Positions 1 through 52,333 of a stretch of DNA of 52,333 bases are shown in pieces. Positions within the stretch are counted from its first letter, which is position 1; each line of letters opens with the position of its first letter. Source of the stretch: a bacterium (GTDB taxonomy: Bacteria > Patescibacteriota > CPR2 > UBA1875 > JAJYID01); contig JAJYJC010000004.1 of assembly GCA_021796415.1 (NCBI GenBank), forward strand, positions 1 to 52,333. Reading direction: 5' to 3'. Below the pieces are notes generated by a model, which worked only from the letters and a program-made list of their open reading frames with translations, searched no databases and was not told the origin of the DNA. A program made the translations under genes and the position numbers.

Positions 1-186
1 GACACATTTTTTATCTTAAAAGTTAAAAATATAACCTTTTATGGCTTTAGAAGGGAATTAAATACCGATTTCAGCCACCCAAAATCAAGCATTAAGCCGG
101 AAAAGAGACTGTAGTAGAGCGTTTGATGTCATGTCGCACAATGTATCTTCTACGACTCTTTAGAAGTTGATCCAGGTGTCCGCTAT

Positions 187-1002
187 CTACTTATAGAATA
201 CCCGGTTTTTTATTCTCATATCGAGATATGTAAGGTTTTTGCGGGATTTAATCTCATTGCTGCCCAGAGCAGTCACTAGATTGTTTAGCTCATTTGCAGG
301 ATCCCTGGTCGTATCAAAAACTATATAAAAACCAAGACTTGAATAAACATTAACTTCGTTAAAGTTTTCGTTTATTTCTATACTCGTAATTTGCCCACGG
401 GTGGCACCGGAAAAGTTTTGACCAATATATTTAATAAAATTAATAAAATCAGTGGTCACTAGGTTCTTCCCTATTTCAATAGGTAAATTCTTTTTGTCCG
501 TAACTATTGGCAGGTTTTCTCTTTTTTTATCAAGAACGGCGGCAGCCCTTCCCTTTTCATCAATTAAATAATATTTCCCGCCGCTCATCCATTGCATCTC
601 GGACGTGTATTCTTCTATCGTGACCTTTATGCCTTTGGGGTATTCTTTCTGTATTTTTAATTTTTTTAATGAGTAATCCTTTTTCATTTCCTGGACAAGT
701 GAGTCGGTGTCAAACAAGAAGATATTTTTCTGAACAAGCTCGCTATCCATTTTTTTATCAATCATTGCATGAATAACTCCGGAATCTATCTCTTTAGTCC
801 CCTCTACCTTGACACTGCTTACAGTGAAAGCTCCTGAGAAAAACATTAAATAGAGAATTCCCAAAACAAAGAAGCCGGCTAATACATAGAATATCTTATT
901 AAAATCAAACTCAGCGGGGGAGTCGATTTCTGTTCTCTTGTAAACGAGTTTATTCTGTGCTGCCTTTGTTCTGTCGGCTCTTTTCGGAACGCTTCTTTTC
1001 AC
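187..1002 (-). CDS. ftsQ: Cell division protein FtsQ/DivIB-like (POTRA domain)
   Basis: Basic N-terminus, single TM, POTRA-like 'FTVSSVKVEGTKEI'; located downstream of murG in a dcw cluster. Confidence 0.8.
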   Translation of the reverse strand: MKRSVPKRADRTKAAQNKLVYKRTEIDSPAEFDFNKIFYVLAGFFVLGILYLMFFSGAFTVSSVKVEGTKEIDSGVIHAMIDKKMDSELVQKNIFLFDTDSLVQEMKKDYSLKKLKIQKEYPKGIKVTIEEYTSEMQWMSGGKYYLIDEKGRAAAVLDKKRENLPIVTDKKNLPIEIGKNLVTTDFINFIKYIGQNFSGATRGQITSIEINENFNEVNVYSSLGFYIVFDTTRDPANELNNLVTALGSNEIKSRKNLTYLDMRIKNRVFYK

Positions 1003-2161
1003 CTTTCCCCTCTTCCTTTAAAGTGTCTTTGTAAAATGCAATTAGATTATCAGCAATTATATCAGCTGAGTCCTCCTTGTAAAATTTATGTACCTTCTCT
1101 TTTAGATAATCAAGCTCCTCTTCGTCATTTAATAGCTTATCAACCTGACTAAACAGTTTCTCTGGCGCCAAGTGGCTTTGAAGCATAACATATGCGGCAC
1201 CTTCCCTGGAAAACGCCTTTGCATTTTCTAGTTGATGATTGTTCGCCGACGACTCATTGGGTATAACAACAGAAGGCTTACCCAGAGCGGCCATCTCACT
1301 CCAAACATTGTTGCTTGCCCTTGTTATAATCAAATCTGCTACAGCAAAAGCATCTTTTAGTTCTCCCGACATAAAACTATAAAGCTTATACCGTTCTTTA
1401 TTTTTTATATCTTTGGTTTTAAATTTTAGCCAATCATAGTCATAATCTCCTGCCACATGTATGACTTGATATTTTTCCAGATATTTTTTCAATCCCTCAT
1501 AAACAAGCATATTTATAGCATGCGCACCCTGACTACCGCATATTATTAGAACAGTTTTCAAATCACTATCTAGGTCAAAAATTTCGTATGCCTTATCTCT
1601 GTTCCCCTTCAATATGTCTTTTCTAACAGGAGTCCCTGAATATACAAGCTTATCTTTCGGCATATCTCTATAATGATTGGTTGGAAAGGAAACAAATATC
1701 GTCTGGGCTCCTTTTAAAAGCATTCTATTTGCAAGCCCGGGAATAACATCACTCTCATGAATAAAGTAGGGAACCCCCTTGATGCGGCAGGCGATACCAA
1801 AAGGCAGAGACACGTATCCGCCCTTCAGGAAAACCATATCCGGACCTTCTTCTTTGATAATTTTAAAAGAATCGAAAATGCCGAGAATAAACTTTGATAG
1901 ATCCCTGGCATTCTTAAATATAGTTGTCGGATCAATGATGTTTAATATTTTATTTCGATGATATCGCCTAAACTTGCCGCTTCTTACCGATAGCATGGGC
2001 ACATTTGCCTGCGGCATGAGCTTCTCCTCCATGCCGCCCCTTGAGCCCACAAATAAAAGTTTTGCGTTTTTGTTTTTATCTCTTAATGCGTGAATGATTG
2101 CCAAGAGCGGCGTAACGTGACCCCCCGTTCCCCCGCCCGCTAGGATTACTTTCATTTCCAA
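950..2161 (-). CDS. murG: UDP-N-acetylglucosamine transferase MurG (ATG at 2155 also possible)
   Basis: MKVILAGGGTGGHVTPLLAI N-terminus and 'RASNNVWSEMAALGKPSVVIP' donor-binding motif. Confidence 0.95.
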   Translation of the reverse strand: MEMKVILAGGGTGGHVTPLLAIIHALRDKNKNAKLLFVGSRGGMEEKLMPQANVPMLSVRSGKFRRYHRNKILNIIDPTTIFKNARDLSKFILGIFDSFKIIKEEGPDMVFLKGGYVSLPFGIACRIKGVPYFIHESDVIPGLANRMLLKGAQTIFVSFPTNHYRDMPKDKLVYSGTPVRKDILKGNRDKAYEIFDLDSDLKTVLIICGSQGAHAINMLVYEGLKKYLEKYQVIHVAGDYDYDWLKFKTKDIKNKERYKLYSFMSGELKDAFAVADLIITRASNNVWSEMAALGKPSVVIPNESSANNHQLENAKAFSREGAAYVMLQSHLAPEKLFSQVDKLLNDEEELDYLKEKVHKFYKEDSADIIADNLIAFYKDTLKEEGKGEKKRSEKSRQNKGSTE

Positions 2162-3284
2162 CCCTTTCTCTGGTGCTAGATGATATGTTTAATAAGATTC
2201 CGCAAGACGCGATCATCAAAACGATCGATGTCCCGCCAAAACTAATAAAAGGCAGCGTCACGCCGGTCAGAGGCACAAGCGATAAAGCCGCGCAAATATT
2301 TAAAATGGCCTGGAAGACAACCCAACTGGTTATACCAACGGCAATGAGCCTTGTGTATGCATCCTTTGTATCCTTTGCAATTTGATATCCCAAAAACCCA
2401 AAGGCAGCAAATAAGAAACAAATGCCAATCGTACCCAAAAGACCCTTCTCTTCACCTATTATAGCAAATATTGAATCGGTTGAAGCCTCGGGCAGATATC
2501 GGTATTTTTGCAGGGATTGTCCAAATCCCCTGCCTATAAGCCCGCCTGAGCCGATGGCAATGAGCGCTTGTTTTGTCTGGTATCCAACTGCATGATCCGC
2601 ATATTGGCTTGGGTTTAAAAATACTAAAAATCGTTGCATTCTATAGGGCGATATTTTTATTAAAGCCAAGAGGCCCGCTACGCCCGTAGCGCCTATGCCA
2701 AGAAGGTGGCTGGCCTTTGCTCCCGACACAAAGTACATGGTTATGGCGATAACAACTATGACAAGCAAGGTACCCATGTCCGGCTGAGCCATCACTAAAA
2801 TCACCATGACACCCAGCAAAGCAAGGAAAGGAAGCGTGCCGCGCATAAAATCCCGCACGTCTTGGCCTTTTTTTTCAAACAAGCTGGCAAGATATATAAT
2901 TATTGAGAATTTAAGAAGGTCAGACGGCTGAATCTGGATTGGGCCAAGATCAATCCACCGCCTGGCTCCGCCGTGCTGCACGCCAATGTGTGGAATTAGA
3001 ACCGCAACGAGCGCTATTAAACTCACTGCAATCAGAGGGAAAGAAACCTTCTTCCAAAACTTCACGTCTATTTTATAAAAAGCTCCCATCAAAATGAAGC
3101 CGAGAATAATGCCAAAAACTTGTTTTATAAACATGTATCTGGAGTCGCCATATTCCTGAAAGCTGATAACGCTTGACGCGGAGCTTAAAAAAATTATCCC
3201 GAATATAACAAGCAAGACTATAACCACAAATAAGCTAAAGTTTGGGGCTCTTTTTCTTAAATGCGCCTTTGAAAAATTACTCAT
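2076..3284 (-). CDS. ftsW: FtsW/RodA family lipid II polymerase
   Basis: Polytopic SEDS protein, 'PEASTDSIFAIIGEEKGLLG' and 'PLTGVTLPFISFGGTS' motifs. Confidence 0.93.
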   Translation of the reverse strand: MSNFSKAHLRKRAPNFSLFVVIVLLVIFGIIFLSSASSVISFQEYGDSRYMFIKQVFGIILGFILMGAFYKIDVKFWKKVSFPLIAVSLIALVAVLIPHIGVQHGGARRWIDLGPIQIQPSDLLKFSIIIYLASLFEKKGQDVRDFMRGTLPFLALLGVMVILVMAQPDMGTLLVIVVIAITMYFVSGAKASHLLGIGATGVAGLLALIKISPYRMQRFLVFLNPSQYADHAVGYQTKQALIAIGSGGLIGRGFGQSLQKYRYLPEASTDSIFAIIGEEKGLLGTIGICFLFAAFGFLGYQIAKDTKDAYTRLIAVGITSWVVFQAILNICAALSLVPLTGVTLPFISFGGTSIVLMIASCGILLNISSSTRERVGNESNPSGRGNGGSRYAALGNHSRIKR

Positions 3285-4313
3285 TTAACCGTAAATAAAT
3301 CTTAAAACTAAACCCAAAACGCAGGCTATGGCTCCTATGATCCAAAATCTCATGGTGACTTTTGTCTCCGGCCATCCCTTTGCCTCAAAATGATGATGGA
3401 TGGGAGTCGACAAAAATATCTTTCTGCCCCACAGTTTCTTCGCGAAAAGCTGTAAAATCACCGATAACGTTTCAACCACAAAAACAAAGCCTATTATAGG
3501 CAGTACGAGAACTGAATTGGTAAGCATCGCAACCACGCCAAGTGTCGCCCCCATAGATACTGCTCCCGTATCACCCATAAAAAACCTGGCCGGATAAACA
3601 TTGAACCAGGTGTATGCGAGTATGGCGCCGATTAAGGTACCGCAAAATGCCGCGATGCCGTAGTTGCCCTGGAAGAAGGCTATTATTAAAAATGTTAGAA
3701 ATGATGCTGAGAGTAAGCCTCCGGACAATCCGTCTAGGCCGTCTGTTATATTTACCGCATTTGCGCTTGACACAAAAACTAAGACAAACAACAAGATATA
3801 TAGCCAGCCAATGTGCACATCGCCGACAAAAGGAACATTTATCGCATTGTATCCGAGCTTAAAATAAAACCACAGAGAACCGGCAAGCGCGATAATGAGA
3901 AGCCAAGACATTTTTATCTTTGCCTTGAGCCCGCCGACGCCATTTCCACCAGATTTTATATTTACAACATCATCAACTATTCCGAGCAATCCGACCGAAC
4001 CAATGGTAAAGAGCGGCAACCATGTCTGAGCCCTATTTAAATTAAAGGCTACTGTTAGAACAAGCACCGTCCCCCAAATAATCACGCCTGCCATAGTCGG
4101 TATGTTTCTTTTGTGTTTTTCCTTGTGGAGTTTGTTGAATACGGGGGTTTCGTCGCCGTTCATATCAGTTCCCCTAATTTTCTTCCACCATTTGTATTTA
4201 TAGGCAAAATGTGTGAAGACGGGCGCTATCAAAAGCGCCATGACAAATGAAGCTCCTGATAGCATACCTATCTTCAAAAGCTGTTGTACCATTTCCGGAT
4301 TTGTTATGTTCAT
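3285..4313 (-). CDS. mraY: Phospho-N-acetylmuramoyl-pentapeptide transferase
   Basis: 'NITDGLDGLSGG', 'FMGDTGAVSMGATLG', 'TPIHHHFEAKGWPE' motifs. Confidence 0.97.
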   Translation of the reverse strand: MNITNPEMVQQLLKIGMLSGASFVMALLIAPVFTHFAYKYKWWKKIRGTDMNGDETPVFNKLHKEKHKRNIPTMAGVIIWGTVLVLTVAFNLNRAQTWLPLFTIGSVGLLGIVDDVVNIKSGGNGVGGLKAKIKMSWLLIIALAGSLWFYFKLGYNAINVPFVGDVHIGWLYILLFVLVFVSSANAVNITDGLDGLSGGLLSASFLTFLIIAFFQGNYGIAAFCGTLIGAILAYTWFNVYPARFFMGDTGAVSMGATLGVVAMLTNSVLVLPIIGFVFVVETLSVILQLFAKKLWGRKIFLSTPIHHHFEAKGWPETKVTMRFWIIGAIACVLGLVLRFIYG

Positions 4314-4336
4314 TCCCTGCTCATAATTTAATTAAT

Positions 4337-5581
4337 TTACTTATTTTCCCATTCCGGGCCTTGTCTGCATAGAAGCTTTGGGGCATCATCCGGGTTTTTC
4401 ATAATTTCCCTTACGGCCTTTTCCATCCTGGATGCGTTTTGCGATCCTTTCAGTAGAATGACGTCGCCTTTTTTGATGAAATCTTTAAGGTATCCACCAG
4501 CTTCAAGAGAATCCTTGAAACTCAAAACGCTTTCCTTTTTTGCCCCTCCTTGGATAAATGTCTCTGCCAGATATTCTCTGGGGGTGTCACCCACCGTTAC
4601 TAGAATATCACATTTTCCGATTAAATATGCGCCAATTTCAGCATGAGCTTCTTTTTCGTAATCTCCAAGTTCTCCCATGGTACCCAACACGGCTATTCTC
4701 CTACCCTTAAAATCTGCTAAGGCGTCTATGGCGTTTTTCATGGAGGCGGGGTTTGCATTGTATGAATCGTCGATGATGGTAGAATCATTTATGCCCTTAA
4801 TGACATTCAACCTGCCTTTAACCGGGATAAATCCGTTCAAGCCCTTGATAATTTCCGTAACATTCATGCCTGACCCCACACCGACAGCTGCCGCGGCGCC
4901 AAAAACATACAAAAGATGGCCACCCAGCGCCCGCGTTTTTATTTCCGCGCCTTCGCCTTCAATATTTAATTTGTTTACGGACCCTTTTTCAGAGACCTTC
5001 TGACCAACAATGTGTATTTCTTTCGATTCCCTGCCAAATGTTATTTTCCTTGCCTCCTTTGGAACTTTCATATTTTTCACATATTTATTGTCAGCGTTTA
5101 AAATCCCAAAATCGCCTTCTTTAAGCCCGGCAAAAATCTTTGCTTTCTCTTCTACGATTGAATCTATGTCTTTAAACTCCTCGAGATGCACGCCGGATAC
5201 ATTAGTCACGACAGCTATATTTGGTTGGACAACACTCAATAGATATTCTATGTCACCCGGTTTGTCGGCACCCATCTCTAAAACGCAATAATCATACTTT
5301 GTTTTTCTCAACGCCCTAGAAACAGAAATTATTGTAAGCGGCAACCACCCGGCTTTAGACTTTGGAACCTTCATTTGGAGTATTGCCAGAGGCAGCCCAA
5401 ACTCGGTATTATACCCTTCTTCTGCGGTTAAAACTTCATATTTAGAACTTAAAACAAGGCTTATAGCCTTTTTTGTTGACGTTTTCCCGGTACTGCCCGT
5501 GACCGCAACTATTTTATATTTATTTCTCTTTAAGGCTATCTGTGCTGATAGCCTTAAAATGTATTTTACAACCGTTTTCAT
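4337..5581 (-). CDS. murF: UDP-N-acetylmuramoyl-tripeptide--D-alanyl-D-alanine ligase (Mur ligase)
   Basis: Mur ligase P-loop 'VTGSTGKTSTKK', 'DDSYNANPASM'; ATG at 5581 overlaps ftsI stop (TAATG), so the longer track ORF is likely over-extended. Confidence 0.88.
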   Translation of the reverse strand: MKTVVKYILRLSAQIALKRNKYKIVAVTGSTGKTSTKKAISLVLSSKYEVLTAEEGYNTEFGLPLAILQMKVPKSKAGWLPLTIISVSRALRKTKYDYCVLEMGADKPGDIEYLLSVVQPNIAVVTNVSGVHLEEFKDIDSIVEEKAKIFAGLKEGDFGILNADNKYVKNMKVPKEARKITFGRESKEIHIVGQKVSEKGSVNKLNIEGEGAEIKTRALGGHLLYVFGAAAAVGVGSGMNVTEIIKGLNGFIPVKGRLNVIKGINDSTIIDDSYNANPASMKNAIDALADFKGRRIAVLGTMGELGDYEKEAHAEIGAYLIGKCDILVTVGDTPREYLAETFIQGGAKKESVLSFKDSLEAGGYLKDFIKKGDVILLKGSQNASRMEKAVREIMKNPDDAPKLLCRQGPEWENK

Positions 5582-7305
5582 TATTTCTCCGTTGGTGGAA
5601 TTTGGTAATAGTTTAGAAGCTTCTGCAGCATCTCTCCAACTGTAGGTGCGGCCGAGAGTTCTGCCCAATCCACATTTTTTGGTTCGTCAATTTTTGCCAT
5701 AACTACGAACCTCGGATTTTCAGCTGGCGCAAAACCAATAAATGATCCGATTTCCCTATTGGCATAATAACCGCCCTTAGGATCAGGCACCTGGGCCGTA
5801 CCGGTTTTGCCGGCCACCTTATATCCGGGAACTTTGGCTAGGTGCCCTTCGCCGTGATCCACCGTATCAATAAGCATTTGCGTAAGCTTTGTCGCTGCTT
5901 CCTGGGAAATAGCTTGTTTCCCCGGCTTTTCATCACCGCCACCAACATCTTGCCCGCCAACAGCCTTGCCTTCAAGCAAGTATGGCTCCATCATTTTACC
6001 ACCGTTTGCAATTGCTGCATATGTGGTAATCATTTGGAGAGGTGTTACACCGATACTTTGCCCAAAACTCATCGTTGCATAAGTATGGTCATTGGATTCG
6101 GCGGGCAAATTTATAATGCCGCTAGCTTCCGTTCCCTGAGGAGCCTCAATGCCAGTAGGCAATCCGAAGCCAAATTTTTTTACATAACTATAAAAAAGAT
6201 CTTTGCCTAAAAGTTTCTCTACATAAGATGCCCCAGTATTTAAAGAGTATTCTAAAACGAAAGTCATATTTACTTTACCATAGGCCTTCAAAAGAGCATT
6301 TTTAATTGTATATCCATCTAAAGTTACGCTTCCAGTGTCAGTAAAAGGGGTGTCCGGTTCTATTTTGCCTGTATCAAGCCCGGCTGCCATAGTAATTGCC
6401 TTAAATATTGATCCTGGCTCATACAAATTACTAATAGCGGAATTTTTAAACAAAGAATAATCCTTAACATCATTATATTTATTCGGGTCAAATGTGGGAC
6501 TGTTTGCCATAGCCATTATCGCACCCGTCTTTGGATCCATGACAATTATCGACCCGGATTTTCCACCATACTTTTTTATCGCATTGGCTAAGGTATTCTC
6601 GGCCATAGCCTGAACATCACGATTAATTGTTAAAACGATATCTTGGCCATCTTTTGCGGGAACCGAAACATCACGTCCTGTAAGTATCTTGTTGCCCAGT
6701 GAATCCGATTCCGCCTTGTATAAACCCGGTGTGCCTTTTAAGGTGCTATTAAAGTACTCCTCAATCCCACCAACGCCGTTATCATCACCGTTAACATAAC
6801 CCAGAACTTGGCTTGCAAGCTCATTTTCAGGGTAAACGCGCCACGACTCCGGCTCGAGCCCTACAGCCGGATCGTTTAGGCTTTTAATGGCTTTAGTTTC
6901 TTCATCGCTGATTTTCTTTTTGATGGGAATATATCTTTTAGATTGCGCTGTACTAAAAAGGTTTAGGATATCCCCCTTATTCATATTTAAAATTTTGGCT
7001 AAGTTTTCGGCTGTTTTATCCTGGTCCTTACTGTTTGCCAGGTCGACAAAGGCATTATTTAAGGTTTCATTGGTCGCCAGAGGATACAGGCTTCCATCCA
7101 TATCCTTAACGTAAATAGTGCCTCTTTTAGGCTTAATTTCGTATTGCGACCATTGTTGTTGCTTCGCCGCATCAGCATATGTCTTGTTTTCAAAAACTTG
7201 CAATTGAAACAAACGAATACATATCGCTACAGTAATGATCACCATGAAGATAAATAGATATTTTATCCTTTTCTTTTGAATTTGTAGGTTTTGGTAGCTT
7301 TTCAT
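5581..7305 (-). CDS. ftsI: Penicillin-binding protein FtsI / PBP2-type transpeptidase
   Basis: PBP dimer domain, 'EPGSIFKAITMA' SxxK, 'SLNTGA' SxN, 'KTGTAQ' KTG motifs. Confidence 0.93.
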   Translation of the reverse strand: MKSYQNLQIQKKRIKYLFIFMVIITVAICIRLFQLQVFENKTYADAAKQQQWSQYEIKPKRGTIYVKDMDGSLYPLATNETLNNAFVDLANSKDQDKTAENLAKILNMNKGDILNLFSTAQSKRYIPIKKKISDEETKAIKSLNDPAVGLEPESWRVYPENELASQVLGYVNGDDNGVGGIEEYFNSTLKGTPGLYKAESDSLGNKILTGRDVSVPAKDGQDIVLTINRDVQAMAENTLANAIKKYGGKSGSIIVMDPKTGAIMAMANSPTFDPNKYNDVKDYSLFKNSAISNLYEPGSIFKAITMAAGLDTGKIEPDTPFTDTGSVTLDGYTIKNALLKAYGKVNMTFVLEYSLNTGASYVEKLLGKDLFYSYVKKFGFGLPTGIEAPQGTEASGIINLPAESNDHTYATMSFGQSIGVTPLQMITTYAAIANGGKMMEPYLLEGKAVGGQDVGGGDEKPGKQAISQEAATKLTQMLIDTVDHGEGHLAKVPGYKVAGKTGTAQVPDPKGGYYANREIGSFIGFAPAENPRFVVMAKIDEPKNVDWAELSAAPTVGEMLQKLLNYYQIPPTEK

Positions 7306-7329
7306 ATGGCACCCGAAACTGTAATTTCA

Positions 7330-7668
7330 TTATTTATCAAATGCCACATTTGTTTGTGAGTTCACATAATCTACTTGTTTGGTTGGAACCATATCGGTCT
7401 TGGGAACGTCTTTTTGTATCCCCTGGATGGATTCTAGCCTCGCCGCCTCTACTTCTAACTGCTGGTTCTCGTCGGACAATTCCTTCGTCTTTTGCTCTAA
7501 TTTGGCAATTTTGTCACCTTTCATGGTCATTTGGTTGGTCTGTGACAACAGAAATATGCATATGGGAAGAATGATAAAGACTGCCGTGAAACCAATGGCC
7601 ATCTTGCCCATTTTGAATTGTCTTTTGTACCTTTTGTTAAAAACTTTTTTCTTTTTTCTGTTTCTCAT
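7330..7668 (-). CDS. Small TM coiled-coil protein, FtsL-like
   Basis: Single TM plus coiled coil between rsmH and ftsI; assignment by position and topology. Confidence 0.6.
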   Translation of the reverse strand: MRNRKKKKVFNKRYKRQFKMGKMAIGFTAVFIILPICIFLLSQTNQMTMKGDKIAKLEQKTKELSDENQQLEVEAARLESIQGIQKDVPKTDMVPTKQVDYVNSQTNVAFDK

Positions 7669-7740
7669 GTCTTCCTCCTTTTTGTTTTTGTTTTAATCAC
7701 CTGCCTGCCGGCAGGCCCTCCTTTAAGATGTTTGCTTGTT

Positions 7741-7822
7741 ATTGGTTAATTGGTTTATCGGTCAGTTGGTATGCGGGGTTATTGTGCACTACCCATAAAC
7801 CCATGCGCCTATTTACCTATCT
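7741..7822 (-). repeat. Intergenic repeat family B (GGTTAAT.../...ATTNACC hairpin) at rsmH-ftsL
   Basis: attggttaattggtttatcggtcagttgg...cccataaacccatgcgcctatttacctatc. Confidence 0.75.
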
Positions 7823-8744
7823 TTTGTATTACTCTGAGTTTTGCGCTTCTCGATCTCGGATTTTCATTTAATTCCTCCTTGCTTGCCGTTATCGGCTTTT
7901 TTGTAAGGATTTTTACCCTTTTCTCGTGTCCGCACTGACACTTTGGAATCTCCGGCGGGCAGATACACCCTTTTGCTTCTTTCTTGAAATATTGCTTTAC
8001 AATGCGATCTTCCATCGAATGAAATGTTATCACCCCAAGTCTTCCGTCTGTTGCTAGTAAATCAATTGCTTGTGGAAGAAATTTTTCCAAGCTTCCAAGC
8101 TCATCATTTACCTCAATCCTTAATGCTTGAAACACTTGGGTTGCCAGATGTATTTTGCCCCTTTTAAGCCCCTTCTTCTGATATGTTTTCTCGACTAACT
8201 CTGCCAGAGTTTTTGTAGTTTTTAGAGACTTAGAGCCCCTTATCGCCACAATTTCTCTCGCTATTGTCTTTGAAAGCCTCTCTTCGCCGTATCTTTGGAA
8301 TATCCCGACCAGATCTTCTTCGCCGTAATCGGATAAAATCTTTTCGGCGGTCAATTCCCTGTCTTTATCCATTCTCATGTCAAGCGGGCCGTTTTCCCTG
8401 AAGGAAAATCCCCTTTCCGGTTGGTCCAGTTGATATGACGAGACTCCTATGTCGGCTAGTATCCCGCTTGCTAGATTTAATCCCTTTCTATCAGCAATTT
8501 CGCTTATTTGTGAGAAATTTGCCTTTTCTATGATTAGGTTTGGATATTTCGGCGCTAAATTGGCTTTTAGCCAGTCTACAGCTTCCTGGTCTTGATCTAA
8601 TCCCAGCAACGTGCCTTTGGGACCGATTGCGCGCAAGATAGCTTCTGCGTGGCCGCCAAAGCCTATTGTCGCATCGATAAAGACCTCGCCCTCTTTCGGA
8701 CTTAAATGCGCTAAAACTTCTTGTAAAAGTACGCTCTTATGCAT
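7809..8744 (-). CDS. rsmH: 16S rRNA (cytosine(1402)-N(4))-methyltransferase RsmH (MraW)
   Basis: MHKSVLLQEVLAHL start, 'DATIGFGGHAEAIL', 'ADIGVSSYQLDQPERGFSF'. Confidence 0.96.
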   Translation of the reverse strand: MHKSVLLQEVLAHLSPKEGEVFIDATIGFGGHAEAILRAIGPKGTLLGLDQDQEAVDWLKANLAPKYPNLIIEKANFSQISEIADRKGLNLASGILADIGVSSYQLDQPERGFSFRENGPLDMRMDKDRELTAEKILSDYGEEDLVGIFQRYGEERLSKTIAREIVAIRGSKSLKTTKTLAELVEKTYQKKGLKRGKIHLATQVFQALRIEVNDELGSLEKFLPQAIDLLATDGRLGVITFHSMEDRIVKQYFKKEAKGCICPPEIPKCQCGHEKRVKILTKKPITASKEELNENPRSRSAKLRVIQKIGK

Positions 8745-8767
8745 CGTTTCACTTTCTAACGAATTAA

Positions 8768-8868
8768 GAATCAAACGAATCTACAAATACCGCTAATTTT
8801 TACTAACCTATTTGTAACTGTTTGGAACATTTGTAGATTTGTTTAAAAATTTGTAATACGTTACTCAC
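8768..8868 (-). repeat. Degenerate family A-like copy upstream of rsmH
   Basis: aaacgaatctacaaat...atttgtagatttgttt...atttgtaatacgttac. Confidence 0.65.
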
Positions 8869-9254
8869 TACTTTTCCATAAGTAGCCGGCAGCAACCAAA
8901 TGGGTAGAACTTTTTAGGTTCTCGTTTTTATTTTTGTTTTTTAGAACAAAAAGCAGGATTTTATTGGGCTTAAATTTTTGAGAACATCCGGCGAGATGCC
9001 GGATAAATTTAAGAGATGGATGTTGTTTAGATTGAGTTTTTCAACTCTAGGTTCGTGATTACTACCAGCTATTTACGGAAAAATTATCATATTTAGTTGT
9101 CAAGGTTCAGCTCAATCTTCTTTGAATTCTCGTAACTCTTGCGGTTCTGAATTTTCAACGACCAATTTTCAATTTCCAATCAATTTCTAATTCTCAAATT
9201 GGGATTTTATTGGATATTGGTAATTGGAAATTAGTCATTCAATAAATCAATGTG

Positions 9255-9686
9255 CTACATTTCAAGCGATTCGAGCTGTTCTGCTATCTGTGTCGAATCC
9301 TTTTCAACCCTAGCCTTATACTCTTCCCATTCCTTGGTGTCCCAAACCTCAATTCTTGAATAAACGCCAACTATTACCGCATTTGTCTTTAACTTTGCAA
9401 ACTCCCGCAGGTTTTGTGGGATGTTTATTCTTCCCTGTTTATCAAGACTGCAATCGTTTGCGCCGGACAAAACCATTCTGGAAAATGCTCTGGCGTTTGC
9501 TTGGGTGTAGGGCATGCTTGAAAGCTTTGGTGCGATTTTCTCCCATTCTTCCTTCGTATAGACAACCAGAACGTTCTCGAGGCCTTTTGTGATGACTACG
9601 CCATCGCTCAACTTGCCCCGGAACTTTGCCGGTAGAGCTATTCTGCCCTTCTCGTCTATGGAATGTCTGTATTCGCCTATAAACAT
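9255..9686 (-). CDS. mraZ: Transcriptional regulator MraZ
   Basis: MFIGEYRHSIDEKGRIALPAKFR and second 'CSLDKQGRINIPQNLR' repeat; start set at MFIGEY. Confidence 0.95.
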   Translation of the reverse strand: MFIGEYRHSIDEKGRIALPAKFRGKLSDGVVITKGLENVLVVYTKEEWEKIAPKLSSMPYTQANARAFSRMVLSGANDCSLDKQGRINIPQNLREFAKLKTNAVIVGVYSRIEVWDTKEWEEYKARVEKDSTQIAEQLESLEM

Positions 9687-9696
9687 TTCTTTAAAT

Positions 9697-9742
9697 CCCC
9701 ACTTTTCACCACTTTCAACCATTTTACCCCACCCATAACCAC
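9697..9742 (-). promoter_or_regulatory. MraZ-box array: five direct repeats with exact 10-bp period upstream of mraZ
   Basis: Minus strand: GTGGTTATGG GTGGGGTAAA ATGGTTGAAA GTGGTGAAAA GTGGGGATTT; matches known MraZ operators (TGGGN repeats with 5-nt spacers). Confidence 0.85.
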
Positions 9743-9856
9743 GTTGTAAAGACTTTTTTACCTATAGCCCCACTTGATGGATGAAGTGCATTTTTGAGCA
9801 CAAAAACCGGTTATTTTGGTACGATTTTGTGCTCAAGCGTGTCTTTGTCCACAAAA

Positions 9857-9892
9857 ACAAAAAAGAGCCTTTCAAAAATTGCTCTTTTTTGT
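9857..9892 (-). terminator. Rho-independent-type terminator downstream of the csaA-like gene (could act bidirectionally)
   Basis: ACAAAAAAGAGC (9857-9868) / GCTCTTTTTTGT (9881-9892), 12-bp perfect stem, U-tract in both orientations. Confidence 0.75.
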
Positions 9893-9923
9893 ATACTAGT
9901 TTTCCACAGGTTTTTGTGGCGTA

Positions 9924-10256
9924 TTAATAAAGTTTGCCTCCGATTTCCGTGTCTTTATCCGGCACCGCTAAAACACAATTTCCTTTGTCGTCAGGAACGC
10001 CCAATGTCAGCACTTCTGACACGGCCGGGCCTATCTGTCTTGGAGGGAAATTTACTATGCCAAGAACCAACTTGCCCATCAAATCTTCCTTAGAATAGTT
10101 TTGAGTCAGTTGAGCACAGGATTTCTTTACGCCGATCTCACCACCGAAATCAATTCTAAGTTTATAAGAAGGATTTCTGGCTTCGGGAAAATCCTTCACT
10201 TCAACTATTTTCCCAACACGGATATCTAGTTTTTGAAAGTCTTCATATGTAGCCAT
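9924..10256 (-). CDS. tRNA-binding (CsaA / MetRS beta C-terminal-like) OB-fold protein
   Basis: 'DIRVGKIVEVKDFPEARNPSYKLRIDFG', 'GVPDDKGNCVLAVPDKD'. Confidence 0.85.
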   Translation of the reverse strand: MATYEDFQKLDIRVGKIVEVKDFPEARNPSYKLRIDFGGEIGVKKSCAQLTQNYSKEDLMGKLVLGIVNFPPRQIGPAVSEVLTLGVPDDKGNCVLAVPDKDTEIGGKLY

Positions 10257-10257
10257 T

Positions 10258-10783
10258 CTATTTATCCACCTCAAAAATTGAGGTAAATCTTCCTTCGCTT
10301 ATTAGCTTCATTACTTCCTCTGGTGAAAAAACTCTTCCGTTCATGCACACATAAACACCTTCTTTAAGATCTTCTAATTTTGCCATAGAAAAACCCAGAT
10401 TAAATGGCGCATCTGAAGGAGAAAATCCTGTCAAGGGGATCATTGAACCGGTTAAAATAATTACTTGATCATTCCTCTTTAATTTTGCCTTAAGGAGACT
10501 TGCAGTATCAGCCATTGTATAAGTGCCATGAGTTATAATCACTTTTTGACATTGGCTATTTTCAACTGTCTCTAAAACTTTTTGCATGTCTCCTTTCGTG
10601 AGCGCTCTTGAATCCTTCATGCAAACTTCTGTAAACTCGGTATCGATATATAGTTTGAGGGACTCAATGAAATTTGGGACTACTGAATGTTCTAGGAACC
10701 TCAACCGTATCTTTAGAACCTTCATAATAAGAATCGATGGTTCCACCGGTCATCACAAAATGGATTGCTTCTTTCTTTGGCAT
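10258..10783 (-). pseudogene. Short asparaginase-domain protein split by a +1 frameshift
   Basis: Frame 1 (10664-10783): MPKKEAIHFVMTGGTIDSYYEGSKDTVEVP...FH*; frame 2 (10258-10746): ...EHSVVPNFIESLKLYIDTEF...VIITHGTYTMADTASLL...; both halves belong to one asparaginase N-domain. Confidence 0.75.
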
Positions 10784-10928
10784 ACTGACTCCTTTCTTCA
10801 TGGGTCATTCTGGCTTGACCAGAATCAGATTTATTTCTGGATTCCGGATCAACTGATTATATTTTAAAGGAATAGTCCGGAATGACAGCCCCAAATACAC
10901 AATACTCTATACTCAATACTGATTGCAA

Positions 10929-11741
10929 TTACATTGCAATCTTGATCCCGGGGCCCATGGTGGTTGCAAGAGTTACAGAAAGCACATAGGTCCCTTTGGC
11001 GCCGCTTGGTTTGGCTTTTTTGAGCGCGCCCAGGAAAGTTTCAAAATTTTCCTCTAGCTTCTTCTGATCAAATGAAACCTTGCCGATTATTTGGTGGACT
11101 ATGCCGTTTTTGTCTACTCTAAACTCTACCCTTCCGGCTTTTAATTCTTTAACTGCCTTACCGACTTCGGTTGTAACCGTCCCTGCTTTTGGGTTTGGCA
11201 TTAAACCCTTTGTGCCTAGAATTTTACCGACTTTACCGAGTTTTGGCATCATATCGGGCGTTGCGACCAAAATATCAAAGTCGAGCTTGCCTTTTTCTAT
11301 CTCAGCAATCAGGGATTCGCCAACCTTGTCCGCACCAGCTGCTTTGGCCTCTTTTTCTTTATCAGAACCACAAACAACGGCAATTCTCTTGGTTTTGCCG
11401 GTTCCGTGAGGCAACACAACAGTTCCTCTGACTTGCTGATCCTGTGCGGCCGGATTTACACCAAGCCGAACGTGCACCTCAATGCTTGCGTCGAACTTCG
11501 TAGTTGAGGTCTTTTTTGCAAGCTCTATGGCTTCACTTGCCGAGTATTCTTTGCCGGCCTCAACCAATTCTTTGGCTTGCCTGTACTTTTTTGAGTGCTT
11601 CTTTTCGGATCCGGAAAGCTTTATCTTATCTTTTTCACTAGATTTCTTAACTGATTCTTGCTTAGATTTTGGCTTTTCAATTTTAATTTGTTGTTCTGTC
11701 TTTTCGTTCTTTCGTTCTTTAGCTTTCTTTTCCTCTGCCAT
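10929..11741 (-). CDS. rplA: Ribosomal protein L1 with Lys/Glu-rich N-terminal extension
   Basis: '[29 protein letters not shown]', '[15 protein letters not shown]'; start at MAEEKK preceded by AAAGGAG. Confidence 0.95.
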
Positions 11742-11979
11742 CTTTTCTCCTTTTGTGGTTTTAGCGAATTTTTTAGATTCTCCCACCTATTAACTTTACT
11801 AATTAATTTGCTAGATTATTTTACTCTGCCCGACTGGATTCCCGCCTCCGCGGGAATGACGGAACGAGGGATTTCTCCACTTGCCACTCCGTGAAGTCGG
11901 CCCGCCTGCCGGACGGACAGATCGAAATGACAAGAGTTTATTCCTATCTACCTAATAACCTATTCACCCAACGACCTAT

Positions 11980-12405
11980 CTATTTCTCGACTTCTACTCC
12001 CATGCTCCTTGCTGTGCCCGCGATAATGTTCATGGCGTGCTCTACGTCGTTTGCGTTTAGGTCTTCCATTTTTGCCTCGGCGACACGCCTAAGCTGATCC
12101 TTTGTCATCTTCCCCACTTTTTCCTTTTTACTGGAACCAGAACCTTTTTTCAGGCTAATTTCTTTTTTTATAAGCTCTGCTGCCGGCGGCTGCTTGGTAA
12201 TGAAATCAAATGTTCGATCTTCATAAACGGTTATGACAACCGGAAGCTTTGTGCCCATCTGCTCCTTGGTTTTTTCATTGAAAGCATTGCAAAAATCCAT
12301 GATGTTTAGACCATGTTGGCCGAGCGCAGGACCTACCGGTGGCGCAGGATTTGCCTGCCCCGCTATTACCTGCAATTTAATTTTGGTTTTAATTTTCTTT
12401 GCCAT
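11980..12405 (-). CDS. rplK: Ribosomal protein L11
   Basis: '[29 protein letters not shown]'. Confidence 0.98.
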
Positions 12406-12539
12406 TACTAATTTTCTCCTACCAACTACTAATCATACTTATTTACTAATTCTCCTTAAAGTTTATATCCTTTTATTATGCTCACTAATCTAGAATGTGT
12501 ATATTAGTATTATTCGTAATTGGTTACACTTAATTGGTA
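12406..12539 (-). repeat. Dispersed intergenic repeat family C, copy 1 (nusG-rplK spacer)
   Basis: ttactaattttctcctaccaactactaatcatac...tattagtattattcgtaattggttacac. Confidence 0.85.
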
Positions 12540-13082
12540 CTAAATTTTCTTTACCTGCAGTGAATCAAGCTCTACTGGCGTCTCTCTGCCAAACATGCTC
12601 ACTAGCACTTTGATTTTTCCTTTCTCTTCATCTACAACATCAACAGTGGCATCAGAACCTTTGAAGGGCCCGTCATTTATACTTACCAAATCACCTTTTC
12701 GAAGGTCAATTTTGTATTTTGGTTCCTCAACCCCCATTCGCTTCTGAATATTCTTAATCTCTGTTTCCGCCAATGGGACAGGAATGGTTCCTGAGCCGAT
12801 AAAACCGGTTACCTGGGGGGTGTTTCGAACTACATACCATGAATGTTCCGTAACGATCATATTTACCAGGACGTATCCTTGGAAAATTTTCTTTTCGACC
12901 ACTCGCCTTTTGCCGTTTCTGATCTCGATCGTCTTTTCTTTCGGTACGATAACGTCAAAGATAAGATCGGAAAGGCCGAGAGAATCTATTCTCTGGCGCA
13001 GATTTTCCGCCACCCTCTCCTCATATCCTGAGTACGTGTGGATGGCGTACCAGTTTCTTTCTTGTGATTCTTGTTTTGTCAT
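12540..13082 (-). CDS. nusG: Transcription termination/antitermination protein NusG
   Basis: 'RNWYAIHTYSGYEERVAENL', KOW 'KGDLVSINDGPFKGSDATVDVVDEEKGKIKV'. Confidence 0.98.
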   Translation of the reverse strand: MTKQESQERNWYAIHTYSGYEERVAENLRQRIDSLGLSDLIFDVIVPKEKTIEIRNGKRRVVEKKIFQGYVLVNMIVTEHSWYVVRNTPQVTGFIGSGTIPVPLAETEIKNIQKRMGVEEPKYKIDLRKGDLVSINDGPFKGSDATVDVVDEEKGKIKVLVSMFGRETPVELDSLQVKKI

Positions 13083-13208
13083 TACTAATTTTCTCCTACC
13101 AACTACTTATCATACTAATTTACTAATTCTATTTAAGGTTATTTATTTTTCCTCATGATTGCTATCCAAGAATATGCACATTTGTATTATTCGTAATTGG
13201 TTACACTA
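13083..13208 (-). repeat. Dispersed intergenic repeat family C, copy 2 (secE-nusG spacer)
   Basis: ttactaattttctcctaccaactacttatcatac...tttgtattattcgtaattggttacac. Confidence 0.85.
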
Positions 13209-13403
13209 TTATTTCAAAATGAAAGCCAATCCTTTGGTGAGGCCATAATCAACGACACCGAGAAAAACAGCCACAACCAGCGAAACTACCGCGACGGCTA
13301 TCGTCATATTGACAGTCGTCTTCCTGTCCGGCCAAACAACCTTTAAAAGTTCGTTTTTGGACTCTATAAAATACTTCAAAAATTGCTTTAACTTGTTTTT
13401 CAT
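13209..13403 (-). CDS. secE: Preprotein translocase subunit SecE
   Basis: 64-aa single-TM protein 'ELLKVVWPDRKTTVNMT' immediately upstream of nusG. Confidence 0.93.
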   Translation of the reverse strand: MKNKLKQFLKYFIESKNELLKVVWPDRKTTVNMTIAVAVVSLVVAVFLGVVDYGLTKGLAFILK

Positions 13404-13458
13404 TTTTTCCTGTCATTCTGGCCTGTCCAGAATCAATTCCTAAATTTTTCCGATTTAA

Positions 13459-13476
13459 AAAAGCCTCTCGGCTTTT
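13459..13476 (-). terminator. Terminator/attenuator-like hairpin in the secE leader
   Basis: Minus strand AAAAGCC GAGA GGCTTTT TT, directly downstream of the predicted secE promoter. Confidence 0.55.
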
Positions 13477-13485
13477 GTGCTTATA

Positions 13486-13514
13486 ATGATACTAAATTTA
13501 GCTAGACTTGTCAA
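13486..13514 (-). promoter_or_regulatory. Sigma70-type promoter for secE-nusG-rplK-rplA
   Basis: Minus strand TTGACA - 17 nt - TATCAT. Confidence 0.8.
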
Positions 13515-13519
13515 TTATT

Positions 13520-14305
13520 TTATAATTCAAAATATTCTAATCTTCTGTCGGCAAAGACATCATTGTAGTCATTGATTGCCTTGTTATTTGCTTTGCTCTC
13601 ATCAATCTCTATGATATCAATCTGACTTTCTTCTGTTGAAGCCGATGAAAGCACTTTCCCATCGGTTGCGGTTATCTGGCTCCCTCCTGTGAAAGTAAAA
13701 TCATCTTTACCTCTTTTTTCATTGCCAACCCTATTGGCAGTAACGGCAAAAATCCTATTTTCCAGACATCTTGTGGTCATTGCCTTTTGGCAGTATGGCA
13801 AAACCAAATTGCAAGGATGCGCTATAATCTGGGCTCCTTTTAGAGCAAGTGTTCTAGATACTTCAGGGAATATCCAATCAAAGCAAATCATTACACCAAT
13901 TTTTACGCCGTCTATATCATATACTTTCAGGGGTTTATTTCCGGGAGAGAACCACAACTTCTCTTTGTTGAATAGATGTATTTTTCGATAGGTATCTATT
14001 ACCTTCCCCCTTGAGACAATGAGTGAAGAATTGTAAATCTTATCGCCCTCTCTTTCTGCAAATCCAGCGACTACAGTCGCGCTAGTCTTTCGTGAAAGAT
14101 CCTTTAGAAATCTGGAAGTCAGGCCATTTTTGTCTTCGGCCAGTTTTTCAGCCTCCTTCTCGGATTTAAACGTATAACCAGTAGCGAACAATTCAGGCAA
14201 AACTAATAGGTCAGCTTTTAAATCGCCAACTAGATTGAAGACATCTTTAAAATTTTTCTCTTTTTCTCCAAACTCGGGAGAGTTCTGTATATAACCTACT
14301 TTCAT
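13520..14305 (-). CDS. Carbon-nitrogen hydrolase (nitrilase superfamily)
   Basis: 'LLVLPELFATGY' (Glu), 'YRKIHLF' (Lys), 'IGVMICFDWIFPEV' (Cys). Confidence 0.9.
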   Translation of the reverse strand: MKVGYIQNSPEFGEKEKNFKDVFNLVGDLKADLLVLPELFATGYTFKSEKEAEKLAEDKNGLTSRFLKDLSRKTSATVVAGFAEREGDKIYNSSLIVSRGKVIDTYRKIHLFNKEKLWFSPGNKPLKVYDIDGVKIGVMICFDWIFPEVSRTLALKGAQIIAHPCNLVLPYCQKAMTTRCLENRIFAVTANRVGNEKRGKDDFTFTGGSQITATDGKVLSSASTEESQIDIIEIDESKANNKAINDYNDVFADRRLEYFEL

Positions 14306-14661
14306 AAGGAGGCTCCCCTTATTTGGTTTAAAATTTCCCTAATATCCCCTTTTGCCTTCCACATTTGGATACAAGGTTCGGATGTTCTGTTAGTATGAGT
14401 ATGATACTTCCCGGCTGGAATCTCAAGTTCATCGCCTTCATTCATTATAATTTCTTCCGAGCTACCATTTTCATCAAACAAAATCATAATTCCCGTTCCT
14501 TTTATTTGATAAAGAGTTTCTACGCAAGGCCGATTGTGCTTCTTAAATTCAGAATTTGGATTAACTTCCAAAAATCCTATGCTCACATTCTCATCCGAAT
14601 AAGCAATTACAATTTTACCCTCATCTATTTGACATGTTTCGAAATTGGCTCCTTTTTGCAT
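14302..14661 (-). CDS. Cupin-domain protein
   Basis: 'KKHNRPCVETLYQIKGTGIMILFD', 'GDELEIPAGKYHTHTN'. Confidence 0.75.
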   Translation of the reverse strand: MQKGANFETCQIDEGKIVIAYSDENVSIGFLEVNPNSEFKKHNRPCVETLYQIKGTGIMILFDENGSSEEIIMNEGDELEIPAGKYHTHTNRTSEPCIQMWKAKGDIREILNQIRGASL

Positions 14662-14682
14662 ATGGTTTATGATACCATACGA

Positions 14683-14711
14683 TTGACGCTAAAGGCAAAA
14701 AAGAGTATAAT
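14683..14711 (+). promoter_or_regulatory. Sigma70-type promoter for tRNA/rpmG cluster
   Basis: TTGACG - 17 nt - TATAAT, 14 nt upstream of tRNA-Thr. Confidence 0.85.
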
Positions 14712-14725
14712 ATTTCAGTGATTTT

Positions 14726-14800
14726 GCCACCTTAGCTCAGTGGTAGAGCAACTGTTTTGTAAACAGTAGGTCGTCGGTTCAAATCCGACAGGTGGCTCCA
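14726..14800 (+). tRNA. tRNA-Thr (anticodon TGT), CCA encoded
   Basis: Acceptor GCCACCT/AGGTGGC, anticodon loop TTTGTAA, TPsiC GGTTCAAATCC, 3' TCCA. Confidence 0.95.
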
Positions 14801-14883
14801 GCGGCAATTCAAAATTAGCAATTCAAAATTAAAAAATGTTCCTAAAATTGTGAATTTTTAATTAATAATTGTTAATTATATCC

Positions 14884-14969
14884 GGCGAGGTACCGAAGCG
14901 GTCAAACGGGGCAGACTGTAAATCTGCTGGCATACGCCTTCGGGGGTTCGAATCCCTCCCTCGCCACCA
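14884..14969 (+). tRNA. tRNA-Tyr (anticodon GTA), long variable arm, CCA encoded
   Basis: Acceptor GGCGAGG/CCTCGCC, anticodon arm GCAGA CTGTAAA TCTGC, class II variable arm. Confidence 0.95.
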
Positions 14970-14978
14970 GGAAATCGC

Positions 14979-15054
14979 GCCCACCTAGCTCAGTTGGTAG
15001 AGCGCATCCATGGTAAGGATGAGGTCACCGGTTCAATCCCGGTGGTGGGCTCCA
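14979..15054 (+). tRNA. tRNA-Thr (anticodon GGT), CCA encoded
   Basis: Acceptor GCCCACC/GGTGGGC, anticodon arm CATCC ATGGTAA GGATG. Confidence 0.95.
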
Positions 15055-15078
15055 GAAATAACATTAAGAAAGGATGAT

Positions 15079-15249
15079 ATGGCAAAAAAAGGACCAAGAA
15101 AAATTATCAAGCTCGAATGCACAGAGTGCAAGCAGCGAAATTACACAACCATGAAAAACGACAGAAATACAACAGACAAGCTTGAGCTAAAGAAGTATTG
15201 CAAGAAACAAAGAAAGTCGACAGTTCACAAAGAAGTAAAAGCATCCTAA
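15079..15249 (+). CDS. rpmG: Ribosomal protein L33
   Basis: [58 protein letters not shown] 'AAGAAAGGATGAT'; the longer track ORF runs through the tRNA. Confidence 0.93.
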
Positions 15250-15286
15250 ATTTTTAATTTTGCATTTTTAATTATTAATTATGCAA

Positions 15287-15362
15287 AGGGGTATAGTGTC
15301 AACGGTTAGCACGGGGGTCTCCAAAACCCTAAGTCTGGGTTCGAATCCTAGTACCCCTGCCA
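15287..15362 (+). tRNA. tRNA-Trp (anticodon CCA), CCA encoded
   Basis: Acceptor AGGGGTA/TACCCCT, anticodon loop CTCCAAA. Confidence 0.95.
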
Positions 15363-15396
15363 TTAAAAAAGAATCTGTGCGAAGATTCTTTTTTAA
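15363..15396. terminator. Bidirectional terminator between tRNA-Trp (+) and the TPR gene (-)
   Basis: TTAAAAAAGAATCT gtgcga AGATTCTTTTTTAA, 14-bp perfect stem between convergent genes. Confidence 0.88.
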
Positions 15397-15399
15397 TTT

Positions 15400-16158
15400 C
15401 TACTGTCTTGCCAACTTCCTTTTCACGTCCACATCTTCCGGATCTATTTCAAGTATTTGAGTCAAAACTTTGGTAAATTTATCCTTCTGGCCGTTTGCCT
15501 CATATGCTTCAGCGAGCATCTTCATATGCTTTACGTTTGGCTCGTCCGCCAAATCGTTTAACGTTTCAAGTGCTTTAATCGCCTTCTTGTCGCTATGGTC
15601 CTTTCTAGCGGCAAGGGCCAGATTTATGTAGCGGTTTTTAATATCCGGATTTATGGCTGTTGCCTTCTCAAACGCTGATACCGCGCTTCGGTAATCTTTC
15701 ATTTTGTAATGGCTGAGGCCAAGATTGTTAAACGCCACATCATTCATTGGATCGTACTCTGTGGCTTTCTCATAAGCATTCACAGAATCCTCAAAATTAT
15801 CCTCGCTAAAGAAAATGTTTCCCAGAGCAAAGTACGCATGAGGATTTCTTCTGTCCTTTTTTATGGCTTCAATCAAGAGCTTTTCAGCCTCTCTCATTTT
15901 CCCTTTGGCAAACAAGCTGTTTGCATCAGAAATTAATCGGTCGGCCTCTCTCTCTTCTGCGTCTGTGCCTATCATTTCCCCCTCTTTTTCAAGAATCATG
16001 TTTTCTTCGGGGTCTTCTTCCGGAATAACTTCTTCCCCCGGCTCGTCATGTACTTTGGGCTTTGGTTTTTCCTGGACCTTTTCCGGTTGCATGTTCGCCT
16101 GCCTGACCAGATAAAAAGCGCCTGCTGCCAATATAATAATTGTGATGATTTCCCACAT
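15400..16158 (-). CDS. Membrane-anchored TPR-repeat protein
   Basis: N-terminal TM; repeats such as 'PHAYFALGNIFFSEDNFEDSVNAYEKATEYDP'. Confidence 0.85.
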   Translation of the reverse strand: MWEIITIIILAAGAFYLVRQANMQPEKVQEKPKPKVHDEPGEEVIPEEDPEENMILEKEGEMIGTDAEEREADRLISDANSLFAKGKMREAEKLLIEAIKKDRRNPHAYFALGNIFFSEDNFEDSVNAYEKATEYDPMNDVAFNNLGLSHYKMKDYRSAVSAFEKATAINPDIKNRYINLALAARKDHSDKKAIKALETLNDLADEPNVKHMKMLAEAYEANGQKDKFTKVLTQILEIDPEDVDVKRKLARQ

Positions 16159-16214
16159 GATTGAATTTCCAATTTTTAATTTTCAGTTTTCATTAAATCT
16201 ATATTTATCCATTT

Positions 16215-16871
16215 TCAGCTCTTAGCTTTAGAACCGCCGTTTTCCCGCTCAAATGACAAGCAGCACATCAGTTTGCCGCAAATGCCTGAGACTTTACTGG
16301 CATTTCTTGAACCTTCATATTGCTCCCTCACCATATCCATTGAAATATTTTCCAAGCGAGTCAAGAAACTCTTGCAGCATATCGGCCTTCCGCATGGCCC
16401 GAAGCCATCCAGAATTCTGGCCTCATCTCTCTGTCCCATCTGACGAAGCAAAACTGTTTTTTGCAGCTGCCTCGAGAGATCTCTCACGAGATTTCTGAAA
16501 TCAACTCTCGAATCTGCAGTAAAGTAAAAAGTCACCTTTTCCCCGTCGAGTGAAAATTCAAAATCCACAAACTTCATGTCCAGTTTGTGTTCGTCCACTT
16601 TTTTATGAAATATGTCGATATAACCGCTGTGGTCCAGCTTCAACCTTCTCAGCCTTTCCGTATCTCGCTCAGTTAAAACCTTCACGATATCTTTAAGCGG
16701 CTGATCTTTGGTCTGCTTGACTGTCTTATTGATGTACCTTACCGAGCCCACTTCTTCGTCGTGGATGGTGTCCACCAATACAAAATCGCCTATCTTTATT
16801 TCCTCGGAAGGCTGTTTGAAATCATATATTTTAATTCCCGATCTCAGTTGTACTCCTACCGCTTTTGCCAT
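16215..16871 (-). CDS. PSP1 / RicT (YaaT)-like protein
   Basis: 'VDFRNLVRDLSRQLQKTVLLRQMGQRDEARILDGFGPCGRPICCKSFL', 'ISGICGKLMCCLSFE'. Confidence 0.9.
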   Translation of the reverse strand: MAKAVGVQLRSGIKIYDFKQPSEEIKIGDFVLVDTIHDEEVGSVRYINKTVKQTKDQPLKDIVKVLTERDTERLRRLKLDHSGYIDIFHKKVDEHKLDMKFVDFEFSLDGEKVTFYFTADSRVDFRNLVRDLSRQLQKTVLLRQMGQRDEARILDGFGPCGRPICCKSFLTRLENISMDMVREQYEGSRNASKVSGICGKLMCCLSFERENGGSKAKS

Positions 16872-16995
16872 TTGCTAATTCTCTCCTACCAACTACCAAT
16901 CATACTTATTTACTAATTCTTGCTTAGTTTGCCCGGCTGAATATTTGACCATTTTAGAACCTGTACATTGGTATTATTGGTAATTGGTTACACTT
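16872..16995 (-). repeat. Dispersed intergenic repeat family C, copy 3 (holB-ricT spacer, running into the holB 3' end)
   Basis: ttgctaattctctcctaccaactaccaatcatac...cattggtattattggtaattggttacac. Confidence 0.85.
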
Positions 16996-17774
16996 ATTAT
17001 TAAATTTTCCAGAACAAATCTGGCTGACAAATTTCTGTTTAAATATTGCCTGGATCTTGCCAATAATTCCAGTTTTTCTACCGCGCCTGCATCCTGATCA
17101 AGGAAAGAACGCCTCAGAATGGTTTCAAGTCCATCCAGTAAATCCCCTGCAAGCTTTCTGTCTTTGCCGTATTTCTCAACTTTGTGAAATCTGTCCGCCA
17201 GAGAGCTTGACTCCAAGATTTCTCTCGCATCAGCTAAACCTTCCTCGGTTGCCTGAACCCGATCGCTTGTGCCAAAATCTACCAGTTGGCTCCTGGAAAC
17301 GATTGTCTCTGGCAATAGCAATTTGTCCTCGGCAATCAATATGATAATACTTTTTTCAGGAGGCTCCTCGAGCGTCTTTAACATCGCATTTGCGCTCTCC
17401 TCTGTCATCAGGTGCGCATCCTGGACAATAGCAATCTTGTGGCCTGCCTGATACGGCTTCAGGCTTAACTTATGGTTTAGCTCCCGAATCTCGGCAATTT
17501 TTATTCTTTCGCTTCCGCCATGTGCCGTCTGGTTCGTGACGCCGCCAATAATCATGACGTCTGGATGATTGCCTGATGCAAACAATTTGCAATTTGCGCA
17601 TTCATTACAGCCGCTGCCATTCTCGCAAACAACGCTCTTGGCAAAGCTCATCGCTGTCTCTGCCTTTCCAGATCCCTTCTGGCCTACAAACAGCATAAAC
17701 TGGGTATATTCCCTTGTTTTGGCCTGCTCGTCCAAATACCTTTGATGTCCCCTATTTTTAAGCCGAATATCCAT
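16974..17774 (-). CDS. holB: DNA polymerase III delta'-like subunit
   Basis: AAA+ with Cys cluster 'CENGSGCNECANCKLFASGNHPDV', 'ANAMLKTLEEPPEKSIIILI'. Confidence 0.85.
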   Translation of the reverse strand: MDIRLKNRGHQRYLDEQAKTREYTQFMLFVGQKGSGKAETAMSFAKSVVCENGSGCNECANCKLFASGNHPDVMIIGGVTNQTAHGGSERIKIAEIRELNHKLSLKPYQAGHKIAIVQDAHLMTEESANAMLKTLEEPPEKSIIILIAEDKLLLPETIVSRSQLVDFGTSDRVQATEEGLADAREILESSSLADRFHKVEKYGKDRKLAGDLLDGLETILRRSFLDQDAGAVEKLELLARSRQYLNRNLSARFVLENLIISVTNYQ

Positions 17775-17822
17775 AAGTAAAGAAATTATAGCAGTTTAAC
17801 ACGGTAAAATCCAGCTATAAAG

Positions 17823-18716
17823 CTACTCCTGTTTTTCTAGAAAAATCCTCAAATATTTTGGTAAATCGGAGTGAAAGGAATACATTTTGCCGTTTAGCTT
17901 AAATGACAGGTCTGAAGCATGGAGAAATTGGCGAGCAAGTCCGGATCTGTCATCTCGCCTGCCATATGTTTTATCCCCTACCACAGGATAACCAATGGCC
18001 GCGAGATGAACTCTGATCTGGTGCGTCCTGCCTGTAATAATTTTAACTTTTAGAAGGGTCATTTGACTAATCCGACACCCGGTGTCGGATTGGTTGTAAT
18101 AATGCACAACTTCATATTCTGTAAAGGCATCTTTCCCTGTATCTGAAGCTTCCATTTTTTTCCTGTCCTTCTCCGACCTGCGTATCGGAATTTCAATTTT
18201 CCCATTTTCCGGCTCAACATGACCCCATACGAGAGCTAGATAAATTTTCTCAAATTTTCTACTCTTTATTTCTCTTTTCAATGCCCTTTCGGTATCGCTG
18301 TTTTTCGCAAAAACAATTAACCCCGATGTGTCCTTGTCTAGCCGATGCACAACTCCCGGCCTCTCGTCACTCTCAATATCAATTTTGGGACGCACAGCAT
18401 CAAGCAGCGTGCCTGTTTTGTGATTTGAGTCCGGATAGACAACGATTCCCGGATCTTTATCGATCACAATAATATCCTTATTCTCAAAGACAATTTTAAC
18501 TTTCGGGATGACTTGCTTCAATCCCTTATCCTTAGCGTCCTGGACCTCGACATTGTCACCCGCTTCTAATATAATGCTTGGCTTGCCTGCTCTCCCATTT
18601 ACAAAAACCAACCGCTCCTTTATATAATTCTGGGCTTTATTTCTCGAAATACCAAGTATGTCAGCAACAAAAACATCGAGCCTTTCGCCCCTCCCTTGGT
18701 AAACTTTTTTATTCAT
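17823..18716 (-). CDS. RluA/RluD-family pseudouridine synthase with N-terminal S4 domain
   Basis: 'VVHRLDKDTSGLIVFAKNSDTERAL', 'IITGRTHQIRVHLAAIGYPVVGDKTYG'. Confidence 0.94.
   Translation of the reverse strand: MNKKVYQGRGERLDVFVADILGISRNKAQNYIKERLVFVNGRAGKPSIILEAGDNVEVQDAKDKGLKQVIPKVKIVFENKDIIVIDKDPGIVVYPDSNHKTGTLLDAVRPKIDIESDERPGVVHRLDKDTSGLIVFAKNSDTERALKREIKSRKFEKIYLALVWGHVEPENGKIEIPIRRSEKDRKKMEASDTGKDAFTEYEVVHYYNQSDTGCRISQMTLLKVKIITGRTHQIRVHLAAIGYPVVGDKTYGRRDDRSGLARQFLHASDLSFKLNGKMYSFHSDLPKYLRIFLEKQE
18067..18093 (-). repeat. Palindromic repeat inside the rluD-type gene, translated as NQSDTGCRISQ
   Basis: AATCCGACACC C GGTGTCGGATT, perfect 11-bp arms; in-frame peptide. Confidence 0.75.
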
Positions 18717-19720
18717 TACACCTTTATTTTTTGCGAGACTTTTTCCAGTTGTTTTCTGGCACCCATCAGAATCAATTTGTCGTTTACGCTAAGCATTTCA
18801 TTACCCGCCGGATTTATCTTCGTAGAACCGTCAACTCGATTTACCGCCAACACGGCAACATCGTCAGTCTGGGAAAGATAAAATGAGAGGGGTCTGTTTA
18901 CAAAAACCGATCCGGGGCCGATTTGCACTTCTTCAATCTGCAGTTCATCATGCTTGCCGTCTACAATAATGTCAAGAAAGTCAACAACAGCCGGCCTTAG
19001 CGCCATAGTGGCGATATGATACCCCGCTATCTGCTCCGGCATGGTTACTTCATTTGCGCCGGCTTTTTTGATTTTGGCCATGCCCTCTTCTCTTCTGGCT
19101 CTTGCGATGATATAGACATCCGGATTTAAGCTTCTTGCTGACAAAACAATATACAGGCTGTCCACCTCTGAACCGGGGACGATAATGACACTTTTTGCTT
19201 TCAAGATGCCAGCCTTTAAAAGGACATGTTCCTCGGTGGGATCTCCTTGTATGACCACATAATCTCTTTTTAGCGCCGCTTCTGTCTCCACGGGGTCTCT
19301 GTCAATCACTACGAAATCAACTTTCTCTTCTTCAAGCTCCTCCGCTATTTGCCGCCCCACTCTGCCATACCCGCAGATAATGTAGTGGTCTGTATATGAT
19401 TTAATTTTTTTCTCCATGTTCTTTTTCCTCCGATTTTCTTTAAAAGTTCCTTCAAAAAAATATTCAGCAATAAATTTTATGACATATGCAACTATGGCAT
19501 AACTGCCGAGTATCAGGACCAGAATAAGAATCTGCTGCAGAATCGATCCACTCGCCTCATGATAAAAATGCGTAAGCAGCACTAGCGCAGTCTGATAAAA
19601 AGCGCTCCAAAGGTTATCTCCATTTAACATCATAAAACCTGCTGTTCCCACTGTCAAAAGAACGGCAAACAGAAGCACGAGCACCTTCAGAACATCTGTT
19701 TTTGTATTTTGGTCGTTCAT
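18716..19720 (-). CDS. Potassium channel-like protein with TrkA-N/TrkA-C (RCK) domains
   Basis: N-terminal TM region, 'DHYIICGYGRVGRQIAEEL' Rossmann, TrkA-C C-terminus. Confidence 0.85.
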   Translation of the reverse strand: MNDQNTKTDVLKVLVLLFAVLLTVGTAGFMMLNGDNLWSAFYQTALVLLTHFYHEASGSILQQILILVLILGSYAIVAYVIKFIAEYFFEGTFKENRRKKNMEKKIKSYTDHYIICGYGRVGRQIAEELEEEKVDFVVIDRDPVETEAALKRDYVVIQGDPTEEHVLLKAGILKAKSVIIVPGSEVDSLYIVLSARSLNPDVYIIARARREEGMAKIKKAGANEVTMPEQIAGYHIATMALRPAVVDFLDIIVDGKHDELQIEEVQIGPGSVFVNRPLSFYLSQTDDVAVLAVNRVDGSTKINPAGNEMLSVNDKLILMGARKQLEKVSQKIKV

Positions 19721-20075
19721 TTACCCTCCGCCATAGATAAATTATAGCATTTTTAATGGACCAATATAATGTTTTTATGAGAAAACCCCGAAATCGAACC
19801 TTGCGGCTATCGGTTCGAAAGGCGAGCGAAAAACTTTAGCGATCTTTTAAAAATATGACTTCCGGAATCGGCTTTCCTGCCTGCCGGCGGGCAGGTTGTC
19901 ATTTTTTAAATTTAAGCAAAGTTTTAAGCGACACCTTGAGAATCCGCTTAAGCCGCAATTTTTGCTTCATTTTTTCTAAAAAAGTGAAAAAAGAAAAATT
20001 ATTTTTATGGATTCCGAATCCCAGCCAAAGGAGGACAGACGAGACCGGAATGACAAGAGGAAATAACAAAATTTT

Positions 20076-20486
20076 CTATCTCTTTGAGAACTGTGGAGCT
20101 TTTCTGGCTCTCTTCAAGCCGTATTTCTTTCTTTCTTTTGCCCTGGGATCTCTGGTTAAAAATCCTGACTTTCGAAGAGTGGTTTTGTTTGCTTCGTTAT
20201 AGTCAACCAGTGCGCGCGATATTCCGTGGGTTATAGCATCCAACTGTCCGCTTTTCCCGCCTCCAGCGACAACTACCGATATATCAAACTTCTTGGATAG
20301 GCCCAGAAGTTCAAGCGGTGAAAAAATCTTTTCTCTATCAATGGGATTTGTGAAGTAATCTTTGTAACTTTTTCCGTTTACAATGACATTTCCCGCACCA
20401 GAATACAGTCTGACTCTTGCGACAGCTTCCTTCCTTCTGCCGACAGCTGCATTATATTTGCCTTTAAACTGAATTTCTTTTTCCAT
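20076..20486 (-). CDS. rpsI: Ribosomal protein S9
   Basis: '[18 protein letters not shown]', C-terminus '[24 protein letters not shown]'. Confidence 0.98.
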
Positions 20487-20935
20487 TATTTCTGAACCTT
20501 CCCTTTTTCAATGCGCAACTCTATCGGTTTTTGCGCCTCATGTTTATGTTTTTCGTCTGAATAAATTTTAAGCTTTTTCAAAAATTCTTTTTGCAATCTG
20601 TTTTTGGGAAGCATACCGGATATAGCATGCACTAAAATGTATTCCGGTTTTTTTTCTATCATCTCCTTAAATGTGGTGGTCCTAAGACCGCCGGGATACC
20701 AGCTGTGCGAATAATACTTCTTATCTTCAAACTTGTTGCCGGTAACTTTAACCTTTGCCGCATTTATAATGATAACAAAATCTCCGGTATCCATATGGGG
20801 GGAAAAGTCCGGCTTGTCCTTGCCCCGCAAAATGTCGCTTACAATAGCTGCCACCTTGCCCAAAGTCTGGCCTTTTGCGTCTATCAGATACCATTTTCTG
20901 TCTATATCACCCTTTTTGGGAATGAATGTTTTCAT
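20486..20935 (-). CDS. rplM: Ribosomal protein L13
   Basis: '[47 protein letters not shown]'. Confidence 0.98.
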
Positions 20936-21402
20936 TTCTTTGCCTCCTTAACCGCCGGTTTCTTTGCGCCAGACTTCTTGGTGTCGCTTGCTTTTTTAGT
21001 GTCTGTTTTCGCTTTTGTTTTTACCGCTTTCTTTGTAAGCTTCTCCGTGTCAAGCAGTTCGATGTATGCCATCTCGGCGGCATCGCCCGGCCTTATGCCA
21101 AGCTTTACGATTCTTGTGTAACCGCCTTTTCTCGATTCATACAACGGCGCAATCTCGGTAATAATTTTCTCAGTGGCGTTTTTGTCAAGCAGGTACGCAT
21201 TTAAGCGCCTTCTGGTTACGAAATTATCTTTGCTTCCCTTTGTGATTAGCTTTTCAACAATCGGCCGTATTTCCTTCGCTTTTGGCAGTGTGGTTTTAAT
21301 CTTTTCGTGGAGAATCAAAGAGGTGGCGAGATTTCTAAGCATTAAATCCCGATGTCCCTTTTCCCTCTTAAATTTTCTTCCTGTGTAACTATGCCTGTGC
21401 AT
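20932..21402 (-). CDS. rplQ: Ribosomal protein L17 with Lys-rich C-terminal tail
   Basis: 'RKFKREKGHRDLMLRNLATSLILHEKIKTTLPKAKEIRPIVEKLIT'. Confidence 0.97.
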   Translation of the reverse strand: MHRHSYTGRKFKREKGHRDLMLRNLATSLILHEKIKTTLPKAKEIRPIVEKLITKGSKDNFVTRRRLNAYLLDKNATEKIITEIAPLYESRKGGYTRIVKLGIRPGDAAEMAYIELLDTEKLTKKAVKTKAKTDTKKASDTKKSGAKKPAVKEAKK

Positions 21403-22360
21403 CTTCTGATTCCTGTTTCTCTGTTGCTTCTTTATCCTTTAATAATCCCAGCTCCTCTAGTTTCTCCATAACTTCGTCATAAGCCTTGGCGCCAAAACCC
21501 TTAAGCCCCTTTAGTTCGTCAAAGCTTCTCTTCAAGATGTCATCTACTGTTTTGATGTCGTTATTTAGAAGTGCGTTCGTGGTTCTCGGAGATAAGTTTA
21601 TTTCCTCAACCATTATGCCGGATGAAGGATCGTCGATGTTCTCGAGCTTCTCTTCCCGCCTCTTTATCGAGGCGCTTTCTTTGCCGCTTAAGACCAGGAA
21701 GTGGTCCACTAAGAACTCTGCAGATCTCGATAGTGCTTCTTCGGGAGTTATGGTTCCGTCTGTCTCAACTTCCAAAACAAGCTTATCCAAGTTTGTCATT
21801 TGCCCAACACGAGTGCTTTCAACGTTATATCTGACTCTTCGAATTGGCGAAAAAAGAGCATCAAGCGCAATAAAGCCAACGCCCAGTTTTTCTTTCCTTC
21901 TTTTCTCAACTGTTATATAACCTCGTCCTCTTTCGATCCTAAGCTCTATATCCAACTTTGCATTTTTTGCATCAAGGGTTGCTATGTGGAGATCCGGGTT
22001 CATGATTTCTACTTCTGAATTCTTTTGGATCTTGGCAGCCGTCACCTCTCCTGCGCCTGATGCCGATAAGGTTAAGTACTGAGGCTCATCGGTTAGAGAT
22101 TTAACCCTTAATTTTTTTAGATTCATTATGATCTCAACCACATCTTCCTTGACATTTGGAATTGTTGAGAATTCGTGCAGGACGCCCTCTATCTTTACTG
22201 ATGTAACTGCCGATCCTTCAAGCGATGAAAGCAAAACTCTTCGCAGCGAATTCCCAAGAGTCATACCATAACCGGGATGCAATGGCTCTATGTTGAAAAC
22301 GGCTGCATTGTTTTTTGATTCTTGTTTTTTAATCTCTGGAAGTTGTATTTCGTGTAACAC
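21389..22360 (-). CDS. rpoA: RNA polymerase alpha subunit
   Basis: 'EPLHPGYGMTLGNSLRRVLLSSLEGSAVTSVKIEGVLHEFSTI', alpha-CTD 'LSPRTTNALLNNDIKTVDDIL'. Confidence 0.98.
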   Translation of the reverse strand: MLHEIQLPEIKKQESKNNAAVFNIEPLHPGYGMTLGNSLRRVLLSSLEGSAVTSVKIEGVLHEFSTIPNVKEDVVEIIMNLKKLRVKSLTDEPQYLTLSASGAGEVTAAKIQKNSEVEIMNPDLHIATLDAKNAKLDIELRIERGRGYITVEKRRKEKLGVGFIALDALFSPIRRVRYNVESTRVGQMTNLDKLVLEVETDGTITPEEALSRSAEFLVDHFLVLSGKESASIKRREEKLENIDDPSSGIMVEEINLSPRTTNALLNNDIKTVDDILKRSFDELKGLKGFGAKAYDEVMEKLEELGLLKDKEATEKQESEDAQA

Positions 22361-22454
22361 GTGGTCTCCCTTCTGCCATTTGTTGAATGGCTTATTGTTT
22401 GTGATTTAATTTAAATGATTTTAATCCTAGTTGCCTGATTACCTAATTCCCATT

Positions 22455-23081
22455 CTATTTTGAATATAATTCCACTATTAATTGTTCGTTGATATTTGGA
22501 TCAATATCCTCTCTTTGAGGAATGCCTTTTACCTCACCTTTTAGTTTTGCAATGTCGGCCATTAACCAAGGTGATTCCTGATTTTCTTTTTTCTTCACAA
22601 TTTCTTTAAAATAATTGTTTGATTGCTTTGACTTTTTAACTTCTATTTTATCACCCGGCTTTAGTTCAAATGACGGGATATCAACCTTCTTGCCATTTAC
22701 TGTGAAATGTCCGTGTTTGATTAACTGTCTTGCCAATCGTCTTGAAGTTGCAAAGCCCATCCTGTAAACCACATTGTCAAATCTCATCTCTAATAACTGT
22801 AAAAGAACTTCGCCGGTTAATCCCTGTTTGCCTTCTGCCTTCTTATAATAATTTCGAAACTGTTCTTCTAAAACACCATAAATTCTCTTTACCTTTTGCT
22901 TTGCGCGCAGCTGCGTCCCGTATTCGCTAACCTTCTTTCTTGCTGATGCAAGGCCATGAACTCCGGGTGCGTATGTGCGGCGAACCACCGGACATTTCTG
23001 GGAGTAGCATTTTTCCCCTTTGATGAACAGTTTTTCGCCCTCACGCCTGCATTGCCTGCATTGTTCTTTAATCTTTGCCAT
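22455..23081 (-). CDS. rpsD: Ribosomal protein S4
   Basis: S4 domain 'RRLARQLIKHGHFTVNGKKVDIPS'; start at MAKIKEQ overlapping the rpsK stop (TAATG). Confidence 0.97.
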   Translation of the reverse strand: MAKIKEQCRQCRREGEKLFIKGEKCYSQKCPVVRRTYAPGVHGLASARKKVSEYGTQLRAKQKVKRIYGVLEEQFRNYYKKAEGKQGLTGEVLLQLLEMRFDNVVYRMGFATSRRLARQLIKHGHFTVNGKKVDIPSFELKPGDKIEVKKSKQSNNYFKEIVKKKENQESPWLMADIAKLKGEVKGIPQREDIDPNINEQLIVELYSK

Positions 23082-23476
23082 TATACTCTCCTCGGTTTCT
23101 TTGCTCTGCATCCGTTATGGGGAAGCGGCGTTACATCTTTTATTGACTTTACATATATACCAAGAGATTGAAGCGCTCTGACAGCTGTTTCTCTGCCGGA
23201 ACCGATACCTTTTACATATACGTCTACTTCGCTTAAACCATAGGGTTTCGCCTTTTCGACTGCTGCTTCCATTGCTATCTGTGCCGCGTATGGGGTAGAC
23301 TTTCTCGACCCTTTAAATCCGGATGATCCGCTTGAACCCCAAGCGATAACATTTCCGGCTTCATCAGCAATAGAAATAATAGTGTTATTAAAAGTTGCCT
23401 TTATGTGAACTGTTCCTTTGTTTACAACTTTTTTAACTTTTTTTCTTTTTTTAACTGTTGCTTTTGGTTTTGCCAT
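23081..23476 (-). CDS. rpsK: Ribosomal protein S11
   Basis: '[43 protein letters not shown]'. Confidence 0.98.
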
Positions 23477-23566
23477 GATATTTTGGTTAATTGGTTAATC
23501 GGTGTATGGGTTCATGGAGATTTTTCCTACTAACCTACCTACCCATTCACCCAACAACCCATCTAT
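23477..23566 (-). repeat. Intergenic repeat family B at rpsM-rpsK
   Basis: ttttggttaattggttaatcggtgtatggg...cctacctacccattcacccaacaacccatctat. Confidence 0.75.
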
Positions 23567-23949
23567 GTTTTTGCTGAAGGTTTCTTCCTTCCGCTTCCAA
23601 CGCTTATCTTCTTTCCTCTTTTTGTTCTCGAATTTGTCTTGGTTCTTTGCCCTCTTACAGGAAGACCGGCCTTATGTCTCGCACCGCGATATGTGTTTAT
23701 GGCTTTCAGGCGATTGACATTCACGCTGACTTCGCGCCTAAGATCACCTTCTATTGTAAAATTTTTTGTGATGTATTCGCGAAGTTTTGTGAGTTCGCTC
23801 TCGGACAGATCCTTGGTTCTCTTGTTTGAATCAATTCCGGTGTCTTTTAGTATCTTTTTCGAGCGAGTCAAACCAATACCATAAATATATCGAAGAGATG
23901 CTTCTATTCTTTTTTCTTCCGGTATATTTACGCCTGCTATTCTTGCCAT
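23563..23949 (-). CDS. rpsM: Ribosomal protein S13
   Basis: '[25 protein letters not shown]', '[24 protein letters not shown]'. Confidence 0.98.
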
Positions 23950-24022
23950 ATATTGGTTCCTTGGTTTATGGATTTATGGGTTTTCCTAATTACCTACTAA
24001 CCTATTTACCCATTGACCTATA
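23950..24022 (-). repeat. Intergenic repeat family B at rpmJ-rpsM
   Basis: tattggttccttggtttatggatttatggg...cctactaacctatttacccattgacctata. Confidence 0.7.
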
Positions 24023-24136
24023 TTATCCTTGCCTCTGCTTGTGCTTAGGATTCTCACAAATAACCCTAACCACGCCCTTTCGCCTGATTACTTTGCACTT
24101 TGAACAAATTTTCTTGACTCCTGCTCTAACCTTCAT
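24023..24136 (-). CDS. rpmJ: Ribosomal protein L36 (Zn-binding form), 37 aa, absent from the ORF track
   Basis: Own reverse-strand translation: [37 protein letters not shown]; between infA and rpsM. Confidence 0.96.
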
Positions 24137-24163
24137 TGTTTTTCATCTTTTGGACGACTCCGA

Positions 24164-24433
24164 CTAAGCGTCGGGGCTGCCCTGATTATTTTCTTCTATT
24201 CTTTTTGGCTTCTCCTTGTGTCTGTATGTGATTCTACCCTTCGTTAAGTCATAAGGCGTCATCTCAACCGTTACCCTATCACCCGGTAAAATTTTGATGT
24301 AATGCATCCTCATTTTTCCGGAAATATGCGCCAAAATAATATGCCCGTTCTCTAGCTCTACTTTAAACATCGCATTTGGAAGAGTTTCGAGGACGGTGCC
24401 TTCTACTTCAATTACTTCCTTTGTATCGCTCAT
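24164..24433 (-). CDS. infA: Translation initiation factor IF-1
   Basis: '[65 protein letters not shown]'. Confidence 0.98.
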
Positions 24434-24506
24434 AACTTCTTTATTCTCTGTCTTTCAATCGTTAAGTGATATTATACACAATTTATTTCTGATTTGCAAC
24501 ACTTTT

Positions 24507-25826
24507 CTATATGATTTCATCATAACTTCGGGTAATAATTTGGGCCTTTAACTGATTAATGATTTCAATTGCCACAGCCACCACGATCAAGATGCCCGTC
24601 CCGCCAATGGCAAAATTCTGAGCATTGGTAAATATTTGCATTGCAAAAGGAAAGACAGCGATAATACTCAAAAATATAGCGCCCCAAAGCGTTACCCGCA
24701 TAATGAGATATGTCAGATATTTTTCCGTCTGTGTGCCAGGCCTTATCCCGGGTATAAAGCCGCCTTGTTTCTGGATGTTTTCAGCTACGTCTTTCGGCTT
24801 AAAATACAAGAAGGTTGAGAAAAAGGTAAAAGAGAACACAAGAAAAAAGTAAAATATAGCGTATTCCGGCGTGGTACTTGCAAAAGTGGTTTTTATAAAA
24901 TCAGCTGCGTTCTTTATCCAAGCTGTTTTGGCATTTGAAAGAAACCCGATCACTTGAGGAATATTCATAAAGGCGCCGGCAAAGATTATAGGAATAACAC
25001 CGGTCATATTAAGCCTTAAGGGCAAATGAGTATCTACTCCCCCATAAAGCTTTGCTCCCCGTATGCGTTTGGCATAAGAAATGGGAACCTTGCGCTTGGC
25101 TTCCGTAATAAAGACGATCAGAAGCACCATCACAACTGTCAATACAGAGACTAAACCAAACATCATCAATGCCTGATTGTCTATCTGTTCTCCGCCAAAT
25201 ATCTTGCTGACAGACTGCCCCACAAATTGAGGAAGTCTCGCTAATATACCGGCAAAAATTATGATGGATATGCCATTGCCTAAACCTTTTTCCGTAATAA
25301 GCTCACCCAGCCACATTAAAAATACCGTGCCAACGGTAATTGATAGTAACATAATGAACCACCCAAAAGCACCAACGCCCGCAAGCAGATTAACGCCCGC
25401 TTGGCTGCTAATGCTTTGGAGCAGTTTGATCATGCCGAAGCCTTCTATAAAACAAAGCGGAACAGTTATGTATCTTGTGTATTGATTAAGTTTTTGCCTT
25501 GTTTCCTCTGACTCTTTGTTCATTTGCTCTAGCTTTGGAGAAACCATAGTCAAAAGCTGGATCATAATAGAAGCCGTGATGTATGGCCCCAAACTCATTA
25601 GGCCGATTGAAAATCTGGAGGTGCTCCCGCCGGAAAATACATCAAAGAATGGCAGAACAGAGTTCCCCGATGAAAAGGCCTTGTCAAAAAATGCTTTCAA
25701 ATTATCCGGTGAGGGACCGGGAATAGGTACGTGGGAAATCAAGCGAAAAATCAAGAGAACAAACAATATATACCCTATCTTCTTTAAGAGATCTTTATTT
25801 TTGAATATTTTGTTCCAGTAGTTCAT
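24507..25826 (-). CDS. secY: Preprotein translocase subunit SecY
   Basis: 10-TM SecY; 'FRLISHVPIPGP', 'GNGISIIIFAGI', 'GGFIPGIRPGTQTEKYL'. Confidence 0.98.
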   Translation of the reverse strand: MNYWNKIFKNKDLLKKIGYILFVLLIFRLISHVPIPGPSPDNLKAFFDKAFSSGNSVLPFFDVFSGGSTSRFSIGLMSLGPYITASIMIQLLTMVSPKLEQMNKESEETRQKLNQYTRYITVPLCFIEGFGMIKLLQSISSQAGVNLLAGVGAFGWFIMLLSITVGTVFLMWLGELITEKGLGNGISIIIFAGILARLPQFVGQSVSKIFGGEQIDNQALMMFGLVSVLTVVMVLLIVFITEAKRKVPISYAKRIRGAKLYGGVDTHLPLRLNMTGVIPIIFAGAFMNIPQVIGFLSNAKTAWIKNAADFIKTTFASTTPEYAIFYFFLVFSFTFFSTFLYFKPKDVAENIQKQGGFIPGIRPGTQTEKYLTYLIMRVTLWGAIFLSIIAVFPFAMQIFTNAQNFAIGGTGILIVVAVAIEIINQLKAQIITRSYDEII

Positions 25827-25931
25827 TCTCGTTGGTTAATTGGTTCGTTGGTTAATTGGTTCGTTGACAAGTGGATTCAGGAGAAACATTCCTCCGATAA
25901 ACCCATGCACCTATTTACTCATTAACCTATT
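25827..25931 (-). repeat. Intergenic repeat family B at rplO-secY
   Basis: gttggttaattggttcgttggttaattgg...cccatgcacctatttactcattaacctatttac. Confidence 0.75.
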
Positions 25932-26345
25932 TACTTTGCCGCCTTTTGCCACGATGGCCTTTTCAGCTGATTTTGAAACAAAGTCTACATTCACGTCAAC
26001 TGCCTTTTCGATCTTTCCATTCCCGAGAACCTTAACGGGCATTTTATCATCCTGTATTAGTCCTTTTTGCAAAAGTTTTTCTTTTGTGATTTTCCCCGTA
26101 AATCCGTTTAAGTCGCTAAGATTTACAACTTGATTCTTCGGATGTATGGATTTGAAACCTTTCAGCTGCGGCAATCTCTTTGCCAGGGGCGTCTGTCCGC
26201 CTTCAAAGCCAATGCGAATCTTGCCGCCGGACCTTGACTTCTGACCCTTTGTGCCTCGTCCTGCAGTCTTTCCTGTCCCGCTACCGATGCCTCGGCCAAC
26301 CCTTTTCTTATTTTTTGTTGTTGGAATTAAATTATTTAGTTCCAT
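25911..26345 (-). CDS. rplO: Ribosomal protein L15
   Basis: 'MELNNLIPTTKNKKRVGRGIGSGTGKTAGRGTKGQKSRSG'. Confidence 0.98.
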   Translation of the reverse strand: MELNNLIPTTKNKKRVGRGIGSGTGKTAGRGTKGQKSRSGGKIRIGFEGGQTPLAKRLPQLKGFKSIHPKNQVVNLSDLNGFTGKITKEKLLQKGLIQDDKMPVKVLGNGKIEKAVDVNVDFVSKSAEKAIVAKGGKVNRLMSK

Positions 26346-26433
26346 TTTTTCATCCTTTGGATGATCGCCTCCGCCGTTGTCGGATAAACTCCGCTTTGCG
26401 AAGAGCGACTTCCTAAATTAATTACCTTGTTTA

Positions 26434-27072
26434 TTACTTTTTGACTGTCTTAGACTTTACTGATTTCTTTGCGGCAGTCTTTGTCTTTGCAACTTTTTTG
26501 GCCGGTTTATCATCTGTGGATTTATCAGATTTTACGACTTTCTTTGGTTTCTTCTCTTCCTTTTTGGGAACTTCTCTTTCCTGAAGGCTTTTTAAAGCTT
26601 CAAAGGTCGCATAAACATTATTTATTTTATTTGTTGAGCCTAGCATCTTTGACAGGATATCTTTTACCCCCGCGGCTTCAACTACCGCTCGAACGGCACC
26701 GCCCGCGATAACGCCTGTACCCGGACGAGCCGGTTTTAAAAATACTTTCGCGCCGCAATAAACGCTATTAACTTCATGCGGAATAGTTGCCTCATAAAGG
26801 TTGACGTCTACCATGTTTTTCTTTGCCTTCGCAATAGCCTTTGTTATAGCCAAAACAACTGCTGTACCTTTTGCAACTCCGACGCCAACTTTGCCCTTCC
26901 TGTCCCCTACCACAACAGTAGCGCGAAATCTGAGGCGCCTGCCGCCTTTTACCACTCTGGTAACACGATCAATCTGAATAACTCTCTCGTCATGCTCCTC
27001 GGCATTTCGAATCTCTCTTCCTGCGTTTTTCTTCGCTTGCTTATTTCCTTGTTTCTCTTCTTTTTCAGCCAT
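26434..27072 (-). CDS. rpsE: Ribosomal protein S5 with Lys-rich C-terminal tail
   Basis: '[40 protein letters not shown]'. Confidence 0.98.
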
Positions 27073-27108
27073 CTTTGTCCTTTAGTAACTTAATAACTTA
27101 TAAACCAA

Positions 27109-27465
27109 CTAAAATTCAAGCCCGCCTTCTCTCGCGCCATCGGCAAATGCCTTGACTCTGCCATGATAAAGCTTGCCATTTCTGTCAAAAACAACTTTCT
27201 TAATTTTTTTGTCTTTTGCTTTTTGGGCGATCAACAGTCCAATGCGTTTTGCAGTTTCTGTTTTTGTCTCCTTTTGCTTCTTCGCGCCTTTCTCAGCGTC
27301 ACTTGCTGAAACGAGGGTTTTGCCGTTCTTGTCATCGATAATCTGCCCTGAGATATGCTGATTTGACGAGAAGACAGAAAGCCTTGGACACTCAGCTGTT
27401 CCGCTGACTTTTGCCCTGATTCTTCTTTTTCTTGCGTGTAGTTTATCTGTTTTTGTCGCTTTCAT
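27109..27465 (-). CDS. rplR: Ribosomal protein L18
   Basis: '[34 protein letters not shown]', '[18 protein letters not shown]'. Confidence 0.98.
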
Positions 27466-27496
27466 CTTTTTTCCTAATTACCTAATTTAACTAAAC

Positions 27497-28033
27497 CTAT
27501 TTCCCGGCGGTTTTCCCTGCTTTTCTCCTGATAACCTCGTCTGCATATCTAATACCCTTCCCCTTGTAGGGTTCAGGCTTTCTCACTTTTCTGACTTCAG
27601 CAGCAAACTGGCCTACTTGCTGCTTGTCTCGTCCTGAAATGGTAATGGTGTTTTTCTGGACTTTTGCTTCAAGTCCGTCCGGAACCGTCAATTCAACCGG
27701 CTTGTTGTATCCCATGTTGAGCACTAGCTTTCCGCCGTCAACCGCAGCCCTGTAACCCGTTCCTTTAAATTCCAGCTTCTTCTCAAAACCTTCGCTCACA
27801 CCAATAACCATGTTGTTTATCAATGTCCTCGTTAATCCCCAAAGCTCCCTAGCCTCCGGCGTATCTGTCTTTTTAGTCACCAAAATCGTACCGCCTTCTG
27901 TTTTTGCTTCAATTTGCCTGTTTTTTACAAATGAAAGCTCTCCCTTGGGACCGTTTACTTTAATGGTATCCCCAGAGATATCGACTTTCACACCTTCTTT
28001 GATTTGTATTGGTAATTTCCCTATTCTGGACAT
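27497..28033 (-). CDS. rplF: Ribosomal protein L6
   Basis: 'MSRIGKLPIQIKEGVKVDISGDTIKVNGPKGEL', 'RKPEPYKGKGIRYADEVIRRKAGK'. Confidence 0.98.
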   Translation of the reverse strand: MSRIGKLPIQIKEGVKVDISGDTIKVNGPKGELSFVKNRQIEAKTEGGTILVTKKTDTPEARELWGLTRTLINNMVIGVSEGFEKKLEFKGTGYRAAVDGGKLVLNMGYNKPVELTVPDGLEAKVQKNTITISGRDKQQVGQFAAEVRKVRKPEPYKGKGIRYADEVIRRKAGKTAGK

Positions 28034-28042
28034 TTTTCTTTC

Positions 28043-28417
28043 CTAATATATTTTACAAATTATTTCACCGCCCAAGCCTTGCTTTTTTGCCTCTGATCCT
28101 GTCATGACGCCTCTTGATGTCGAAATGACTATCATGCCCATGCCTTGCAACACGCTTGGAATGTCGCTTTTTTTGGTATAGACTCGGCATCCCGGCTTTG
28201 AAACTCGCTCAATCTTCTGCATTTTCTTATCAGATAACTTCACTGTTAAATATCCCGGCGTTTCCTTCTCGGACGAAAATCCATCCACATAACCCTTGGC
28301 TTGAATTACTTTTAGGATATCTCTTTTGATCCTGGAATCAGGAATTAAAACAGTATCCTTCCCTACCATGGAAGCATTTCTGATTCTTGTTAACATATCT
28401 GCTATTGGGTCATTCAT
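28043..28417 (-). CDS. rpsH: Ribosomal protein S8
   Basis: 'DPIADMLTRIRNASMVGKDTVLIP', 'GMGMIVISTSRGVMTGSEAKKQGLGGEIICKIY'. Confidence 0.98.
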   Translation of the reverse strand: MNDPIADMLTRIRNASMVGKDTVLIPDSRIKRDILKVIQAKGYVDGFSSEKETPGYLTVKLSDKKMQKIERVSKPGCRVYTKKSDIPSVLQGMGMIVISTSRGVMTGSEAKKQGLGGEIICKIY

Positions 28418-28500
28418 ATAAACTCCTTTGGTTATTGGGTCAGTGGGTTGATAGATTATTAGGTAATTCTTTCCTATAAACCCATAAACCTATTCTACCA
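28418..28500 (-). repeat. Intergenic repeat family B at rpsN-rpsH
   Basis: tttggttattgggtcagtgggttgatag...cctataaacccataaacctattctacc. Confidence 0.7.
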
Positions 28501-28680
28501 ACTTGACTTTGTTACACCGGGTATTTCACCCTTGTTTGCCATTTCCCTAAAACATATTCGGCAAAGCTCAAACTGTCTGATATACCCCCTGGGTCTTCCG
28601 CATTTTTTGCACCTTGAAACCTTGCGCGTAGAATACTTCGGTTTTTTTTCTGCTTTTACTATCATTGATTTTCTTGCCAT
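28495..28680 (-). CDS. rpsN: Ribosomal protein S14 type Z
   Basis: 61 aa, two CxxC motifs: '[38 protein letters not shown]'. Confidence 0.97.
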
Positions 28681-28688
28681 AACAACTC

Positions 28689-29228
28689 CTATTTTTTAAA
28701 TGGAAAACCCATGTAACTTAACATTGCTCGAGCCTCATCATCCGTTTTGGCAGATGTCAAAACATTGACCTGGAAACTAAAAGGATGAGGAAACTTGTCA
28801 TATGGAACTTCGGGAAAGATGGTTTGATCCTTGATACCCAGGCTGTAGTTCCCTTTCCCGTCAAACGCACCAGGTTTCAGTCCCCTAAAATCTCGGACTC
28901 TTGGCAATGCAATATTTATTAATCTATCCAAAAACTCATACATCCTCTCGCCTCTTAAGGTAACCCTCGCTCCAATATCCATGCCTTCGCGAAGCTTAAA
29001 CCCGGCAATTGACTTTTTGGCGGTAGTCTTTACGGGTGCTTGCCCGGTTATGATTTTTAAACCCTCAATGACATCAGTTAGCTCTTTAGAATCCTTGGAA
29101 CTGCGCCCAACACCGGCATTTACTACCACGGCTTTAATCTTCGGTATTTCCATGACATTCTTGTAGCCGAAATCCTCGCCTAGCTTTTTTCTAATTTCTT
29201 TTTTGTATAAATCCAAAATTTGAGACAT
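28689..29228 (-). CDS. rplE: Ribosomal protein L5
   Basis: '[16 protein letters not shown]', '[34 protein letters not shown]'. Confidence 0.98.
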
Positions 29229-29231
29229 TTT

Positions 29232-29335
29232 ACTCCTTTTTATTGGTTAATTGGCATTCGGTTCGTGGGTTTGTGGAGCTTTGAATATTAGAATTTTACC
29301 CAACAACCTACTAACCCATTCACCCATTCGCCAAC
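29232..29335 (-). repeat. Intergenic repeat family B at rplX-rplE
   Basis: tattggttaattggcattcggttcgtggg...acccaacaacctactaacccattcacccattcgcc. Confidence 0.75.
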
Positions 29336-29640
29336 TCCTTTTTGCATCTTCTGCAAATTCTCTCTTTCTTGCCGTTTTTTAAAACCTTAAAGCCGACTCT
29401 TGATCCCTTATTACACTTTGGGCAAACCAGCTGGACATTTGAAATATCCATAGGCGCGGACTTCTCGACTATTCCACCGCGCGGGTTTTTTTCACTGCCT
29501 TTGACGGTCTTTTTCACAATATTTAAACCGTCTACGATAACCTTATTTGCTTTTGGCAGCACAGCTGAAACTGTTCCGGTTTTTCCATTATCTTTGCCGG
29601 TTAGGATAGTTACTTGATCTCCTTTTTTTATCTTTGCCAT
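29320..29640 (-). CDS. rplX: Ribosomal protein L24 (C-terminal CxxC pair)
   Basis: 'IKKGDQVTILTGKDNGKTGTVSAVLPKANKVIVDGLNIVKK'. Confidence 0.97.
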   Translation of the reverse strand: MAKIKKGDQVTILTGKDNGKTGTVSAVLPKANKVIVDGLNIVKKTVKGSEKNPRGGIVEKSAPMDISNVQLVCPKCNKGSRVGFKVLKNGKKERICRRCKKELANG

Positions 29641-29688
29641 TTTATTTCTTTCCTCTTTTGAAAATTGAAAATTGTGAATTGATAATTG

Positions 29689-30057
29689 CTACAGTACCTC
29701 CGGTGCTAGTGAAACGATTTTCATATAACCTCTTTCCCGAAGCTCTCTGGCGACTGGCCCAAAAATACGGGTACCTCTAGGCTGTCCTGACTTATCTATA
29801 ATAACTGCTGCATTGTCATCAAACTTAATAGTTGAACCGTCTTTCCTTCTGTTTTGATTTACAGTTCGAACAACAACCGCCTTCACTACTTCCTTTTTCT
29901 TGACTGTTCCGCTTGGAATAGCAGTTTTGACACTGGCAGTAATGACATCGCCTACACGGGCATACCGTCTTCTTGTGCCACCCAAAACCTTGATGCACAT
30001 AATTTCTTTTGCACCTGTGTTGTCTGCTATCTTTAATCTTGTCTGCTGTTGTACCAT
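29689..30057 (-). CDS. rplN: Ribosomal protein L14
   Basis: '[39 protein letters not shown]'. Confidence 0.98.
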
Positions 30058-30299
30058 TACTTTGCTTCCTTATTATTTTCGACCACTTGCCATCTTTTAT
30101 TTTTTGAAAGCGGCCTTATTTCTTCGATTTCTACCACATCACCTATTTTGCATTTGTTTTCATTGTCATGCGCCATAAACTTGGTTGTGGTTTTATATTT
30201 CTTGCGGTAAATCGGATGGCTTTTCAAAGCTTCGACTTTGACTACCACAGATTTATCCATTTTGTCAGAAACAACCGTTCCCTTTAGCCTTCTTTTCAT
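30057..30299 (-). CDS. rpsQ: Ribosomal protein S17
   Basis: '[50 protein letters not shown]'-type S17 sequence. Confidence 0.96.
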
Positions 30300-30431
30300 T
30301 GTCGCTCATGCTCCTTTTTGTAACTAATTACTTTATCTTAAACGAATCTACGAATATTACTTATTTCTCACGAATCTATTTGTACTAATTTGTAACACTT
30401 GTAGATTCGTCTAGGATTTGCAATTCGTTAC
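30300..30431 (-). repeat. Dispersed intergenic repeat family A, copy 1 (rpmC-rpsQ spacer)
   Basis: gtaactaattac...aaacgaatctacgaat...cttgtagattcgtctaggatttgcaattcgttac; internal and terminal inverted repeats. Confidence 0.9.
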
Positions 30432-30634
30432 ACATTATCTTCCTTTACCAGCTCTCTTTCTCTCTTAACCGTCAAGGCTCTTGCCAGATCCTTCTTTAAC
30501 TTTCTGATATCTCTCACCTTATTTGATTCTTTCGTGGCTACATCAAAATGAAGTTTGAGCAGCTTTTCCTTGCTATCTTTGATGAACTTATCAAGTTCTT
30601 TGTCTTTTTTCTGCGCTATTTCCTTAATCTTCAT
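30428..30634 (-). CDS. rpmC: Ribosomal protein L29
   Basis: '[48 protein letters not shown]'. Confidence 0.95.
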
Positions 30635-31052
30635 TCTTTTCCTCTTGCACTTTCTGAATTGTTTTTGTCTTCATGGGGAGTTTGTGGGAAGCGAGTCTCA
30701 AGGCTTCTCGCGCTGCTTCCTGGGGAATTCCATCCATTTCAAAAATGATTCTGCCGGGCTTTACGACAAACACGAAGTGATCCGGTGATCCCTTTCCGCT
30801 GCCCATGCGCGTCTCATTTGGTTTCTTCGTGACAGGCTTGTCGGGAAAAACCCTAATCCAAATCTTGCCGCCTCTTTTGACTGATCTGGTCATTGCCCTT
30901 CTGGCAGCTTCTATCTGCCTTGAAGTAAGCCAGGCAGGCTCAACCGCCTTTAAAGCATATTTGCCAAATGAAATCTGATTTCCCCTGTTGGCTTTGCCTG
31001 TTTGGGGGTTTTTCTGGCTCTTCCTAAACTTTGTCTTTTTTGGCATTAACAT
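30624..31052 (-). CDS. rplP: Ribosomal protein L16
   Basis: '[12 protein letters not shown]', '[48 protein letters not shown]'. Confidence 0.98.
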
Positions 31053-31065
31053 TTTATCGCTTTGC

Positions 31066-31156
31066 TCCTATTGGTTATTGGGTTAATGGGTGTGTAGGTT
31101 TATGGGATCTTCCCCTAACCTACCCGCCAACTAACCGACTAACCTATTTACCTATA
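31066..31156 (-). repeat. Intergenic repeat family B at rpsC-rplP
   Basis: ctattggttattgggttaatgggtgtgtagg...cctacccgccaactaaccgactaacctatttacctat. Confidence 0.75.
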
Positions 31157-31803
31157 TCATCTCCCGCTCTATTTTTGGTTGTTCCTCCCATATAAATCCA
31201 AACCTTTATACCGATAATTCCATAAGTTGTGTGGGCTCTGGCTGTGCCATAATCTATATCTGCGCGGATCGTCTGAAGAGGTATCTTGCCTTCAGAGGTA
31301 AACTCGCGCCTGGCAATCTCTGCGCCGTTTAGCCTTCCGGCAACCATTACTTTAACTCCTTTTGCGCCGGCCTTTAGAGCCTTATCAACGGATTGTTTGA
31401 CGGCTCTTTTGTAAGCCATTCTTCTCTCAAGCTGAGAAGCTATATTCTCGGCAACAAGCTTTGGATTTACTTCTGCGTTTCTTACTTCCTGAATATTTAT
31501 ATCTTTTAACTGCGTTGAAATGATCTTCTGCAAATTCTTTTTTAGCTCTACAGCACCAGATCCGCCGCGGCCTATCAAGACGCCGGGCCTTGAGGTGAAG
31601 ATGTTTACAGACACTTGAGTCGCATTTCTTTCAATCTCAACTCTTGCGATACCGGCTTTTCTTTCCAGGTTTTTAGCCAGGTATTCTCGGATTTTTCTGT
31701 CTTCATGCAAATACTTGGCATAATCTTTTTCGCTATACCACTTCGAAGACCAGTTTTTATTGATCTGTAATCTAAAGCTTATCGGGCTGACCTTGTGACC
31801 CAT
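31144..31803 (-). CDS. rpsC: Ribosomal protein S3
   Basis: '[23 protein letters not shown]', KH domain 'SRPGVLIGRGGSGAVELKK'. Confidence 0.98.
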   Translation of the reverse strand: MGHKVSPISFRLQINKNWSSKWYSEKDYAKYLHEDRKIREYLAKNLERKAGIARVEIERNATQVSVNIFTSRPGVLIGRGGSGAVELKKNLQKIISTQLKDINIQEVRNAEVNPKLVAENIASQLERRMAYKRAVKQSVDKALKAGAKGVKVMVAGRLNGAEIARREFTSEGKIPLQTIRADIDYGTARAHTTYGIIGIKVWIYMGGTTKNRAGDDIGK

Positions 31804-32279
31804 TATTTCTTCTCCTTTTGTTTAGCTTCTGGCTTCTCTGATTTTGGTTTGTTATCTTTCTTATCTTCTGCCTTAACAGCTTTCTTTTCTGCCACTTTCT
31901 TTGTTTCTTTATTTTTTAATTTCGAATCTTTAATTTTTACTCGATCCTCTTCTCCCTCTACAACTATCGTTACATGAGCAGTCCTTTTGCGGATAGCGCT
32001 TGCCATACCTCTCGCTCTTGGCCTGTGCCTTTTGAGTGTCGGACCTTCATCAACCATAATTTCAGATATCACTAAATCGTCTTTATTCATTGAAAAATTG
32101 TTTTCGGCATTTGCGACAGCTGACTTAAGGGTTTTCTCGATCAATTTTGCCGCCTTTTTAGGGGTAAATTTCAAAATACCAAAAGCCTCGTTAGCTTTCC
32201 TGCCTCTAACCATATCCGCAACGAGCCTCGTTTTACGCGCTGATATTCTGTTGTACTTTGATACTGCTTTCGTTTTCAT
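31803..32279 (-). CDS. rplV: Ribosomal protein L22 with long Lys-rich C-terminal tail
   Basis: '[53 protein letters not shown]'. Confidence 0.97.
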
Positions 32280-32310
32280 TTCCCTAATTTCCTAATTCCT
32301 AATTAACTAG

Positions 32311-32589
32311 TTAACCTTTTCGCTGTTCCTTTGCCATCTTACCGCCGTGCCCTCTAAACTTGCGGGTTATTGAAAATTCACCTAACTTATGCCCGACCAT
32401 ATCCTCTGTTACAAAAACCGGGATGTGATCTTTGCCGTTATGGACGCCGAATGTGTGGCCCACCATTTCCGGAGAAATAGTTGAGGCGCGAGCCCAAGTC
32501 TTTATAACTTTCTTATCATTGCCAAGAGACGTGACTTTCTTGAGCAACTTTTCATCTACATATGGTCCTTTTTTCAGTGATCTAGACAT
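32311..32589 (-). CDS. rpsS: Ribosomal protein S19
   Basis: '[19 protein letters not shown]', '[43 protein letters not shown]'. Confidence 0.98.
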
Positions 32590-32721
32590 CGTCGCTTACG
32601 CTCCTTTCTGGTAACTAATTACTTATCTTAAACAAATCTACGAATATTACTTATTCCTTACGAATCAATTTGTACTAATTTGTAACATTTGTAGATTCGT
32701 CTAGGATTTGTAATTCGTTAC
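32590..32721 (-). repeat. Dispersed intergenic repeat family A, copy 2 (rplB-rpsS spacer)
   Basis: Near-identical over about 130 nt to copy 1. Confidence 0.9.
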
Positions 32722-32723
32722 CA

Positions 32724-33551
32724 TTATCTTTTTCTTCCTCTTACAATCATCTTATTTGATTTGGCTTTTCTGTTTCTGGTTTTAAATCCAAGCGCCGGCA
32801 TACCCCAAGGTGTTTTCGGATGAACCAGGCCGATATCTGTTCCGCCTTCACCACCGCCATGCGGATGATCAACCGGGTTCATGGCCTTACCTCTTACGGT
32901 CGGACGAATACCCATATGTCTTTTTCGACCAGCCTTGCCAACTTTAATATTTTTGTGCTCGGCATTTGAAACTTCACCTATAGACGCTAAGCATCTCTCG
33001 TCAACTAATCTTTGCTCTCCTGAAGGGAGCTTTATCTGAACATACTTGCCTTCTTTTGCCATTAACTGAATCTTTGTACCGGCGCTCCTGGCAAGCTGTC
33101 CGCCTCTCCCGGGAGTCAGCTCCACATTGTAAATAGTGGTTCCGACGGGAATGTCTTTTAGCACCAGCCTGTTTCCAGATCTCACTTCCGCTCCCTCACC
33201 AGCGACAACTTTCTTGCCAACTTTGGAACCTTTGGGGGCTATCATATAAAACTTTGAATTATCTTCCCTCTCCACCAAAGCTATACGAGCGTTTCGATTG
33301 GGATCGTATTCAATCGCTGTAATCTTGCCTTCCAGATTTCCTGACATCTTAAAGTCAATCAATCTATACTTTCTCTTGGCGCCGCCGCCTTGGTGCCTGA
33401 CGGTAATTTTCCCTTGCCCGTTTCGGCCTGAATTCTTCTTTAGAGGTACCACTAAAGATCTCTCCGGACTCTTTTTTGTAATGTCCGCAAAGTCATCCAT
33501 GCTCATTCGGCGTCTTGCGTTTGATGTCGGTTTGACCTTTTTTACTGCCAT
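32724..33551 (-). CDS. rplB: Ribosomal protein L2
   Basis: 'GRNGQGKITVRHQGGGAKRKYRLIDFK', 'VRGKAMNPVDHPHGGGEG'. Confidence 0.98.
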   Translation of the reverse strand: MAVKKVKPTSNARRRMSMDDFADITKKSPERSLVVPLKKNSGRNGQGKITVRHQGGGAKRKYRLIDFKMSGNLEGKITAIEYDPNRNARIALVEREDNSKFYMIAPKGSKVGKKVVAGEGAEVRSGNRLVLKDIPVGTTIYNVELTPGRGGQLARSAGTKIQLMAKEGKYVQIKLPSGEQRLVDERCLASIGEVSNAEHKNIKVGKAGRKRHMGIRPTVRGKAMNPVDHPHGGGEGGTDIGLVHPKTPWGMPALGFKTRNRKAKSNKMIVRGRKR

Positions 33552-33835
33552 TATATTCCTTTAAATTCCTCTATTTTATCGCCGGCTTTCAGTGTGACAT
33601 ACGCCTTTTTGAAATCCGATCTTTTGCCATACTTTCTGCCGACTCTTTTGACTTTTCCTTTTACGACAACTGTTCTAACGTTTACAACCGTTACCTTAAA
33701 AAGTTTTTCTATTGTCCCCGCTATTTCAATCTTGTTTGCATCCATGTCAACAACAAATACATACTTTCCTTCTTCTGCCTTAGCGAAGCTTTTCTCGCTG
33801 ATAACCGGTTTCTTTAAAATGCCTAGCATTTCCAT
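33551..33835 (-). CDS. rplW: Ribosomal protein L23
   Basis: 'LKKPVISEKSFAKAEEGKYVFVVDMDANKIEIAGTIEKLFKVTVVNVRTV'. Confidence 0.97.
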   Translation of the reverse strand: MEMLGILKKPVISEKSFAKAEEGKYVFVVDMDANKIEIAGTIEKLFKVTVVNVRTVVVKGKVKRVGRKYGKRSDFKKAYVTLKAGDKIEEFKGI

Positions 33836-34452
33836 TATTTTGCCTCCTCACTAAGCATCTTTAAACTCTCGCCGATAAAAACCACTTTTCTTGCCCACGT
33901 AATATCATATGCGTTTAGGTTTTTGTAATTTACCATTTTGACACCCGGCAAGTTTCGAACGCTCTTTTCTGCGTTTTCATCATTTTTCTCAACAACTATC
34001 AGTGTGTTTCTGTTTAAGTCCAGTTTCTTTAGCAAATTTGCAAACACCTTGGTGCTTGGCTTCTCCATCTTTATCTCGCTGATGGCCAAAATGTCTGCAT
34101 CTTTTTTTGTCCTAAGCGCGGACATGAGAGCTGCATTTCTTTTTTTCTTTGGCATATTTAGCTTATAGTTTTGCGCGCCGGTCGGGCCAAATGTTACCCC
34201 GCCGCCTCTCCATATAGGCGACCTTGAGGAGCCTGCTCTGGCGCGGCCTGTTCCTTTTTGTCTCCACGGCTTCTTGCCGCCACCGGAAACTTCAGATCTG
34301 TCAAGCGTCTTTGCGCCTGCCTGCCTCTTATTTGACTGTATGATGTGCAAAGCCTCAGCAAGCAAAGATTCATTTACTCTTCCATCAAAAACCTTGGTAC
34401 TTATCGTACTTTCTGTTTTTTTGCCTGTTTTGTCATAAACTGCTACTTTCAT
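33835..34452 (-). CDS. rplD: Ribosomal protein L4
   Basis: 'RSEVSGGGKKPWRQKGTGRARAGSSRSPIWRGGGVTFGP'. Confidence 0.98.
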   Translation of the reverse strand: MKVAVYDKTGKKTESTISTKVFDGRVNESLLAEALHIIQSNKRQAGAKTLDRSEVSGGGKKPWRQKGTGRARAGSSRSPIWRGGGVTFGPTGAQNYKLNMPKKKRNAALMSALRTKKDADILAISEIKMEKPSTKVFANLLKKLDLNRNTLIVVEKNDENAEKSVRNLPGVKMVNYKNLNAYDITWARKVVFIGESLKMLSEEAK

Positions 34453-34583
34453 GCGTCTCTCACGCTCCTTTTGTAACTAATTACTTATCTTAAACGAATC
34501 TATGAATATTACTTATTATCACGAATCTATTTGTACTCATTTGTTACCATTTGTAGATTCGTCTAGGATTTGTAATTCGTTAC
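34453..34583 (-). repeat. Dispersed intergenic repeat family A, copy 3 (rplC-rplD spacer)
   Basis: Near-identical over about 130 nt to copies 1 and 2. Confidence 0.9.
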
Positions 34584-35188
34584 ACATTAACACTCTTTAT
34601 TAACACAACTGACTTTCTTGGTCCCGGTACTGCTCCTTTAATTGCCAAAACGTTCTTCTCCGCATCTACCTTTTCGATTGTTAAATTTTTAACCGTTGTC
34701 TTAGCATGGCCCATCTGACCGGGCAGCTTTCTCCCTTTGAAAACATGCTGCGGAAACATAGCCCCGATAGAACCGGGCCTTCGCTGATTTCTTGAACCGT
34801 GAGTCATGGGACCGCGATGGAAGTTGTGCCTTTTGATCGTTCCGGCAAATCCTTTTCCTTTGCTTACGCCTGTAACGTGGATTTTTTCTCCTTCTTTGAA
34901 AACATCGCACATTATAGCGTCACCAACCTTCATGTCCTCGCCTACGATTTTCACCTCTTTCAGAAATCTCGGCTTTGATCCTGATTTTTTTAAATGGCCG
35001 AGAATCGGCTTTGAAAGTTTCTTGGTTTCGCCAAATCCAATCTGCATGGCCTCGTAACCGTCTTTCTCGGTGTTTCTGATTTGCGTAACCACGCACGGAC
35101 CCGCCTCTACCAATGTAACAGGAACCATCTCGCCGTTTTTGCCGAAATAGTTTGTCATTCCAATTTTTTTGCCTAGAATTGCTTTCAT
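34580..35188 (-). CDS. rplC: Ribosomal protein L3
   Basis: 'MKAILGKKIGMTNYF', 'VTGVSKGKGFAGTIKRHNFHRGPMTHGSRNQRRPGSIG'. Confidence 0.98.
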   Translation of the reverse strand: MKAILGKKIGMTNYFGKNGEMVPVTLVEAGPCVVTQIRNTEKDGYEAMQIGFGETKKLSKPILGHLKKSGSKPRFLKEVKIVGEDMKVGDAIMCDVFKEGEKIHVTGVSKGKGFAGTIKRHNFHRGPMTHGSRNQRRPGSIGAMFPQHVFKGRKLPGQMGHAKTTVKNLTIEKVDAEKNVLAIKGAVPGPRKSVVLIKSVNV

Positions 35189-35315
35189 TTTTCGCAACTA
35201 AAATTTCTTCGACATACCGACAGTTTCCCCTTAGGACTTGTCAGCACCCCGTTTGTTTTAATATTATTTCTTTGTTATTTTGCGGGAATTAATCCCTAAA
35301 AAATAAACTTGTAAA

Positions 35316-35344
35316 ATTATAGCGAAACCAGAACAAAAAGTCAA
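35316..35344 (-). promoter_or_regulatory. Sigma70-type promoter for the rplC (S10/spc) operon
   Basis: Minus strand TTGACT - 17 nt - TATAAT. Confidence 0.85.
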
Positions 35345-35429
35345 TACTTTCGAAAACGTGGGATTTGGGGGATCGCTTCGCTTGTGGAAATTGTTTGATG
35401 CAACTTCAACAGCTACCACAATTCCAGCA

Positions 35430-35966
35430 TTATTTTCGTCCTTTCTTTCCTTTGACGATTATGGGCTTGCCCAGGATCTTTCTCGCCTCTTCCTTCAATG
35501 GTATTTTCCAACCCAAGTTTTCCTTCTCTTTAATAAGTTTTAGCAAATAAAAGGGGTGGACATGAATATAGTTTCCTTTAAAGAAATATCTGACTTGTTT
35601 TTTGTCCTTTTTGGGTAATAGTTTCAGAAGTTCGCTTGTGACAAAGTCAGGCGCAAAGAGATATACATCTGTTACTTCCTTTCGAATAATAGTGTCGTCT
35701 ATCAAAAGATCTAACTCTTTCAAAAATCTATGTCTGAACTTTGCCTTATTTGTCTCAAGCACCGAACCGGACTCAAAAACATGCCCATGGCCGGCGCTCT
35801 CGAAAAAACCCTCTTTGTCCGAATAATGCGGGTAGAGCATCTTGAACTCACCTGTCATTTCTATCTCTCCGTTGCTTGCGACGTAGAAGTCAGCTGTATG
35901 CAATCCGGCAGTGACAATCAAGGCGTTTTTGCTCCTAAATTGCGGCAAATCCCTGGTGATCTTCAT
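35430..35966 (-). CDS. Uncharacterised protein, possible baeRF / host-attachment (PF10116-like) family
   Basis: Layout 'KALIVTAG..TADFYVASNG ... HVFESGS ... AKFRHRFLKELDLLIDDT ... DVYLFAPDFVTSELLKLLPK ... YIHVHPFYLLKLI' resembles eRF1-like host-attachment proteins; recognition only. Confidence 0.45.
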   Translation of the reverse strand: MKITRDLPQFRSKNALIVTAGLHTADFYVASNGEIEMTGEFKMLYPHYSDKEGFFESAGHGHVFESGSVLETNKAKFRHRFLKELDLLIDDTIIRKEVTDVYLFAPDFVTSELLKLLPKKDKKQVRYFFKGNYIHVHPFYLLKLIKEKENLGWKIPLKEEARKILGKPIIVKGKKGRK

Positions 35967-36132
35967 GCCGCTAAACTAACATGGGAAATAAATAATTTAA
36001 CTGTTTAAAGTTATAAATCCAATAACCCAGAGCACTTATACACGTCACACGACTTACGCATTCCGCACACACCCGGTGAGCAAATACCACCCACACCCGG
36101 TGTGTAAAATCAGCGAAATGCGTAAATCATGG

Positions 36133-36175
36133 TCATTCTGGCCTGTCTTGCCGGCAGGCAGGCCTGTCCAGAATC
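36133..36175. repeat. TCATTCTGGCCTGTCCAGAATC repeat interrupted by a GC-rich insert with duplicated GGCCTGTC
   Basis: tcattctGGCCTGTCttgccggcaggcaGGCCTGTCcagaatc; intact copy at 13413-13434. Confidence 0.8.
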
Positions 36176-36177
36176 TT

Positions 36178-37119
36178 TTATTTCTGAAGAGTTTTCTCGG
36201 TAACCATACTTAGCCACTTGCCATATGTTTTGACTTTGCCATGAACAATATCGAGGTAGAGCTCACGGATTTTTTTCGTTACCTCCCCCTCTTTTTCTCC
36301 TGTTAGCTTAAGGTCGTTTATCTGTCCGATGGCATTGACTTCCACGGCCGTCCCGACAAAGAAAGCCTCATCAAAGCCCTTGATTGCATCCGGTTTGATG
36401 TCTTTTTCCTTGACTCGCATACCCAATTCTCTCTGGGCAATTTCAATTATTGAAGCCCTTGTTATCCCTGGCAAAATAGAGCCTTTGTTTGGCGTGAATA
36501 ATTGTTTGTCTTTGACGAAAAATACATTCTCTCCCGGACCTTCGGCAATATTTCCCTTGTAATCTAGAAGTAACGCTTCATCAAAGCCGTGATTTTTGGC
36601 ATCTGTTGAAGCCAGTATCGAGTTGGCGTAATGTCCGGAGATTTTGGCTGTCATAACGCTGGATTTGGGATGAATCCGTGTGAAATCAGATATCTTGACC
36701 TTTACCGCTTCCTTGGAAAGATATTTACCCCAAGGCCAGGCCGCAATCATGACATTAATTTCTGAACCCGCCGGATCTAATCCCATCTTCTCACCGTAAA
36801 ATACCAGCGGCCTTATGTAACACTCGGTTAAATTATTTTTTCGGATAATTTCAAGTGTCGCTTCAATAATTTCAGCCTCACTCCACCCGTCATTCCCGCG
36901 CAGGCGGGAATCCATCTGCATTGCCTCTGCTGACTTATACAACCTTTTTATATGATCTTCCAATCTAAAGACTGCTGGACCGCGTGAAGTCTCGTAACAA
37001 CGAATTCCTTCAAACACTCCTGAGCCATAGTGAAGAGAATGATTCAAGATATGAACCCGCGACTCTTCAAATGGAATAACTTCCCCGTTAAGCCATATAA
37101 AATCAGCCAGCTTCTGCAT
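36178..37119 (-). CDS. ilvE: Branched-chain amino acid aminotransferase (class IV PLP)
   Basis: 'WLNGEVIPFEESRVHILNHSLHYGSGVFEGIRCYET', 'EGPGENVFFVKDKQLFTPNKGSILPGITRASII'. Confidence 0.95.
   Translation of the reverse strand: MQKLADFIWLNGEVIPFEESRVHILNHSLHYGSGVFEGIRCYETSRGPAVFRLEDHIKRLYKSAEAMQMDSRLRGNDGWSEAEIIEATLEIIRKNNLTECYIRPLVFYGEKMGLDPAGSEINVMIAAWPWGKYLSKEAVKVKISDFTRIHPKSSVMTAKISGHYANSILASTDAKNHGFDEALLLDYKGNIAEGPGENVFFVKDKQLFTPNKGSILPGITRASIIEIAQRELGMRVKEKDIKPDAIKGFDEAFFVGTAVEVNAIGQINDLKLTGEKEGEVTKKIRELYLDIVHGKVKTYGKWLSMVTEKTLQK
36888..36914 (-). repeat. Palindromic 'GGATTCCCGCC..GGCGGGAATGACG'-type repeat inside ilvE, translated as DSRLRGNDG
   Basis: ATTCCCGC GCAG GCGGGAAT stem; in-frame peptide MQMDSRLRGNDGWSEAE. 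Confidence 0.85.
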
Positions 37120-37572
37120 TTATTTAATCTCCTTAAAAAATGGCTTTTCGGATTCAACCCAGTCAGCAATTTCTTCTTGGATTCCTTCCGGCAGGATTAT
37201 TTGTTTTTTCAAATCTTTCTCTTTCGTTGCAATAAATTCTATATGATCTTCCTTACTTTTAATATCATCCGTTGGAAGATTGACTTCAAATATAATATTT
37301 ACCTCATGTTGTAATTTATCTTTATGATGAACAAATAAATTTTCGCAAATTCCAACAAATGACGAAATATCGATATTTTTTATCCCTAGCTCTTCTCTCA
37401 ACTCTCTTTTTAGGGCTTCTTTGGCGCTCTCACCATTTTCAACATGGCCTCCCGGTAAAAAATGCCAGCTTTTATCTTTTAACTTGCATAAAATCACATT
37501 ACCGGAAGGGCTCCGCAAAAAGCCCCTGGCTATAAAATGAATATTAGAATCAGGAGAAAAGTATTGCCGCAT
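37120..37572 (-). CDS. NUDIX hydrolase
   Basis: Nudix box 'GGHVENGESAKEALKRELREELGI'. Confidence 0.94.
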   Translation of the reverse strand: MRQYFSPDSNIHFIARGFLRSPSGNVILCKLKDKSWHFLPGGHVENGESAKEALKRELREELGIKNIDISSFVGICENLFVHHKDKLQHEVNIIFEVNLPTDDIKSKEDHIEFIATKEKDLKKQIILPEGIQEEIADWVESEKPFFKEIK

Positions 37573-37608
37573 ACTTTCATTATAGCCGAGTTGAAGCTCG
37601 AAGGAAAA

Positions 37609-38088
37609 TTATTGTAGCCAAGAATTTTTCTTCACAAACCCCAGCTTTTTCCAGCGCTTTCCAAGTCCCAGATAATCACCGGCGCCAACTGATGCAAGGG
37701 TCAAGAGAACCAAAATATAGACAATGTGTTCGTCAATTAGCGGATTCATTTTGATAGGCAGTGATGCCAGCCATATGAGAAACATCATTATAGATCCCAC
37801 ATATGCAGAGAGCTTTACTCTGAAGCCGAGTATTAAACCGACTCCCACGAAAAGCATTCCCAGCATAAAGAGCCAATCCACAACCACATTACCCGCCAGA
37901 CTGTGAAATGTACCGGCAAAAGGACCTTGCACAGATTTTAGAAACCCTGCCGTTGGCGATACGCCGTTAAGCCAAGCTTTCCCTGACTTAGTCGCATAGC
38001 CCAAGCCAAAAAGCTTATCCAGAAAAGTCCACAGAAATATCCAGCCCATCACGATTCTCGTGAGTCCAAATAAATATTCTTTTTTCAT
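37609..38088 (-). CDS. DoxX/DoxD-like membrane protein
   Basis: 4-TM layout 'LTRIVMGWIFLWTFLDKLFGLGY ... GVGLILGFRVKLSAYVGSIMMFLIWLA'. Confidence 0.75.
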   Translation of the reverse strand: MKKEYLFGLTRIVMGWIFLWTFLDKLFGLGYATKSGKAWLNGVSPTAGFLKSVQGPFAGTFHSLAGNVVVDWLFMLGMLFVGVGLILGFRVKLSAYVGSIMMFLIWLASLPIKMNPLIDEHIVYILVLLTLASVGAGDYLGLGKRWKKLGFVKKNSWLQ

Positions 38089-38207
38089 TTTTTGCCTTCC
38101 TGCCCTCTCCGCCTATTGGCGGATAAACTCCGCTTAGCGAAGGTGGGTCTTTATGATTTTTTTCCCCCTTCATAATACCATAATAATTTTTATTGGCAAA
38201 TCTTTTT

Positions 38208-38239
38208 ACCACTAGCCTAAACCGGTTTAGGCTAGTGGT
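38208..38239. promoter_or_regulatory. Perfect 32-bp palindrome (candidate operator) between the TrpR-like and DoxX-like genes
   Basis: ACCACTAGCCTAAACCGGTTTAGGCTAGTGGT equals its own reverse complement; just upstream of TTGCCA-16-TATTAT on the minus strand. Confidence 0.8.
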
Positions 38240-38246
38240 TCACCCG

Positions 38247-38591
38247 TTAATTAATTCTTACTCCTTTGTATCTTATGGTTCTTGTTCTTTTTCGATACGT
38301 CGTTATTTTCTTCTTAGTTAATTTTGCGCTTTTTTCAAAGCCAAAACCACATTTCAAGCTAAGCCTGCTGATTGCAGTTGCGCTCATACCTGTTGCGATC
38401 TTTATATCAGCATATGTTGACCCTTCGCTGATCATTTTCAAAACCTTGTATCGTCTGGCAATATCGTTAATTTCTCTCGTAGTCAAAACATTGTCAAAAA
38501 TACTTCCAACTTCATCCCTATTTCTGCATTCCACTAATAAATCCATTACATCGGCAATTTCTTTATCATGCCAAATCAATCTTTTATTCAT
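38247..38591 (-). CDS. TrpR/YerC-family HTH regulator
   Basis: 'LLVECRNRDEVGSIFDNVLTTREINDIARRYKVLKMISEGSTYADIKIATGMSATAISRLS'. Confidence 0.9.
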   Translation of the reverse strand: MNKRLIWHDKEIADVMDLLVECRNRDEVGSIFDNVLTTREINDIARRYKVLKMISEGSTYADIKIATGMSATAISRLSLKCGFGFEKSAKLTKKKITTYRKRTRTIRYKGVRIN

Positions 38592-38634
38592 AACACCCTC
38601 CTTCATTATTAGATATTAAATTAAATCAACCAAT

Positions 38635-38660
38635 ACTAGTCTAAACCGGTTTAGACCAGT
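38635..38660. promoter_or_regulatory. 26-bp near-perfect palindrome (candidate operator) upstream of the TrpR-like gene
   Basis: ACTAGTCTAAACCGGTTTAGACCAGT; one mismatched pair; same core as 38208-38239. Confidence 0.8.
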
Positions 38661-38700
38661 GAAACAAGTAGACAGAATTTGTGGCTTAAATTTATTCAGT

Positions 38701-38734
38701 ATAAAGAGAGACTCGGGTTCGAGTCTCTCTTTAT
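38701..38734 (-). terminator. Terminator of the str/rpsJ operon
   Basis: ATAAAGAGAGACTCG ggtt CGAGTCTCTCTTTAT, 15-bp perfect stem 23 nt after the rpsJ stop. Confidence 0.8.
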
Positions 38735-38757
38735 TACCGTATTGCCGTAAATCGGTT

Positions 38758-39078
38758 CTACATTTTGATTTCGATATTCACGCAAGATGGCAGCGAGAGA
38801 TCCATCAAGGTATCTATGGTCTTTGGTGTCGGCTCAGTAATGTCAATTAGCCTTTTATGAGTTCTCATCTCAAACTGTTCTCTGGAGTTTTTGTCAATGT
38901 TTGAGGCTCGAATCACGGTGGTTGACTTTCGCTCGGTCGGAAGAGGAATCGGTCCCTGGACCACTGCCCCGCTTCTCTCGGCCGTCTCCATAATCTGCTT
39001 AGCCGACTGATCAATTAATTTATGATCATATGACTTTAGCTTGATGCGAATTCTCTGCTTTGTTTTTTCTTCTGCCAT
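38758..39078 (-). CDS. rpsJ: Ribosomal protein S10
   Basis: '[49 protein letters not shown]'. Confidence 0.98.
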
Positions 39079-39103
39079 TTGTTAATGTGCTTTTTCTTTA
39101 TTA

Positions 39104-40285
39104 TTATTTTGTAATCTTTGTTACAACACCAGCTCCAACTGTTCGGCCGCCTTCACGGATGGCAAATCTTAGACCATCTTCCAATGCGATTGGCTGGATA
39201 AGTTTGACGTTCATGTTAATTTCGTCGCCCGGCATAACCATTTCTACTTTTTCCGGAAGGATAACTTCACCGGTTACATCAGTTGTTCGGATGTAGAACT
39301 GAGGTTTGTAACCCTTGAAGAATGGGGTATGTCTGCCGCCTTCTTCTTTGGTAAGAATGTATGCTGAAGCTTCAAACTCGGTGTGAGGTGTAATAGTTCC
39401 CGGTTTTGCAAGGACTTGCCCTCTTTCGATACCGGTCTTTTCAATCCCTCGAAGAAGAAGTCCTGCATTGTCACCGGCCTGTCCTGAATCAAGTGATTTT
39501 TTGAACATTTCGATACCGGTAACGGTTGTTTTCTTGGTTGGTTTGATACCAACGATATCTACCTCGTCACCAACTTTTACAGAACCTCTCTCGATTCTTC
39601 CGGTTGCAACAGTTCCTCTGCCTTTGATGGAGAAGACGTCTTCTACCGGCATCAAGAATGGCTTGTCAATGTCTCTCTTTGGCTCGGGAATATATGAGTC
39701 AAGCGCGTCCATAAGATCCATGATCGCCTTTTCGTTGTCTGCGTCGCCTTCAAGAGCCTTCAAAGCTGAGCCTCGGACAATAGGAATATCTTTTCCCGGG
39801 AATTCGTACTTGGTCAGAAGTTCTCTGATTTCTTCCTCAACCAAGTCAAGCATCTCAGGATCGTCTACTTGGTCAACTTTGTTCATGAATACAACGATGT
39901 AAGGCACGCCAACCTGGCGAGCAAGCAAGATGTGCTCTCTGGTCTGAGGCATCGGTCCGTCAGCGGCTGAAACCACCAAAATAGCTCCGTCCATCTGCGC
40001 GGCGCCGGTGATCATGTTTTTTACATAATCAGCATGTCCCGGACAATCAACGTGGGCATAGTGCCTTTTATCTGTTTCATACTCAACATGAGCGGTAGCA
40101 ATAGTAATGCCCCTCTCTCTTTCTTCCGGAGCATTGTCGATCTGGTCAAACTTCTTTACTTCAGCTTTGCCTTGCTTGCCAAGTACTGCCAAAATAGCCG
40201 CGGTCAAAGTAGTCTTACCGTGGTCAACATGTCCGATGGTACCGACATTGATATGCGGTTTTGTTCTTTCGAATTTTTCTGCCAT
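39104..40285 (-). CDS. tuf: Elongation factor Tu
   Basis: '[31 protein letters not shown]'. Confidence 0.99.
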
Positions 40286-40463
40286 AACTTTCTCCTTGTA
40301 AATCCTTCGAGGTTTTATACGAAGAAGGACCTTTAGATTTAATTAGTTTATTATTTTTAGTCAAGTTACCGGTTTATTTTACCTTAAATTTGTTTTATTT
40401 GCAACATCTTTTGAATTTGGTTATTGGGAATTAAGCAGCCTATTTGCCTAATTACCCACTCGC

Positions 40464-42545
40464 CTATTCCCCTGACTTTCCTCGCTTTGACTTGATTTCT
40501 TCGGCCACATTGCCGGGAACTTCTTCGTAGTGGTCAAACTCCATGGAATATGCTGCTCTGCCTTGAGACATTGAGCGAAGCGTTGTGGCATAACCAAACA
40601 TTTCGGCAAGCGGCACATGGGAATCAATAATTTTGGATCCGAACTTATCCTCCATCTTCTGGATTCTTCCGCGTTTTGAGTTGATATCACCCATGACATC
40701 CCCCATGAACTCTTCCGGAGTCGTGACTTCAACGCGCATAATCGGCTCAAGGATGATCGGATTGCCTTTTTTGACACCGTCCTGAAGCGCCATAGAACCG
40801 GCGATTTTAAATGCCATTTCAGACGAATCAACCTCATGGAATGACCCGTCATAAAGAGTTGCCCGGATGTCCACCACGGGGTAACCTGCGACAACGCCAT
40901 TTGCCATTGCTTCCTTGATGCCGTTCTCGACCGGATTGATATATTCCTTCGGGATAGCGCCGCCAACGATTTTGTTTACAAATTCAAAACCTGCGCCTGA
41001 TTCAAGCGGCTCTAGCTCAAGCAAAGCGTGGCCATATTGGCCGCGGCCGCCGGATTGGCGAATGAATTTTCCTTCCGCTTTTGAAGGCGACTTAATAGTT
41101 TCGCGATAAGCCACCTGCGGTCGGCCGACATTTGCCTCAACCTTAAACTCTCTTTTCATTCTGTCTACAATAATTTCAAGGTGAAGCTCTCCCATACCTT
41201 CGATAAGGGTCTGGCCGGTTTCTTCATTTGTTTTAACCCTGAAAGTTGGGTCCTCTTCGGCAAGCCTTTGTATAGCCATGGCCATTTTTTCCTGGTCTGC
41301 TTTCGTTTTTGGTTCGATAGCAACCTGGATGACCGGCTCCGGGAAAGTAATTTTTTCGAGCACTACCGGTTTTGCCACGTCGCAAATAGTATCTCCCGTG
41401 GTTGTGCCTTTTAAACCAACTGCTGCCGCAATTTCACCGGCATAGACTTCCTTCACTTCTTCCCGGGAATTTGCGTGCATTTTCAAGATTCTGCCGATTC
41501 TTTCCTTTGAGTTTGTTGTGGCATTTAGAACATAACTTCCACTGGAAAGCTTGCCTCTGTAGACTCTAAAGAACGCCAGCTTTCCGACGAAAGGATCTGT
41601 TGCAATTTTAAATACCAGCCCCGCTAACGGCCCGTCGTCAGTTGATTTCACCTCTACCTCTTCACCAGTCTTTGGGTCTTCGCCTTTTGCCTGAGGCACT
41701 TCCATGGGATTTGGCAGATAATCGACAACTGCGTCCATGATGGTTTCGACCACCACGCCTCGGCCGTCGCCGCCAAGCACGGGATAGAAGTTTGCGCCAA
41801 GTACGCTTTTTCGGATTGCCGACTTAAACTCTGCTTCTGTAATCTCCTCGCCGCCAAGGTATTTCTCCATCAAAGCATCATCTATCTCAACTACCTTTTC
41901 CAGCAGTTTCTCTCTGTATTCTTCGGCCTTGGCTTTCATATCTTCCGGGACTTCGCCCTCTTTCAAGGTTTTGTCTGTGTAATCTTCATAGGTGTAGGCT
42001 TTCATGGAAACCAAGTCCACCGCTCCTTTTATGCCTTGCTCAAATCCAATCGGAAGTTGAAGCGCGTAAGCGTTTTTGTTAAGCCTCTGGTGAATTGATT
42101 CTAAACTCTTATAAAAATCGCCGCCTGTTTGATTGATCTTGTTTATAAAGCAAATTCTTGGGACATTATATTTATCTGCTTGCCTCCAAACTGTTTCTGA
42201 CTGAGGCTCAACGCCCATTTTCCCGTCAAATACAACAACCGCGCCGTCTAGAACGCGAAGGGATCTCTCCACTTCAACCGTAAAGTCAACATGGCCCGGA
42301 GTGTCGATAATGTTTATGTTGTGATCTTTCCAAAAGCATGTGGTAGCGGCAGAAGTGATGGTGATGCCTCGCTCTTTCTCCTGCTCCATCCAGTCCATAG
42401 TCGCTTCACCTTCGTGAACTTCGCCAATTTTGTGTGTTCTGCCGGTAATATACAAAATACCCTCGGTGACGGTTGTTTTGCCGGCATCAATGTGGGCAAT
42501 AATTCCAATATTTCTCATCTTTTCCAAACTGTATTTTCTGGGCAT
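40464..42545 (-). CDS. fusA: Elongation factor G
   Basis: '[26 protein letters not shown]', full length 693 aa. Confidence 0.99.
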
Positions 42546-42548
42546 TTT

Positions 42549-42642
42549 TCTCCTTGGTTAATAGGTTGATGGGTTGATGGGTGAGTCGGCAAGTGAGATT
42601 TTTTTATCAACCCAATCACCTACTGACCCATTGACCCATTTA
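42549..42642 (-). repeat. Intergenic repeat family B at rpsG-fusA
   Basis: ctccttggttaataggttgatgggttgatggg...caacccaatcacctactgacccattgacccattt. Confidence 0.75.
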
Positions 42643-43116
42643 GTATCTTGCAAAGTGCGCAAAAGCTTTGTTTGCTTCTGCCATTTTGTGAGTGTCTTCT
42701 TTCTTTTTAATTGCCGTCCCGGTATTGTTATACGCATCCATTATTTCTTCTGCCAAACAAATGTCAAACGGCTTGCCCTTTCTGTTTCTCGCGGCATCTC
42801 GAATCCATGTAAATGCATAATGAACTTTTCGACCTGCCTTAACTTCAATAGGCACTTGGTAAGTGGCGCCGCCGATCCTTCTGGATTTGATCTGAACTTG
42901 CGGAGAAACATTTTTTACCGCCGTTTCGAAAACTTCCAAAGGGTCGGTTTTCATCTGCTCCTGGATTTTATCCATTGCACCATAAACAAGCTTTCTGGCA
43001 ACAGACTTCTTGCCATGAAGCATGATTTTGTTCATAAATTGGGCTAGCAAAACACTGTTGTATCTTGAATCTGGCTCAATAACTTTTCTCTCGACTTTTC
43101 TGGGATCTCTTGGCAT
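42640..43116 (-). CDS. rpsG: Ribosomal protein S7
   Basis: 'MPRDPRKVERKVIEPDSRYNSVLLAQFMNKIMLHGKKSVARKLVYGAMD'. Confidence 0.98.
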   Translation of the reverse strand: MPRDPRKVERKVIEPDSRYNSVLLAQFMNKIMLHGKKSVARKLVYGAMDKIQEQMKTDPLEVFETAVKNVSPQVQIKSRRIGGATYQVPIEVKAGRKVHYAFTWIRDAARNRKGKPFDICLAEEIMDAYNNTGTAIKKKEDTHKMAEANKAFAHFARY

Positions 43117-43246
43117 GCGTCGCTATGCTCCTTTCCTACTAATTACTAATCTTAAACGAATCTACAAATATTACTTATTTCTCACGAATCTATTTGTGCT
43201 AATTTGTAACATATGTAGATTCGTCTAGGATTTGTAATCCGTTATC
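43117..43246 (-). repeat. Dispersed intergenic repeat family A, copy 4 (rpsL-rpsG spacer)
   Basis: Near-identical over about 130 nt to copies 1-3, in a different operon. Confidence 0.9.
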
Positions 43247-43652
43247 AAGCTTTCTTTGCTCCGTATTTACTTCTTCCTTGTTTTCTGTTTTGCACACCGG
43301 CGGTGTCTAGGGCACCCCGAACGATGTGATACCTGACGCCCGGCAAATCCTTTACTCTTCCGCCTCGAATCATAACCACGCTATGCTCTTGCAGATTATG
43401 GCCGATACCCGGAATGTATGCTGTAACTTCCATACCGTTTGTAAGCCTTACTCTGGCAATTTTTCGAAGAGCTGAGTTTGGCTTTCTTGGAGTGGTAGTT
43501 GAAACCTTTACGCAAACCCCTCTTTTTTGAGGAGAGTTTACCTTAACTGTCTTCGATTTTAAGGCATTATAAGACCTGGTCAGGGCAACAGCCTTTGACT
43601 TTTTGGTTTTCTTGCTTCTTGGTTTTCTGACTAACTGGTTGATTGTTGGCAC
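43245..43652 (-). CDS. rpsL: Ribosomal protein S12
   Basis: '[12 protein letters not shown]', '[42 protein letters not shown]'. Confidence 0.99.
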
Positions 43653-43687
43653 AGTGTCCTTTTCTGGTTAAATGAATTAACCTGTTT

Positions 43688-43716
43688 ATTTTAGCACTTT
43701 TTGAAGTTAATTTCAA
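43688..43716 (-). promoter_or_regulatory. Sigma70-type promoter for rpsL-rpsG-fusA-tuf-rpsJ
   Basis: Minus strand TTGAAA - 17 nt - TAAAAT. Confidence 0.7.
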
Positions 43717-43818
43717 TATTTTTGCTTTGAATTCTTTAATGACTAATAACTAATATCTAATCAATGACTAATTTTTTAATTTATAATTGGGATTTCAATA
43801 GAAATTAGAAATTTTGAA

Positions 43819-46800
43819 TTAGTTATTCATATTAAATCCCGTACCGACCGGTACAAGCTTTCCGATAATAACGTTTTCTTTAAGTCCGCGCAGGTTGTCG
43901 ACTTTTCCTTTTGTTGAGGCATCTATCAGGATCCTGTTTGTTTCCATAAATGACGCTGCGGAAAGGAAGCTGTCTGTCGAGAGAGACACCTTGGTAATGG
44001 AAAGAAGCAGATTGGTTCCGGTTGCCTGCTTGCCGCCCGCCTTCTTTACTCTATCATTTTCTTCCATGAAACTTGTTCTTGAGACTATGTTTCCAGAAAC
44101 AAACATCGTGTCACCAGGCTCGTCAATCTTGAGCCGGGAAAACATCTGGCGAATAATCACCTCGATATGCTTATCGTTGATTGTCTGTCCCTGCGAAGCA
44201 TAGATCTGCTGAACCTCGGTAGTAATGTATCTCTGAACAGCGTTTTCGCCGAGAAGATTTAGGGCATCTTGTAAATTCCATGAACCTTCAGTGACCTGTT
44301 GGCCAAGAGTTACTTCCTCACCATCTTTAACCAGCACGCCGACATTGTTTGCCACGGTATACTCTTTGATGTCGGCTTCTTTTACAACAGTTAGTTTTGA
44401 TTTATCTTTTGAGATCTTTACGATGCCATTATTTACTGCTTTTATCGCCTTTCCTTTGGAATTCTTAGCCAAGACATCTTTTGCTTCAACGGCTTGATTG
44501 TTCTTGACCAATATCTCGTTGCCTTTCATATCGTATTCATCTTTGTCAACCACCATGGAGGCAATTCTTATAACTTTATGTTTGCCTTGATTTTCAATAG
44601 CTACCCGTCCGGCAATTTCGGCAAGTATTGCCTGTCCTTTCGGCGGTCTTGCTTCAAAAATTTCCTCAACTCTCGGCAAACCTTGGGTTATGTCAACACC
44701 GGATACACCGCCAGCCTGGAAGGTTCTCATGGTTAGCTGCGTGCCCGGCTCGCCAATACTTTGAGCAGCGATAATGCCGATAGCTTCACCGAGTGCGATT
44801 AAACCGCCTCGCGCCAAGTCTGCCCCGTAACATTTCTGGCATATGCCCCATCTGACCTTGCAAGTTAGGACGGATCTTATTTTTAGCTCATCTATTCCGG
44901 CTTCCTCAATCTTTCCGTAATCTTCTTCTGTCACCATGACGCCCTTCTTGACGATTACTTCCCCGGTTTTTTTGTTGACAGCGTTTTCTGCCAAAACTCT
45001 GCCGATAATTCGAGCTGAGAAGTCCTCTCCTATCTGCTGGCTTTCTTCTCTGGAAATAATCATTCCTTCCGTGTCTTTACAATCTTTTTCGGTGACAATG
45101 ACATCCTGGGAAACATCGACCAATCTTCTAGTTAAGTACCCCGCATCAGCGGTTTTGATGGCCGTATCCGACAAACCTTTTCTGGCCCCATGAGTGGAGA
45201 TGAAATATTCAAGCGCTGAGAAACCTTCTTTGTAGTTTGATTTAATGGGAAGTTCAATGGTTCGGCCGGTCGCATTTACCACATTTCCTTTCATACCGCC
45301 CAGCTGTGTCAACTGTCCGATGTCACCTCTGGCGCCCGAATCCATCATGATAAACACAGGGCTCATCCTATTCATCTCATTCATCATATCCTTCTGGATA
45401 GCACCTTTTGTCTTATCCCAAAGCTCAAGATTCCTTCGATACTTCTCATCCTCTGTAATCAAACCCTGGCTTGCCATGGCATGCAGCTTGTCCACCCGCT
45501 CTTCTGCTTCTTTGATGACATTTTCTTTGGTTGTCGGAATATGAATGTCGTCCATGGAGAACGAAATGCCGGAAAGGGTTGAGTATTTGAAGCCCAAGTC
45601 TTTAATATTATTTACAAATTTAGCTGTTTCTTCCTGACCGAATCTATCAAAGACAGATTTAATAATCTTTGCCATTTTCTTCTTGGTCAGAACTTCTTCT
45701 ACAAACGGCGTTCCTTTTGGCATAATCGCATTGAACTCAAGCCTTCCGATTGTCGTATCATAGACCTTGCCGTTTATCTTGACTTTAATTTTTGCAAGCA
45801 GATCAACATCGCCGTTTTGGTATGCCAGCATCGCTTCATCGTTGTCTGCAAATATCTTGCCTTCTCCCTTTGCTCCTTCACGGACAGAGGTCAAGAAGTA
45901 ACAGCCTAAAACCATGTCTTGGGAAGGATTCATTACCGGCTCGCCCGCCGCAGGCTTTAGAATGTTTCGAGTTGAAAGCATTATCTCCCTGGCTTCGGTT
46001 TGCGCTTTTTCTGAAAGCGGCACGTGGACAGCCATCTGGTCTCCGTCAAAGTCCGCGTTAAATGCTGTACAAACCAGCGGATGAATCTGAATGGCTTTAC
46101 CTTCTATTAAAACAGGTTGAAATGCCTGGATGCCAAGCCTATGAAGGGTCGGCGCGCGATTTAAAAGGACATATTTGTTCTTAATAATTTCATCCAGCGC
46201 ATCCCACACTTCCGATGTGCCCATTTCAATCATTTTTGAAGCATTTTTTATGTTATGGGCAAATCCATTGATTATAAGCTTGGAAATGACAAACGGCTTG
46301 AAAAGCTCAAGCGCCATCATTTTCGGCAGGCCGCACTGATGAAGCTTTAACTCCGGTCCGACAACGATCACGCTTCGGCCGGAATAGTCTACACGCTTAC
46401 CCAAAAGGTTTTGCCTGAATCGGCCATGTTTGCCTTTTAGCATGTCGGCGAGAGACCTTAACTTCTTCTTCTGTCCCGCGCCCTGCGTAACTTTTTCCCT
46501 CTTAGAGCTTGAATCGATCAAGGCATCTACGGCTTCTTGAAGCATTCTTTTTTCATTTCGGCAAATAACGCCGGGGGCATCCATCGCGAGTAACTTCTTC
46601 AAACGATTGTTTCTGTTTATAACCCTTCTGTATAGATCATTTAAATCACTTGCGGCAAATCGCCCGCCGTCAAGCTGCACCATCGGACGAAGATCGGGCG
46701 GTATGACGGGCAAATTGGTAAATATCATCCACTCAGGCCTGAGTCCGGCAAGTTTAAATCCCTCAGCCCACTTTAGTCTCTTTAGGGCTTTTTTGCGTTT

Positions 46801-47562
46801 TTGGCCATGCGAAGAATCAACTTCAGCCTTGAGCTCTTTTACAAGGCCTTCGACGTCTATTTTTTTGAGGAGCTCTAAAACCGCCTCGGCACCGATACCG
46901 GCTTTAAACAGCCTGCCGTATTTCATGGAATATTCCCTGTACTTCATTTCAGAAAGAACTGTTTTCTCCTTGAGCTCTTCCATTTCTTTCTTGGCGGCAT
47001 TGCGTGAATTCTCTAAATCTTCAATCTCCTTCTGTGCCTTTTGAGCGTCTTTCTCATTTGAAGTAATTACCTTTTTCTTCTCCTTGAATTCATCTTCAAG
47101 GGATGCAAGCATCTCTTTCTTGGCATTCTCATCGATTTCCGTGACAACATAATTTGCAAAGTAAACCACTCTTTCAAGTTCCTTGACGCCCATTTCAAGG
47201 AGAAGTCCGATTGAGCTCGGAATGCCTTTCAAAAACCAAATGTGAGTTACCGGAACAGCAAGCTTGATGTGGCCCATTCTCTCTCTTCGAACCAGACTTC
47301 TGGTAACTTCCACGCCGCACTTGTCACAGATGATGCCTTTGTAGCGGATCTTCTTGTATTTGCCGCAGTAGCACTCCCAGTCTTTTGTCGGACCGAAAAT
47401 CTTCTCGCAAAACAAACCGTCTTTTTCCGGTTTTTGAGTCCGATAGTTAATGGTTTCCGGCTTAGTAACTTCACCATGAGACCATTTCATAACCTGCTCC
47501 GGTGAAGCTATGGAGATTTTCACCGCGTTAAATGTTTGTTTCTTTTCCTCTGTCTTTTGCAT
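43819..47562 (-). CDS. rpoC: RNA polymerase beta' subunit
   Basis: Zn site '[19 protein letters not shown]', catalytic '[12 protein letters not shown]'. Confidence 0.99.
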
Positions 47563-47617
47563 ATTTGTTCCCTTAAAAACTTAGCAACTTACGAACTTAG
47601 TAACTTAAAAACTAACC

Positions 47618-50600
47618 CTATTCTTCTTCGGCATCGCTTGTCACATCGACTTCCGGAAGATCCGGGATGTCTTTGCCTTCGATTATCTCCGCATCTTTCA
47701 ATTCTTTAATATCCTCATCATATTCATTTTCAATGGCTTCTTCCGCGCCAACTTCCATCTTTATGCGGTCATGAGAATCTTTCTGCAGAAGCTCGATATT
47801 CAAGCCGAGGCCTTGCAATTCCTTTGTCAGAACATTGAATGATTCCGGAATGCCCGGCTCCTTTATTTCCTCGCCCTTGATGGTTGACTCGTATACTTTA
47901 CTCCTGCCGATAACATCATCTGATTTAACAGTAAGCATTTCCTGCAATGTGTTGGCAGCACCGTACGCTTCAAGCGCCCACACTTCCATCTCACCAAACC
48001 TCTGTCCGCCGTTTTGCGCCTTCCCGCCGAGAGGTTGCTGGGTAACCATAGCGTACGGGCCGATCGATCTGGCGTGAACCTTGTCCTCAACCAAATGGTG
48101 TAGTTTCAACATGTAGTTCTGCCCTACTGTGGTTTTCTGATCGAACGGATCGCCGGTTCTGCCATCATATAGCTGAATGCTCCCGCCTTCCGGCAGTCCC
48201 GCTTTTTTCAATTCCTCTTTTATAGTCTTAATCTTTACTCCGTCGAAAACAGGCGAAGCGACCTTGTATCCAAGAGCCTTTGCAGCCCAGCCGAGATGCG
48301 TCTCCAAAACTTGGCCGATATTTAGACGCGAGACAACGCCGAGAGGATTTAGGACAATATCAACCGGCGCGCCATCCTCAAGATATGGCAAATCCTCTAC
48401 CGGGAGAATTCTTGCGATAACGCCCTTGTTGCCGTGACGTCCGGCCATCTTGTCTCCGACTGCCACTTTTCGCATCTGCGCAACAGTTACGAAAACTTGC
48501 TTGATAACACCTACGGGCAGCTCATCTCCCTTGTCTCGGCTTTTGATTCTTACGTCAATGACTTTCCCGTGAATTCTTGACGGAAGGCGAAGCGAAGAAT
48601 CCTTCACGTCTCTTGCCTTTTCGCCAAATATAGCTCGGAGCAATCTTTCTTCTGCTGTAAGCTCGGTTTCTCCCTTGGCTGTGATTTTTCCGACCAATAT
48701 GTCGCCGGCTGCTACCTCGGCGCCAATTCTGACGATGCCATCCTCATCCAGATCTCTTAACGCCTCTTCCCCGACATTTGGAATGTCTCGAGTAATAACC
48801 TCCGGACCGAGCTTTGTGTCCCTGACGTCTACCGGAAATTCTTCCAAGTGAATTGAGGTATATTTATCTTTTTGAAGCAATCTCTCTGAAATAATGATGG
48901 CGTCTTCGTAGTTGCCTCCCTGCCAGTTCATGTAAGCAACCAAGACATTTTGTCCTAGCGCGATTTCACCGTCTTCTGTCGAAGTCCCGTCAATTAAGAG
49001 ATCTCCCTTTTTGACTTTCTGGCCTTTTTCAACCACGGTTTTTTGATTGATGCAGGTGCCTTGGTTCGACATTCTGAATTTTTCCAAAACATATGTTTCT
49101 TCTTTTCCGCCTTGGTATTTAACTGTTACAGAATCAGCTGTCGAGGACATAACTTCCCCGTTTGCGCCGGCTCTGACTATCTGGCCTGAAGCTTCGGCGA
49201 CATTTGCCTCAACACCCGTTCCCACAATCGGAGATTCCGGCTTTACAAGAGATACGGCCTGGCGTTGCATATTTGCGCCCATCAAAGCTCTGTTTGCGGC
49301 ATCATGCTCAAGAAATGGGATCAAAGCCGTAGAAACACTCACCGCCTGTTTGCTTGAAACATCAATGTAATCAATTTCATCAATTTCCGCCTCGTCGGCT
49401 TCCAGGTGCCTGCGAACCGGAAGTATTTTTTCTTTAAAGTATCCTTTTTCATCCAACGGCGCATTTGCTTCTGCGATAATCGATTTTTCTTCCTCGGAAG
49501 CATCCAAATAAACTATTTCTTTTGTTACGCGAGGCCTTACCTTAACCGTTGTTTTTTTGATTTTTGCAAGTGCCTTTGCGGCCTTTTCAGTGATAGCTTC
49601 ACCGCTTCCAATAATCTTTTTAGCCCCTTCTTTAACCAGTTCATCTGAGATCTCACCAACAGCTGACTTGCCGTCATTTTTGACTTCTTTTACAACTTTT
49701 CTATACGGGCTTTCCAAAAATCCGTATTCGTTTACCTGCGCATATGATGCAAGGGCATTAACCAAGCCGATGTTTGGCCCTTCCGGAGTTTCTATCGGAC
49801 AGATTCTGCCATAATGGGTTCTGTGCACATCACGAACTTCAAAACCGGCACGCTCCCTTGTTAAACCACCCGGACCAAGCGCCGACAATCTTCTCTTGTT
49901 GGCAAGTTCTGCCAATGGGTTTGTCTGATCCATAAACTGAGACAGCTGAGATGATGCGAAGAATTCTTTGATAGCCGCTACAACAGGCCTGACATTCACC
50001 AGCTGGCTTGGTGTAACCGTTTCAGGATCATTGGTGCTCATCCTATCCCTGATAATTCTCTCTGTTCGAAGCAGCCCGACTCTAAATCTCTGCTGAAGCA
50101 ATTCGCCCATAGTCCTAAGACGCCTGTTTGCCAAGTGGTCTATATCATCCGGTTCGCCTTGCGTATTGTTCAATCGAATGACTTCCTTTATAACTTCGAT
50201 CAGATCTTCGATTCTGAAAATTCTGTTTTCTCTAGCCTCTGACAGATTTAAATTTAACCTTTTATTTATCTTGTATCTGCCGACTTTTGATAAGTCGTAT
50301 TTTTTGTGGTCAAGGAACATGCTGTCAATCAAAGATTTTGAGTTGTCTGCTGTAGCCAGATCTCCCGGCCTTATCCTTTTGTATGTCTCGATGTATGCTT
50401 CGTCTCGATTCGATGAAGCATCTTTGTCCAGTGTTTCCTGTATATAATCATGCTCTTTGTCGGTGTTTACATCCGCAAATGCTTTCTTTATGTCCTCATC
50501 CGTCACATAACCGAAGGCGCGCAGGAATGTGGTTATGGGAAATTTTCTTTTCCTGTCAATCTTCAAATATATGACGTCCTGAGCCGATGTCTCCATCTCA

Positions 50601-51106
50601 AGCCAAGCGCCGTAAACCGGTATCATTTTGGCTCCAAAAAGTTTTCGATCTCCCGAATATTCTGCGCTGAAGAATACTCCCGGAGATCTCATAAGCTGGC
50701 TGATTATTACCCTTTCCACACCATTAATGATAAAGGTGCCTCTTTTGGTCATGAGCGGAAGGTCGCCGAGGAAAATTTCCTGGCTTTTTGTTTTGCCGGT
50801 TACTTTATTTTTTAGTTCAACATTGACTCTGATGGGAGCTTCATAAGTCATCTTTTTCAATTTGGCGGTTTTCTCAGAGTGCTTTTCTTCCTCCAAATAA
50901 TAGTCCTTAAATGAAAGCTCTAAGTTCTTTTTTGTGAAGTCCTCGATCGGTGAAAGCTCTTCGAAAATTTCGCCGATACCTTCGCGTACAAACCAGTTAT
51001 AGCTTTGGGTTTGTACCTCGGTCAGGTTTGGCAAAGGGAGAACTTCCTGGACCTTGTTAAAATACTTTCTTTGTTTTTTTGCGGGCGCAGAGACGGCTTT
51101 TGACAT
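47618..51106 (-). CDS. rpoB: RNA polymerase beta subunit
   Basis: '[43 protein letters not shown]', '[17 protein letters not shown]'. Confidence 0.99.
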
Positions 51107-51240
51107 AAAAACAGTTGCTCCTTAATAAATTAAAATTAACTTCTCTTTTTTGTAGGAGTTTTTTTATTCTTCCATTATTTTTGGGAATTAGCCTCGGTCA
51201 ATTTATTCCCTTTTTTCTAGCATAATAAAGACTAAGGAAC

Positions 51241-51269
51241 AATATACTCTTTTTTTAAAAAATAGTCAA
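51241..51269 (-). promoter_or_regulatory. Sigma70-type promoter for rpoBC
   Basis: Minus strand TTGACT - 17 nt - TATATT. Confidence 0.85.
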
Positions 51270-51294
51270 CAGTTTTTCTCCTGTCATTGGTCGA

Positions 51295-52324
51295 GGCTTC
51301 GAGCATCTTGGACACTCATACATTAAAATCTATTGTAGCATGTTCAAAACCGGGTAAGCTATTTAAATATTCAAGAGGCGTTTTCATTCCCAGTGATTGA
51401 TGTGGTCTGTAGGTGTTGTATCTTTTACAATCAACAGTCAGAAACTTATTCAAATTCTCGTAAGTCATTCGTTTTCCTGTATGCTTAAATCCTCTTTTAT
51501 CTACTCCATGGCTTCTTTCAATAAAGCCGTTTAAGTGAGGCGAGCTGGCTTTAATTAAAATATGGTCAATCCCTCTCTCTTCCAAGTAGACATCAACCGG
51601 ATGCTTTACTCTAGTATGAGGAAATTGAGTATACGTGTTTTCAATACCGTTATCTGTTTGGATGGCATAAATACTGAAAGCCGGGGCAAAGAACCTTTCA
51701 GCTCTCTTTAAGAAATCTACAGTATTTGCCGGAGTAAAGTTATCATAGAGCCGCTTGTATTTAATTCTGGTAGCGCAGTCAATAATGTCATACTGGTAAG
51801 CCGCTCTCTTCCAGTGTTTTACATCTAGCTGGAGTCTTTCTCCCGGATAATATACATAATCAGAAAGTTTTCTTTCCCTTTTTCTCCTCTTTTGTTTCTT
51901 CAGCTTGTTTTCTCTGCCTAAAAGGTTATTGATTCCAGTTGGAGACAGCTTTATTCCATGATCTCTTTCAATCACGTAAGAAAGGTTGTATTTGCCGTAG
52001 CCAGTTTCCTTGCGAAGAGATAGAATCAGTTCTTTATTTGAACCATCAATTTGATTAGGGTGCGAACGCGCTATCTTTGGCTGATCATAGAGGCTGGTCA
52101 GCTTCTTGCCTGATTCTATCCATCTCTTATGCCAATAGTAGTAGCTGCTTCTTGGGACCCCATAATATCTACATGCTTCACTGGCACTTCCAAGTTCTTC
52201 CGCTTTCCGGAACCAGGCATACCTAATTCTGGCTCCATAGACCTCGAGTTGTTTGTTTGTCATATTCTTCTTGCTCACTTTCATCCTTTCATTTTAGATG
52301 AATGTGTCCAAGATGCTCGAGACC
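51295..52324 (-). mobile_element. IS481/IS3-like insertion sequence, about 1.03 kb between inner inverted repeats (outer ends not fully resolved)
   Basis: Left IR GGCTTCGAGCATCTTGGACAC (51295-51315), right IR GTGTCCAAGATGCTCGAGACC (52304-52324), 19/21 matches, flanking one transposase ORF. Confidence 0.9.
51316..52284 (-). CDS. DDE transposase with N-terminal HTH and rve integrase core (IS481/IS3-like)
   Basis: HTH 'SASEACRYYGVPRSSYYYW', DDE residues in 'QLDVKHW', 'IQTDNGIE', 'NGFIERSHG', 'YNTYRPHQSLGMKTPLEYL'. Confidence 0.93.
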   Translation of the reverse strand: MKVSKKNMTNKQLEVYGARIRYAWFRKAEELGSASEACRYYGVPRSSYYYWHKRWIESGKKLTSLYDQPKIARSHPNQIDGSNKELILSLRKETGYGKYNLSYVIERDHGIKLSPTGINNLLGRENKLKKQKRRKRERKLSDYVYYPGERLQLDVKHWKRAAYQYDIIDCATRIKYKRLYDNFTPANTVDFLKRAERFFAPAFSIYAIQTDNGIENTYTQFPHTRVKHPVDVYLEERGIDHILIKASSPHLNGFIERSHGVDKRGFKHTGKRMTYENLNKFLTVDCKRYNTYRPHQSLGMKTPLEYLNSLPGFEHATIDFNV

Positions 52325-52333
52325 TTTACATTT

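Follow-up and report, generated by a model that had tools for sequence, protein, structure and literature searches.

The window, by which we mean the whole 52,333-nt stretch of DNA analysed, carries on its minus strand a gene for a helix-turn-helix (HTH) protein of the TrpR/HisR (YerC) family (positions 38247–38591; 114 amino acids from the ATG at 38591). A start at 38606 is also possible and gives the longest frame (38247–38606, 119 amino acids), but the ATG at 38591 is taken as the start because it fits the orthologues (M[NS]KRL[IV]W). Trp_repressor (PF01371) is the only Pfam domain found in the protein, at 49 bits with a cut-off of 27. The score for the yecD_yerC model TIGR02531 (52.4 bits) exceeds its cut-off of 42.2, and that for the TrpR equivalog TIGR01321 (21.9 bits) falls below its cut-off of 67.25. 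The AF2 model (mean pLDDT 78.6) has the plain, all-helical HTH fold of TrpR with a short tail, and its best matches in the PDB are the HisR-like structures 3frw, 3g1c and 3kor, followed by Escherichia coli TrpR (1tro and 1trr). One match, 8VD6, was disregarded, as the paper naming it describes a designed protein.

Two matching palindromes, neither assigned to a strand, bracket this gene. The downstream palindrome (38208–38239) is perfect, spans 32 bp with zero spacer and begins 7 nt past the stop codon; the upstream palindrome (38635–38660) is 26 bp long, its central 18 bp matching perfectly and one pair outside them mismatched, and ends 43 nt before the ATG. A preliminary description of this DNA had located both, with gaps of 8 nt and about 44 nt where we measure 7 and 43. 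The two share the 14-bp core CTAAACCGGTTTAG (CTAA-N6-TTAG; 38217–38230 downstream, 38641–38654 upstream), which occurs exactly twice in the window and again elsewhere in the source assembly (G000; 903 kb in 49 contigs, 90% complete), and no other zero-spacer dyad of the 52-kb window reaches an arm length of 8. Near its own gene, the regulator has a palindrome with the 4-N6-4 geometry of the validated HisR operator, in different letters. The pairing of such a regulator with two matching dyads, as the preliminary description had it, is supported: the downstream palindrome is a likely binding site and the upstream one is placed for autoregulation, both sites being putative. Elsewhere in the window, a gene whose product looks like NusG (12540–13082, minus strand) is bracketed by similar AT-rich direct repeats (12399–12530 and 13080–13207) that share an exact 22-mer (12509–12530 and 13186–13207); here an intergenic segment has been duplicated, with no relation to the TrpR sites.

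On the 5′ side of the regulator, a terminator-like inverted repeat 3′ of rpsJ (38701–38734, no strand assigned) separates rpsJ from the regulator, and similar hairpins also follow rpsJ in relatives. On the 3′ side lies a DoxX-like gene (37609–38088, minus strand; PF07681, 24.8 bits against 23.6), which had been proposed as the target of the downstream palindrome on the strength of a promoter-like element, TTGCCA-16-TATTAT, reading toward it. The element is present on the minus strand (38199–38172), and the palindrome lies 8 nt before it, so that it may control doxX. However, a scan for elements of this type found 2 where shuffles give 2.0, which makes the element weak evidence. The relatives examined that keep the rpsJ–doxX neighbourhood have neither a regulator nor a motif site between the two genes, and in another genome of the genus (G002) a different TrpR-like paralogue sits after doxX; both observations speak against the proposed target. 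No his gene adjoins the locus.

G000 holds five PF01371 genes. In three of these, a matched pair of palindromes around the gene was evident at first sight, with a different centre for each, and a repeat-pair search in three genomes of the genus found brackets at 11 of 11 TrpR-like paralogues. Upstream copies lie 23–93 nt before the ATG and downstream copies 0–88 nt past the stop, and the two copies agree at 23–26 of 26 bases; the arrangement is the same in the public records of two relatives. The centres are ACCGGT at the window regulator, ACTGGT at L003 and L027, TATGTA at L005 and L030, TATATA at L026, TGTAGT at L022, TATAGT at L004 and L029, TTTAGT at L023 and an imperfect form at L001. Common to all types is a (C/G)TA(A/C)-N6-TTAG core, and the surrounding sequence is private to each type. 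Similar palindromes are thus present at the regulator's orthologues, where the preliminary description had suggested looking for them. L001 (G000:C31:2349–2666), the fifth G000 paralogue, adjoins tgt; its single-base frameshift within a stretch of A reflects either gene decay or an error in sequencing. A regulator of the TTTAGT type, L035 (G001:C41), is surrounded by five sites, three upstream and two downstream, with a DDE-type transposase-like gene just beyond.

The downstream copy faces a convergent gene at 4 of the 11 paralogues (L004, L005, L029 and L030), where a regulatory role for it is not obvious. The bracket is therefore not explained in general by control of the next gene, the downstream site as a general next-gene operator is rejected, and the window palindrome need not be an operator of doxX. 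We also considered that the palindromes act in RNA, as intrinsic terminators or mRNA-stabilizing hairpins unrelated to the protein. As RNA, the downstream palindrome is a strong hairpin (z −3.6), and solo sites between tandem genes, described below, lie about 100 nt past a stop. But no T-run adjoins the window palindrome on either side, for which reason an intrinsic terminator was rejected; the same sequence also lies upstream of the gene; several sites in the genus are imperfect palindromes (L001 and L022); and the sequence itself, beyond its pairing, is conserved and paralogue-specific. An origin in RNA structure is accordingly very unlikely. A phage or defence origin was likewise rejected, with PADLOC and PHROGs searches empty, and no relative of the genus TrpR-like alignment was found in viral contigs.

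Across the phylum, PF01371 is present in 112 of the 287 genomes drawn. None of 28 high-scoring canonical TrpR/HisR genes has a bracket. Among 40 divergent members, hand-picked from the lower part of the scored list, 20 have a pair at a threshold of at least 18/22 and 13 at a threshold of at least 20/22, compared with 12 and 6 of 200 unrelated control genes (Fisher's test, p = 1.4 × 10−10 and 1.6 × 10−7, respectively). These are draft genomes, with gene calls from a simple codon score. In a tree of 69 proteins, which is poorly resolved, the bracketed ones do not form one clade yet are clustered, with 11 changes against 23 for shuffled labels. In many bracketed proteins of other families (L225–L231, L241 and L252), the C terminus carries a motif resembling K[RK]KYPMYFWPQ; those of the genus end in RYKGVR.

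The bracket sites of distant regulators follow a common 28-bp dyad plan, tending to an outer TACT and an inner ATA. With the rest of the protein removed, recognition-helix distance correlates with site distance (partial r = 0.43 over all members), and the correlation holds without the genus (partial Mantel r = 0.38, p about 0.002), shared descent being only partly controlled. Within the genus alone, the partial Mantel test is weak (p = 0.053, 7 types). The dyad search misplaced the half-sites of L004, L022 and L023, whose palindromes are imperfect, and these were positioned manually on the common core.

The palindromes extend well beyond the brackets. Exact matches to the motif TNNNCTAANNNNNNTTAGNNNA number 39 in G000 (2 for the reversed control), 28 in G002 (1) and 14 in G001 (1), and in the sister genus 10 in G003 (1) and 6 in G005 (0); outside these two genera, counts are near control level. 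The G000 excess, together with the same paired arrangement at every paralogue of the genus, argues that the window bracket is not due to chance. About 30 of the G000 sites are solo and intergenic. In the genus and sister genus together, solo sites between tandem, divergent and convergent genes number 39, 13 and 8, against 42, 10 and 8 expected from the intergenic-space proportions of G066 (p = 0.52), a fit to random intergenic placement with no promoter bias and no avoidance of convergent regions. For tandem sites, the median distance is 100 nt from the upstream gene and 192 nt to the one that follows. Neither G000 nor the near-complete G002 has a bracketed owner for sites of the TACAGT type, and in the sister genus a search with the genus profile found no TrpR homologue in G003 or G005 at E up to 1, although G003, 97% complete, retains its ten sites. 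A plain autoregulator with a small regulon fits poorly with this random placement, with the orphan TACAGT type and with sites in a sister genus that lacks TrpR. The preliminary description would have given up its proposal had the palindrome proved to be scattered genome-wide like a repeat with no link to regulators; the site family is indeed dispersed between genes, and at the brackets it is strictly linked to regulator paralogues.

Many sites occupy orthologous intergenic positions, including the 3′ side of groEL, ileS, trpS, priA, pheA and others (genes named from their protein sequences), and such positions sometimes carry a different centre type, a further point against a plain regulon. 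Site alignments indicate vertical descent with paired changes: between G000 and G001, orthologous sites show symmetric compensatory changes, and most of the sites compared are at conserved positions. Mixed-type clusters also occur: a stretch of about 170 bp upstream of ileS (G000:C3:24380–24552) contains four palindromes, representing three centre types, and further clusters lie upstream of trpS (C21:80487 and 80526) and between divergent genes (C23:17419–17517).

In three comparisons, the six-base centre reads as inverted (TACATA versus TATGTA) inside conserved arms; the apparent inversions are at ileS, ftsY-like and scpB-like intergenic sites in G000, G002, G003 and G005. Such inversion of an often asymmetric N6 spacer would suit a site recognized by a host tyrosine recombinase (dif-like, 11-6-11), with the TrpR-like genes riding between sites. 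The genus sites read arm-TAA-N6-TTA-arm, which the dif consensus resembles. Phylum-wide, however, the arms differ among regulators and track the regulator, not a common recombinase, and conservation of TAA-N6-TTA does not generally extend beyond the genus. Constant arms around a TAA-N6-TTA centre were thus not found, a Xer/dif-type site was rejected, and we give this explanation hardly any credence.

A search of about 355 kb of G066 for dyads, made without reference to regulators, returned to the same class of gene. It recovered the pairs of the regulators at C10:86604 and C8:23382, and an ownerless pair (C10:104223 and 104676) proved to enclose an unlisted open reading frame that is TrpR-like by sequence. 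Some solo dyads are placed as operators are, with a start codon about 10 nt further on (C10:156523, C8:129666 and C8:120081). In G106, the palindrome of L245 has six copies (0 in the control), three of them off the gene's contig, and two of these three are in convergent regions on the open-reading-frame maps; its solo sites differ by symmetric changes (A..T, G..C and C..G) around ACTAGT.

Taken as a whole, this anatomy recalls that of the REPtron, in which a RAYT gene is flanked by two REP palindromes (PMC2817692). As in RAYT/TnpA-REP systems, a gene lies between two cognate palindromes, solo copies are dispersed and clustered between genes, partner and repeat co-vary and several types coexist in one genome. 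The palindromes might then be a dispersing intergenic repeat that a TrpR-like partner maintains or spreads, the bracket marking the ends of a (formerly) mobile unit and not two operators. Palindromy kept through paired changes, the use of convergent regions, the four-site cluster at ileS and the differing site types at orthologous positions all favour this explanation. So do empty-site comparisons at doxX and tgt, where relatives lack any motif site and the unit is missing as a block. At two other loci the picture is mixed: a degenerate solo dyad, different in type, stands at the nuc–dedA locus of G003, and ruvB–MFRRV in G005 has one solo site and has also lost a neighbouring gene, so that deletion is as likely as insertion. 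The L023 locus falls outside the comparison with G000, as its contig stops at that point. Against a REP-like origin, the bracketed protein has Trp_repressor as its only domain, on a plain TrpR fold, with no HUH/Y1 (tyrosine) transposase or other nuclease; copies are far fewer (0–2 close solo copies per type in the 355 kb of G066); and the sites compared between G000 and G001 mostly hold conserved positions, unlike polymorphic insertions. We consider this explanation unlikely overall. Somewhat more doubtful still is its fullest form, a patescibacterial counterpart of REP/RAYT in which nuclease-less TrpR-fold proteins and their private 28-bp palindromes are co-diversifying, semi-autonomous units that spread palindromes between genes, are gained and lost as blocks and leave palindromes that outlive the proteins. 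Because the anatomy is REP-like but the transposase is absent, a repeat–partner system is placed second, after a family of regulators and operators.

That family, in which each TrpR-like regulator binds its own private palindromes and represses itself, is in our judgement probably the correct account, as far as sequence comparison can tell. The window gene would encode a TrpR/HisR-fold DNA-binding protein of a diversified patescibacterial branch, presumably a dimer like its relatives, and both palindromes would be its own specific binding sites. Binding upstream would repress the gene itself. More speculatively, the downstream site may aid autorepression by bridging to the upstream site, or may control the next gene where that gene is co-oriented. 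The paralogues of one genome would have different private sites, protein and site diverging together, a step suggested by correlation between sequences. The palindrome–gene–palindrome unit would be present or absent as a block at a given locus in related genomes, its ends being defined with limited exactness. Solo sites elsewhere are probably binding sites too, in a small set with overlap, of which some but not all lie at promoters.

Much of this has precedent. YerC-type proteins were said in the preliminary description to lack a defined regulon, which is wrong: YerC is HisR, a histidine repressor whose 20-bp target, bound together with histidine, is the palindrome cacTTTA-N6-TAAAgtg and which regulates itself in roughly half of genomes (PMC9413887). 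The proteins described here share with HisR their family (TIGR02531/PF01371), fold, palindromic 4-N6-4 operator geometry, lineage-specific consensus and, by prediction, autoregulation. By contrast, HisR is usually single-copy with his targets, whereas the number of paralogues per genome here reaches five to eight, and many have a site of their own on the 28-bp plan on each side in place of the HisR operator, no link to his genes being seen. With E. coli TrpR they share the fold, putative dyad operators and predicted autorepression, but the core is CTAA-N6-TTAG instead of CTAG-N4-CTAG and the window protein scores below the TrpR equivalog cut-off. No earlier account of such a bracket was found in the open PMC literature.

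How transcription is controlled in Patescibacteria is little understood. The double bracket and the sites that lack a regulator raise the question of whether these palindromes are operators or something closer to a repeat–partner system. A rule that reads regulator and site from matched palindromes in sequence alone would yield protein–operator pairs by the dozen and, with them, a natural set for studying how the specificity of an HTH recognition helix changes.
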